DNA from: Planctomycetota bacterium
GTDB lineage: Bacteria > Planctomycetota > Phycisphaerae > UBA1845 > UTPLA1
NCBI GenBank assembly: GCA_016235815.1
Contig: JACRIM010000006.1
Span: forward strand, 1-44,970
Length of the DNA: 44,970 nucleotides
Direction: 5' to 3'
Both the position numbers and the translations under genes were made by a program. The number at the start of each line of letters is the position of its first letter. Positions within the stretch are counted from its first letter, which is position 1. Shown here in pieces: positions 1 through 44,970 of the stretch. Under the pieces are notes generated by a model. That model saw only the letters and a program-made list of their open reading frames with translations. It did no database searches and was not told the DNA's origin.

Positions 1-259
1 AAGCACCCCCGCAGCGGCAGCGGCTGAGATGGGCAGATTCGACCGATGCCGACGGCGACGGGACTGTTCGGAAGATGCTTCCCCACAAACCCGGAACGTC
101 CACCTTGACTCGCATCGCTTCATAGATGCTCGGTGTTTCACTCTGGGTGTGATTTTGTTTGTAAGTCGCGGGCGGGGCGGGGGTTGAATCGCAACGTGAC
201 GGTTTGGAACCGGTCGATTTGATGGAACGTGTTCCCGCCCATTATTATCCAAGCCATCT

Positions 260-604
260 ATGGGCCTTCACCCGCAATTCCCTGATTCTCCGTACGAGCC
301 GTTGATCCCGGATCAGCGGTGGTTTCCGGCGGATGAGACACTTCGCACCACTGCTTATGAGAAGTTGCTGCCGCCGCTGGTGGCCCATGTGAGGCAGGGT
401 GTCTTTGACTGGCGGGCGAGCGGTTACGAGGGGGCGAACCGACCGTTCGTGACGCCGAAGCGATCGATCTTCAACCGGATCGTGGGCGAGGCGCGATCGG
501 GCGGGCTGGAGCTGAAATTCGCCAAATTCCTGGATGATGCGCCGGATGTGGCGGCGCACAGCAAGAATTATCTGGCGGTGGTTTTTCGGGAGTGCAAGGA
601 ATAG
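260..604 (+). pseudogene. Internally deleted remnant of a type III restriction enzyme Res subunit
   Basis: The reading frame encodes 114 residues that look like the two ends of one large family joined together. Residues about 9-59 (PYEPLIPDQRWFPADE, then an RQGVFDWRASGYEGA stretch) resemble the extreme N-terminus of large DEAD/DEAH type III restriction subunits. Residues about 66-110 (KRSIFNRIVGE, then LELKFAKFLDDAPDVAAHSKNYLAV) resemble the region near their C-terminal nuclease part. The whole helicase core, roughly 800-900 residues in intact members, is missing between them, and the end stops early at FRECKE. I see no Walker A motif and no methyltransferase partner. The call rests on remembered family motifs. 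The peptide is unlikely to be active as a nuclease, although the frame is intact. Confidence 0.6.
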
Positions 605-611
605 GACGGAA

Positions 612-636
612 GGCAATAGGACCAATTGGACCTATC
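612..636. repeat. ATAGGACC-type repeat cluster before the four-helix gene
   Basis: The motif ATAGGACC and its inverse GGTCCTAT or near variants recur here, again inside the following gene at 995-1020, and just at its 3' end at 1202-1216. The in-gene copy keeps the frame and encodes an SYETYRTYIE stretch. The motif is rare elsewhere in the window. Confidence 0.5.
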
Positions 637-639
637 GTT

Positions 640-1215
640 ATGGGAGAGCTTATTCCGGCGCATGGGGGGTATCGGCGGCTGAAGTCTTTTCAACAGGCGG
701 AGTTGGTGTATGACGCGACGGTGAGGTTTTGCGAGCGGTTTATTGATAAGCGCTCGCGGACTACCGACCAGATGGTGCAGGCGGCGCGGAGCGGGCGGCA
801 GAATATTGCGGAGGCGAGTCAGGCTTCGGGGACATCGAAAAAGACCGAACTGAAGCTGGTGGGGGTGGCGCGGGCGAGCCTGGAAGAACTGCTGCTGGAT
901 TACGAGGATTTTTTGCGTCAGCGGGGGATGCCGTTGTGGGCGAAGGACAGCCGGGAGGCAGTGTTTGTGCGAAAGCTTGCGTCAAAAAAAGATCGGTCCT
1001 ATGAGACCTATAGGACCTATATCGAGACGCGGCCGTCGGAGGTGGTGGCGAACATTTTGATCTGCCTGATTCACCAGGCGAACTACCTGCTTGATCAGCA
1101 GCTTCGGGGGCTGGAGAAAGAGTTTCTTGAGAAGGGCGGGTTTACGGAGCGGCTTTACCACATGCGGAAGGCGCGGAAAAACCAGGACACCGGCAGAAGC
1201 AATAGGACCCATTAG
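640..1215 (+). CDS. Four-helix-bundle (23S rRNA IVS-like) protein with suffix domain
   Basis: The protein has 191 residues from the ATG at 640; an upstream in-frame start at 592 would add only low-complexity GPIGPI sequence read from repeats. Residues about 10-95 (SFQQAELVYDATVRFCERF, then QMVQAARSGRQNIAEASQASGTSKKTELKLVGVARASLEELLLDYEDFL) match the four-helix-bundle family first found as ORFs in 23S rRNA intervening sequences. The C-terminal part (RPSEVVANILICLIHQANYLLDQQLRGLEKEF) is the usual suffix domain. The molecular function of this family is unknown. The gene is flanked and interrupted in frame by ATAGGACC repeats (997-1020), which suggests that repeat expansion is tolerated between the two domains. 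Confidence 0.8.
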   Translation: MGELIPAHGGYRRLKSFQQAELVYDATVRFCERFIDKRSRTTDQMVQAARSGRQNIAEASQASGTSKKTELKLVGVARASLEELLLDYEDFLRQRGMPLWAKDSREAVFVRKLASKKDRSYETYRTYIETRPSEVVANILICLIHQANYLLDQQLRGLEKEFLEKGGFTERLYHMRKARKNQDTGRSNRTH

Positions 1216-1271
1216 GCCTTTGTGGTTGCTGTGAAGGTGATTGATATCTTTGGAATGACACGATGACGTTG

Positions 1272-1788
1272 GTGCCGGTGAATGTGGGATAGGCCGGGCG
1301 CGGGGGAAGGGGCTTTGCACACAGGTTGGAAACCTGTGGCACCGAACACAGGTTGGAAACCTGTGCCACGGTGCCGGTGAGTGTGGGATAGGCCGGGCGA
1401 AGGGGAAGGGGCTTTGCACACAGGTTGGAAACCTGTGGCACCGAACACAGGTTGGAAACCTGTGCCACAGGGGGATGGGTAGCCAGTCGAACACAGGTTG
1501 GAAACCTGTGCCACAGGGGGATGGGTAGGCACACCGAACACAGGTTGGAAAGCTTTGCCACAGGGGGATGGGTAGGCACATTGAACACAGGTTGGAAACC
1601 TGTGCCACGGTGCCGGTGAGTGTGGGATAGGCCGGGCGCGGGGGAAGGGGCTTTGCACACAGGTTGGAAACCTGTGGCACACCGAACACAGGTTGGAAAC
1701 CTGTGCCACAGGGGGATGGGTAGGCACACCGAACACAGGTTGGAAACCTGTGGCACACAGAACACAGGTTGGAAACCTGTGCTACAGG
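1272..1788. repeat. Array of 11 palindromic ACAGGTTGGAAACCTGT units
   Basis: Eleven copies of a 17-bp hairpin unit (arms ACAGGTT and AACCTGT, loop GGA) start at 1321, 1348, 1420, 1447, 1493, 1540 (degenerate), 1587, 1659, 1688, 1735 and 1764. They are separated by recurring linkers: a roughly 48-bp block beginning GTGCCGGTGA (at 1272, 1371 and 1611) and a block reading CACAGGGGGATGGGTAGGCA. Reading frames through the array on both strands are artefacts of the repeat (RFPTCV and TGWKPV peptides). The region carries no gene. It lies just past the 3' end of the minus-strand AI-2E gene, where repeated hairpins could affect transcript ends. Confidence 0.9.
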
Positions 1789-1804
1789 GGAATTGCAACC
1801 CGCG

Positions 1805-2863
1805 CTACTCTTCGCTGATGAGCAAGGCCCAGCGGCGGGTGCGGTCGAATTGGGCCAGGCCGATCTTCAGGCATGTCAGCATCGGCACGGCGAGGAGGAG
1901 GCCGAGGACTCCGCCGAACCAGCCCCAGTAGGCGAGTGAGACGAGGAGCAGGACGGGGTCGAGGTTGAGTTGTTTTCCGCTGGCGCGCACTTCGATGTAG
2001 TCGATCCAGAAGAAGCGATTGGCGGTGACGCAGATGGCCAGGAGTGAGGCCGTCCAGATGCTGTCGAACTGGAGGTAGGCGAGGGCGATCGGTGGGATGA
2101 GGGCGGCGATGCTTCCGACGTAGGTGATGTAGTTGAGGATGAACGCGAGGAAGACCCAGAGCGGCCAGTATTCCAGGTTGAAGCAGTACATGATGATGCC
2201 GGCGACGCAGGCCATGCCGAGGCTGACGCGCGTTTTGACCTTCATGTATTGCTGGATGCCGTCGCTGACGCTGCGGCCCATGCGCAGGAGGCTGTCGGCG
2301 GTGTCTGGGTTGAAGGCGCGCTGCATGCGTCGGGAGACTTTTTCGGCGTTGAGGATGATGAAGAGCAGGTAGAAGAAGACGACGAGGGCGAGTTCGAGAA
2401 AGCTGAAGGCGGTGCCGGCGACGTAGAGGAATATTTCCTGCGAGGAGGTGTTGAGGAATTCGCGCAGGGTGCTGGTGACGGTGCCGCTGGATTTGTCGGG
2501 GGCGACGCGGCCGGCGATGGCGAGGAGGCGCTGCTGGTATTCGGGGAACTTGTCGCGAAAGGCCAGGCCGTTGAGATAGACGACCTGTCCGAGGAGGACG
2601 AAGAGGATCATCACGGTGAGGAAGAGAATCAGGTAGGCCACCCACGGGGGGATCTTGACGGCGATCATGGCCTCGGCGGTCGGGCGGATGATGTAGTAGA
2701 GAAACAGGGCGATGATGACGGGGAAGACGATCTTGCTGAGGAAGGTGAAGGCCGTGACGCTGAGGATGCCGGCGATGATGACCAGGGCGGCGGTGGCGGT
2801 GCGCCGGCTTTCACCGGCGGGTGCTCGGGGCTGAGTTCGAAGATCGTCCATGACGTCGGCCAT
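1805..2863 (-). CDS. AI-2E family transporter (PerM/UPF0118-like membrane protein)
   Basis: This is a 352-residue polytopic membrane protein. After a short cytoplasmic N-terminus there are two hydrophobic segments at about 25-60 and one at about 75-100. A long extracytoplasmic stretch follows (about 100-160), then several more membrane spans, ending with the typical LLLVSLAYWGWFGGVLGLLLAVPMLTCLKI motif region. That layout and the last motif are characteristic of the AI-2E/PerM family. Members are proposed exporters of small molecules, and some act as Na+/H+ antiporters, so the substrate cannot be assigned. The gene stands alone on the minus strand, with accD upstream and the palindrome array downstream. 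Confidence 0.85.
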   Translation of the reverse strand: MADVMDDLRTQPRAPAGESRRTATAALVIIAGILSVTAFTFLSKIVFPVIIALFLYYIIRPTAEAMIAVKIPPWVAYLILFLTVMILFVLLGQVVYLNGLAFRDKFPEYQQRLLAIAGRVAPDKSSGTVTSTLREFLNTSSQEIFLYVAGTAFSFLELALVVFFYLLFIILNAEKVSRRMQRAFNPDTADSLLRMGRSVSDGIQQYMKVKTRVSLGMACVAGIIMYCFNLEYWPLWVFLAFILNYITYVGSIAALIPPIALAYLQFDSIWTASLLAICVTANRFFWIDYIEVRASGKQLNLDPVLLLVSLAYWGWFGGVLGLLLAVPMLTCLKIGLAQFDRTRRWALLISEE

Positions 2864-2970
2864 GCGAGGGATGATAGCCGCGAGCGTGGGGTCGAAGGAT
2901 GTTCAGGAATTGAGAGTGAAATTGGGCAACGGGTGTGCTTGCAGGGGAGCGCCTGTTGCAGTCGCGTGAT

Positions 2971-2990
2971 GGCAGGCAGGGACGCCTGCC
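2971..2990. repeat. Short dispersed palindrome (GGCAGG...CCTGCC)
   Basis: An inverted repeat with arms GGCAGGC and GCCTGCC around AGGGAC lies between accD and the AI-2E gene. A diverged copy (GGCGGGCAGGGACGCCCGC) occurs at about 19598-19616, also between genes. Confidence 0.5.
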
Positions 2991-3037
2991 CCACTCTTGC
3001 GCCACCAGCACGAGGTCATGGCGGTCGCAATCGGTGC

Positions 3038-3838
3038 TTATTTGCCGCAGTAGTCGATGATGCGGGCGATTTCGTTTCGGAGGTCGGCGCGGGGCACGAT
3101 GCGATCGATGTAGCCGTGCTCCTGCATGAACTCGGCGGTTTGGAAGCCTTCGGGGAGTTCGGCCTTTACCGTGTTCCAGATTACGCGCGGGCCGGCGAAG
3201 CCGATCATGGCTTTGGGTTCGGCGATGATCACGTCGCCGAGGAATGCGAAGCTGGCGGCGACGCCGGCCGTGGTGGGGTCGGTCATGACGGTGATGTAGA
3301 GGCCCTTTTGCGTGTCGTGGCGGGCGATGGCGGCGGAGGTTTTGGCCATTTGCATGAGGCTGATCAGGCCCTCCTGCATTCGGGCGCCGCCGGAGCAGGT
3401 GAGGATGACGGCGGGGAGGTTTTCGTCGGTGGCGCGTTCGATGGCGGCGGCGACCTTTTCACCCACGACGGAGCCCATGGAGCCCATGACGAAGAAGGGG
3501 TCCATCACCGCGAGGATGATTGACCGGCCTTTGATGTAGGCACGACCCGTGAGCACGGCTTCGGTCAGGCCGGTCTTTTCCTGGGCGGCGGCCATTCGCT
3601 TGGCGTAGGGGATGCTGTCGGTCCAATTCAGGGGGTTGGTGGAGACGAGGTCTGCGTTGAATTCTTCGAAGGTACCGGGGTCGGTGAGCTGGCCGACGCG
3701 GGTTCGTGCGTCGACGCGATAGTGGTAGCTGCACTCGGGGCAGACGAGGAGGTTCTCCTCGAGGACTTTTCGGAAGATCATCTTGCTGCAGCCCTGGCAT
3801 CGTAGCCAGAGGCCTTCTGGGACTTCGACTTTGGCCAT
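3038..3838 (-). CDS. accD: Acetyl-CoA carboxylase carboxyltransferase subunit beta
   Basis: AccD carries the beta half of the carboxyltransferase that moves the carboxyl group from carboxybiotin to acetyl-CoA, giving malonyl-CoA for fatty acid synthesis. The ATG at 3838 gives 266 residues. A longer frame to 3910 would add residues coded across the upstream terminator and is rejected. The N-terminal zinc ribbon is plain: Cys14, Cys17, Cys33 and Cys36 (CQGC and CPEC). The crotonase-like core follows, with MDPFFVMGSMGSVVGEK, the oxyanion region CSGGARMQEG and the DPTTAGVAASFA motif. Length and motifs fit the family, although the zinc-ribbon-to-core linker is short. No accA is in view. The start lies 62 bases past the hairpin of a terminator serving the upstream small-peptide unit, so accD probably has its own promoter. 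Confidence 0.95.
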   Translation of the reverse strand: MAKVEVPEGLWLRCQGCSKMIFRKVLEENLLVCPECSYHYRVDARTRVGQLTDPGTFEEFNADLVSTNPLNWTDSIPYAKRMAAAQEKTGLTEAVLTGRAYIKGRSIILAVMDPFFVMGSMGSVVGEKVAAAIERATDENLPAVILTCSGGARMQEGLISLMQMAKTSAAIARHDTQKGLYITVMTDPTTAGVAASFAFLGDVIIAEPKAMIGFAGPRVIWNTVKAELPEGFQTAEFMQEHGYIDRIVPRADLRNEIARIIDYCGK

Positions 3839-3899
3839 GATGCGAGAATTGTAAGCGAAGGCGGTTCGAATCGGAACGCGCTGGAGGGGGTTTGGTGGG

Positions 3900-3939
3900 G
3901 TAAAAAACACAGGACCCGTGCGACGAATCGCACGGGTCC
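3900..3939 (-). terminator. Rho-independent terminator of the small-peptide unit
   Basis: A perfect 12-bp stem (GGACCCGTGCGA at 3912-3923 with TCGCACGGGTCC at 3928-3939, 4-base loop) is followed on the minus strand by TGTGTTTTTT. It lies downstream of both hydrophobic peptide genes and just upstream of accD. Confidence 0.8.
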
Positions 3940-4054
3940 AGGAGTGTTTGGCTAAGTGCGAGACCCGAAGGTCTCGTTCAGTTGAACATCCATCGTGCCT
4001 AGGCTGATGGCTGGCAACCGGAGCGACGAATCGCTCTGTGACCTGGTCAACGAG

Positions 4055-4174
4055 TTAGTTGACGTTGACGAGGAAGAGGCCGAGCCACGTCAGCGGGACC
4101 AAAATGAGGTCCGGCAACGGGTTGAGGTCGATGAAGCCGACCATCGCGGCAAGAACAAAATCCCAAATGCTCAT
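4055..4174 (-). CDS. Small hydrophobic peptide, copy A (39 residues)
   Basis: The ATG at 4174 follows a strong ribosome binding site (AAGGAAGG, six bases away) and opens a 39-residue frame: MSIWDFVLAAMVGFIDLNPL, then a hydrophobic tail ending LFLVNVN. The peptide is acidic (three Asp, no Lys or Arg) and could span or lie on a membrane. The first 37 residues are identical to copy B upstream, and the two genes differ within the shared coding part by only two silent changes, which argues that the peptide is selected. I do not recognise a family. Size, hydrophobicity and tandem copies resemble type I toxin or leaderless-bacteriocin loci, but those peptides are usually basic. It is too short for standard gene callers. 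Confidence 0.72.
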   Translation of the reverse strand: MSIWDFVLAAMVGFIDLNPLPDLILVPLTWLGLFLVNVN

Positions 4175-4222
4175 GGAAATCCTTCCTTCTTTGACTACTG
4201 TTCCTGACTCTCTCCGTGACTT

Positions 4223-4236
4223 AGTGCACGTGCACT
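4223..4236. promoter_or_regulatory. Perfect 14-bp palindrome upstream of peptide A
   Basis: AGTGCACGTGCACT is a perfect inverted repeat about 50 bases upstream of the start of copy A, between the two peptide genes. It could be an operator or a processing site. This is inference from position only. Confidence 0.35.
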
Positions 4237-4318
4237 GATCAAACCAAGTCAGCGGAAGCCGTCAACGGAACATCAACAAACTTCTACTTCTACTTCTGCA
4301 CGTTCATCGGTTAACTGA

Positions 4319-4432
4319 TTAGTTAACGAGGAACAGGCCGAGCCACGTCAGCGGGACCAAAATGAGGTCCGGCAACGGGTTGAGGTCGATGAAGCCGACC
4401 ATCGCGGCAAGAACAAAATCCCAAATGCTCAT
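4319..4432 (-). CDS. Small hydrophobic peptide, copy B (37 residues)
   Basis: The ATG at 4432 has a ribosome binding site (AAGAAGGAAGG) ending five bases upstream. The frame encodes 37 residues identical to residues 1-37 of copy A. The only differences over the shared coding length are CTG for CTC (Leu) and GTT for GTC (Val) near the 3' end. Copy A then has two extra residues. The ribosome-binding regions are also alike, but the spacer between the genes (4175-4318) shows no obvious similarity. Both genes probably sit on one transcript that ends at the hairpin at 3912-3939. Function is unknown. Confidence 0.72.
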   Translation of the reverse strand: MSIWDFVLAAMVGFIDLNPLPDLILVPLTWLGLFLVN

Positions 4433-4454
4433 AGTAACCTTCCTTCTTCTAATG

Positions 4455-4468
4455 GGTTTCTAGAAACC
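4455..4468. promoter_or_regulatory. Perfect 14-bp palindrome before peptide B
   Basis: GGTTTCTAGAAACC is a perfect palindrome that ends 23 bases upstream of the copy B start codon, just before its ribosome binding site. A second TCTAGA lies at 4492-4497. It is a possible operator or RNA hairpin controlling translation. Confidence 0.35.
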
Positions 4469-4766
4469 GCGCCACACGGCGCACCAAACACTCTAGACTG
4501 TGTTAAGCCTTTGCTGCCCGACACGCGTCGAACGGCGAAAGGCGACATTGCGAAACTTTTCACTTTCTTTTGGTCGTATGAAGAAACTCGCGTTCGCAGT
4601 CATGCGATCACGAATCGCTCTTCGACCCGGCGCGGCAAGCATACGGTAATCAGGAAGTTCGGCAAGACCCTGATTTCAATCCTGACTTTCAAGCCGCTCT
4701 TGCGAGCAGATCGAAAATCATGACTGGCAAAGGCTTTGGCCGCACCGCGCCGGAGGGCCAAAACCA

Positions 4767-4827
4767 CTCAGGCTTTATCGCCTGAGGCTGAGGGCGAAGT
4801 TTAGCTACACCCGAAATCGGCTGTCAA
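4767..4827 (-). promoter_or_regulatory. Candidate promoter and 5' hairpin of the small-peptide unit
   Basis: On the minus strand, TTGACA (4822-4827) and TAAACT (4798-4803) are separated by 18 bases. A start near 4790 would give a transcript whose 5' end folds into CTCAGGC-GATAAA-GCCTGAG (4767-4786). That leaves about 360 untranslated bases before peptide B. The rest of the gap (4433-5099) has no convincing gene on either strand, and 4800-5040 is AT-rich compared with the surroundings. Confidence 0.45.
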
Positions 4828-5099
4828 CCACTTTTTCGACCCTCTCACTCATTTTTTTCGTTGTTTTCGCGTTGAGAATTGAGTTTTTCTCGGTCTTTTT
4901 TCAAAAAATCTCGCGTAAGCCCCGCCGTTTGTTTTGCGGACGCACTAAAGGACATAGCCATAACCTGTTTATTTGCAGTAGTTTATGGATTTGTTGGCGG
5001 GCGGCTCGAAATCAGAAAATTGATCCAATTTCGACCGCCCTCGGTCCAAAAATAAACGCTTGGGGAACCATCAAAATCCGGTGCCCGGGGGTCAAATTC

Positions 5100-6359
5100 T
5101 TAGTTCAGCTTGAACTTTGCCGTCACCGGGTTGTGGTCTGAGCCGGAGGTTTCGACCGTTCCCTGGGGGATGTGGTAGGACTTGGCGACATAGCGCTTGG
5201 CCATGGCCGGGGATGCCAGGATGAAGTCGATGGGGTCCTTGAACTCGCCGGCGTTGAAGGTGCGCGCGTCTTTGGGGGCATCCTGCACGAACCCTTTTAG
5301 TGCGCCCGAGGCGTCGCCGCGAATCGTCTTCAGGGATTCGCTATCCCAGGTGTCGTTGAAGTCGCCCAGCACGACGAAGTTCACGTCTTTTTCACGTTTG
5401 AGAAGCTCATCGAGCAGCTTACGAATCTGCCGGGCCTCGCCTACTCGCACTTTTTCCGTGGTATCCGCTCCACCGCGTTTGCTTTTCAGGTGTACGGGAA
5501 ACATGTAGAAGGCCGGCCCCGAGGGAGGTTGAATCTGAACCTGGAGGAAGTCCCGTTGAAACGAAATCGTTTTGCCTTCGCCGTCGGGGAACTTGAGATG
5601 GCGATAGGACGTGACCGGTCCGACGGGGAATCGCGACAGGACGGCGCAATCGATTCCGCGGCTGTCGTTGCCCTCGAAGCAGACGATCTCCTGATAGCCC
5701 ATGTCCGGGAGCATGGTCTTCACGAATCGCTCCAGATAATCGCGGTTTTCCACTTCCTCCAGTGAGATCACGTCGGCGTCGAGGCCGCGAATCGTTTTGG
5801 CGAGCAGTTCCAATTGCTCCTTTGGCTTGGCGGGCGTGCCTTCGTCTTCGTGGTAGGGGTCGTCGTAGTCGTCAAAGAGATTGAGCACGTTGAAGGCGGC
5901 GATGGTCACCGTGCCGGTGTAGGGCCGCTCCTTGGGCGGCGCGACCTTTGCGGGCGCGGGGATCGGTTCTTCTTTTTCCAGCATCGTTACCTGGTCGGGC
6001 GACGACACCTCGATTTGCGGCTTGCCGCGAAAGTCCGTGATAGTTCCGCGAATGCGAACGATCTTCTGGTCGTAGAGTTGTTCGGGCGGCGTTGGGAATG
6101 AGTCGAAGCTGTCCTTGCGCACGACGGCGGTGAAGGTGCGCGATGCATCGAAGTTCAGGAAGCACATGGTTCCGATGTTGCGCGTCTGGACGATCTGCCC
6201 CTGCACGATGACTTTTTCGCCGATGTGTTCGCCGGCGTCCTTCCAGTCGATGATCGGAACTCCGACATCCGCGGGCAGGCCCTTTTTGTCTTTGTCATCC
6301 GCAAAGGCCGGCGCCCACGGACAAACCGCAACCGCGATTAGCAAGACAACGCGCTTCAT
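5100..6359 (-). CDS. Secreted OB-fold plus endonuclease/exonuclease/phosphatase family protein
   Basis: This is a 419-residue exported protein. The signal peptide is MKRVVLLIAVAVCPWAPAFA (cleavage near 20). Residues about 37-127 look like an OB-fold nucleic-acid-binding domain (GEKVIVQGQIVQTR, then IVRIRGTITDFRGKPQIEV). Residues about 148-419 form the EEP metal-dependent phosphodiesterase domain, with Asn157 in AAFNVLN, Glu202 in SLEEVEN, the NDSRGIDCAVLSR motif, VVLGDFND and the terminal SDHNPV His/Asp pair, so the active site looks complete. It may degrade extracellular DNA or act on another phosphoester. The start is supported by AGGAG six bases upstream. It stands alone in its orientation, with the small-peptide unit downstream. 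Confidence 0.85.
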   Translation of the reverse strand: MKRVVLLIAVAVCPWAPAFADDKDKKGLPADVGVPIIDWKDAGEHIGEKVIVQGQIVQTRNIGTMCFLNFDASRTFTAVVRKDSFDSFPTPPEQLYDQKIVRIRGTITDFRGKPQIEVSSPDQVTMLEKEEPIPAPAKVAPPKERPYTGTVTIAAFNVLNLFDDYDDPYHEDEGTPAKPKEQLELLAKTIRGLDADVISLEEVENRDYLERFVKTMLPDMGYQEIVCFEGNDSRGIDCAVLSRFPVGPVTSYRHLKFPDGEGKTISFQRDFLQVQIQPPSGPAFYMFPVHLKSKRGGADTTEKVRVGEARQIRKLLDELLKREKDVNFVVLGDFNDTWDSESLKTIRGDASGALKGFVQDAPKDARTFNAGEFKDPIDFILASPAMAKRYVAKSYHIPQGTVETSGSDHNPVTAKFKLN

Positions 6360-6434
6360 GAAATCGCTCCTGTGTAATGCGAATATGTACTTGTTGGACG
6401 ATACCGGCGACCCCCGCCGCCGATTCCAGGATGT

Positions 6435-6809
6435 CTATGATATCTGATCCTGCGGTTTGCCGTAACGATTCAGGATGGCCGGCAGGTCGGCGCTGAACTT
6501 TGACCGGGGCATGACGTCGGAGGCACCGGCTGCCTTCGCGGCGTCCGCCAAGGCGGACTGGACGTGCGAATAGAAGGCGATGGTGGCGGGTCGGGAGGCA
6601 TGCGCACCCGCGGTACGAAGGGCCTCCACCGGGACGGGTTCGGGCATCGACATGTCGACGAGGACGAGTCGTACGGTGTGCGATTCAAGCTGTTTCGCGA
6701 GGGCATCGACGGTGGCCGCCGAAGCGGCGTCGATGCCGAGGGCCTGCGCCGTCCCCGTTACCTTTGAGGTGAACATCAGGTCGGTTGCGACGATGACTAC
6801 GCTGGGCAT
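6435..6809 (-). CDS. Response-regulator receiver-like protein
   Basis: This 124-residue single-domain protein has the alternating beta/alpha pattern of a CheY-like receiver. VVIVATD ends the first strand but has only one acidic residue at the usual acidic pair. VRLVLVDMSMPEP carries the likely phospho-acceptor Asp. IAFYSHV has the Ser/Thr position, and DVMPRSKF has the conserved Lys. There is no output domain and no kinase nearby. It may act by protein-protein contact. A GGAG box nine bases before the start supports the ATG at 6809. The reduced acidic pair leaves some doubt that it is phosphorylated. Confidence 0.65.
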   Translation of the reverse strand: MPSVVIVATDLMFTSKVTGTAQALGIDAASAATVDALAKQLESHTVRLVLVDMSMPEPVPVEALRTAGAHASRPATIAFYSHVQSALADAAKAAGASDVMPRSKFSADLPAILNRYGKPQDQIS

Positions 6810-6887
6810 TCGACATTACTCCGTGCGGGTGACCATCATACCGGCACTGAATTGACGCAACTTCCTGCCGCGTCGACAATCGTGTGC

Positions 6888-7262
6888 ATGGCCAAACACA
6901 ATACGCAATTCCTCAAGCTCGTGAACGACGCCAAGACGCGGGTGCGCGAATGCACCATTCATGACGTGAAGCCGAGAATCGACAAGGGTGAGACGTTTCA
7001 CTTCATCGACGTGCGCGAGGAAAGCGAATGGGCGGCGGGTCATATTCCGCGAGCCGTGCATCTGGGGCGCGGCATTATCGAGCGCGACATTGAGCAGCGC
7101 ATCCCCGATGCGTCGGCGGAGATTATTCTTTATTGTGGCGGCGGATTTCGCTCGGCGCTGGTTGCCGACAATCTGCAGAAGATGGGCTACACCAACGTCA
7201 TTTCCATGGATGGCGGTTTTCGTGCGTGGAATGAGGCGGGTTGGGCGATCGAGCGTGGGTAG
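6888..7262 (+). CDS. Rhodanese-like sulfurtransferase
   Basis: Starting at the ATG at 6888 (124 residues), the protein shows a single rhodanese domain: HFIDVREESEWAAGHIPRAVHLGRG, then the active loop LYCGGGFRSALVADNL with the catalytic Cys83, then MDGGFRAWNEAGW near the end. Such proteins carry a persulfide and transfer sulfur to acceptors such as thiols or cyanide. The upstream in-frame ATG at 6852 would add 12 residues with no family support. The natural acceptor is unknown. Confidence 0.88.
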   Translation: MAKHNTQFLKLVNDAKTRVRECTIHDVKPRIDKGETFHFIDVREESEWAAGHIPRAVHLGRGIIERDIEQRIPDASAEIILYCGGGFRSALVADNLQKMGYTNVISMDGGFRAWNEAGWAIERG

Positions 7263-7332
7263 GCGGTTTATGCCTTCGCACCAAGCTAGAATGCCCGCAT
7301 GAGTGAGGGCCCGCTACTTCGTTTTCCACTTC

Positions 7333-8700
7333 ATGGCTGAAACTAATTCTCAAACAGCCGTGCGTCGCCCCAGCGACCGCGCTTATGCGTGCATCCATTG
7401 GACGTTCATGGGTCTTATTGCGGCGTTGTGGCTGTTCGGCCAGTACGCATCGCGATACATCGATCTGCCGCGCGGGATTGGGTTTCGGCTTTTTGTCACC
7501 GGCATCGTGTGCATGAATGTTTTGTGGTGGTCGGTGGCCGACCGGCGGTTTGCGCGGCACGTATTGTCGGCGAAACGCAGTCGTTGGCTTCGGCTTGTCT
7601 CCGCGGCGTTTTCCATTGCGCTCATCGTTCCGCTGGTTGAGATGATCGTCATCGGGCGGTTCCCCAGTTTTTTGCAGACGGCCCCGACGTGGTACACGGG
7701 TGCGGTCACGATGTGGCACATTGGTCTTGCGGTGTTGATGCCCATGGTTGCGGGGCTGCGGTTGCTTGTGCTGGGGATCGCAGCGGGTGTGCGCCGGTTG
7801 CGACGTGCCTCAACCGTTATGCCCGAAGCCCGGCCTGTTGACCTGACGCGGCGTGCATTGCTCAAGACCAGTTTCGCGACGGTGCCGATGCTGGCGCTGA
7901 CCGGCGGCACGGCGTTTACGTATGTGCAGAACCGTCGGCTGCAGGTGAATCGGCGGGAGTTATCCGCGCCCTGGCTGCCGCCGCGGCTGCGAGGGCTCAC
8001 GATTACGCACATCAGCGACTTGCACGTCGGGCGTCTCTATCGGCCGGACCAACTTCCGCGCCTTGTTGAATTGGTAAACAAGCTTCGGAGCGACCTTATT
8101 GTTGTGACCGGAGACATCGTTGATGTTTCCAATGACATGCTTCCGCCGGCGCTGGAGGCCTTTGGCCAGATGCATGCTCCGCATGGCATGTTTGCGTGCA
8201 TCGGGAATCACGATGAGTTTGACGATCGGGCCGAGTTTATTTCTGCGGTGAACGAGCGATTTCCAATGCTCATCAATCAGCGCCGCACGCTGACGATCGG
8301 CGGCGAGCGGCTCACCCTTGGCGGTGTCGATTGGGCACGTTTTGACCAATCGTCCGGCCGTCGCGCCGGGCATCATCAACATGTGCAAACGATGCTAAGA
8401 GGATATGACGCCGTCGCCGACGGGCCGCTCGTCACGCTGGCCCATCATCCGCACGCGTGGGATTCACTGGCGCTGGCCGGCGTGCCGCTGACACTGTCGG
8501 GTCACACGCATGGCGGACAGATCATGCTGACGCCGCCCGATGTACGCCCCGACATCGGCGCGGGCGAGGTGCTTTTTCGGTACATTCGCGGCGTTTATGA
8601 GAAGCCGGGGAGTACGTTGTTTGTGAATCGCGGGGTGGGGAATTGGTTTCCGCTTCGGGTGAATTCGCCGGCGGAGATCGTGCAGATTCAGTTGGTGTAG
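7333..8700 (+). CDS. Membrane-anchored metallophosphoesterase (YkuE/YaeI-like)
   Basis: The N-terminal third holds about four membrane spans (WTFMGLIAALWLFGQY, LFVTGIVCMNVLWW, LVSAAFSIALIVPLVEMIVIG and a segment near VTMWHIGLAVLMPMVAGL). The calcineurin-like phosphoesterase domain follows, with all five metal blocks: ITHISDLHVG, VVTGDIVDVS, CIGNHDEFD, LAHHPHAWD and LSGHTHGGQ. YkuE-type relatives act at the membrane on phospholipid or nucleotide phosphoesters; the substrate here is unknown. The ATG at 7333 gives 455 residues. A GTG at 7303 would add 10. Neither has a good ribosome binding site. Confidence 0.87.
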   Translation: MAETNSQTAVRRPSDRAYACIHWTFMGLIAALWLFGQYASRYIDLPRGIGFRLFVTGIVCMNVLWWSVADRRFARHVLSAKRSRWLRLVSAAFSIALIVPLVEMIVIGRFPSFLQTAPTWYTGAVTMWHIGLAVLMPMVAGLRLLVLGIAAGVRRLRRASTVMPEARPVDLTRRALLKTSFATVPMLALTGGTAFTYVQNRRLQVNRRELSAPWLPPRLRGLTITHISDLHVGRLYRPDQLPRLVELVNKLRSDLIVVTGDIVDVSNDMLPPALEAFGQMHAPHGMFACIGNHDEFDDRAEFISAVNERFPMLINQRRTLTIGGERLTLGGVDWARFDQSSGRRAGHHQHVQTMLRGYDAVADGPLVTLAHHPHAWDSLALAGVPLTLSGHTHGGQIMLTPPDVRPDIGAGEVLFRYIRGVYEKPGSTLFVNRGVGNWFPLRVNSPAEIVQIQLV

Positions 8701-8729
8701 GCGTAGGGCCCGTCGTGCGGACCATACTG

Positions 8730-10895
8730 CTACCGCGCTGCTCGCAACATTTTGGCTCCGCCTGATGAGAGCCAGGCCGCCAAGCGCGACAGGCCTTCGT
8801 CCAGGGTGACGTGCGGGGAGTAATTTAGATCCCGACGCGCGGCCGTAATGTCGAACCAGTGGGCGGTGGTTAGTTCGCGGGCGACAAATCGCGTGAGGCG
8901 CGGCTCGCCCTCGATGCCGAAGAGGGAATAGAAGAACTCCATGCAGGCCGCAGCGGCAAATGCCTTGCCGCGTGACACGCCGCGCGTTACGGGCGGGAGC
9001 TTGCCGGCGGCGAGGATTCCATTGACGAGATCCCACATGGGTCGCGGCTCGCCGTTGGTGATGAAGTATGCCTTGCCGGCGATGGGCGAGTCGGGGCGCA
9101 GTCGGCCCGCGGCGAGCAGGTGGGCGTCGGCCGCGTTGTCGATGTATACGCTGTCGACCATCTTGTTCGCGCCGCCGATGATTCGCAGCGATCGTGCCCG
9201 CGCGAGGATGCGCGGCACGAGGTGATGATCGCCGGGGCCCCAGATCAAGTGTGGTCGCAGCGACACGGTGGCGAGTCTCGGGCTGTTCGCCGCGAGGACC
9301 AACTGCTCGGCTAGTGCCTTCGACTTTGGATAGGCGGCGTCATAGTGCGTGGGGTATGGCGCTGATTCATCGATTCCCTGCATGTCGGAGCCGTCGAACA
9401 CCACGCTCGGCGAGCTGGTGTAGATGAGGCGCTTTACGCCGGCTGCGCAGCAGGCATTGATCACGTTCTGGGTGCCGACGACGTTGGCCTTGTGGTAGGC
9501 GCTCTCCGGCCCCCACACGCCGGCCAGGGCTGCGGTGTGGAAGACGATGTCGCATCCGTCGATGGCTTTTTTCAGCGCGTCGGTGTTGGCCAGATCGCCG
9601 CGGAAATGCTCGGTGCCGAATCGCCGGAGTTCGTGATAGTCGCTGCGGGAGAAGCTGCGGACCTTCAGGCCTCGGGCGTGCAGTTGTTCGATGATGGCCT
9701 TGCCGAGGAAGCCGCCGCCGCCGGTGACGAGGATCTTCCATGTGCCGATGCTCTCGCCCGGCGCGGGTAGCAGGTCGTCTTTGAGGTTGAGGGGTTCGGC
9801 CGTTCGCACTTGCGCGGGCTTGGGTGGAGGCGTCGACACTGAGACGACTATGCGTGGCCTGGGGCTTGAGACTTGAGGCGATTCCACATGGATCGCCGTC
9901 AGGTCAGATCGATCACTTGAACTGACATTCCGACGATCTGGCGCTGCGGCAGGCTTTACTTCGACGATGATTGGCTCGGTTGAGGTCTTTTCCGGAAGTT
10001 CGGGCTTGGTCACATCCGGCAGCGGGTCGATTTCTTCAACGGTGAATCGGTTTGCCAGTCGTCGGAAGAACCCCGGGCGGTCGGGCTTCTCGCGTTTCTT
10101 TTCCTTGGCGGGTTTCTTTTTTTTCTCGACGGCCCGCCGGGCGACGACTGGTTGAGGCTTGAGACTTGAGACTTGAGGCTTGAGGCTTGAGTTCGACGGT
10201 TGGGGAGATTCGCTCTGTGCCTTCGATGCCGAGATGGAATCGACCGGGTCTTCTGAATGTTGCGGCGCGATGGTAGCCGCCGGTTCTACGGCCGGCTGGA
10301 CGAGCGGCTTCGGTTCGTCCCTCTTTGATTCCGACACCCTCTTTCCGTTTGACTTTTTCTTGTCCGATTTGCCCGGCTCGACCTTTTTGGGATACGCCAT
10401 GACCGGCGGCTCGACGCGGCGGCGCGGGGGTGGCGGCGTTTCGACGACCGGGGGCGCGTCGATTTTTTCGGCTGGCTTTACCGGTGGCGGTGCGGTCGTC
10501 GCCGCGTTCGAGACGATTACGCGGCGGTCATATCGCACGACGGGTGGCGGCATTGCGACGGGCTTCATCGACTTTGGCGGCGCGGCCTCGCGCTTCTTCT
10601 CCTTGTTCGCTGGCGCGGGTGGCGCGAGAACGGCCGTCTTCGACGCTTGCGTCGGCATCGTCGGGGGCACGCGGGGTGAAAAGATGAACTTGCGCGGCGG
10701 AGGCGCGGCGGCTTCGGGCGACTCCACCTTCCCCGGCTCGGGCGGAGACTCCACCACGGGAGGCGGTTCGGGGGCGCGGCGCATCCCGATCGGCCCGGGC
10801 TTGGGCGGAGGCGGGGGCACCGTGACCGGCTTTACCGGCGGCTTGTTGTCAGGGCGCTTTGACACTTCTATTACTGTAGCACGCTCGAAACACAC
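8730..10895 (-). CDS. oleD: OleD-like 2-alkyl-3-oxoalkanoate reductase with a long proline-rich N-terminal extension
   Basis: The last 336 residues (about 386-721, DNA 8730-9740) are an extended short-chain dehydrogenase/3-beta-HSD domain. They include ILVTGGGGFLG for NAD(P), the YTSSPSVVF strand and a catalytic YPKSK (about Tyr522 and Lys526). Next to OleC and OleB this points to OleD, which reduces the 3-oxo acid made by OleA to a beta-hydroxy acid. The first roughly 385 residues are odd: proline-, lysine- and alanine-rich low complexity with a repeated SLKPQ element coded by TTGAG/CTTGAG repeats at 10153-10191. Usual OleD proteins are about 330-380 residues. The only ATG near the domain start (9741) is out of frame, so the extension is either translated or the real start is a GTG or TTG within it. 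Confidence 0.78.
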   Translation of the reverse strand: MCFERATVIEVSKRPDNKPPVKPVTVPPPPPKPGPIGMRRAPEPPPVVESPPEPGKVESPEAAAPPPRKFIFSPRVPPTMPTQASKTAVLAPPAPANKEKKREAAPPKSMKPVAMPPPVVRYDRRVIVSNAATTAPPPVKPAEKIDAPPVVETPPPPRRRVEPPVMAYPKKVEPGKSDKKKSNGKRVSESKRDEPKPLVQPAVEPAATIAPQHSEDPVDSISASKAQSESPQPSNSSLKPQVSSLKPQPVVARRAVEKKKKPAKEKKREKPDRPGFFRRLANRFTVEEIDPLPDVTKPELPEKTSTEPIIVEVKPAAAPDRRNVSSSDRSDLTAIHVESPQVSSPRPRIVVSVSTPPPKPAQVRTAEPLNLKDDLLPAPGESIGTWKILVTGGGGFLGKAIIEQLHARGLKVRSFSRSDYHELRRFGTEHFRGDLANTDALKKAIDGCDIVFHTAALAGVWGPESAYHKANVVGTQNVINACCAAGVKRLIYTSSPSVVFDGSDMQGIDESAPYPTHYDAAYPKSKALAEQLVLAANSPRLATVSLRPHLIWGPGDHHLVPRILARARSLRIIGGANKMVDSVYIDNAADAHLLAAGRLRPDSPIAGKAYFITNGEPRPMWDLVNGILAAGKLPPVTRGVSRGKAFAAAACMEFFYSLFGIEGEPRLTRFVARELTTAHWFDITAARRDLNYSPHVTLDEGLSRLAAWLSSGGAKMLRAAR

Positions 10896-10916
10896 GCATG
10901 GTTCGCAGGTCCGCCC

Positions 10917-12575
10917 CTAGTGCGGATTATCTGACGCATCGAGCTGCTTAGCGGCCCATATCGCGAGTTTTTCGCGAAAGATCTTCGCATTGTGGCGAAT
11001 GTCGACGGGGAATCGCGGATGGACAAGAAACGTCCTGATACCGCGGGTGTGATCGTGTTGCCGGGCCATGGCCGCCAATTCGGATATCAACGCGGCGTGG
11101 TCGGCACCGGCGTGCGAAGGCTCCAATTCGATGCACATCGCTGGTTGCTGCCCTTTGCGCGGGCCGAGGCCGACGAGCGCGGAGCGGAATACTTTGGGGT
11201 GCTGATTGAAGATTGCTTCGCAGGGTTCGGTGAAGAGCGTGCAGTCGTTCGATTCCACCCGATGGGCCTTGCGCCCGTAGAACCACAGCCGGCCTGTTTC
11301 GTCGAGCCGGCCGAGGTCGCCCATGCGATGCCACACTTCGTTGCCGTCGCGGATTTTGGCGAGGGCGTTGGCCTGCGGATGGTTGAGATACTCGCGGGTG
11401 ACGACGCTTCCTTTGACGGCGATCTCGCCGACCTCGCCGACTGGCAAAACTAAGTCATCCGACCATGTGGCGATCGGATCATCGGTGATGCGAATGATGC
11501 GCAGGGTCACGTTCGGCATTGGACGGCCGACGCAGGTGCCGTGTCCTGATTCGGTGAGCTTTCGTGTTTCACCGAGAATCTCGCGGCTGGCGATGGACGC
11601 CACGGGCAGGGCTTCGGTTGCACCATAGGGCGTGTGAATTTGGGCATCGCCGACGAGCATGGTGCCAAACGTTTCCAGCGTCGACGGGGGCACGGGTGCG
11701 CCGGCGGAGATCACGCGGCGCAGCGTCGGCAGCGTAATGCCGTGCTCCGCGCCATATCGACCGACGCGATTGAGTAATGCGGGCGAGCCGAACATGTGGG
11801 TCACGCCGAGGTCGCGGATGGGTGCGATGATTTTTTGCGGATCGACAAAGCCCGGACGAGTTGGGTCCATGTCGGGGATTACGGCGGTCATGCCGAGGGC
11901 CGGGTCGAAGAGTGCGAAGAGTGGAAAGGTCGGGAGGTCGATCTCGCCGGGCTGGATGCCGAAATGGTCGCGGAGGATTTGAACTTGTGCGTCGAACATG
12001 CCGTGGCGATAGAGCACGCCCTTGGGCGGACCGGTGCTGCCGGTGGTGAAGATGATTGCGGCTGGGTCGTCGGGGCTGGTCGGCGCCATCGCGAAGGGTT
12101 GTGCGTCTGTCGCACGCAGGTCGCTCAGTCGATAACCGCCCCAGCACCATCGGCGGCCGACGGTGACGACGATTCTCACTCCGCGGAATGCGCCGGGGTG
12201 CAACACGCGAAGCACGTGCGCCAGCGGAATGCCGATGAACGCAGTCGCCTCGACGCTCGCGAGGCACTCGACCATTTTTTCGCGGCCCATGCCGGGGTCG
12301 ATGAGCACCGGCACCGCGCCGATCTTGTACAGGGCGAATGTCAGGGCGAAGAATTGCGGCGACGGGCGCACCATGAGGATCGTTCGCATGCCGCGCGTGA
12401 TGCCGATGCGCGACAGGCCGTGGGCGTAACGGTCGGTCTCCTCATTCAATTCACGAAAAGACCAGTGCGAGTAACCGGCGCGCGTTGTCCAGACAATCGC
12501 CTTGTGGTCCGGCACGCGCGCGGCCATGGCGGGCAGATGAGCGGCGACGTTTACAAGCTCGTTCGTACCGGTCAT
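10917..12575 (-). CDS. oleC: Olefin beta-lactone synthetase (OleC), AMP-forming ligase family
   Basis: This 552-residue ANL-superfamily adenylating enzyme has the phosphate loop IIFTTGSTGPPKG at about 174-186, the TPYGATEALPV adenine/A5 motif, and the HRMGDLGRLDETGRLWFYGRKAHRVES hinge region. In the Ole pathway OleC uses ATP to turn the 2-alkyl-3-hydroxy acid from OleD into a cis-beta-lactone. The neighbours decide between OleC and an ordinary fatty acyl-CoA ligase: only three bases separate it from the OleB-like gene upstream, and the OleD-like gene begins 21 bases downstream. The three genes form a minus-strand operon. Confidence 0.83.
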   Translation of the reverse strand: MTGTNELVNVAAHLPAMAARVPDHKAIVWTTRAGYSHWSFRELNEETDRYAHGLSRIGITRGMRTILMVRPSPQFFALTFALYKIGAVPVLIDPGMGREKMVECLASVEATAFIGIPLAHVLRVLHPGAFRGVRIVVTVGRRWCWGGYRLSDLRATDAQPFAMAPTSPDDPAAIIFTTGSTGPPKGVLYRHGMFDAQVQILRDHFGIQPGEIDLPTFPLFALFDPALGMTAVIPDMDPTRPGFVDPQKIIAPIRDLGVTHMFGSPALLNRVGRYGAEHGITLPTLRRVISAGAPVPPSTLETFGTMLVGDAQIHTPYGATEALPVASIASREILGETRKLTESGHGTCVGRPMPNVTLRIIRITDDPIATWSDDLVLPVGEVGEIAVKGSVVTREYLNHPQANALAKIRDGNEVWHRMGDLGRLDETGRLWFYGRKAHRVESNDCTLFTEPCEAIFNQHPKVFRSALVGLGPRKGQQPAMCIELEPSHAGADHAALISELAAMARQHDHTRGIRTFLVHPRFPVDIRHNAKIFREKLAIWAAKQLDASDNPH

Positions 12576-12578
12576 GGG

Positions 12579-13556
12579 TCATTCAACCGCGCGTTGCTTC
12601 ACGAAATCGCTGATCAGCGGCACGACCGTGTCGCGTTCGTCTTCGAGGATGTAGTGGCCCGCGTCGGCGTAGCTGTGGACTCGTGCGTTGGGGAATCGCT
12701 GCTTCCACTCGTTGAGGAAGAACTCGTCAAACACGAAATCGCGCAAGCCCCAGCAGATGAGCATCGGTTTGTCGGACAGGGACGCCAGATTGTCATCCAC
12801 CCATTTCGTGAACGCATAGCTGCGATGCCGCGGCCGGGTCGGGATGTCCTGCACGAAGCGGAGGGTGGCGATGCGATTGGTCCATGAGTCGTAGGGCGCC
12901 ATCAGCCCTGCCTTCACCGCTTTGGGTAATCCCTTCGCGGTTGCCATCCACGTTGCGGGCCAACTGAAGAGGTTCAGCCCGCGGACTGCGAATTCGGTGA
13001 TGCGATTGCGGCCGTGGAGTACGCGCAGCCGCAGCGGGAAACGTTTGCCTTTGGGCAGGAGAAATGCGGCCGTGTTGAGCACTACGATTTTCGCTACGCG
13101 CATCGGCCTGCGCACTGCCGCGGCGAGGCCGATCATTCCGCCCCAGTCGTGCACGATGAACGTGACGCCGCGCTCGATGCGCAGTTTGTCGAGCAAGGCC
13201 TCCAAGTCCTCCACGCGCCGCTCGACGGTGTAGGGGTATTTTTCATCATCCGGTTTATCCGACAGGCCGCAGCCGATGTGATCGGGGACGATGCAGCGAT
13301 GGGTTTCCCGCAGGGCGAGCACCAGGTTGCGGTAGTAGAACGACCATGTCGGATTGCCGTGGACCATTACGACGGGCTGGCCCTTGCCCTCGTCGAGGTA
13401 GTGCATGCGCAGGTTGTCGCGCTCGAACCATCGGCTCGTGAAGGGATACTGCTCGCGCCAATCGGTCGATTTGTGGTCAGGCAACGGGTTCTCCAACTGA
13501 TCTGTGCGCGGCAGTAAGCGGGGTCGAGGCACAAATGCACAAAGGCACAGAGGCAC
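12579..13556 (-). CDS. oleB: Beta-lactone decarboxylase (OleB), haloalkane-dehalogenase-like hydrolase
   Basis: This is an alpha/beta hydrolase of the dehalogenase clade: the oxyanion motif MVHGNPTWSFYYR (about 64-76), PDHIGCGLSDKP, the nucleophile Asp137 in FIVHDWGG, and the catalytic His in DAGHYILED near the C-terminus. OleB relatives decarboxylate the cis-beta-lactone made by OleC, giving a cis-olefin. The position directly before oleC supports this over a dehalogenase or epoxide hydrolase. The first 20 residues are coded by GGCACAAA-type tandem repeats and look artificial; a TTG at 13496 or another non-ATG start may be the true one. No ribosome binding site settles it. Confidence 0.8.
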   Translation of the reverse strand: MPLCLCAFVPRPRLLPRTDQLENPLPDHKSTDWREQYPFTSRWFERDNLRMHYLDEGKGQPVVMVHGNPTWSFYYRNLVLALRETHRCIVPDHIGCGLSDKPDDEKYPYTVERRVEDLEALLDKLRIERGVTFIVHDWGGMIGLAAAVRRPMRVAKIVVLNTAAFLLPKGKRFPLRLRVLHGRNRITEFAVRGLNLFSWPATWMATAKGLPKAVKAGLMAPYDSWTNRIATLRFVQDIPTRPRHRSYAFTKWVDDNLASLSDKPMLICWGLRDFVFDEFFLNEWKQRFPNARVHSYADAGHYILEDERDTVVPLISDFVKQRAVE

Positions 13557-13559
13557 AGA

Positions 13560-13694
13560 GGGAATAGGGAACAGGGAACCGGGAACAGCAGGTCATAAGC
13601 CTCATCAGTCTCGTAGGGTCCGCTGTGCGGATCGTTTTGGATTGTATTGATCGATACGATTGCGTCATGTTCAGGTCCGCACAGCGGACCCTAC
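13560..13694. repeat. GGGAACA satellite and inverted pair of TCCGC palindromes
   Basis: Four 7-bp GGGAACA-type units occupy 13560-13587. Then come two inverted copies of a short palindrome built on GGTCCGC-ACA-GCGGACC: 13613-13632 and 13674-13694. The pair could fold into a large cruciform between pheT and oleB. A third copy lies at 32892-32912. No gene is seen in this gap. Confidence 0.75.
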
Positions 13695-13695
13695 T

Positions 13696-16089
13696 TCAGG
13701 CACGAAGCTCCAGCCCGCTTGCCGTCAGGAATTCGCGGAAGCTCTGCTGGAACTGGCGGATGTCGTCGTCGGTCAGGGTGCGGTCGGCGTGGCCGATGTC
13801 GGCGCGGAGCAGCAGACTGCGTTTGCCGACGGGAATCGAACCGCCCTGATAGGCCTCGACAAATGACAACCGCCGCAGGGCGTCATGCCTAAATGATTTC
13901 AATTTGGTAGATAGTGCGTCGTAACGGCTCGACGCATCGGCGAGCGTGCTGAAGTCGAGCTGGACCTGTGGGAAGCGCGGCACACCTGGCAGCCGGGAGT
14001 GTCGGCCGATCAGCGGCGTCAGCACCGACAGGTTTACTTCCGCCACGGCGATCGACCACGCGGCGAGCCGCTCATCGATTCGTTGTTTGGCCGTCAGGGG
14101 CAGGATCGTAATGCGGCCCACCGCCTTTGAGCCGACGTTGATTTCTGCGATGCGGTCGGCGTCTTCCCATGGGTGCGTTGCGCTCGTTGCCTTGTATTGC
14201 GGCGATTCATTGAGCACGGTCAGGCCCCAGCCGTCGAGCGCGGAGCGCAGGCGATCCCACACTATCGTGTCGAGCTTTTTGCCCGATTGTGCCGCGACGA
14301 GGCCGAGATGTCGCTCCTGTGACTCTTCGACGCTTTTTCGGCCGGGGAAGAACACCGTTCCGATTTCGGCGAGTTGGAATCGGTCGTGGTGGTGGCGATT
14401 GCGGTCGGCCATGGCGAGCAGCCCGGGGGCGAGGGTCTGGCGCAGCCGGGAGCAATTGTCGGCGGCGGGGTTGCGGAGGGTGATGCACTCGCCGGGGGCG
14501 AAGCCGAGGGTCTTGCACCAGTCGTCGTCGTACCAGATGTAGTCGTGGACCTCGACGAATTCGCCGGCTTCGCAGAGCTGCGCGAGTGTGCGCTGTTCGA
14601 TAAGTAATTCGGGCATTGGCTCGAAGTAGCGCGCGGCCATGCGCGGAAGGCTTGGTTCGATGTTGTTGTAGCCGACGAAGCGAGCGATCTCTTCGATGAG
14701 GTCGGCTTCGATTTCGATATCCTTGGTGGCGCGCCAGGTTGGCGGCGTGACCAGGAGCTTCGTGCCGCGCGGATCGCAGCAGAACTCGAGCTTTTCCAGG
14801 ATCTTTCGCATTGCTTCCTGCGTGATCGGTTTGCCGATCATCCGTGCGGCATAGTCGCAATCGAGTTCAATCGGGGCGGGCGACTTTGGCGCGGGGTAAC
14901 AGTCGCTGAGCGTGCTGGTTACTTCCAATCCCGGCAGCTCTGCCTTTGCAAGCTTATGGAACCGGGCGATGCCGAGCACGGTGTGCGCCGGGTCGAGTGA
15001 TTTTTCGAATCGGGCGCTGGCCTCGGTGCGATGGCCCATGGCAGTGGCCGCGCGACGGATGGTCGGGGCGTCGAAGTTCGCCGATTCGAGGAGCAGGGAG
15101 TCGGTTGTCGCACTTACTTCCGTCGCCGCGCCGCCCATGATGCCGGCGATGGCCACGCTCTTGCGGTCGCACTGGATCATCAGGGTGCCCGTGGGCATGG
15201 TTCTCGCGACGCCGTCGAGCGTGGTGAACTTCTCATTTGCCGCGGCCGTCGCGACCTGGATGTTTCGCAACTTGGCACCGTCGAAGGCGTGCATCGGCTG
15301 GCCCAACTCCAGCATGATGTAGTTGGTCAGATCGACGGTCAGATCGATCGGCCTCATGCCGCACATGGCGAGACGGACCTGCATCCACAGCGGCGAGGGT
15401 TGAGCCTTCAGCCCCTTCATCAAGAGGCCGGTGTAGCGTGGGCACTTGGTTGCGTCGTCGATTTCGATCGGGATTGCTGGCAGATTGTTCTTGAGAGACG
15501 CGGGATCGGTGACGTCGTACTTGCGAAGCGGCTTATCCAGCATGGCGGCCAGTTCGCGGGCGATGCCGTAATGGCCCCAGCAATCTGGGCGATGGGTGAT
15601 GCTTTTGTTGTCGACTTCGATGATCCAGTCGTCGAAGAGCTTGGGGTCGATCGCGTCGCCTGGCTTCATGGTCGGCGGTAGGAAGACGGCGTGTGCTCCG
15701 ATGTTTGGGAAGCCCAACGCTCCCCAGGCGACGATCATGCCCTCGGCCGGGCGACCGGCTGTGTCTGTTGCGCCGACTGCTTTGCCGCCCACGGTGGCGC
15801 CCGGGGGGGCGTAGGCCACGAGGTCGCCGACCTTTAACTCGGGCGCGGACGTCAGCGAGTTCAGCTTTTTTCCGCCGACGTCGATGACGATGCTTTGCAG
15901 CTTTGCTTCACCGGGCTGTTGGCGAAGGGACTCGATTTTTCCGGCGACAAGACCTGAAAAGGCCGGCTCGTGATGTTCGACGCCTTCTACTTCGGCTGTG
16001 GTGATGGTGAATTGCAGCGCCAACTCGCGGGGGTTCAGCCCCGGCGGCACATCAACGAAGTCTCGAAGCCAATTGAGTGAGATCAACAT
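13696..16089 (-). CDS. pheT: Phenylalanine-tRNA ligase beta subunit
   Basis: The ATG at 16089 opens MLISLNWLRDFVDVPPGLNP, the standard PheT N-terminus, giving 797 residues. A tRNA-binding/EMAP-like fold at about 40-150 is followed by the B3/B4 editing region, the B5 domain (EIEADLIEEIARFVGYNNIEP), the catalytic-like core and a C-terminal ferredoxin-fold anticodon-binding domain (RFPQVQLDFSTLADASSRYDAL, ending FREFLTASGLELRA). The protein pairs with PheS to charge tRNA-Phe and to edit mischarged tyrosine. No pheS is adjacent, so the subunits are not co-transcribed here. The frame extends 70 codons upstream, but that part is coded by GGGAACA repeats and is rejected. Confidence 0.95.
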   Translation of the reverse strand: MLISLNWLRDFVDVPPGLNPRELALQFTITTAEVEGVEHHEPAFSGLVAGKIESLRQQPGEAKLQSIVIDVGGKKLNSLTSAPELKVGDLVAYAPPGATVGGKAVGATDTAGRPAEGMIVAWGALGFPNIGAHAVFLPPTMKPGDAIDPKLFDDWIIEVDNKSITHRPDCWGHYGIARELAAMLDKPLRKYDVTDPASLKNNLPAIPIEIDDATKCPRYTGLLMKGLKAQPSPLWMQVRLAMCGMRPIDLTVDLTNYIMLELGQPMHAFDGAKLRNIQVATAAANEKFTTLDGVARTMPTGTLMIQCDRKSVAIAGIMGGAATEVSATTDSLLLESANFDAPTIRRAATAMGHRTEASARFEKSLDPAHTVLGIARFHKLAKAELPGLEVTSTLSDCYPAPKSPAPIELDCDYAARMIGKPITQEAMRKILEKLEFCCDPRGTKLLVTPPTWRATKDIEIEADLIEEIARFVGYNNIEPSLPRMAARYFEPMPELLIEQRTLAQLCEAGEFVEVHDYIWYDDDWCKTLGFAPGECITLRNPAADNCSRLRQTLAPGLLAMADRNRHHHDRFQLAEIGTVFFPGRKSVEESQERHLGLVAAQSGKKLDTIVWDRLRSALDGWGLTVLNESPQYKATSATHPWEDADRIAEINVGSKAVGRITILPLTAKQRIDERLAAWSIAVAEVNLSVLTPLIGRHSRLPGVPRFPQVQLDFSTLADASSRYDALSTKLKSFRHDALRRLSFVEAYQGGSIPVGKRSLLLRADIGHADRTLTDDDIRQFQQSFREFLTASGLELRA

Positions 16090-16143
16090 GGGCCGTCCAT
16101 TATCGCCGTCCACGCGATGCTGTCGATGGGGCAGCGCAATGCG

Positions 16144-16199
16144 GGGAACAGGGAACAGGGAACAGGGAGCAGGGAACAGGGAACGGGGAACGGGGAGCA
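16144..16199. repeat. Eight-unit GGGAACA tandem repeat
   Basis: Eight 7-bp units, mostly GGGAACA with GGGAGCA and GGGAACG variants, lie between the divergent pheT and cyclase genes, in the region that should hold both promoters. A shorter array of the same unit lies at the other end of pheT (13560-13587). Confidence 0.85.
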
Positions 16200-16238
16200 G
16201 GCTTTGGTCTGCGCGCATCGGCATGCGGGCAATGAGCC

Positions 16239-19200
16239 TTGTCTTTGACAATTCCGGCGTTTCCCGTTTCCCTTCGCGTCGTGCTACGCCGCCACCCACG
16301 TCTTACCGGCGCCCTCGTCGGACTGGCCGTTATGACCGCCAGTCTATCGATGCTTTTTAACACAGAGGCGGGGCGCATCGCGGAATACTGGACGTTCGAC
16401 GCCCGGATGCGGTTTTGCAACAACGTTTTGCCGTCGACACCGATCGTTCATATTGACATTGACAACAGCGCACTCGAGCGCGTCGGGCGCTGGCCGTGGC
16501 ATCGGCAGCATGTCGCCGAGATCATTCGCAGCCTGCACGAACTGGGCGCTGCCAACATCTTCATCGATCTTTTGTTGAGCGAGCCGGAGTCGGCCTATTT
16601 GGATGATCCCAGGATTGGGCAATTCGGTGAGTCCGGCGATCCTGCCACTGCTCTTGGCGAGTTCACCGAGGAGAATTACGTCTATCCTGATCTTGAGCTT
16701 GCGGCGGCCATGCGCGAGGCGGGTAATGTCATTCTCGGAATGGAGGCTCGGAACATCAGGGCGACCGATGGGTCCAAGGAAAAGGCGGAGTTGCGCACGC
16801 GGATGGAGGACATGCTCCGCAAACGCTTCACGCTGGATGAGCAAGAACTTGCCAAGTCGCTCGGGCAACCTGTTTCGGAGGTCGCTTCGGTCATAGCGGG
16901 GGTGAAAACGCGCATTGCCGAAGAGCTGGTCATGAAACTTGCCGGTGGGAATAAGCTCCCATCCGAAGAAAGCGTGTTGACTGCCATTCTCGGTGAGCGC
17001 AAGGAGACGCAAAACGCGGATCGAAAGGATGTGCAGCAGGCCTATTTCATCATGCGCGGCCTGCGAGCCGTCGAACGATCCTTGATTCGCCCTGCCGCAC
17101 CGCTGGACGCGGCATTGCACAGCGCCACTGAATTGGTTCCTCCCTGCCATCGCCTGACGGATGCCGTCGCCACGGTGGCTGCCGTGAATTTCACGCCGGA
17201 CATCGGCGGCACGCTTCGACGTGTGCCGCTGATTCTGAAGTACCACGATACGTATGTTCCACACATGGGCCTTGCCGGCGCGTGCAGAATCCTCGGATTG
17301 ATGCCAGAGAAGATGACGATTGAAGACAGTTCAACCGTGGTCATACCGAGGACAAGCGGCGATCCCATTCGCATTCCGTTGGATGAAACAGGAGAGATGG
17401 TCATTCAGTGGACTCGCACCGCGCCTCATTGGAGAGCCGACGCTGACTTCAAACACATCACGGCCGCGAAACTCTACGCATTGGTCGATGCCAAGAAGCA
17501 GCTCTCCAACAATGAGCGCCTACGAGATTACAAGCTGGCCGATGTCGTCGCCGTTTCCAAGGGTCAACTCAAGGTCACGACCGCGAGCGGGCCCGCCGAA
17601 TCCGTTCACGCTGACCACGCTTTTCGCAAGCGCGTCAACGAGCAGCTCGTCATTGCGCGGAAAGCCCACCTTGCGCGGCTGCGCGCCGATTCGTCTCCCG
17701 ATCAACTTGCCTCTCTGGAGAAGCAGGCTGCGATCCTGCTTGATGAAATCCGCCGCGATCAACGTCAAGCCATCACCGCAGTGCAACTCACGTGTCAGGA
17801 AATCGACGAGATCTCGCCCGACGAACTTGCCAAGGACGCTGCAGCAATGGAGGACGCCAGGCGTTATCGCTGGGCACGCGACCTCATTAACAATGACATC
17901 GCCCGAATCGACGCGGCAAATAAGTCGCTCACCGAAAGCATCACCGCCCTCCGCGCCGAACTGGCTCCTGAGATCAAAGGCAAACACACATTCATCGGCT
18001 ATGCCGCGACTGCCGAGGGCGACATTGTTCCGACGCCCATCGACCCTCGCACGATCGGCGTCATGTGCCATGCCCATGTGTTGAACGGCATTTTGCAGGA
18101 TCGATTCATCTCGCCGGCCGGGCGGCGGACGGAGCGTGGTATTGCCATTCTTCTTGGAGCGATTGTCAGCCTCGTGACCGCCACGCGCGGGCCGCGATTT
18201 GCCCTGCTGTCCACGCTGGGTCTCATGCTGGCGTATGTTTTGTTTGTATGCCTCGTTCTCTTTCAGCGATGGGGCATTTGGTTTGCGCTGGCCGCGCCGG
18301 TGACGACCCTGTTCATTACGTGGGCGTTCGTCACGCTCTTCCGCCAGTTCACGGCCGAGCGCGACAAGCGCATGTTTGCCAAGCAGCTCAGCCAGTACAC
18401 GTCGCCGATCATCGCGTCGCGCATCGCCGAGAATCCCGATGCGGTGGCCGCGTTCAAGACGGTTCAGACACGGGACATGACGTTTTTCTTTTCCGACCTC
18501 GCGGGCTTCACCACTATCTCTGAAAAAGAAAATCCCGAAGTCGTCCAGCACGTGCTGAATACCTACCTCGAACGCATGAGCCGGGTCATCTGGTCGCACC
18601 GCGGCCTTATTAATAAGTTCATGGGCGATGGGATCATGGCGTTTTTTAACCCGTCGGTCGATCCACTGGAGGACCATGTGTCCATCGCCTGCGAGACGTG
18701 CATGGCGACGATTGAGGAACTTGACAAGCTCAAGCGTGACTTTGCCAACGACAAGGATGCTCGCATCTTCGAGCAGCTTTCCATGCGCATCGGCCTTTCC
18801 ACGGGACTGTGCAAGAATGGTGATCTCGGCTCGGAGCTAAAGGCCGATTACACCGTCATCGGAGACGTGGTGAATCTCGCGGCGCGGCTTGAGCCTGCTA
18901 ATAAGGTGTTCGGCTCGCGGATCATGGTGTCGGGCGCGGTTCGCAATCTTGTGAAGGATAAGTTCGAGTTTCGCTATCTCGCCGAGTTGCAGGTGAAGGG
19001 CAAGGCCGCGACCGTTCCCGTGTACGAATTGCTCTGCCGCAAGGGCGCGCTCTCCGAGGAGGAACGCACGTATGTCGATCGATTCGAGGCGGGCGTTGAA
19101 TTGTATAAGCAGGGCAAGTGGGATGAGTGCATCGTCCACTTTACGCGTATTCTTGCCCGGCGCTTCGATGATGTCGGGGCGAGCCGGTATGTGGATGCGT

Positions 19201-19268
19201 GTACGGAGTTCAAGCGGTTCCCGCCGGACGATGGTTGGAACGGGGCGCTGGAGTTGAAAGAGAAATAG
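16239..19268 (+). CDS. CHASE2-domain class III adenylate/guanylate cyclase
   Basis: This is a 1009-residue membrane sensor. The N-terminal hydrophobic segment at about 20-45 is followed by a CHASE2 extracytoplasmic domain (EYWTFDARMRFCNN, then VHIDIDNSALERVGRWPWHRQHVAEII), which here runs long and contains charged helical stretches. Three membrane spans lie at about 630-700. The cyclase domain covers about 745-930: metal-binding FFFSDLAGFT and FMGDGIMAFF, a Lys in LINKFMGDG suggesting ATP as substrate, and VIGDVVNLAARLE with the transition-state region. The last 60 residues look like one TPR-type repeat (FEAGVELYKQGKWDECIVHFTRIL). It probably makes cAMP in response to an outside signal. It is divergent from pheT. 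Confidence 0.88.
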   Translation: MSLTIPAFPVSLRVVLRRHPRLTGALVGLAVMTASLSMLFNTEAGRIAEYWTFDARMRFCNNVLPSTPIVHIDIDNSALERVGRWPWHRQHVAEIIRSLHELGAANIFIDLLLSEPESAYLDDPRIGQFGESGDPATALGEFTEENYVYPDLELAAAMREAGNVILGMEARNIRATDGSKEKAELRTRMEDMLRKRFTLDEQELAKSLGQPVSEVASVIAGVKTRIAEELVMKLAGGNKLPSEESVLTAILGERKETQNADRKDVQQAYFIMRGLRAVERSLIRPAAPLDAALHSATELVPPCHRLTDAVATVAAVNFTPDIGGTLRRVPLILKYHDTYVPHMGLAGACRILGLMPEKMTIEDSSTVVIPRTSGDPIRIPLDETGEMVIQWTRTAPHWRADADFKHITAAKLYALVDAKKQLSNNERLRDYKLADVVAVSKGQLKVTTASGPAESVHADHAFRKRVNEQLVIARKAHLARLRADSSPDQLASLEKQAAILLDEIRRDQRQAITAVQLTCQEIDEISPDELAKDAAAMEDARRYRWARDLINNDIARIDAANKSLTESITALRAELAPEIKGKHTFIGYAATAEGDIVPTPIDPRTIGVMCHAHVLNGILQDRFISPAGRRTERGIAILLGAIVSLVTATRGPRFALLSTLGLMLAYVLFVCLVLFQRWGIWFALAAPVTTLFITWAFVTLFRQFTAERDKRMFAKQLSQYTSPIIASRIAENPDAVAAFKTVQTRDMTFFFSDLAGFTTISEKENPEVVQHVLNTYLERMSRVIWSHRGLINKFMGDGIMAFFNPSVDPLEDHVSIACETCMATIEELDKLKRDFANDKDARIFEQLSMRIGLSTGLCKNGDLGSELKADYTVIGDVVNLAARLEPANKVFGSRIMVSGAVRNLVKDKFEFRYLAELQVKGKAATVPVYELLCRKGALSEEERTYVDRFEAGVELYKQGKWDECIVHFTRILARRFDDVGASRYVDACTEFKRFPPDDGWNGALELKEK

Positions 19269-19334
19269 TCGGCTTGGTGGCGAGGCCGTTACGACTTCCT
19301 GCGTTTTGGAATTTGGTTTCGTGTAGATTCGCCT

Positions 19335-19462
19335 CGGCAAGCATCGCTCCGTCGCCCCTTCGGGGCTTTGCTGCTCGCGAGAATTTGACCCACGGGCTGG
19401 TGCCCGAGGCTACGGTCCGACGCCCCTATCGGGGCTGAACTCGCTCTCGGCACCAGACAATG
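19335..19462. repeat. Dispersed ~125-bp repeat (first copy)
   Basis: The block carries nested hairpins (CGCCCCTTCGGGGC, CCACGGGCTGGTGCCCG-like, CGCCCCTATCGGGGC) and ends CAGACAATGA. A second copy of the same order lies at 30123-30246, also after the 3' end of a plus-strand gene. The rest of the 19269-19642 gap holds a diverged GGCAGGGACGCC palindrome near 19598 and no gene I can support. Confidence 0.8.
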
Positions 19463-19642
19463 ATCCACACCGATTCGTCGATTGTTGATAGAAGGGTGCG
19501 AGTATTGGTTGCCCAATTGGTAACGCTCTACATCTCAAGGTTACGATGACATATGGGCAGTGGGCCGAATCTCTGATCCCGCACGTCGCTGGTACATGGC
19601 GGGCAGGGACGCCCGCTCCACTACGTCTATACTTCCCGCTGC

Positions 19643-20887
19643 ATGAAGGCGCTTATCTACGACCTCTCGCCCGCGCGATGGATGCTGTGCAAAGCGGCGT
19701 CGCTGATTACGAAGCGCTCCTACTACGGCGCGATCTCCGCGCTCAAACTCACCGATGTTTCCGTGCCGAGTCTGCCCGGCCCGTCATGGGTGCGTGTGAG
19801 GACGATCCTCGGCGGCGTCTGCGGTACCGACCTTGGCATGATCGCACAGCGGACCCACCCTGCCACCATCTTGCGGAACTATGCGAGCTTTCCCGCGGTG
19901 CTCGGCCATGAGAACGTTGCCGTTGTGGACGAGCTTGGCGCGAAAGATACCGGCTGGATGAAGGGTCAGCGGGTTTGTGTTGAGCCCGGCATTGGTTGCA
20001 TCGGTCGCGAGATTAACCCGCCGTGTCGCCAATGTGCTGCCGGGCGAAGTTCGCTTTGCGAGGCACCGGCGGATGATGGATGGCCGGCGCGGGCGATGAT
20101 CGGGCTTAATGCGCGGACCGGCGGCAGTTGGGGCGAATACTTCGTCGCGCATGTGTCGCAGTTGCACGCCGTGCCTGACGAGATTGCGGATGCGATCGCC
20201 GTACTCATCGACCCCATCGCATCCGCGGTTCATGCCGTGTTGCGTCGTGCTCCGCAACCCGGTGAGCGCGTTCTTGTCAACGGCTCCGGCATCATTGCAC
20301 TCGGCGTCATCGCCGCGATACGCGCTCTTCGCCGCGACAACGCCATCACCGCAGTCATGCGACACGGCTTTCAGCGCGATCTTGCTCTGACGATGGGGGC
20401 GACGACAGTGCTGATGAACCCGCGCGGAATGCGCTCCGACGGCCTTTATGACGCTGTTGCACGCCACGTCGGCGGGCGGCGAGTTCCGGGGCGTTTCGGC
20501 AATCAGGGGCTGAGTGGTGGCTTCGACCTCACGTACGACTGCACCGGCTCGGGTCGCGGGCTAACCGATGCCCTCAAGTGGACGCGCCCGCGCGGCGCGA
20601 TGGTGGCCGTCGGGACGAGCGGCATCACCCTGCTCGACAGCACACCGCTCTGGCTCGATGAGATCGAGGTCATCGGCGCGAATGGTCGGCAGATCGAAAC
20701 CGTCGAGGGGCGCGAGATTCACACGTACGACCTCGTATTTGAGTGGATATGCTCGGGTCGGCTCGATTTATCGGCCTTGCCCGTGCGCCGGTTTGCACTC
20801 ACGGATTATCGCACCGCATTTGCCGAGTTGCTGGGGCGGGCGAAAAAACCGTTCATCAAGGCTGTCTTTGAGTCGGCGGGCGCGTAA
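19643..20887 (+). CDS. Zinc-dependent medium-chain alcohol dehydrogenase
   Basis: This 414-residue medium-chain dehydrogenase/reductase has a GroES-like domain at the N-terminus (ILGGVCGTDLGMI with the catalytic-zinc Cys, and VLGHENVAVV with the zinc His). A Cys-rich loop (RVCVEPGIGCIGREINPPCRQCAAGRSSLCE) replaces the classic structural-zinc lobe. A Rossmann domain follows (VLVNGSGIIALGVIAAI, then DLTYDCTGSGRGLTDAL). It likely oxidises an alcohol or polyol with NAD(P)+; the substrate cannot be read. The N-terminal 30 residues are longer than usual. It is the first of several plus-strand genes but is not tightly linked to the next. Confidence 0.83.
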   Translation: MKALIYDLSPARWMLCKAASLITKRSYYGAISALKLTDVSVPSLPGPSWVRVRTILGGVCGTDLGMIAQRTHPATILRNYASFPAVLGHENVAVVDELGAKDTGWMKGQRVCVEPGIGCIGREINPPCRQCAAGRSSLCEAPADDGWPARAMIGLNARTGGSWGEYFVAHVSQLHAVPDEIADAIAVLIDPIASAVHAVLRRAPQPGERVLVNGSGIIALGVIAAIRALRRDNAITAVMRHGFQRDLALTMGATTVLMNPRGMRSDGLYDAVARHVGGRRVPGRFGNQGLSGGFDLTYDCTGSGRGLTDALKWTRPRGAMVAVGTSGITLLDSTPLWLDEIEVIGANGRQIETVEGREIHTYDLVFEWICSGRLDLSALPVRRFALTDYRTAFAELLGRAKKPFIKAVFESAGA

Positions 20888-20966
20888 TAATTCTTATGAA
20901 CACTTCCTCGCGGACCGAAAACGGTGTCGAGAGCATCGCCGTACCAACGCCAACTTCGAGATTACC

Positions 20967-21281
20967 ATGAAAAGCCCGAATCGAATCACCGCGTGGATCA
21001 TGATCGCCCTGTTGTCCTGTTCGCTCGTCGGCTCGGCCGGCTGCGAAAACGTCAACGTCAATTACATCCTCCCGCTTGGTTTCGGGGGAACGCCGGGCGT
21101 CTTTAATCCCTTCGGCATCACGCAGGCCTTTGTGAATGCCTGGTTGGGTGCGGTTCTACCGAGCAGTTCCAGCAGTTCGTCCGGCTCGTCTTCGAGCGTG
21201 ATCTCCACCAGCCCGACGCCGGACCTTTCCAACGTCGGCGGGGCGATTGGCGGCGTCGTGAACAATCGGCCGGGCGAGTAG
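20967..21281 (+). CDS. Small Ser-rich lipoprotein of unknown function
   Basis: The ATG at 20967 starts a 104-residue protein with a lipoprotein signal: charged MKSPNR, a hydrophobic stretch and the lipobox LVGSAGC. After a hydrophobic/glycine segment (NYILPLGFGGTPGVFNPFG) there is an uninterrupted Ser/Gly run (SSSSSSSGSSSS) and a Gly-rich tail. The same frame is open upstream into the dehydrogenase gene, but that part is a shadow. I do not recognise a family. Confidence 0.7.
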   Translation: MKSPNRITAWIMIALLSCSLVGSAGCENVNVNYILPLGFGGTPGVFNPFGITQAFVNAWLGAVLPSSSSSSSGSSSSVISTSPTPDLSNVGGAIGGVVNNRPGE

Positions 21282-21381
21282 TTTCGCAACTCGCATAAAC
21301 ACCACATCCTTATTCGAGACTCGTGGTATCCCCGCCCGCCGCTTCAAGGGATATGATCATCGCAAAGGCACAGCCAACGCG

Positions 21382-21993
21382 ATGAGCACCGCACTTCTGC
21401 GCTTTACGTTTACCTGCCAACGCTGTGGATGCGTTCTTGAGGCCACGCGCGAGATGGCCGGCCGCGCAGGGCGCTGCCCCACGTGCGGAGCGGTCTTTAC
21501 TGTTCCCGAGGTGGACACCAACACCGGCCTTGCGATGGGTCCGGCGAGTGTCACCGACGACGGGCAACTTCCGACGCCGATGCACGCCTATGCGACGGCC
21601 GGCGCGAAGGCACCGTCCATTCTTCGGCTGCCGAATGGTGAATCCGTCATCGTGTGTCCGCGTTGCACGCGCAATATGCCGGTCGATGCCAATCTCTGCA
21701 GTTCCTGCGGACTGCCGTTCACGATGGAAGGCGCCACGACGGCCGCTGAATCCGTCGAGTACGTCAACACAGCCGCGAGCATCGCGCTCACCGTCGGCGT
21801 CCTCTCGCTGCTTACATTTTGCTTCCCGATTCTCGGCGCGGTTGCGATCATTGTCGGCGTTCGGGGCCTGCGCACTGCGAACCGGCTCGGCCCGCAGCGA
21901 TCCGGCCGCTCGATGGCGATTGCCGGGATTGTCTTTGGTGCGACCTCAATTATCGCGTTTGTGGTGTGGGGCTATTTCTCGAACCTGTTTTGA
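21382..21993 (+). CDS. Zinc-ribbon DUF4190-type membrane protein
   Basis: This is a 203-residue protein with two zinc ribbons. The first is at about 10-38 (CQRCGCVLEATREMAGRAGRCPTCG); the second is at about 93-115 (CPRCTRNMPVDANLCSSCG). Two membrane spans follow (about 133-160 and 175-200), separated by a short Arg-rich loop (LRTANRLGPQRSGRSMAIAGIV), the pattern of DUF4190. The function of this architecture is unknown. It may sense or assemble at the membrane. It lies directly before the debranching enzyme. Confidence 0.8.
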   Translation: MSTALLRFTFTCQRCGCVLEATREMAGRAGRCPTCGAVFTVPEVDTNTGLAMGPASVTDDGQLPTPMHAYATAGAKAPSILRLPNGESVIVCPRCTRNMPVDANLCSSCGLPFTMEGATTAAESVEYVNTAASIALTVGVLSLLTFCFPILGAVAIIVGVRGLRTANRLGPQRSGRSMAIAGIVFGATSIIAFVVWGYFSNLF

Positions 21994-22005
21994 TTCGGTA
22001 CTCGC

Positions 22006-24105
22006 GTGTATCCTTCATGCACACAGGAGCATCCAAGTACCATCGTGCGACTCGAACTTGACCATAGCCGCTGTGCAACTCTGACCGATTCGTGCTCAAG
22101 CGAATGGCTGATGACGAACGGCCGCGGCGGCTACGCGATGGCCGCGGTCAATCAGATGCTCACGCGCCGCTACCATGGTCTACTGGTCGCCGCCGTCAAT
22201 CCGCCGGTCGAACGTTATGTGCTGCTTGCCAAGCTAGAAGCCACCGCGATCGTCGGCGGGCTGACTTACGAACTTGCCACGAATGACTATCCCGAGGCCG
22301 TTCACCCACATGGATATCGGTTGCTCGAATCCTTTTCGCCGCGGCCGCGGGCGACGTGGCGGTGGCGCGTCGGCGAGGCGCTGATCGAACAGACACTTTG
22401 GATGATCCCCGGCGAAGACAGCACCGCCGTGCAATACCGGCTCGTCGAAGGTGAATCGGCCGTTCCGATTTCCATTCGTCCACTTTGCACGAGCCGGCAC
22501 TTTCACCATTTGCTGAATTACCGCGATCTCGGCCCGCCCACGGTCGAAGAGATCGCCGACGGCTTTCGACTCGCGTGGTCCGCGGGTCGGCCGGCGTGGC
22601 AGCTTTCGTTCAATGCTGAATTCAAATCGCGCCCCGATTGGTACTACCAGTTTGTCCTTCGCGAGGAGGCCGTTCGCGGCTATGACTCGACGCAGGATCT
22701 TTTCATGCCGGGGTTGATTTCCGCCGAATTGCGGCGCGACGACCCGAAAGGGTTGGTCATCGTCGCGTCCACGCAATCGCGCACGTGGCGAGAAGCGATG
22801 ACGCGGACGGAAACGCCGTCGGGTCTCGTGTTGGATTCTCGTCGAATCGGGACGCACATATCAAACGCACTTCACTCGGCGCTCACTTCCGCGACGGCCG
22901 ACTTTGTTGTTGCGCGCGGCGCGGCCGGAAAGACCGTCATTGCCGGATATCCGTGGTTTGGCGACTGGGGCCGCGATACGTTCATCTCGCTCCCGGGCCT
23001 TTGCCTTGTCACTGGTCGGCAGGCTGATGCCCGGGCCATCATCGCTGCATTTTCCGAACACGTTCGCGAGGGGATGATCCCGAATCGCTTTCCCGACTAT
23101 GGCGAAGCACCCGCATACAACACGGTCGATGCCACGCTCTGGTATATCCACGCCATCGATCGATATCTTGCTTACACCGGGGACTGGGCCTTTATCGCCG
23201 ACAAAATACTCCCCGTCGTTGCCGACATCCTTGATGCGCACCAGCGCGGCACGCGCCACAATATTCGCGTGGATTCCGACGGACTGCTTTCGGCGGGCGA
23301 GCATGGTTTTGCGCTCACCTGGATGGATGCCAAGCTGCCCGACCACACGGTTACCCCGCGGATCGGCAAGCCGGTGGAAGTCAATGCGCTGTGGTTCAAC
23401 GCCCTGCGCATCGCCGCGTCCTTTGCCGATCGTGCCGGCGATGTTGCACGCGCGACTGAATGGTCGAGCGCTGCCGAGCGATGCGCGGCTGGTTTCAACG
23501 CGCGGTTTTGGAACGCGGCGCGCGGCTGTCTTTATGATGTGGTCGACGTCGAGGGCCGCACCGGCGAGAACGACGACCGCATTCGGCCGAATCAACTTCT
23601 TGCCATCAGCCTTACGCACCCGGTTCTCGAACGACGTCGATGGCGGGATGTGGTCGATGTCTGCCAGCGCGACCTTTGGACGCCGATGGGGCTGCGGACG
23701 CTTGCGCCGACGGAGCCGGGCTATCGGCCGCGCTACGACGGGGACATGGCGCAGCGCGATACGGCGTATCACCAGGGAACGGTGTGGCCTTGGCTGCTGG
23801 GGCCGTTTGTGTCGGCGTATACGCGTGCCTACGGTTCGACGCCTCAGGCCCGTGCGACGGCTCAATCGTTCCTTGATGGGCTCTCAGCGCATTTGAAGGA
23901 AGCCGGCATCGGTGGCGTCAGTGAGGTTGCGGATGCCGAAGCGCCGCATCGTTCCAACGGCTGCCCGTGGCAGGCGTGGAGCGTGGCGGAACCACTTCGA
24001 GCCCTGCACGAGGACGTTCTCATGCTCAATACCGCGCCCGCGATCCACCAAGCGGCCCATCGCGCCGAACCGATCAGCGCGGCCCCTCAAACAGCCCAAC
24101 AATGA
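22006..24105 (+). CDS. Glycogen debranching enzyme (amylo-alpha-1,6-glucosidase, GH133-like)
   Basis: The 699-residue protein has the bacterial/archaeal two-part layout. The N-terminal domain (about 30-260) opens with SSEWLMTNGRGGYAMAAVNQMLTRRYHGLLVAA. The (alpha/alpha)6 catalytic domain (about 290-690) has AGYPWFGDWGRDTFISLPGL, GMIPNRFPDYGEAPAYNTVDATLWYIHAI and YHQGTVWPWLLGPFVSAY. It hydrolyses alpha-1,6 branches of glycogen or limit dextrin. A GTG at 22045 is an alternative start. The 3' end overlaps the convergent VOC gene by 32 bases. No other glycogen gene is in view. Confidence 0.9.
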   Translation: MYPSCTQEHPSTIVRLELDHSRCATLTDSCSSEWLMTNGRGGYAMAAVNQMLTRRYHGLLVAAVNPPVERYVLLAKLEATAIVGGLTYELATNDYPEAVHPHGYRLLESFSPRPRATWRWRVGEALIEQTLWMIPGEDSTAVQYRLVEGESAVPISIRPLCTSRHFHHLLNYRDLGPPTVEEIADGFRLAWSAGRPAWQLSFNAEFKSRPDWYYQFVLREEAVRGYDSTQDLFMPGLISAELRRDDPKGLVIVASTQSRTWREAMTRTETPSGLVLDSRRIGTHISNALHSALTSATADFVVARGAAGKTVIAGYPWFGDWGRDTFISLPGLCLVTGRQADARAIIAAFSEHVREGMIPNRFPDYGEAPAYNTVDATLWYIHAIDRYLAYTGDWAFIADKILPVVADILDAHQRGTRHNIRVDSDGLLSAGEHGFALTWMDAKLPDHTVTPRIGKPVEVNALWFNALRIAASFADRAGDVARATEWSSAAERCAAGFNARFWNAARGCLYDVVDVEGRTGENDDRIRPNQLLAISLTHPVLERRRWRDVVDVCQRDLWTPMGLRTLAPTEPGYRPRYDGDMAQRDTAYHQGTVWPWLLGPFVSAYTRAYGSTPQARATAQSFLDGLSAHLKEAGIGGVSEVADAEAPHRSNGCPWQAWSVAEPLRALHEDVLMLNTAPAIHQAAHRAEPISAAPQTAQQ

Positions 24106-24427
24106 CGCCTTCGGGATCTTTGAAGAAGGCATAGCATCCGACGCCCGGGATCGGCGTGCGCGGGACGGCCAACGTGCCGCCGCCCTGCTCCACTTTTCTC
24201 ATGGTCTCATCGATGCTGTCCACCTTGAAGTAGACGTGCATCATGGAGTTTGGCGCCTGCGGCGGACGCTTCATCAGGCCGCCACCCGGATAAGCTCCGG
24301 TGCTCACCAGCGTGTAGCCGGGCATGGTGTTGGCATCGAACTGCCACCCGAACACGCCGCCATAGAAGGACTGCATTTTTTCGGGGTTCTCGCTCATCAA
24401 CTCAAAATGCGCAAGGGGGGCGGACAT
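24074..24427 (-). CDS. VOC (glyoxalase/bleomycin-resistance) family protein
   Basis: Starting at the ATG at 24427, which has an AGGAG box upstream, the protein is 117 residues: MSAPLAHFELMSENPEKMQSFYGGVFGW, then MHVYFKVDSIDETMRKVEQGGG, then GCYAFFKDPEGVIVGLFEG. These are the paired beta-alpha-beta-beta-beta modules of the vicinal oxygen chelate fold. The substrate is unknown. The longer frame (to 24616) reads through the 80-bp repeat and is rejected. The gene converges on, and overlaps, the debranching-enzyme gene. Confidence 0.85.
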   Translation of the reverse strand: MSAPLAHFELMSENPEKMQSFYGGVFGWQFDANTMPGYTLVSTGAYPGGGLMKRPPQAPNSMMHVYFKVDSIDETMRKVEQGGGTLAVPRTPIPGVGCYAFFKDPEGVIVGLFEGPR

Positions 24428-24471
24428 CGAGATGCTCCTGTAAGGCAAGGTTTCGCATAATGCTCGGTATT

Positions 24472-24551
24472 TGCTTTGCAACCGAGAGGTTGCGCGACAT
24501 GCCACCAGGGTCTCCACGGCGACTCTTCGACTTGCGCCAGGTGCTCTGATT
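24472..24551. repeat. 80-bp direct repeat, copy 1
   Basis: This copy matches 25479-25558 over 80 bases with only two mismatches. It starts TGCTTTGCA and ends GCTCTGATT. It lies 45-125 bases upstream of the VOC start codon, where the promoter should be. Confidence 0.88.
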
Positions 24552-24584
24552 GCGCAGCTCCGTGCCTTGATGCGACATGTTGTG

Positions 24585-24632
24585 AAAGAGAAAAGGCGGC
24601 TCCGGCGCGGCGCCACGCCCCGCGCCGGAGCC
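24585..24632 (-). terminator. Rho-independent terminator after the DUF1579 gene
   Basis: A 13-bp perfect stem (GGCTCCGGCGCGG at 24598-24610 with CCGCGCCGGAGCC at 24620-24632) is followed on the minus strand by GCCTTTTCTCTTT. It lies 28 bases past the DUF1579 stop codon and ends that transcript before the VOC gene. Confidence 0.75.
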
Positions 24633-24659
24633 TCGTGGATGGATTGACGAGTGGTCGCA

Positions 24660-25301
24660 CTACTTTCGCGTGTACGTCACTTCCAGAGATTTGAATTCTT
24701 TCCCCTCCGGATCCTTGTCGTACATTTCGAAGACGTGCTTGCTCTCGCTAAGCACGCGAGTCACCATGCGATACTTCTTCAACTGGCCTGTCATGCAGTC
24801 ATTGCATTCGCCGGTGTAGGTGAACGTCTTTCCGTTCGAGTCGCAGGAGCCCGTGGAACTCATCATGCCCGTGGCCATGGAGTCGGCCCAGGTCGAGATG
24901 TATTGCTTTGAGATGTTGTCGTAACCGGTGATGCCGAACCCGTTGAAGGGCTGGCCCATGACCGAGCCTTCCAGTTCTTCCGTCATGAAACGGCCGCCGA
25001 GAATCCATTTTCGCTTGCAGATGCCCTTGGTCGATTCACCCTCCTGGCCCGGTTGCATCCAGTAGCGCGTGGTCGTCTCCCATGTTCCGGCCATCGGCTC
25101 CAGATACTTGTGATGCGGGCCGGGGGCACCCAGCTCGGCCATTTTTTTCATCATGGCCTCTTCCTCGGCCGACATCTTGGGCGGGCCTTTCTTGCCAGGC
25201 TCATCGGAGGCGACACGCCCCGCAAAAAACCCCACCGCCAACGCCGCTGCCAGACAAGACGCCGCGCCGCGCAGCCCGAACCACGAGTTTCGACCAGCCA
25301 T
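24660..25301 (-). CDS. Exported DUF1579 family protein
   Basis: The ATG at 25301 (GGAG box upstream) gives 213 residues with an N-terminal signal segment (WFGLRGAASCLAAALAVGFFAGRVASD). The mature part has a short charged helix, then the DUF1579 fold: HKYLEPMAGTWETTTRYWMQPG, KWILGGRFMTEELEGSVMGQPFNGFGITGYDN, STWADSMATGMMSSTGSCD, ending FEMYDKDPEGKEFKSLEVTYTRK. DUF1579 proteins have a lipocalin-like beta-barrel look and no proven role. Its neighbours (DUF6265, NTF2-like, VOC, LuxR) form a set of small exported or ligand-binding proteins. Confidence 0.85.
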   Translation of the reverse strand: MAGRNSWFGLRGAASCLAAALAVGFFAGRVASDEPGKKGPPKMSAEEEAMMKKMAELGAPGPHHKYLEPMAGTWETTTRYWMQPGQEGESTKGICKRKWILGGRFMTEELEGSVMGQPFNGFGITGYDNISKQYISTWADSMATGMMSSTGSCDSNGKTFTYTGECNDCMTGQLKKYRMVTRVLSESKHVFEMYDKDPEGKEFKSLEVTYTRK

Positions 25302-25478
25302 GACACGCTCCCTACGTTGTAAGAAGAAACACCGCATCGGACAGGACCGACCACCGGCCCGCCCGTGCCACCAAGCCAAACGTTAACCTAACATCGGACG
25401 GCTGTCAAGCCGATCCCCAAACATTTTCCGAAAATCTTGTTCCGCCTCTTGCCAGCATTTCGCATGAACCACCGTATG

Positions 25479-25558
25479 TGCTTTGCAGCCGTGAGGTTGC
25501 GCGACATGCCACCAGGGTCTCCACGGCGACTCTTCGACTTGCGCCAGGTGCTCTGATT
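25479..25558. repeat. 80-bp direct repeat, copy 2
   Basis: This is the second copy of the block at 24472-24551. It lies about 180-260 bases upstream of the DUF1579 start and about 55 bases past the DUF6265 stop. Similarity extends weakly outward on the left side (TTTCGCAT, CGTAT). Confidence 0.88.
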
Positions 25559-25612
25559 TCACGAATGCTTACGTTCGTGCGACACCTTATGTTGCAAGCG
25601 GAGAGTCGCCCT

Positions 25613-26131
25613 TTATTCCGCTTTCACGCGGTTCATCTTGAACTCATCCCGGGATTGCTTGCCGCCGCGCGTTCTCTCCAAAACGCACACCAACTGATCC
25701 GGCGTGGCCAGGTAATAGGTCAGTCGGGTCGCCTTGTCTTTATCCCGCCCCACAAAGACGACTTCTTTGTCTTTGTTGCCCCGTTCCACGTCGAATTTCA
25801 GAGGCTCCTGCTCGCGCGGTTTCAGGCCGGGGCCGAAATGCATCATGGAGTATTCCAAGTCGCCATCGACTTCCTCGATCAGGAGGATTTCATAGACCGC
25901 TCGTTTGGCGTTATCGCCAATGCGGCACATGCCGTTCATGGCACCGTTCAACGGCTCCGACCAATGTTCTTCGGTGAAGCCCGACTTGGCCGGCGCCTGC
26001 CATCGGCCCGCCATCCAGGCCAAGTCCGACACCTTTAAGGGCGGTTTCGCTTCTTTCGCAGGTTGCCCGGCCCAGACGGCGAACGTGGCCAGCATGACGA
26101 TCCCGAATGCGAATGGCGTCTTGAAAGGCAT
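25613..26131 (-). CDS. Exported DUF6265 family protein
   Basis: This 172-residue protein has a signal peptide (MPFKTPFAFGIVMLATFAVWAG). The mature part reads LAWMAGRWQAPAKSGFTEEHWSEPLNGAMNGMCRIGDN, then YEILLIEEVDGDLEYSMMHFGPGLKPRE and LTYYLATPDQLVCVLERT, the recognised DUF6265 pattern. Function is unknown. GGAGG lies about eight bases before the start. It begins 31 bases after the NTF2-like gene, so the two are probably one operon. Confidence 0.85.
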   Translation of the reverse strand: MPFKTPFAFGIVMLATFAVWAGQPAKEAKPPLKVSDLAWMAGRWQAPAKSGFTEEHWSEPLNGAMNGMCRIGDNAKRAVYEILLIEEVDGDLEYSMMHFGPGLKPREQEPLKFDVERGNKDKEVVFVGRDKDKATRLTYYLATPDQLVCVLERTRGGKQSRDEFKMNRVKAE

Positions 26132-26162
26132 GATGCATCCTCCAGAAAAAATTCGTCGCGAC

Positions 26163-26549
26163 TCAGCCCTGTATGAACTCCGGCATTTCGGTAACGACGA
26201 ATTCCGCCGTTTTGATCAGCCCGCTTTCGATCGAGTAGAGATCGTAACCGCGCATCGGTCCTTTCATGACAACCGACGTACACGTCCATTCCGCGCGTAC
26301 CCGTCCCGCATCCATGTCGATTCGATCGAGTTTGAGGGTCATGTCGGGGGCCATCTGATTGACGGCCTCACGGAACCAAGCGCGGATCGCGGGCTTCCCT
26401 CGATGAGTCTGGGGCTGGCCGCTAAATGGCTCCGTCACCACGGAATCCTCGGCGAAGAGTGCCATCATGGCGTTTTCACCGGCGGCGCGCTCATGCATGG
26501 CCCGAAAAACACCGTCCACAACCTGTCGATCTCGCTCTGATACTGGCAT
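26163..26549 (-). CDS. NTF2-like (SnoaL/SgcJ-type) protein
   Basis: This is a 128-residue alpha+beta cone-fold protein: FRAMHERAAGENAMMALFAEDSVVTEPFSGQPQTHRGKPAIRAWFREAV, then VRAEWTCTSVVMKGPMRGYDLYSIESGLIKTAEFVVTE. The fold binds small ligands and sometimes catalyses; no catalytic set is obvious. Its start is 46 bases from the divergent LuxR-type gene, so a shared control region is likely. Confidence 0.8.
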   Translation of the reverse strand: MPVSERDRQVVDGVFRAMHERAAGENAMMALFAEDSVVTEPFSGQPQTHRGKPAIRAWFREAVNQMAPDMTLKLDRIDMDAGRVRAEWTCTSVVMKGPMRGYDLYSIESGLIKTAEFVVTEMPEFIQG

Positions 26550-26595
26550 GGCAACTCTCCTGTCTGTTAGAATACCTGATTGGAGGACACGCGCT

Positions 26596-27015
26596 GTGCC
26601 TGCACTGCCCCCTCTCGATCATAAAACGCTGGCCCGGCTCCGGGAGTTCGTGAAAACACTACATCACGAACGCAGTTCCGCCGTGCCTACCGATCGCATT
26701 GTTCAGTTGGCCGAAGAAGTCCGTTTCAACGGCGGCGTCACCATTGATTTCGAGGCAAGTCAATCTCTCGGTCAGCCGCTGGTCGTGCTTCGACTGCCGG
26801 CTGAGCAAAGCCCCGCGGCATGCCTCGATGCGCTCTCGAAGCGCGAACGAGAAATCGTATCCCTCATCGCCGAAGGGCTGAGCAACAAACAAATCGCTCA
26901 ACAACTCTTTATCGCACTCGCCACGGTCAAGGACCATGTCCATCGCATCCTTGGAAAGACCAGTCTTCCCAACCGGGCTGCCCTGGCCGCGGCACACCAA
27001 GGCCGACCCTCCTGA
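26596..27015 (+). CDS. LuxR-type helix-turn-helix regulator
   Basis: A GTG start at 26596 is chosen because GGAGG lies nine bases upstream and the earlier frame overlaps the divergent gene. The 139-residue protein ends with a GerE/LuxR DNA-binding domain: LSKREREIVSLIAEGLSNKQIAQQLFIALATVKDHVHRILGKT. The N-terminal 70 residues are not a clear receiver or autoinducer domain and have no phospho-Asp pattern I can identify. Divergent placement suggests that it controls the NTF2-like/DUF6265 genes and perhaps itself. Confidence 0.83.
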   Translation: MPALPPLDHKTLARLREFVKTLHHERSSAVPTDRIVQLAEEVRFNGGVTIDFEASQSLGQPLVVLRLPAEQSPAACLDALSKREREIVSLIAEGLSNKQIAQQLFIALATVKDHVHRILGKTSLPNRAALAAAHQGRPS

Positions 27016-27155
27016 CGAATCGCCGAATCGATCAGCGGGTATTCGCTCGATGTCCCCCATAGTATGATCCACACGTTGCCCGACGCAATCCGATCTTTGG
27101 ATGGGTTTTGCACGGGACGAGTCCCCCGAGAACTGACACCCAGTGAACTAATACC

Positions 27156-28532
27156 ATGCCGTCACCATCATCGCTCGCCATTCCGAACCCCGCATGGACG
27201 GCCCCTTTTGCGGCCCTCCTGCTGGCGATTGCCATTCTTCCGCTGATTCCGAAGACCGCACATTGGTGGCATCAGAATCGAAACAAGCTCCTCGTGGCGC
27301 TGGTGCTGGGATTCATCACCCTGCTTCATTACCACTTTCGTGGATTTGGCTTTACGCATGATCAGCACACGTCGGAGCCGGGCCTAGCGACCACGCTGGC
27401 GGTTCTTCACGCGACGATTCTGCGTGAATTCTTTCCGTTTATGTCGCTGCTCTTTTCGCTTTACGTCATTGCGGGCGGCATTCGTGTTCGTGGCGACATT
27501 CCGGCGCACCCTCTCACCAATACAACCATTCTGGGAATCGGCGGCGTCATGGCCAGTATTGTGGGCACAACGGGTGCATCCATGCTTCTTATTCGCCCGC
27601 TGCTCGCAACCAATTCCGAACGGAAGCGCGTGGTCCACACCGTTGTTTTCTTTATCTTCATCGTCAGCAACATCGGCGGTTCACTTCTTCCCATCGGCGA
27701 TCCACCGCTGCTGCTCGGTTATCTGCGCGGCGTGCCATTCCTGTGGACGCTCACGCTCTGGAAGGAGTGGGCCTTCTGCACGGGCATCCTATTGGCCCTC
27801 TATTACGTCTGGGACAAATTTGAATACAAAAAGGAGACACCGCGGCGCATCGCGCTGGATGAAACCCGCGTAGAGCCGATTCGCATCGATGGCGGGAAAA
27901 ACGTGCTATGGCTTCTCCTGGTTATTCTTGTCACGGGCACCATCAGTCCCATCAAGCCGTTTCTGAACACGAATTGGACCCCACCCTTTTATCTTCGTGA
28001 GGCGCTGCAACTCGCCTTCGTGGGCGTGTCGCTGCTGACGACGCCTAAGAACCTGCGAAAGGAAACCAACTTCAGCTATGACGCCATCGTGGAGGTGGCC
28101 TGTCTCTTTGCGGGCATCTTTCTCTGTATGCAGGTGCCGATGGAGATTTTGAATGCGAAGGGCGCGAGCCTCGGCGTCGATACGCCCGCGAAGTTCTTCT
28201 GGGCCACGGGAATGCTCAGCAGCTTCCTCGATAACGCGCCGACGTATCTCGTCTTCTTTGAAACTGCCAATGCCATGACTCATTCCGCCGGTCCCGGCAT
28301 CCTCCAACTCGTCAGCGGCCATTACATCCGCGAGGACCTGCTTGTCGCCATCTCCATCGGCGCGGTTTTCATGGGGGCGAACACGTACATCGGCAACGGC
28401 CCGAACTTCATGGTCAAATCCATCGCCGAAAGCGCGGGGGTGAAGATGCCCTCCTTCTTCGGTTACATGGCCTACAGCGTCTGCATCCTCATCCCGCTGT
28501 TTGGGCTGGTGACGTTCGTATTCCTCCGTTAA
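27156..28532 (+). CDS. CitMHS-like sodium:proton antiporter family protein
   Basis: This 458-residue polytopic protein has about 11-12 hydrophobic segments. Landmarks are FRGFGFTHDQHTSEPG, FPFMSLLFSLYVIAGGIRVRGD, GTTGASMLLIRPLLATN and SNIGGSLLPIGDPPLLLGYLRG in the first half, and SSFLDNAPTYLVFFETAN and GANTYIGNGPNFMVKSIAE in the second. These paired motifs are typical of the ion-transporter superfamily branch annotated as sodium:proton antiporter or citrate transporter. The ion and substrate cannot be fixed from sequence. It stands alone on the plus strand. Confidence 0.85.
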   Translation: MPSPSSLAIPNPAWTAPFAALLLAIAILPLIPKTAHWWHQNRNKLLVALVLGFITLLHYHFRGFGFTHDQHTSEPGLATTLAVLHATILREFFPFMSLLFSLYVIAGGIRVRGDIPAHPLTNTTILGIGGVMASIVGTTGASMLLIRPLLATNSERKRVVHTVVFFIFIVSNIGGSLLPIGDPPLLLGYLRGVPFLWTLTLWKEWAFCTGILLALYYVWDKFEYKKETPRRIALDETRVEPIRIDGGKNVLWLLLVILVTGTISPIKPFLNTNWTPPFYLREALQLAFVGVSLLTTPKNLRKETNFSYDAIVEVACLFAGIFLCMQVPMEILNAKGASLGVDTPAKFFWATGMLSSFLDNAPTYLVFFETANAMTHSAGPGILQLVSGHYIREDLLVAISIGAVFMGANTYIGNGPNFMVKSIAESAGVKMPSFFGYMAYSVCILIPLFGLVTFVFLR

Positions 28533-28592
28533 GCCTTGGGCCGCGTCCGGCGCGCATCGTCAGGCCTCCGTTTGCCGATAACTACGGTACGG

Positions 28593-30080
28593 ATGAATAC
28601 ACGATCCACATCACCGTTACGCGCTGGGAACGCTGTGCTGCTTCTGGCCGTTATTCTCGTGTCGGCGGCGAGCTTCTCGGTGTGGGGCTACACCGTGGAC
28701 GATGCGTGGATTACCTTCCGGTATGCGCGCAATGCGGCCGACGGGCTTGGCGTGGTCTACAACCCCGGGCAGCGCGTCGAGGGGTTCACCAGCCCGTCGT
28801 GGTTTGTGCTTTCGCTGGTTGCGGAGTTGCTCCGCATTCCGCCCGACCATGTCTCAAAGCTTGCCAGCCTGGCCATCGTTGTTTCGCTCATGATCTTGAT
28901 GTGGAGGCGCGTCGCGCGTCGCAGTGCGTTGGCCGCCGCACCGTTGCTGATCCTCGCATTGCATTCGCCGCTGTTGGTGGGCATCGTCTGCGGGCTTGAG
29001 GCGGCGGGCGCGGCTTCACTGGTTGGTTGTCTGCTTATTCTTGCGGCCGAGGAGGCGATTGCGTGGCGATCGCTGGCCGGCGTCGGCTGCGCTGCGATCT
29101 GCACGCGGCCGGAGAGCGTTTTGTTGCTCGCAGCGCTGGGTCTCTATTTGATTGTGGCTCGTCGCGTTGAACGCAGACGCGTCGTGATGGTCGGTGCGAT
29201 TTGGATCATCACGCTTGTCGCACTAACGGCGGCTCGCCGACTTTACTTCGGCCAGTGGGTGCCGAATACGGCGGTCGCGAAGATTCGCGCTGAAAGCAGC
29301 GCTGCGTTTGCCGCGTGGTATTACGTCAAGTCTTGGGCAGTGCACTATTGGTGGCTTGTTGCACTTGCGGCGCCGGCGTTGTTTCACAATCGATCGCGCC
29401 GAACTGCGATCATCGGGGGCGTCCTTATTGCGGCGCAGCTTGTGTTTGTGGTGATCGCGGGCGGGGATTGGATGCCGCAGTGGCGATTCATGCTGCCGGT
29501 CGGGGTGGCGCTGATCGTCGTCGCATGTGCCGGTGCCGGTGCGTGGTGCGAATCGTCGCGCGGCGCGCAGCGAGCGGTCATCGTCGCATCGCTGCTCGGG
29601 CTGGCCGGCCAAGTGTGGATGTTGCGCACTGACCGGTGGCGAATCGACTATGCACGGCGCGATCTTGCGGCGCTCACCGATGGGCCGATTCACTATGTGG
29701 CCGAGCGCGTCGGGTCTGGCGACTGCATCGGCGCGCGTGATATCGGGGTGCTGGGCTATTCGGCGCGCTGCGACATTCTCGATCTTGTCGGGCTGACGGA
29801 TGCGCGGATCGCGAAGGCCTCGGGCTTTCGACAGCGCGATCGGATCGACCGGGATTATGTCTTTGGCCGAGAGCCGTTGTTCCTGATGTTTCAATCGGAG
29901 AAGCCTGACGACGGTCCGCCGTCGCTGGATCGGCTGTCGCGCGAGCTTGTTAAGGATTCGCGTTTTGGCGACTATCGGCTTGCACGGCGGTTTGAAATGC
30001 CAGGTCGGCACTTTTGCGAGATTTATGAGCGACGGGGTAGTGTTGCGGTTGCAGGCGAGCCATCCGCGCCGCGCCGGTAA
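28593..30080 (+). CDS. GT-C type membrane glycosyltransferase
   Basis: The ATG at 28593 gives 495 residues. The protein has about nine to ten membrane spans. After the first span it shows YTVDDAWITFRYARNAADGLGVVYNPGQRVEGFTSPSW, the Asp-Asp and NPGxRVEG loop of GT-C enzymes that use polyprenyl-phosphate sugars (mycobacterial AftB-like arabinosyltransferases share it). The C-terminal 130 residues form a soluble domain (IGARDIGVLGYSARCDILDLVGLTD). The sugar and acceptor are unknown. A more upstream frame start at 28536 lacks support. Confidence 0.75.
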   Translation: MNTRSTSPLRAGNAVLLLAVILVSAASFSVWGYTVDDAWITFRYARNAADGLGVVYNPGQRVEGFTSPSWFVLSLVAELLRIPPDHVSKLASLAIVVSLMILMWRRVARRSALAAAPLLILALHSPLLVGIVCGLEAAGAASLVGCLLILAAEEAIAWRSLAGVGCAAICTRPESVLLLAALGLYLIVARRVERRRVVMVGAIWIITLVALTAARRLYFGQWVPNTAVAKIRAESSAAFAAWYYVKSWAVHYWWLVALAAPALFHNRSRRTAIIGGVLIAAQLVFVVIAGGDWMPQWRFMLPVGVALIVVACAGAGAWCESSRGAQRAVIVASLLGLAGQVWMLRTDRWRIDYARRDLAALTDGPIHYVAERVGSGDCIGARDIGVLGYSARCDILDLVGLTDARIAKASGFRQRDRIDRDYVFGREPLFLMFQSEKPDDGPPSLDRLSRELVKDSRFGDYRLARRFEMPGRHFCEIYERRGSVAVAGEPSAPRR

Positions 30081-30122
30081 CGCCATTTTGCGTGCATGGT
30101 TCGTTGCGAAATCATCATGGCA

Positions 30123-30246
30123 GGCAACGCTCTGTCGCCCTGTCGGGGCTTTGTTTATCGCGCCACGATATTCCACGGGCTTGCGCCCGTTGCTACGGTC
30201 CGACGCCCCTATCGGGGCTGGAGTCGCTTACGGTGTTAGACAATGA
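30123..30246. repeat. Dispersed ~125-bp repeat (second copy)
   Basis: This copy matches the order of hairpins in 19335-19462 (CGCCCTGTCGGGGC, CCACGGGCTTGCGCCCGT, CGACGCCCCTATCGGGGCTG, TAGACAATGA). It lies in the gap between the convergent GT-C and beta-helix genes. Confidence 0.8.
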
Positions 30247-30339
30247 GTTGCACCCAAACGCACAATGATGGTGAGGAGGCGCAGGGCTGCGCTATGGATC
30301 TTGCGGATGACTAACTGGTTTTCGGGTGAACAGAATGAG

Positions 30340-32679
30340 TTACGACGCGGGCTGTGATGTGGTGGGCGGGACTGGCTCGATCAGGAATTGCAACTGGGCG
30401 TTTCCGTCGATTTCGAAGTATTCGATGCGAATGTCGTGCGGGCCTTCGCTTGCGTTCACGTCGGCCTTGTCCTCGGTTGGGATGTGCCAGGTCCAGTTGT
30501 CGATTACTTTTTTCTTGTCGAAGTACACGCGCACGCCGTCGTCGCTGATCGTGCGCAGCCGCCATTGGCCGGCGGGCATTGTCAGCGTCGCGGTCGTAAC
30601 CAGCGCGAAGTGATCTTTCACATCCGGCGTTGGTCCGCCGCCGCCCCAGTGGAAGTCGATGCGGTCGCGGTTTTCCTTCAAGATCGGCGGCTTGAAGTTC
30701 CGCCCGCGGCGCCAGAACTCCTCGCCTTTGCGCGGGTCGGTGCTGCCATCCCATGTGTGATAGACGACGGCCCAGTCGGCCTGCCAAAGGGTGCCGCTGG
30801 CGCGGATCGGTTTTCCGTCGAGCGAGACCGTCACGTCGTAGGGGATCATGGATGAATTCGGATCGGCGCCGCGCAGGGTGATTTCGGCGGGGGCGACGCC
30901 GGACATGGGCGAGGCGCTGATCCCGGCGGAGAGCGATTCGACTTTGAAGGGCTGGCCGGTGCCGAGGATGCGGAGCTTGGACGTGCCCCAGCAGGTGGCG
31001 CTTTGCGGCGTGAGTTTGGGTGATGAGAAATCGTAGGGGCCCCATTCGTCGATGAGGATGTGTTGTTTGCCTTCGGGGATGCTGGGTGTGGCTAACAGAG
31101 GTCGAGAACTGACGCGCTGGGGAGGACCTGATTGCACGGTGGGAATGCCAGTGGTTTGGGCCAAGGCCCACACCAATCCATGGGGATGCGGCTTATTGAG
31201 GATTTCTTCGTACTTCGCAACGATGATCTCGCGGGCACGAGCATTTTGCGACAGCTCCACGGCTCCGTCGAACTGAATCGTACCGCTGTCCTTATTGCGT
31301 TCACCGATGATGGGAGTCGGAGTCTTATTGACGATCCGGCCGATGTCCATTTTGTTAAGGTCAAAGCGACTGAGAGATGTTCGACCGGCGGCCGCAAGTA
31401 TCGTCTCGTCATTTGAGAAGTCGTTTCCATGTACGGCAAGTTGTGTGGAGTCAACAGCGCGAACCGCAGTCTTGCACCAGAAGAAATGATTATTCCCGAT
31501 GTCTTCTCGTGTCGAGTCGGCCCTTTTGGCTTTTGCATAGGCGGACGAGACGAGGTCCCGGTCTTCGTCCCACCACAGCGCTGTGCCTACATCGCACCGA
31601 TGAAGTTCATTAAAGAGAATCTGATTGTCCCGGCCGTGTTCGATTGAAACACCGTTCTTGCACTGCTTGATCTCGTTGTGTGCGATCAGCGTTCGGGTTG
31701 AATACCCTGCCCAGATACCGTGATCGCAGCTGATCAGCTTGTTTCCAACGAACACGTTTTGATCGCTAAACGTCGCCTCAATCCCGTTGGCTACAGCGAA
31801 TGAGAAGTCGTTCTCATACACCAGATTCCGATTGCAGCCGCCTTCGCCGGTTTTATTGACCGTCTCATTTCCAGCATAGAGAAAGAAGCCATCGCCCCCG
31901 TGGGTGGCGTGGTTGTAGGCGAAGATGTTGTCGCTGCATTGTTCGTAGACGAGGATGCCGGTGGAGTCCTGGCCTCGGGCGTAGACGCCGTGGGAGTAGC
32001 CGCGGACGCAGTAGTCGAAGCGGTTGCCGATGATCTTGCACTTGCTGGACCGCCACATGGCCAGGCCCCAGCCGGACATGAAGGACATGTCGCAATCGGT
32101 CACGACGGCCTCATCGCAGCGGACGAGGCAGATGCCGTTTTGGCCGTTGCGGGCGCGGCAGTTCTTGATGCTGGCGTTGTCGCAGTTTTTCAGGAAGATG
32201 CCGGCGCCGTAGCGGAGCCACTCGTCGTTGTCGTTCTCATGGCCATAGAGCCAGTCGGATTCATCCTCTTTTTCCGGCGTGCTCTTTAGGCGCTGGCGGT
32301 AGTTGTTGGAGACGTCGCAGTTTTCGATGGTGAGGTTGGGGGAGTTTTCGGCGTAGATGGCGATCTTGAAGCCACGAATCGTCGTATTTTTTATCGTGAC
32401 ATTTTTTACGTTGCGGATGACGATTCCGCGCCCAGTAAATTGATCAGGCGAGCGTTGCAAAATTGCCGTGGAGAAAAGATCTCCACCGCGATGGTCAAGC
32501 GTAATGGCGTCTTTTGTGATTACCCAAGCGCCGTCATCGGAGGGCTTATCGACCGCCACATAAGCGGGATGGTCGAATTGCGTGTCATTTGTGACCGGAG
32601 TGGGATCACTCAATCGTCCCAAACATCCCATTCCAAGAACGGAGAGGCACAAACAGGTAACACACTTGCTTACTTTCAC
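30340..32679 (-). CDS. Right-handed beta-helix lipoprotein with C-terminal PA14-like domain
   Basis: I start this gene at the GTG at 32679, which gives 779 residues beginning VKVSKCVTCLCLSVLGMGC, a plausible if imperfect lipoprotein signal. The open frame further upstream is coded by dispersed palindromes. Residues about 60-440 hold NosD/pectate-lyase-like parallel beta-helix repeats (GIVIRNVKNVTIKNTTIRGF, ENSPNLTIENCDVSNNY and many similar strands). The last 140 residues read like a PA14 carbohydrate-binding domain (MPAGQWRLRTISDDGVRVYFDKKKVIDNW). It may bind or cleave a polysaccharide at the surface. Catalytic residues cannot be assigned. Confidence 0.8.
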   Translation of the reverse strand: MKVSKCVTCLCLSVLGMGCLGRLSDPTPVTNDTQFDHPAYVAVDKPSDDGAWVITKDAITLDHRGGDLFSTAILQRSPDQFTGRGIVIRNVKNVTIKNTTIRGFKIAIYAENSPNLTIENCDVSNNYRQRLKSTPEKEDESDWLYGHENDNDEWLRYGAGIFLKNCDNASIKNCRARNGQNGICLVRCDEAVVTDCDMSFMSGWGLAMWRSSKCKIIGNRFDYCVRGYSHGVYARGQDSTGILVYEQCSDNIFAYNHATHGGDGFFLYAGNETVNKTGEGGCNRNLVYENDFSFAVANGIEATFSDQNVFVGNKLISCDHGIWAGYSTRTLIAHNEIKQCKNGVSIEHGRDNQILFNELHRCDVGTALWWDEDRDLVSSAYAKAKRADSTREDIGNNHFFWCKTAVRAVDSTQLAVHGNDFSNDETILAAAGRTSLSRFDLNKMDIGRIVNKTPTPIIGERNKDSGTIQFDGAVELSQNARAREIIVAKYEEILNKPHPHGLVWALAQTTGIPTVQSGPPQRVSSRPLLATPSIPEGKQHILIDEWGPYDFSSPKLTPQSATCWGTSKLRILGTGQPFKVESLSAGISASPMSGVAPAEITLRGADPNSSMIPYDVTVSLDGKPIRASGTLWQADWAVVYHTWDGSTDPRKGEEFWRRGRNFKPPILKENRDRIDFHWGGGGPTPDVKDHFALVTTATLTMPAGQWRLRTISDDGVRVYFDKKKVIDNWTWHIPTEDKADVNASEGPHDIRIEYFEIDGNAQLQFLIEPVPPTTSQPAS

Positions 32680-32735
32680 CCAAGGCCACCACCGCGGATT
32701 TCCATTTCTGAAAGCGCGCGGATTTTGTTTCAGTC

Positions 32736-32912
32736 GCGGGAAGGGATTCCCGCTTGATGTGCGTGCGAGAAAGGATTCTCGCACGAGCGGGTCGCCACAC
32801 CGCGCGCGCGAATCGCATGAGAATGGATTCCCGACGAGTAGACGTGCGAGAAGGGATTCTCGCACAAGCGGAGCGACCGTTGCTCCGACATGGTCCGCAC
32901 AGCGGACCCTAC
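32736..32912. repeat. Cluster of four dispersed palindromes
   Basis: Hairpins lie at 32736-32753 (GCGGGAA/TTCCCGC), 32763-32784 and 32844-32865 (both GTGCGAGAA/TTCTCGCAC), and 32892-32912 (GGTCCGC/GCGGACC, the family seen at 13613-13694). They fill the space between the AhpD-like gene and the beta-helix gene and explain the false N-terminal extension of the latter. Confidence 0.8.
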
Positions 32913-32933
32913 GCTTTGGCAATTGGTCATTCG

Positions 32934-33287
32934 TCATTGGTCATTCTTTTCAGCGATCAACTCATCCAATAGCGCCATCGCCCGGCGCAGGTGCGGGATC
33001 ACGATGCTGCCGCCGACGATCAGGCCGACGTTGAAGGTCTCGATGATCTGCTGGTCGGTCGCGCCGAGTTCTTTGCAGCGGATGGTGTGATAGGCGATGC
33101 AATCGTCGCAGCGCAGGACCATGGACGCCGAGAGGCCGGCGAATTCCTTGGTGAGGGTGGGGAGTGCGCCGTCCTCGTAGGCCTTGCCGTCGAGCGTGAA
33201 GAAACGATTGATGTTGAGATTCTGCGCATCGAGGATGCGCTGGTTCATCTTCTCGCGGAATTCGCGGAACTCTTTCAGGCGTGACAT
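32934..33287 (-). CDS. Carboxymuconolactone decarboxylase / AhpD-like protein
   Basis: The ATG at 33287 (GAGG upstream) gives 117 residues, nearly all one CMD domain: FAGLSASMVLRCDDCIAYHTIRCKELGATDQQIIETFNVGLIVGGSIVIPHLRRAMALLDEL. The CxxC pair (CDDC) and downstream His match AhpD-type members that act as thiol-disulfide partners for peroxide reduction. The partner peroxidase is not in view, so the exact role is open. Confidence 0.88.
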   Translation of the reverse strand: MSRLKEFREFREKMNQRILDAQNLNINRFFTLDGKAYEDGALPTLTKEFAGLSASMVLRCDDCIAYHTIRCKELGATDQQIIETFNVGLIVGGSIVIPHLRRAMALLDELIAEKNDQ

Positions 33288-33353
33288 ACGGGTACCTCGC
33301 GTTGCCGATCCCATTTGACCGGCAACGCACAGTTTACCCGAAGTGAATGTTGC

Positions 33354-34931
33354 TTAGCTCCGCGACGGGCTGGCGAGTGCCGGCTGCATGACCGGGGATT
33401 CGCCCGATGAGAGCGACTCGACCAGCTTGGGCACCTTGACCGCGCCCGGCTTCTTGGAGATGGCCGCACCCTGGTGCAGGCCGGCGCCGCGGGTCATCCA
33501 GCTCGTGTTCTTCATGGTGAGGACCGACCACGGGATGATCCATGACAGGCAGATGGTCCAGAAGAACTCATAGACAAAGAGCCAGATCCACTCGCTGTCT
33601 TTCTCGTTGAAATAGTAGATGATCGCGGAGGTGGCCGCGTAGATCATGACGATGCCGAGCTGGTGCATGGCATAGCCCGAGTTCGTCAGCAGCATGAGCC
33701 AACTGTTGAAGATCATGAACGGCGGCAGGAAGAGCGAAATAATGGTTAGCGTCATGTTGAACTGGAAGGTTCGCAGATACTGATTGCGGAAGTTCTTGAA
33801 CATCCAGGGGAGCATGACGATGGTCTCGCGGACGTTGCTGCGGCCCCAGCGGAGGAGCATCTTGCAGAGGCCCTCATAGGTTGCGGGCATCTCGCTATAG
33901 ACGGTCGCGTTCCCCTGATACGACGTCATCCAGCCTTCGCGAAGGATGAGGTTGGTGAGGGCACGATCCTCGCCGATGGTGCAGGGCTGGCCGAGGAACT
34001 TCTGCGTGACCCACTCGTCCATCACGTTGCGAACCACGTCAGCCCGCAAGAATGAGAGTGCGCCCGGCGTGCAAAATACGCCGAGGAACTCGCTCTGATA
34101 GGCGCGGACAAATTTGAAGGACAGGTTGAAGCTGCACTTGAGGAAGCGGGTGATGACGCTCTGGCGGGTGTTGAGCACTTCGACGCAGCCGGCGACGTTG
34201 GCAATCTTCCGATTACGCACGATGGGCGTCACGCCGTTACGCAGGGCGTCGGGGTGCAGGATGCTGTCGGAATCGGTGGTGACGAAGACCTCGCCGCGGC
34301 CCTTCTTGAAGCCGAGGTACAAGCCTTCGCGTTTGCCCATGTTCTTCGGCTGCTTGTAGGTTGAGACACGGATGCGCGGGTCGACTTCTTCGGCGGCCGC
34401 GAGGATGTGCTGCCAGGTGTCATCGGTGCTGCCGTCGTCGATGGCGATGATCTCCATCTTCTCCGGCGGATAGTTGTTGGCGGCCGTCGAGAGGATCGAC
34501 TGGCGAACGAGCGGGCCTTCGTTGTAGGCCGGAATGATGACGGAGATGTATGGCAGCTCGGCGTCGGTGATGCCTTCCATGGGCTTGTAGCGCCGCCAGA
34601 GGATGATGCGCCAGACCATGGCGCAGTAGCAGATGCTTCCGTAAACGAGCGCCGTCCACCAGAACACCGATGCCAGTGTGCTGTCCGGCAGGAGGCGATA
34701 ATCGAGATGGAACTTGCCGCTGGCAATGGCGACCGTGAAGCACACGATGGCCCCAAGGAGCACACCGATCTTGATCCGGTGCTCGGCCGTGGGCGAAAGG
34801 TCGGAGACTTTGCGGGCCTCCTCGATCGGCTTTCGATAATCGAAGCACGCGGCGGCTGGCGGCGTTGCAAGTTTAAGATGATCACTAATTGGACGGACTT
34901 CCGTCTCATCACACGTCGGTGCGACTGCCAT
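33354..34931 (-). CDS. Membrane glycosyltransferase family 2 (hyaluronan/cellulose synthase-like)
   Basis: This 525-residue processive-type GT2 has two N-terminal membrane spans (about 50-105). The catalytic domain includes ISVIIPAYNEGP, IIAIDDGSTDDTW, VFVTTDSDSILHPDAL and IGEDRALTNLIL. The acceptor motif region reads KMLLRWGRSNVRET, so the usual Gln of QxxRW is Met here, as I recall for some hyaluronan-synthase-like relatives. Four C-terminal spans follow. It probably makes and exports a polysaccharide. No PilZ domain is obvious. The 5' leader is strongly structured. There is no operon partner on this strand. Confidence 0.85.
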   Translation of the reverse strand: MAVAPTCDETEVRPISDHLKLATPPAAACFDYRKPIEEARKVSDLSPTAEHRIKIGVLLGAIVCFTVAIASGKFHLDYRLLPDSTLASVFWWTALVYGSICYCAMVWRIILWRRYKPMEGITDAELPYISVIIPAYNEGPLVRQSILSTAANNYPPEKMEIIAIDDGSTDDTWQHILAAAEEVDPRIRVSTYKQPKNMGKREGLYLGFKKGRGEVFVTTDSDSILHPDALRNGVTPIVRNRKIANVAGCVEVLNTRQSVITRFLKCSFNLSFKFVRAYQSEFLGVFCTPGALSFLRADVVRNVMDEWVTQKFLGQPCTIGEDRALTNLILREGWMTSYQGNATVYSEMPATYEGLCKMLLRWGRSNVRETIVMLPWMFKNFRNQYLRTFQFNMTLTIISLFLPPFMIFNSWLMLLTNSGYAMHQLGIVMIYAATSAIIYYFNEKDSEWIWLFVYEFFWTICLSWIIPWSVLTMKNTSWMTRGAGLHQGAAISKKPGAVKVPKLVESLSSGESPVMQPALASPSRS

Positions 34932-34952
34932 GGTTTTTTCCGTTTGAACTTA

Positions 34953-35104
34953 CCCCGTCCTATGGACGCGGGCTGAGGGAGGTAAGCAGGTCCTCAGACC
35001 CACCGATCCGATTCGCTTCCGACCCCCGTCTTGCCTCAGTCCCCAATGGCTGAAGCGGGTCGGCCCATGAATCGGATGATGTCACTTAGACCCCCGGGCC
35101 GACC
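34953..35104 (-). promoter_or_regulatory. Structured 5' leader of the GT2 gene
   Basis: On the minus strand the leader can form GGTCGGCCC/GGGCCGACC (35058-35066 with 35096-35104), CTGAGG/CCTCAG (34973-34978 with 34992-34997), and a bulged GTCC/GGAC hairpin at 34953-34972. The loop of the first stem (35069-35077, GAATCGGAT on plus) is perfectly complementary to 35006-35014, giving a mutually exclusive or pseudoknotted fold. I cannot match it to a known riboswitch class. Confidence 0.42.
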
Positions 35105-35225
35105 GTTGGTTAGGTCGGCGACTCGGGGATTGACTATTGGTTCGGGTTCGTTTCAGGACCACCCGCGCGGACGTCGAGTTGCGATACACTTTGCGACGGG
35201 TAATTGGCTCCACGGTGACCCCCAG

Positions 35226-35585
35226 ATGGACATCAGAGCGACCGATAACTCGGCCATCCACATCGCTCGCAACAAGTTCGCGAGCGGATGCATCCTTATA
35301 TCTGGTATCGGGTTACTGGTTGCGTTGGCCATTGAAGGCACAAAGTCGAATGACGCAACGCCGCCTTTCTTGTTCCGCCTCGACCCAAACGAGGCTGCGT
35401 GGTCTGAACTCGCCCAGCTCCCCGACATTGGCGAGACCGTAGCTCGGAGAATCGTCAGCTACCGCAACAGCCCCGGCACCCCCAGGCCTGCCTTTCGACT
35501 GCCGGGCGATCTCGATCGCGTGCCCGGCATTGGGCCCAAAACGGCCGCCCGAATTGTCCCCTATCTGCGGTTTCCCGGAGGTTAG
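35226..35585 (+). CDS. ComEA-like helix-hairpin-helix membrane protein
   Basis: The ATG at 35226 gives 119 residues: a charged N-terminus, one membrane span (CILISGIGLLVALAI), then two HhH motifs (LAQLPDIGETVARRIVSYRN and LDRVPGIGPKTAARIVPYLRF). The layout is that of ComEA-type DNA receptors, though shorter than classic ComEA. Competence DNA uptake is possible but no other com gene except the broken comM lies here. Confidence 0.75.
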   Translation: MDIRATDNSAIHIARNKFASGCILISGIGLLVALAIEGTKSNDATPPFLFRLDPNEAAWSELAQLPDIGETVARRIVSYRNSPGTPRPAFRLPGDLDRVPGIGPKTAARIVPYLRFPGG

Positions 35586-35657
35586 CGGGGTATCGCCGTT
35601 CCATTGACATCCCTCCCAGCGACCGATACCGTCGCCGCCCATACTGGAAGCCCCCGC

Positions 35658-35996
35658 ATGTCCATCAAAGACTGGTCGGAAAACATCATCCTCGCCGAGC
35701 TTCAGGACGACCCTGTGTTCTCGGATGACCTCAACGGCATTCAGGAGCTGGTCGAAAAGCGCAAGGGCGGCACCCATGTCGTGCTCGACTTCACGCAGGT
35801 GAACTTCCTGAACTCCTCGAACATCGCCAAGCTGCTCAAGCTTCGCAAGGTGCTTCACAGCACCTCGCCGGGCAAGCTCCGCCTTTGCGGCATCAACACC
35901 GGTGCCTGGGGCGTCTTCCTCGTCACCGGCCTCGACAAACTCTTCGAGTTCTGCGACGACGCTGCGAGCGGGCTGGCCAGTGTGCAACTCGGCTGA
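35658..35996 (+). CDS. STAS-domain protein (anti-sigma antagonist-like)
   Basis: This is a 112-residue single STAS domain: HVVLDFTQVNFLNSSNIAKLLKLRKVLHSTSPGKLRLCGINTGAWGVFLVTGLDKLFEFCDDAASGL. The Ser-Ser in FLNSSN occupies the site phosphorylated in SpoIIAA-like antagonists. A kinase partner is not adjacent. It probably works in a partner-switching signal pathway. Confidence 0.82.
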   Translation: MSIKDWSENIILAELQDDPVFSDDLNGIQELVEKRKGGTHVVLDFTQVNFLNSSNIAKLLKLRKVLHSTSPGKLRLCGINTGAWGVFLVTGLDKLFEFCDDAASGLASVQLG

Positions 35997-36056
35997 CGTT
36001 GGTGAGTTAGCCCCCGTTGTTTTTAGCGCGTTCCTAAAAATGTAAAGGATTATTCC

Positions 36057-37292
36057 ATGCACCAGCGGTCGTTCCCGACCTTGACACTTCTTGCGATCGG
36101 CCTGCTCGCCTCGGCGGCTGGGTCCGGATGCCCGATGCAGGGGCCGCCGACGAACATGGTCCGCGACCCCATTCCGGCCATGCCTGCCACCGGCGTGAGA
36201 AACCTTGCCCCGCGCTGGCAAAAGACTAATTTGAGCTACTTCATCGCGACGTTTTCCACACGTCTGTCGCAGGATCGGCAGGTGCAACTGATCGCGGATG
36301 CGTTTGCCCGCTGGTCGGCCGTGACACCCTTGAACTTCACGCGCGTTACCGAAAGGGCGCAAGCTGATCTCGCGGTTGGCTTTGGGACCGCGCAGCATTG
36401 CGAACTGTATCCTGCCGGACTCAACGTCTGCCCCATGCAGGCGTTTGAGTCAACGACGATCGGCCATGCCTATTTTCCGAACGGCCAATTCGCCGGGTTG
36501 TGCCACATGAATGAAGCTTTCAACTTCTCCGATGAACGGCTGCTCTTCAGCACGCTGGTCCACGAGCTTGGTCATAACCTGGGGCTGGAACACCTTCCCA
36601 ATACTGACGCCGTAATGTTCGCCAATGACAACGGTCAGACCGGCACGCTGACGCAGGCGGACATCAGCGCCGTTCAGGCGCTTTATGGTTCGCGCGACGG
36701 CACTGTCATGGCCCAGCCTCGATCCGCCCCGCCGACGTCCGACACATCGGCCTCGCGAACCGCACCGACCACGATGCTGCCCGATGCCGACGGTGACGGG
36801 CTGGACGATGCGACGGAGCAATATGTTCTGGGGACGAATCCGAATAGCACGGACAGTGACGCCGACGGGGTGGCCGATGGCGTCGAGGCCGTCGCAGGGC
36901 TTGATCCGAATGACGCGGACACCGATGGCGACGGTGTCTCCGACGGCGTCGAATTCGACGGTACCGGCAATGCGTTTCGACCCGACTTTGCAACCCCGGG
37001 GAACGTGTCGGGGCTTGTGGGTAATTACGCCGGCGCCGACAACAAGGGCGCAGCGATCAATTTCGAGGTTGCCGCGGATGGCACAATTACGGGAACGATC
37101 TCCCTGTCTGTCCTCGGGTTCTCGGAAAACCTCTCCCTCATCGGCGCTGTCAATTCCACCGGGACCATCGAGATGGTGTCGTATGATTACTATTTCGAAT
37201 TCGAAGGCCTGATCGTCGGCACGACTGTGACCAACGGCCAGCTCTCTACCGACACCGGCGAGGCGGGCACGTGGACGGCGACGAAGAGCTGA
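36057..37292 (+). CDS. Matrixin-type (M10-like) metalloprotease lipoprotein with calcium-binding repeats
   Basis: This 411-residue protein has a lipoprotein signal (lipobox SAAGSGC, Cys25). The metzincin domain spans about 50-210, with zinc motif [11 protein letters not shown] (169-179) and Met-turn Met187. Next come thrombospondin-type-3-like Asp-rich calcium repeats at about 242-300 ([28 protein letters not shown]), each with the usual DxDxDG pattern. A beta-rich C-terminal domain follows. It is likely a surface-anchored endopeptidase stabilised by calcium. It stands alone. Confidence 0.88.
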
Positions 37293-37354
37293 TGTGCGCG
37301 ATTGACGCCGGATGTGAGCGGATATGACACCGGCAGATCGTTCTTGTATGCGCT

Positions 37355-37831
37355 CTACTGTTGCCGGTCCAACTGGCGATATTGCACTGCTTCGGCGACG
37401 TGTTCGGATTTGATCGCGGATGATCCCTCGATATCCGCGATCGTCCGGGCCACGCGCAGCACTTTGTCGTGGGCCCGTGCGGAGAGGCCCAACTCCCCCA
37501 TGGCCTGCTTGAGCACCAATTCCGATGCCGTGTCGAGCGGGCAGTGTTGACGAATCAGCCTTGGGCCCATTCGCGCGTTGAGCATCGTCTTCTTCTCACC
37601 GAAGCGGTCGCGCTGTCGTTGGCGTGCGGCGAGGACGGCGGCGCGCATCGTCGCCGAGTCGGTGCCCGGTTTGGAATGGCGCAGGTCGTTGAATGCGACG
37701 GCGTGGACTGAGACGTGAATATCAATCCGGTCGATCAGCGGCCCGCTTAAACGACCGCGATACTTCTCAATCTGCGGCTGCGAGCATTTGCAGGGCTTCC
37801 GCGGGTCGGAGTAATAGCCGCAGGGGCAGGC
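37355..37831 (-). pseudogene. comM: comM (yifB) 3' fragment, truncated at the CPCGY region
   Basis: Reading the minus strand, the frame encodes CPCGYYSDPRKPCKCSQPQIEKYRGRLSGPLIDRIDIHV, then the Mg-chelatase-related C-terminal domain (MLNARMGPRLIRQHCPLDT, then GLSARAHDKVLRVARTIADIEG). This is the last third of ComM/YifB, a hexameric helicase that helps branch migration in transformation. The part before CPCG (usually VAAMNP and the whole ATPase core) is missing; upstream residues (GRKATRA) do not match. The break at about 37831 abuts an XRE-type gene on the other strand and marks the start of a lower-G+C segment. Confidence 0.8.
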
Positions 37832-37836
37832 CCGCG

Positions 37837-38085
37837 TTGCCTTTCTGCCACCTGCACCTAAAAGCCAAAAAGCCCCGTCCGGGCTATCCAGTCAACCCGA
37901 CCACCTTCGGCGAGCGGCTCAAGAAATGGCGGCTGGATCGGGGTCTGCGGCAGGCGGATGTGGCCAAGCAGCTGGGGGTGGACCCCATGACCATTGTGAA
38001 TTGGGAGAGGGGGAGGACCAAGCCGAGGCGGAAGGCTCGAATCAGGATAATTGAATTCTTGAGCTACACTCTGAATTCCCAATAG
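37837..38085 (+). CDS. Short XRE-type helix-turn-helix protein, start uncertain
   Basis: Residues FGERLKKWRLDRGLRQADVAKQLGVDPMTIVNWERGRTKPRRKARIRIIEFL form a clear XRE DNA-binding domain, preceded by CHLHLKAKKPRPGYPVNP, a stretch I recall in short stand-alone XRE proteins of this kind. There is no ATG before the domain in a sensible place; a TTG at 37837 gives 82 residues. The comM break lies six bases upstream, so the 5' end of this gene may also have been lost in the rearrangement. It may be a relic or a regulator of the island. Confidence 0.6.
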   Translation: MPFCHLHLKAKKPRPGYPVNPTTFGERLKKWRLDRGLRQADVAKQLGVDPMTIVNWERGRTKPRRKARIRIIEFLSYTLNSQ

Positions 38086-38129
38086 TTCAGCATTTTAGGT
38101 GACATGTCTTATAATCTGGCGGACATGTG
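38086..38129 (+). promoter_or_regulatory. Promoter and operator-like GACATGT repeats of the peptide operon
   Basis: A consensus -10 box TATAAT (38110-38115) has a weak -35 (TTCAGC, 38086-38091). Two GACATGT boxes, 38101-38108 (GACATGTC, itself palindromic) and 38122-38129, flank the -10 box with 21 bases centre to centre, about two helical turns. This arrangement suits a repressor. The 61-residue peptide gene starts about 65 bases downstream. Confidence 0.5.
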
Positions 38130-38188
38130 CTCGCCAACATTAGTTGCGAAGCCTATTATTGTGCGGACTAGGATTTGAGGTGTACGAC

Positions 38189-38374
38189 ATGAGTGAACAA
38201 TCCGTATCTAAACCAGAACCCGTTGTACCAATCCTGACCGAATCTCGTTTGGATCGTTCTCCGTTAATGCGGTCGGTGGCAAAAATTCGCGAAGTACAGG
38301 ATCGCCACGCGGTTGAGATGGCAGACGGAGGCACAACAGGCCGAAGCGACACAAACGATCAGTCCATTAATTAA
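38189..38374 (+). CDS. 61-residue peptide, candidate precursor of a modified peptide
   Basis: The ATG at 38189 follows TGAGGTG eight bases upstream. The 61-residue product starts MSEQSVSKPEPVVPILTE, has a charged helical middle (SVAKIREVQDRHAVEMAD) and a Gly-Gly at 47-48, followed by a 13-residue polar tail TTGRSDTNDQSIN. There is no signal peptide and no Cys. A leader-like helix, a double glycine and a short Ser/Thr/Asp/Asn/Arg tail next to three enzyme genes fit a ribosomal peptide precursor; that is inference. It could also be a small conserved protein with another role. The stop lies 23 bases before the oxygenase start. Confidence 0.6.
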   Translation: MSEQSVSKPEPVVPILTESRLDRSPLMRSVAKIREVQDRHAVEMADGGTTGRSDTNDQSIN

Positions 38375-38397
38375 TTAGATCCCATTACGGCGACTTG

Positions 38398-39615
38398 ATG
38401 GCAATACGCACGCTAGACGACATGTTGACACCCATGTCGCGGGAGGAGTTTTTCGACTCCTACTGGGGAAAGAAATTTTGCCACATCTCCGGTGCTCGTG
38501 ATCGGTTTTGCGACCTACTGCCTTGGCAAAGCGTTAACGGAATTCTTGAAGATCATCAACTTCGCTATCCGCAAGTACGTATTGCAAAAGATGGTGAGTC
38601 TGGCTCGGCTGCAACGGGTGGATTCTTGCGCCAAGCTCGAACTCGGCGAGGCGAAGTCAGGTCGCAGATAGATGCAACGGCCTTGATTTCCGAACTTCGA
38701 AATGGTGCGACACTAATTCTCGATGCCGTTGACGATATGGTGGAATCTATCCGAGAGATCGCGGTGGACTTCGAAAGTATCTTTCGAGAGCCAATTCAGG
38801 CAAATGCATACGCTGGGTGGGGCACGTCGAAGGGATTCGATCTTCATTGGGATGATCACGATGTCCTCGTTGTTCAAATACATGGAAGCAAGAGTTGGAA
38901 GGTTTACGGCGCAAGACGCGAAGCCCCACTGTACTGCGATTTTCACTCAGATAACACGCAAGTTCCTAGCGAGCCAATATGGAGCGGAGTACTACAGGCC
39001 GGAGACGTTCTCTATCTTCCCCGAGGCTGGTGGCATGTTGCGGTTCCACTTGGCCATCCCACTCTTCATGTATCTTTCGGAATCAACCGACGCACGGGGA
39101 TTGATTTTTTGGCATGGATTGAGAGTCAGATGAGGGAGCGGGTGGAATTTCGTCGCGACTTGATTCGAATAGAGTCAACTGAACAGTCAGCCCAGTTAGC
39201 GGCTATGCGAAACATAGTTACTAATTTGTTTCAACCCCCAGCTGTAAAACAGTTCTTAGATGAGATGTGCATTCGCAGCCTGGCAAGACCCCGTATTGGA
39301 TTGCCTTGGACCGTTCTGCCGGCTGGGTTACCGCCAGACCAATATATTTTGAGGACGACTTTGCCACGGCCATTTGAGCGTCAAATCGATGCTATCTCGG
39401 AAGAGAGTATCGTGATACGCGGCCTTGCTAAAGTCTGGAGATTTGACATGGCCTGTGAACCACTCCTTCGAATCGCACTCGACGGACGAGGACATGCCCT
39501 GCAAGAATTGTTGATGATTCCAATCGTTGGCATCAACGATCCTGCTCGGCGGGATTTACTGAAGACCCTCATTTTGGAGGGATTGTTGTACATTCAGCAT
39601 CCTGGCGAGCGTTAG
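38398..39615 (+). CDS. JmjC/cupin-like Fe(II)/2-oxoglutarate oxygenase
   Basis: This 405-residue protein resembles ribosomal-oxygenase and cupin-4 type hydroxylases. MSREEFFDSYWGKKFCHISG (13-32) is the usual N-terminal helix-strand. The double-stranded beta-helix core has the iron triad His150 and Asp152 (LHWDDHDV) plus His213 (YLPRGWWHVAVPL), with Lys168 (HGSKSWKVY) placed to bind 2-oxoglutarate. The C-terminal part (about 235-405) is helical, like the dimer and winged-helix regions of this family. Relatives hydroxylate His, Arg, Asn or Asp side chains in ribosomal or other proteins. The adjacent small peptide is a natural candidate substrate. No strong ribosome binding site is visible. Confidence 0.8.
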   Translation: MAIRTLDDMLTPMSREEFFDSYWGKKFCHISGARDRFCDLLPWQSVNGILEDHQLRYPQVRIAKDGESGSAATGGFLRQARTRRGEVRSQIDATALISELRNGATLILDAVDDMVESIREIAVDFESIFREPIQANAYAGWGTSKGFDLHWDDHDVLVVQIHGSKSWKVYGARREAPLYCDFHSDNTQVPSEPIWSGVLQAGDVLYLPRGWWHVAVPLGHPTLHVSFGINRRTGIDFLAWIESQMRERVEFRRDLIRIESTEQSAQLAAMRNIVTNLFQPPAVKQFLDEMCIRSLARPRIGLPWTVLPAGLPPDQYILRTTLPRPFERQIDAISEESIVIRGLAKVWRFDMACEPLLRIALDGRGHALQELLMIPIVGINDPARRDLLKTLILEGLLYIQHPGER

Positions 39616-39646
39616 CAAAGGCGCCCTGCAGGCTTGGAGAGCGACG

Positions 39647-40618
39647 TTGCTACCCCCTTCGTTACCGCGTTTGGGCTGGGGTTCATATAGGCCGTGGCCT
39701 CAGTTGGATGAGTTCATCCAGACAATCATGCGTATCATGCCGATCGTAATAGACACGGCATCGAACTATCGCAACGGCAGAGGAGAACAAGACGTGCTAG
39801 ACCTGATCCAGCATGCGCACGCCGGAGGCCGTGTCAAGGATATCAATGCATGGTTCATTATTACGAAGATTGGATACATGGAGCACCGTTCGGATTTGCA
39901 TCTGTTAGAGGATCGTGACATTATTACACTGGAAGATATGAGAAAACAACACTCACTATCACCGCAATATATTGATACAGTATTGGAAAGCTTGAATGAT
40001 GCAAAGCTATCATCGCAGATCAACTGTGTCTTGCTACATAACCCAGAGCGATCGCTTCGACATTTGCTGCCGGCGGATCGCGAACGCAGGTTGTTAAAGG
40101 CGTTTGAGTTGTTGGAAGAGTGGTGTGGCTCCTGCCCCACTAGGTACTACGGAGTGGCCAGCTGGGATGGTTTTGGTACTCCGCGATCAAGTCCCGTCTT
40201 CACCGTTCACGAACTGGCTCTTATCGCTCGACGAATTGCTGGCGCCTCCCACCGCATGCGGTTCATTGAATTACCTGTTAGTTTTGTCAATATTTGGGCC
40301 GTACATGACTTACTACACTATCAAACCGGTCCAATTGCGGAGGCAATCCAGGAGAATATAGCAATCGTGGCCAGCTCTCCGCTTCATGGAGGCATGCTGC
40401 CGCGAGCAATCGACTCCGATTTTGCAGAATACGTGCGGCCTGGGGCCACATCAGGGCAAGCATGCCTATTGTTCAGCATGTCAGTACCGGGGATTTCCGT
40501 GACCGTGACCTCTCCGTCGGATCCGAAGCAGGCTGCAGCTGCAGTAGAAGTTGCTGGCTGGTCACTCCTAGACATTCGGGCGATTACGCACCTCGTAGAC
40601 TTAATCGTGTATGGTTGA
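39647..40618 (+). CDS. Aldo/keto reductase family protein
   Basis: A TTG start at 39647 is supported by GGAG eight bases upstream and gives 323 residues. It opens PRLGWGSYRPWPQ and keeps the AKR catalytic tetrad: Asp36 and Tyr41 (IDTASNYRNGRGEQDV), Lys74 (IITKIGY) and His131 (CVLLHNPE). The barrel strands continue with YYGVASWDG, ASSPLHGGML and VPGISVTVTSPSDPKQ, the last being the NADP-site region. The likely reaction is NADPH-dependent carbonyl or imine reduction. Its 3' end overlaps the next start by eight bases, so translation is coupled. Its A+T-rich codons differ from the flanking chromosome. Confidence 0.82.
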   Translation: MLPPSLPRLGWGSYRPWPQLDEFIQTIMRIMPIVIDTASNYRNGRGEQDVLDLIQHAHAGGRVKDINAWFIITKIGYMEHRSDLHLLEDRDIITLEDMRKQHSLSPQYIDTVLESLNDAKLSSQINCVLLHNPERSLRHLLPADRERRLLKAFELLEEWCGSCPTRYYGVASWDGFGTPRSSPVFTVHELALIARRIAGASHRMRFIELPVSFVNIWAVHDLLHYQTGPIAEAIQENIAIVASSPLHGGMLPRAIDSDFAEYVRPGATSGQACLLFSMSVPGISVTVTSPSDPKQAAAAVEVAGWSLLDIRAITHLVDLIVYG

Positions 40619-41426
40619 CTCAATTTCAGATCAACGATTCGAAGTATCATTGCAGCTGGCGGCTGCTTCGCTTGGTTTTGTCATTGAAGGAGGACCCAGT
40701 TATGGTTGGCGGCATAAGTCGGTTGGTGTTCGAGTGCGTAGTCTCGAAGGGGAAATCAAGTGGATGCGCCTGACCTATACAAGCCGAGGAGTGGCAGACT
40801 CGCGCCTTTTTTATGGTTATCGCGATGCACAATCGATTTTGGGCGTCAAAAAGCCTGACCTCGAGGGCTCAACAGAATGGGAAAACGAGGGGTTTATTTG
40901 GCGTGCGGATGTAATGACATATGTTGCTGAGCCAATGTGTTCATCTACACCAGATTTGCGAACATCCGTGACGCTGGATAATGATTGGTGGAAGTCACTT
41001 CGGACGAGTTTGGATCACCTTGGCCGAACAAGCACTTATCGAGTCTGTGTCCGCCAGGACTTGGTCACACGGCGCCTAAGCGAACGTTTTGGTGAAAGTC
41101 TTGATTCGGTAGTCCGTAATTGGGTTGTATCTCACGGCGATATTCATTGGGCCAATCTCACTTCAAACAGCTGTTGGATTCTTGATTGGGAAGGTTGGGG
41201 CCTCGCGCCGGCCGGCACCGACGCGGCATTTCTGATATGTTTTTCTGCTGCGAAGCCGCCAATCGTGGAGCGAATTCGTTCGGTATTTGGTCATGTTCTC
41301 GATACACCAGACGGGCGTCTCGCGCAACTCTTCGCATGTGCCGAGCTACTGCGGATGATTGAATTGTATGGCGATCATCCGCATTTAGAGACGCCGCTGT
41401 GGGAAATAGCCCATAGTCTACTATGA
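40611..41426 (+). CDS. APH-type phosphotransferase
   Basis: This 271-residue protein has a divergent N-lobe (a glycine-containing GGPSYGWRHKSVGVRV, then IKWMRLTY with a possible ATP-binding Lys50) and a clear C-lobe. The catalytic Brenner motif is VSHGDIHWANL (Asp177, Asn182), and the metal motif is ILDWEGWGLAP (Asp192). Aminoglycoside, choline and homoserine kinases share this fold. In several peptide pathways such enzymes phosphorylate Ser/Thr before elimination, which is why its place after the peptide, oxygenase and reductase genes matters. Antibiotic inactivation remains a possible alternative. Confidence 0.78.
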   Translation: MVDSISDQRFEVSLQLAAASLGFVIEGGPSYGWRHKSVGVRVRSLEGEIKWMRLTYTSRGVADSRLFYGYRDAQSILGVKKPDLEGSTEWENEGFIWRADVMTYVAEPMCSSTPDLRTSVTLDNDWWKSLRTSLDHLGRTSTYRVCVRQDLVTRRLSERFGESLDSVVRNWVVSHGDIHWANLTSNSCWILDWEGWGLAPAGTDAAFLICFSAAKPPIVERIRSVFGHVLDTPDGRLAQLFACAELLRMIELYGDHPHLETPLWEIAHSLL

Positions 41427-41434
41427 GGCCAACG

Positions 41435-42169
41435 TTATGCCACTTGTAGTACAACGCACGAGCAGTCATCAGCATCATCTCGCTGCATCGCCAGTTTAAC
41501 ACTCGCCATTGCTGCGGATTCTGGTGGAAGCGCATCCGCGATCTCGGCAAGCTCAACCGGCGTACACTCTGTCCAGACGCCATCGGTCACAAGAATCACG
41601 CAGTCACCGGGCATTACGCAGGTATATTCGCGGGTGAATACCCAACTGGGCAAAAACTGTGGGTCACCAAGCGAGTGCGTCAGTCTTCGTGCAAGCGGCG
41701 ATGTGCGTACCAGATCAGGCAGCGGATTCTCCAGCTGAATCTCCTCCGCTAAACGAGAATGATCCGGAGTAGACCAAGAAATCGATGTCTGGGATTTGAA
41801 CAAGGCTCTACTATCACCAACATGACCGATGAGGACTCCACTATTCTGCAAAACGGCAACAGTAAGCGTGGTACCGGAAGCACCACCATACCGACGTAAC
41901 AATAGTGCATTGACTTTTCCGAATAGGTCTCTAAGAATTGTCGGTGTCAGCGTAGTGCAAGCAATAATCTCGCGGACGATCAAATCAGCTACGCAGCGGC
42001 TTGCTTCTGTTGCATGAGATAGGCCGCCCATTCCATCAGCTACTGCTCCAACTATTAACCATTGTCCGTCAGGGTGAATGTGAATTTCGGAGGCCACTGA
42101 ATCCTCGTTGATGTGCCTGCCTGAAGATCGCCCCATACTCGCGCAGCCGATTAGACCGTTGATTCTCAT
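41435..42169 (-). CDS. PP2C-type protein serine/threonine phosphatase
   Basis: This 244-residue single-domain PPM phosphatase carries the metal-site motifs HINEDS (21-23 are Asn-Glu-Asp), VADGMGG (about 43-49), GHVGDSRA, ILVTDGVW and the final DDCSCVV. It lacks membrane or kinase domains. The stop faces the stop of the phosphotransferase gene with only eight bases between, so the two are convergent. It might reverse a kinase signal, but no Ser/Thr kinase is in view. Its base composition matches the lower-G+C island. Confidence 0.85.
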   Translation of the reverse strand: MRINGLIGCASMGRSSGRHINEDSVASEIHIHPDGQWLIVGAVADGMGGLSHATEASRCVADLIVREIIACTTLTPTILRDLFGKVNALLLRRYGGASGTTLTVAVLQNSGVLIGHVGDSRALFKSQTSISWSTPDHSRLAEEIQLENPLPDLVRTSPLARRLTHSLGDPQFLPSWVFTREYTCVMPGDCVILVTDGVWTECTPVELAEIADALPPESAAMASVKLAMQRDDADDCSCVVLQVA

Positions 42170-42260
42170 AGACTGCAGTTTTGTGGTTGATCAACTAATT
42201 CGGCCAACATGATGCAAATTGTAGCACATCTGATGCTGCGCACGCTTTAACCCTGCCTTA

Positions 42261-43439
42261 TCACTTGCAAAACTGACATTCGCCACTAAACGGTTTCGAC
42301 ACCACCCCGTTCACCATCAATCTCAGATAAATGTGGTGGTTCGGCAGGCCCATCAAGTCTTCTCCGTCGAACTCCGGTGCGAATCGCGGCGCCAGGGCCT
42401 TGGCATCCTCAGGCCCGACGCGGAAGCAGATCGTCGTCCCGACGTTGCCCAACACAGCCTCTTTGACCGCATCGTTCAACTGCCCCAAATGCTGATGAGC
42501 CAGCACCATGCCCACCTTGTACTTGCGGAACTCGGCCAACATATCGGCCAGTGCCTGCGTCGTGAACGATTGAAACTCATCCAAGAACACGAAGAAATCC
42601 CGCCGCCGCTCCTCAGCCAGTTCCGCCCGACTTAGGGCAACCACACCCACGGCCGAGAGTAGGAGTGAACCAAGCAGAGCAGCCGCATCCTCACCGATCA
42701 GCCCGCGCGAAAGTTTGACGAGCAGCACCTTGCCGGTGTCCATGATCTCCCGCAGGCTAAAACTACTGCGCCGCTGGGTGAGGATCGGGTTGAGCACCGG
42801 GTGGGAGAGGAACGCCCCTACCTTGTTCTGGATGGGGGCGATGGCCTCCGCCCTCAGGTGCGGTGTATACCCCTCATATTCCTGCAACCAGAAACTCCGC
42901 ACGGCGGCATTGCCGCAGTTCATGACCGCCTGCTTGCGGTAGCTGGCATCGGCGAAGAGCCGGGGGATGTCGGCCAGCGTGGCGCTGGGCTGGTCTAGTA
43001 ATAACAACACGGCATTACGCAGAACGTGCTCCAGTCGCGGTCCCCAGAAGTCCGGCCAGAGTTTTTTGAAGGCGTCGAGGAGGAAGGAGGCCATGAGATG
43101 GCGGCGGGACTCAAGCAGCGGAGCCAGGGGATTGAAACCCAGCGGGTTCGCGGTGTCCGCAACATTCCAATAGATCACGTCACTGCGTCGTTTATCCGGC
43201 ACGGACTCCGCGATGCGCTTGACCAGATCGCCGTGTGGATCGAGGAGGAGCAAGCCTTGGCCCGTTCCGATGTCCTGGCGAATCAACGTTTCGAGCAGCG
43301 TCGACTTCCCAGTACCGGTCTGGCCCATGATGTGCATATGCGAGCGTCGGTCCACTTGTTTGATCCCGAACACCTTCCGCTCATTACGGAAATTGGTGCG
43401 GGCAAAGAGGCAGACGCGTTCATCGGGCCAAGCTGACAT
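42261..43439 (-). CDS. Type IV secretion/conjugation-type DNA-transfer ATPase (TraD/HerA-like)
   Basis: This is a 392-residue P-loop ATPase: Walker A GQTGTGKST (39-47), LLLLDPHGDLVKRIAESVP, WNVADTANPLGFNPLAP, Walker B DFFVFLDEFQSF (281-292) and the arginine-rich ALADMLAEFRKYKVGMVLAHQHLGQL region. These are the marks of the TraG/TraD-type coupling and DUF87/HerA families that move DNA or substrates through conjugation systems. No membrane span precedes the P-loop, so it is soluble or partnered. A TTG start at 43484 would add 15 residues. The gene is divergent from the SWIM gene, sharing a roughly 160-bp control region. Confidence 0.85.
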   Translation of the reverse strand: MSAWPDERVCLFARTNFRNERKVFGIKQVDRRSHMHIMGQTGTGKSTLLETLIRQDIGTGQGLLLLDPHGDLVKRIAESVPDKRRSDVIYWNVADTANPLGFNPLAPLLESRRHLMASFLLDAFKKLWPDFWGPRLEHVLRNAVLLLLDQPSATLADIPRLFADASYRKQAVMNCGNAAVRSFWLQEYEGYTPHLRAEAIAPIQNKVGAFLSHPVLNPILTQRRSSFSLREIMDTGKVLLVKLSRGLIGEDAAALLGSLLLSAVGVVALSRAELAEERRRDFFVFLDEFQSFTTQALADMLAEFRKYKVGMVLAHQHLGQLNDAVKEAVLGNVGTTICFRVGPEDAKALAPRFAPEFDGEDLMGLPNHHIYLRLMVNGVVSKPFSGECQFCK

Positions 43440-43599
43440 GCCCTCAGTTTGGAGCCATAGCAATCCTCCGCGCAGACGCTCCAAGTTGCCGGTGCCAGCA
43501 AGTTTTGGCGTCTAGGGACCCCCTTCCCGGACGCGCTACCCTGAACGCAGTCGTTTAGTTCTTTTCCAACCCCCTTTTTCTCTAGAAAGGAGAACCATC

Positions 43600-44439
43600 A
43601 TGACTGCGACCGAGTTAGAACGACGGGAGCGGCGCGCCGAAAACGAGCCGCTGGTCATCCTGCGACGGGAGGATCAGAATGATTTTCTGATCTACTCGCC
43701 CACGGCCCCGGCCAAACAGTACGTGGTCAGCAGCGACGAACAGGGCCTGACCTGTACCTGCCCTGACTTCCGCTCGCACCAGGCCGATCCCGATTGGCAG
43801 TGCAAGCACATCCTGGCGGTTTGTCGACAGGGCGGCTCACCGCCCAGTAACGGCGAACTGCGCATTGCCACCAGCTCCCAGAGCGGTGGCGGTGGACCAA
43901 GTCAACTCTTGATCCGCCGGAGCGTCAGCCCGGACGGCAAGATCGACTCCCTGTCCATCGAGTGGTCCTGCCCGATCGATGAATGGACGCACCCTGAGGT
44001 GGCCGCCCATGCCCTGCAGGTCTTGACTATTGCCGATGGCATCATCGAGCAATATCTCGGCCCGAAACCGGCGGCGCCAGTCTCATCGCGGGTGTCGACA
44101 CCGATCCCGATTCGCACCCAGCCCCCGACCAACGGCCACGGGCTCCTGCCCGCCCAGTTGGTTTCCATCGGCGGAATGGATGGGCGATTTGGTCGGCGGT
44201 TGTTTCTGCAATTCGAATCACCGGCCGGCTCGATGCGTCTGTTTGGCTCGGCCAAGCAGTTGGCCGAGGCGCTTCAACGGGCGGGCTATGCCCATCTGGC
44301 CGGGAACATCGTGGAGGGATTGCCCCTCAACGTGCCCTGTCAGGTGATGACCAAGCCATCGGCCGATGGTCGATACCAAAACGTGGATCAAGTGCTGCCT
44401 CCGTCGACGGGGAACGCCCCGAGGCGGTGGGTGGCATGA
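43600..44439 (+). CDS. SWIM zinc-finger protein
   Basis: This 279-residue protein follows a good ribosome binding site (AAAGGAGAA). The SWIM finger is seen at 52-70: Cys52, Cys54, Cys68 and His70 (TCTCPDFRSH, then WQCKHILAVC). A central acidic/hydrophobic segment (LLIRRSVSPDGKIDSLSIEWSCPID) and a C-terminal region (FGRRLFLQFESPAGSMRLFGSAKQLAEALQRAGY) are not assigned. SWIM domains bind DNA or proteins and often occur with mobile-element nucleases. Its stop codon overlaps the ATG of the nuclease gene. Confidence 0.82.
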   Translation: MTATELERRERRAENEPLVILRREDQNDFLIYSPTAPAKQYVVSSDEQGLTCTCPDFRSHQADPDWQCKHILAVCRQGGSPPSNGELRIATSSQSGGGGPSQLLIRRSVSPDGKIDSLSIEWSCPIDEWTHPEVAAHALQVLTIADGIIEQYLGPKPAAPVSSRVSTPIPIRTQPPTNGHGLLPAQLVSIGGMDGRFGRRLFLQFESPAGSMRLFGSAKQLAEALQRAGYAHLAGNIVEGLPLNVPCQVMTKPSADGRYQNVDQVLPPSTGNAPRRWVA

Positions 44440-44970
44440 CCCTTCCGGTGCTGACTGAGTCCAAGGAGCGGCGAGACCTCTTCGCCGCTCCCCACCTTTC
44501 CTATTCCCGACTGGCCAAGTATCAGACCTGTCCCGAGCAGTATCGCCTCTACTACCTTGAACGACTGCGGCCGCGCTTTCCGTCGGCCAGTTTGGTGTTC
44601 GGTCAAGTCCTGCACCAAGCCCTGGCGGAATTGTTGGCCCACCAAGCCAATGCAGTCGAAGTGTTCAGGGAACAGTGGCAGGCGGTGAAGCAGACCGAGT
44701 TGGCGTACAAGGCCCGGGAACCGTGGGAGAAGTTGCTCTCGCTAGGGGAGCAACTGCTAACGCGGTTCCAGATCGAAGAACTGCCCAAGCTCGGTGCGGT
44801 CGAAGCGGTGGAGAAACCCTTCTCGCTCGATGTCACCACACTGGCGCTGCCTTTCGTCGGGTTCATCGACCTGGTGGCCCACTACCAGGGCAAGCGGACG
44901 GTGATCGACTTCAAGACCGCCGCCAATGCCTACCAGGAGTACGAAGTGAAGTTGGCGGATCAGCTGACGG
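44436..44970 (+). CDS. PD-(D/E)XK nuclease family protein (partial, runs off the window)
   Basis: The ATG overlaps the SWIM stop (ATGA), so the two are translationally coupled. The visible 178 residues show SYSRLAKYQTCPEQYRLYYLERL (RecB/Cas4-like N-terminal helix with a Cys), VFGQVLHQALAELL, and the nuclease core FVGFIDLVAHYQGKRTVIDFKTA, giving the Asp and the DFKT Lys. This is the RecB-nuclease pattern of Cas4/AddB-like and phage or plasmid exonucleases. The C-terminus lies beyond 44970. No cas genes or CRISPR array are near. Confidence 0.85.
   Translation, partial: MTLPVLTESKERRDLFAAPHLSYSRLAKYQTCPEQYRLYYLERLRPRFPSASLVFGQVLHQALAELLAHQANAVEVFREQWQAVKQTELAYKAREPWEKLLSLGEQLLTRFQIEELPKLGAVEAVEKPFSLDVTTLALPFVGFIDLVAHYQGKRTVIDFKTAANAYQEYEVKLADQLT

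Follow-up and report, generated by a model that had tools for sequence, protein, structure and literature searches.

A candidate RiPP-like cassette pairing a small peptide gene with a ROX-type JmjC oxygenase gene in a Planctomycetota genome

The four-gene locus and its surroundings

The window, the whole 44,970-nucleotide stretch of Planctomycetota DNA that was analysed, carries a small peptide gene followed on the same strand by genes for a JmjC oxygenase, an aldo/keto reductase (AKR) and an APH-fold kinase (Table 1). The initial annotation had correctly given the gene order, the coordinates, the gap of 23 bases between the peptide gene and the JmjC ATG, the gap of 31 bases before the AKR gene, and the 8-base overlap of the AKR and kinase genes. 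A Shine-Dalgarno-like GAGGTG, read directly, stands at 38177-38182, 6 bases 5' of the peptide ATG. The proposal that the peptide gene has its own promoter is not supported: there is one 9-of-12 site at 38131-38159, but the region has five such sites compared with 4.9 expected from shuffles. The part of comM that is missing from the fragment beside the cassette (TIGR00368 positions 3-370) adjoins a serine recombinase on a different contig. The cassette stands at one end of an element that a large serine recombinase apparently inserted into comM. It is probable that this compact RiPP-type cassette is cargo at that end of the element.

Table 1. Features of the cassette and adjoining region, in window coordinates
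Feature	Positions	Strand	Evidence or comment
comM C-terminal fragment and element junction (about 37830-37840)	37376..37840	-	TIGR00368 positions 344-499
HTH (XRE-type) ORF region between element end and cassette	37873..38085	+	Pfam HTH_3 3.4e-10
Precursor-like peptide gene, 61 aa	38189..38374	+	Ranked first by two actinomycete peptide profiles
Leader-like block, peptide residues 24-39 (SPLMRSVAKIREVQDRH)	38258..38305	+	Aligned with homologues; putative recognition leader
Core motif, peptide residues 45-57 (ADGGTTGRSDTND)	38321..38359	+	Matches SDGGGTGRSDGND; putative modified core
JmjC (PF08007, ROX-type) Fe(II)/2-oxoglutarate oxygenase, C-terminal winged helix	38398..39615	+	Pfam JmjC_2 9.6e-26
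Aldo/keto reductase (AKR)	39647..40618	+	Pfam Aldo_ket_red 5.7e-8; TTG start
APH-fold kinase	40611..41426	+	Pfam APH 0.002, below curated cut-off
PP2C phosphatase, convergent with kinase, same low-GC segment	41435..42169	-	Pfam PP2C_2 1.5e-11

The peptide has no match in Pfam, NCBIfam or PADLOC. Two profiles built from actinomycete peptides only, with the window peptide left out, nevertheless single it out among 1114 window ORFs: the Streptomyces plasmid profile gives E 5e-6 (next ORF 0.89) and the profile of other actinomycete peptides E 5.2e-4 (next 0.21). In eight Streptomyces homologues the peptide gene has a pN/pS of 0.109, which points to purifying selection. The alignment has two conserved blocks, which we divide tentatively into leader and core, and neither a cut site nor a protease was identified. 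In the profile alignment the leader-like block matches SGLLLAARRIxxARxR or EGLLVAVEVLxxVHDR of the homologues, and the core motif corresponds to that of the Streptomyces plasmid peptides. The window peptide has Gly-Gly at residues 47-48 and the tail TTGRSDTNDQSIN, which in the strict sense contains three Asp, three Gly, three Thr and two Ser. This had been read as a leader of the GG type followed by a variable tail, to be checked by a search for a C39-type peptidase/exporter, and we reject a GG-leader bacteriocin with C39 processing because the tail is the best-conserved part of the peptide, with the GG enclosed in the motif DGG-TGRSDxND, and because the genome (95.5% complete) has no Peptidase_C39 (PF03412) match. 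Of the eight plasmid peptides that went into the profile, seven end in SDGND; the ending is SDMNDT in L044 and GKGDGND in L056.

The enzyme types proposed earlier are supported by Pfam and invariant catalytic residues, and for the kinase fold by a predicted model. The iron triad HxD...H of the JmjC enzyme (H150, D152, H213) is invariant in 29/29 sequences, and its closest solved relatives are the ribosomal oxygenases NO66, MINA and YcfD; the predicted model, which includes a winged helix after the JmjC domain, aligns with NO66 over residues 1-402 (Z 26.8) and matches YcfD with Z 20.0. When the C-terminal domains of 13 JmjC enzymes were examined for an RRE, the PqqD-like domain by which leaders are bound, four matched PqqD (best 0.001), IclR HTH scored better (7.2e-6), and the window enzyme's own domain gave no match. 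AKR residues D36, Y41, K74 and H131, which we take to be the Asp-Tyr-Lys-His tetrad, are invariant in 16/16. In the kinase, HxDxxxxN and the metal-binding Asp (H175, D177, N182, D192) are kept in 19/19, and its profile has no significant match among PDB sequences. The APH fold is supported by the predicted model, which matches APH enzymes with Z up to 17.7. Kinase activity is not certain, because the strand-3 Lys position seems, by eye, to be occupied by an invariant Arg (R53).

The PP2C gene was considered as a fifth part of the cassette and dismissed, having no homologue in the 51 loci searched; its product matches PADLOC profile PDC-M21C (3.4e-9), which may be merely a general PP2C match. 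A defence system was rejected since the four cassette genes have no PADLOC match, and an RNA element since there is no Rfam match within 37300-43600.

Pairing of the small ORF with the JmjC gene

Is the small ORF a constant companion of the oxygenase, the test that the initial annotation had proposed? One scan gave 39 JmjC loci, and all 38 that have upstream DNA (L016 has none) contain a small ORF there, recognized by profile in 23, by an Asp-rich sequence in 14 and by eye in one (L017). Directly upstream of the oxygenase gene, the ORF matches the peptide profile in 23/23 actinomycete loci, 12 of which are among its 15 training sequences. An Asp-rich small ORF is present in 14/14 Acidobacteria loci with upstream DNA, where the most Asp-rich ORF near the oxygenase was picked, a choice that favours the outcome. 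Kinship of the Acidobacteria peptides is proposed from gene place, Asp-rich cores and, by eye, the conserved SGLL-type leader motif, which starts 12 of the 14 ORFs, the other two (L007, L013) being cut by the contig start. Across 12,544 ORFs of 58 loci, the second, actinomycete profile matched 28 ORFs directly upstream of JmjC genes, 15 of them training sequences, and none elsewhere. Mutual recognition between the two profile families is weak; with the actinomycete profile (Z=1114), L044 scores 4.1e-4, L043 0.0075, L047 0.022, L050 0.59, L051 4.5 and L056 5.6, and L042 and L045 are not reported. A tblastn search of plasmids with the window peptide found, among 15 weak records, an annotated small CDS of pSglau1 (E 0.6) that stands directly before the pSglau1 JmjC gene; H124, a match in the search with the pSglau1 peptide, is probably fortuitous, as neither a cupin nor an AKR gene is annotated next to it.

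These sequence comparisons show that the small ORF is coding and conserved, and that its partner is a ROX-type JmjC gene, usually accompanied in actinomycetes by an APH-fold kinase and an AKR. The proposed oxygenase-reductase-kinase set stands in part: together with the small ORF it recurs on Streptomyces plasmids and actinomycete chromosomes, but the AKR is not essential, being missing in 4/22 actinomycete, 1/9 plasmid and 2/3 IMG/VR loci, and in the Acidobacteria loci both AKR and kinase are lacking. Nor is the kinase family exclusive to the cassette, as in six of ten APH-homologue loci (L048, L049, L052-L055) the partners are different or none was noticed, with radical SAM genes adjoining at L048, L049 and L055 and an FxLD methyltransferase at L054; a cupin/JmjC gene is present in three (L050, L051, L056), and the tenth, L057, is without annotation and outside the JmjC comparison. 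The JmjC gene is patchy and mobile, occurring in 1/392 genomes of the source phylum (E 1e-20) and on many plasmids. In the tree, the window JmjC falls between the plasmid and Acidobacteria clades, firmly in neither (94/92, not starred).

Core composition was counted in 47 peptides, several of them near copies, without L016, L007 and L013, and without L017, in which the leader pattern failed to match; in the window peptide the core pattern set the cut too far forward. Every core contains Gly and at least three Asp, and Ser/Thr and Gly are as universal as Asp; Arg is missing from 30 cores, Lys from 29, His from 19 and Asn from four. The Acidobacteria tails are long, repetitive and Asp-rich, with many DSDGTD/DADGTD units.

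A proposed peptide-modifying role and its alternatives

A putative precursor is encoded beside a modifying enzyme and conserved as a pair with it, the arrangement by which a RiPP pathway is recognized, and a RiPP-like reading is well supported at this level. The cassette very probably makes a chemically altered peptide. In favour of it are also the action of a JmjC enzyme on a RiPP precursor in the case of BipG, and the occurrence of the APH-like family beside radical SAM and FxLD methyltransferase genes. The peptide is likely to be the substrate, with recognition through the L-L-x-x-V-x-x-[LI]...R block near its N-terminus and modification in its Asp-Gly tail, and the leader/core split is provisional. 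We give about an even chance that the JmjC enzyme would hydroxylate tail side chains, most likely the beta-carbons of Asp in SDG and SDxND motifs; by the names of the matched structures, ROX enzymes of known function act on Arg or His, not Asp. More tentatively, the kinase might phosphorylate Ser/Thr or the newly made hydroxyl. Reduction or oxidation of a carbonyl or alcohol at a modified residue by the AKR, in clusters having one, is conceivable and rather doubtful. No dedicated protease or exporter is seen with the cassette, so host functions would mature or release the product.

What else might explain these genes? The JmjC enzyme might be a ribosomal oxygenase of the ordinary kind, with the small ORF encoding a regulatory peptide unrelated to it or serving as operon leader. 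This would agree with the closest solved relatives of the enzyme but is highly improbable for a gene so patchy and mobile, paired with family-specific peptides under purifying selection. It is very unlikely that the peptide serves as a carrier or scaffold, with a small molecule assembled on its acidic C-terminus and afterwards set free: it is short, acidic and conserved up to its last residues, no protease or exporter is seen, and AKRs and kinases are common small-molecule enzymes, but no enzyme for adenylation, ligation or aminoacyl transfer is a recurring part of the cassette, and the long repetitive Acidobacteria tails better fit many modification sites.

Two further readings concern a function for the modified peptide. 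A signalling role, with the peptide sensed by the divergent HTH/TPR (NsdA-family) regulator beside the Streptomyces plasmid cassette, draws on an NsdA-family match at L042 (4.1e-47), HTH or TPR matches at L043-L045, a gene called "transcriptional regulator" at L056 and, at L066, a divergent gene for a hypothetical protein of 443 aa. NsdA-type genes are widespread in Streptomyces, however, L051 is annotated without such a regulator at that place, L047 has an IS there, and all that the window offers is a short HTH ORF, encoded in the same direction as the cassette; we consider this role improbable. Use in metal acquisition or storage, with Asp-hydroxylated Asp-Gly repeats chelating Fe or Ca, is unlikely, if less remote. 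Beta-hydroxy-Asp is an iron ligand in siderophores, and the many repeat units of the Acidobacteria cores resemble Ca-binding loops, but the tails of the Streptomyces peptides and of the window peptide are short and contain few Asp, there is no recurring transporter, and the idea bears only on the use of the product.

Returning to the peptide-modifying reading, we put at slightly below even the prospect of an undescribed RiPP family with a ROX-type JmjC as lead enzyme and Cys-free Asp-Gly cores, spread over Acidobacteriota, Actinomycetota plasmids and chromosomes and the window element. Such a family would make peptides that carry several beta-hydroxylated Asp residues and might also be phosphorylated and bind metal. 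In its Acidobacteriota members the precursors are long, with DSDGTD repeats, and the partner is Suc_Fer-like, of ferredoxin type. If true, this would add a RiPP family led by a relative of ribosomal oxygenases and give the ribosomal oxygenases a branch that tailors peptides and has its substrate encoded alongside; the cassettes, small and self-contained (four genes, about 3.2 kb), would lend themselves to laboratory-host expression, and, as substrates to be hydroxylated many times, the Acidobacteria precursors with their long Asp-rich sequences would be out of the ordinary.

Comparison with known systems

The initial annotation knew of no described class with this enzyme set, and our searches of open-licence papers likewise found none that combines JmjC, AKR, APH kinase and small peptide. 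The cassette JmjC has its fold, JmjC_2 plus winged-helix architecture and catalytic triad in common with NO66, MINA and YcfD; their known substrates are ribosomal proteins, whereas the cassette enzyme has a dedicated small peptide in an operon and a mobile gene. The cassette kinase resembles LxmK, the class V lanthipeptide kinase, in its APH fold (Z 15.0, 9dk3_A) and peptide-linked gene. Unlike in the LxmK system, no lanthionine chemistry is expected, because Cys occurs in 0/47 cores, which excludes lanthipeptides of any class. Nor was a partner of the LxmY type noticed.

BipG is a JmjC ornithine gamma-hydroxylase that acts on a RiPP precursor (PMC12707348). As in the cassette, the Fe(II)/2OG JmjC enzymes BipG and BpmG of the biphenomycin RiPPs are encoded with a peptide, and they modify side chains of the precursor (PMC12707348, PMC12257519). 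In biphenomycin, however, the JmjC enzyme is accessory to MNIO, radical SAM and arginase enzymes and the core is aromatic, whereas in the cassette no oxygenase is seen besides it and the cores are rich in Asp and Gly, with Phe missing from 43/47. RRE-JmjC (PF08007) fusions and their bacterial homologues have been reported in RiPP-like contexts, where they, like the cassette enzyme, combine a JmjC domain with a winged domain of the beta3-alpha3 type at the C-terminus (PMC12710340). The accessible part of that report describes no precursor family, enzyme set or chemistry for the bacterial homologues, with which the cassette loci presented here may overlap.

The cassette and its genomic setting

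The RiPP-like cassette in the window is real, conserved and mobile; its product and chemistry are putative. The four genes that the initial annotation had proposed as a peptide-modifying operon, a small peptide ORF followed by a JmjC oxygenase, an aldo/keto reductase (AKR) and an APH-fold kinase, are present as described, and a Shine-Dalgarno-like GAGGTG sits 6 bases 5' of the peptide ORF. GC content is ~51% across 38.1-42.3 kb compared with ~60% to either side, and the low-GC stretch takes in a PP2C phosphatase gene as well, which was not seen in the other loci searched. The PP2C gene matches the PADLOC model PDC-M21C (3.4e-9). The source genome has one copy each of peptide and oxygenase and, at E 1e-20, is the sole carrier of the oxygenase among 392 genomes of its phylum.

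The comM gene is in two pieces, the last of which lies in the window and the first, ending at MNP, on another contig of the source genome, where the comM end adjoins a large serine recombinase (Resolvase 1.9e-30, Recombinase 9.7e-19). The element's two ends, located on different contigs, bear inverted 18-base arms that are 16/18 identical, which was matched by 1/2000 shuffles. Together, the split comM, the recombinase and the inverted arms suggest a comM-integrated mobile element, apparently inserted by the large serine recombinase, with the cassette ~350 bases inward from one end.

Features of the cassette and its neighbourhood in the window
Feature	Position	Strand	Remarks
Matrixin-type (M10) metalloprotease with TSP3-like repeats	36057-37292	+	
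comM, last part	37376-37840	-	from CPCG
Peptide ORF	38189-38374	+	
JmjC oxygenase	38398-39615	+	
AKR	39647-40618	+	
APH-fold kinase	40611-41426	+	
PP2C phosphatase	41435-42169	-	end 9 bases from kinase gene
TraD/TrwB-like coupling ATPase	42261-43484	-	beside cassette; Pfam TrwB_AAD_bind 3.4e-14

The peptide family

A profile of eight plasmid peptides, whose C-termini are SDGGGTGRSDGND or near variants (the window counterpart is ADGGTTGRSDTND), placed the window peptide ORF top of 1114 ORFs (E 5e-6; runner-up 0.89), and an independent profile of 15 other actinomycete peptides again placed it top (E 5.2e-4; runner-up 0.21). Listing small ORFs upstream of homologous oxygenases, a check that the initial annotation had proposed, showed them to be conserved: among 12,544 ORFs of 58 loci the actinomycete profile has 28 matches, 15 of them its own training sequences, and 28/28 lie directly upstream of a JmjC gene, with none elsewhere. 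In the same ORFs the plasmid-peptide profile finds its own eight and one unrelated ORF (E 0.018); the two profile groups detect each other weakly. For eight Streptomyces versions of the peptide, pN/pS is 0.109 (all pairs; single-difference codons only). The Acidobacteria ORF 5' of the oxygenase is longer and Asp-rich; it begins with a sequence resembling SGLLLSV(D/E)PL and carries numerous DSDGTD/DADGTD units, and we argue from gene place and by eye that such ORFs are akin to the actinomycete peptides.

Relatives and partner genes

Searched against genome contigs, the JmjC protein led to 39 loci, a scan that picks up close relatives only: 15 in Acidobacteria (L002-L016), one in Paceibacterota (L017) and 23 in actinomycetes (L018-L040). 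The same query matched 99 plasmid records, and since 25 of these are from Escherichia, not all are cassettes; the APH-like query matched 65, 60 of them from Streptomyces. Ten hand-picked plasmid JmjC loci were inspected by annotation (L042-L047, L050, L051, L056, L066). In eight of them the annotation places a small CDS 14-21 bases 5' of the cupin/JmjC gene, and the other two, L046 and L056, have a small ORF that is unannotated.

A Suc_Fer-like gene is found 3' of JmjC in 15/15 Acidobacteria loci (Pfam for L005), with no AKR or kinase match in any of the 15. Actinomycete loci L018-L039 have the AKR in 18/22 and the kinase in 20/22, one of the two kinase misses (L037) having merely 727 bases of downstream DNA; L040, cut by a contig end, is outside these counts. 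AKR and kinase occur in 8/9 and 9/9 of the inspected plasmid loci other than L066, where gene order is alike from annotation only, and in 1/3 and 3/3 of the IMG/VR loci (L058-L060). The Paceibacterota locus has a small ORF 16 bases upstream of JmjC, with the C-terminus SDYGDANDTAND, and no such partner genes. By these counts, peptide and JmjC are the constant pair in these loci, to which the kinase and the AKR are added in particular lineages. The Acidobacteria loci, with DSDGTD-repeat small ORF, JmjC and Suc_Fer-like gene, form a distinct branch. The kinase family also adjoins radical SAM/SPASM genes (L048, L049, L055) and an FxLD-system methyltransferase (L054). In the Streptomyces plasmid locus L042 a divergent HTH/TPR regulator (7303-8631, minus strand; NsdA family, 4.1e-47) precedes the cassette, and the Streptomyces plasmid loci L043-L045 are alike; a literature search on NsdA regulators found nothing.

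Enzymes, target residue and known systems

The JmjC HxD...H triad is kept in 29/29, and the JmjC profile matches NO66 in the PDB (2.4e-26), and also MINA, YxbC and YcfD. The predicted JmjC model (pLDDT 86.1) aligns with NO66 (Z 26.8, rmsd 7.2 over 377) and YcfD (Z 20.0, rmsd 4.9 over 331). At its C-terminus the enzyme carries a winged-helix domain in beta3-alpha3 order, a candidate RiPP recognition element, and fusions of such elements with JmjC have been reported (PMC12710340). The AKR tetrad is kept in 16/16. The kinase sequence profile had no significant match in the PDB, and the top structural match of its predicted model (pLDDT 87.7) is a putative APH (Z 17.7); by eye, Arg apparently replaces the usual beta-3 Lys.

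Which residue would the oxygenase modify? Asp is in 47/47 cores, the C-terminal tails of the peptides, with at least three per core, and so are Gly (47/47) and Ser or Thr (47/47); Cys is in 0/47. Arg is lacking from 30/47, Lys from 29/47, His from 19/47 and Asn from 4/47, and a DG dipeptide occurs in 46/47. The JmjC superfamily is known to hydroxylate Asp side chains. Provided that one common residue type is targeted, Asp would be the best candidate for the JmjC target.

Searches of open-licence PMC papers turned up no class already described that has either this peptide or this set of enzymes. The cassette kinase model matches the lexapeptide kinase LxmK in structure (Z 15.0), and JmjC enzymes in RiPP pathways are already on record: BipG is the JmjC ornithine gamma-hydroxylase of a RiPP pathway (PMC12707348), and BpmG/PbsQ are related (PMC12257519).
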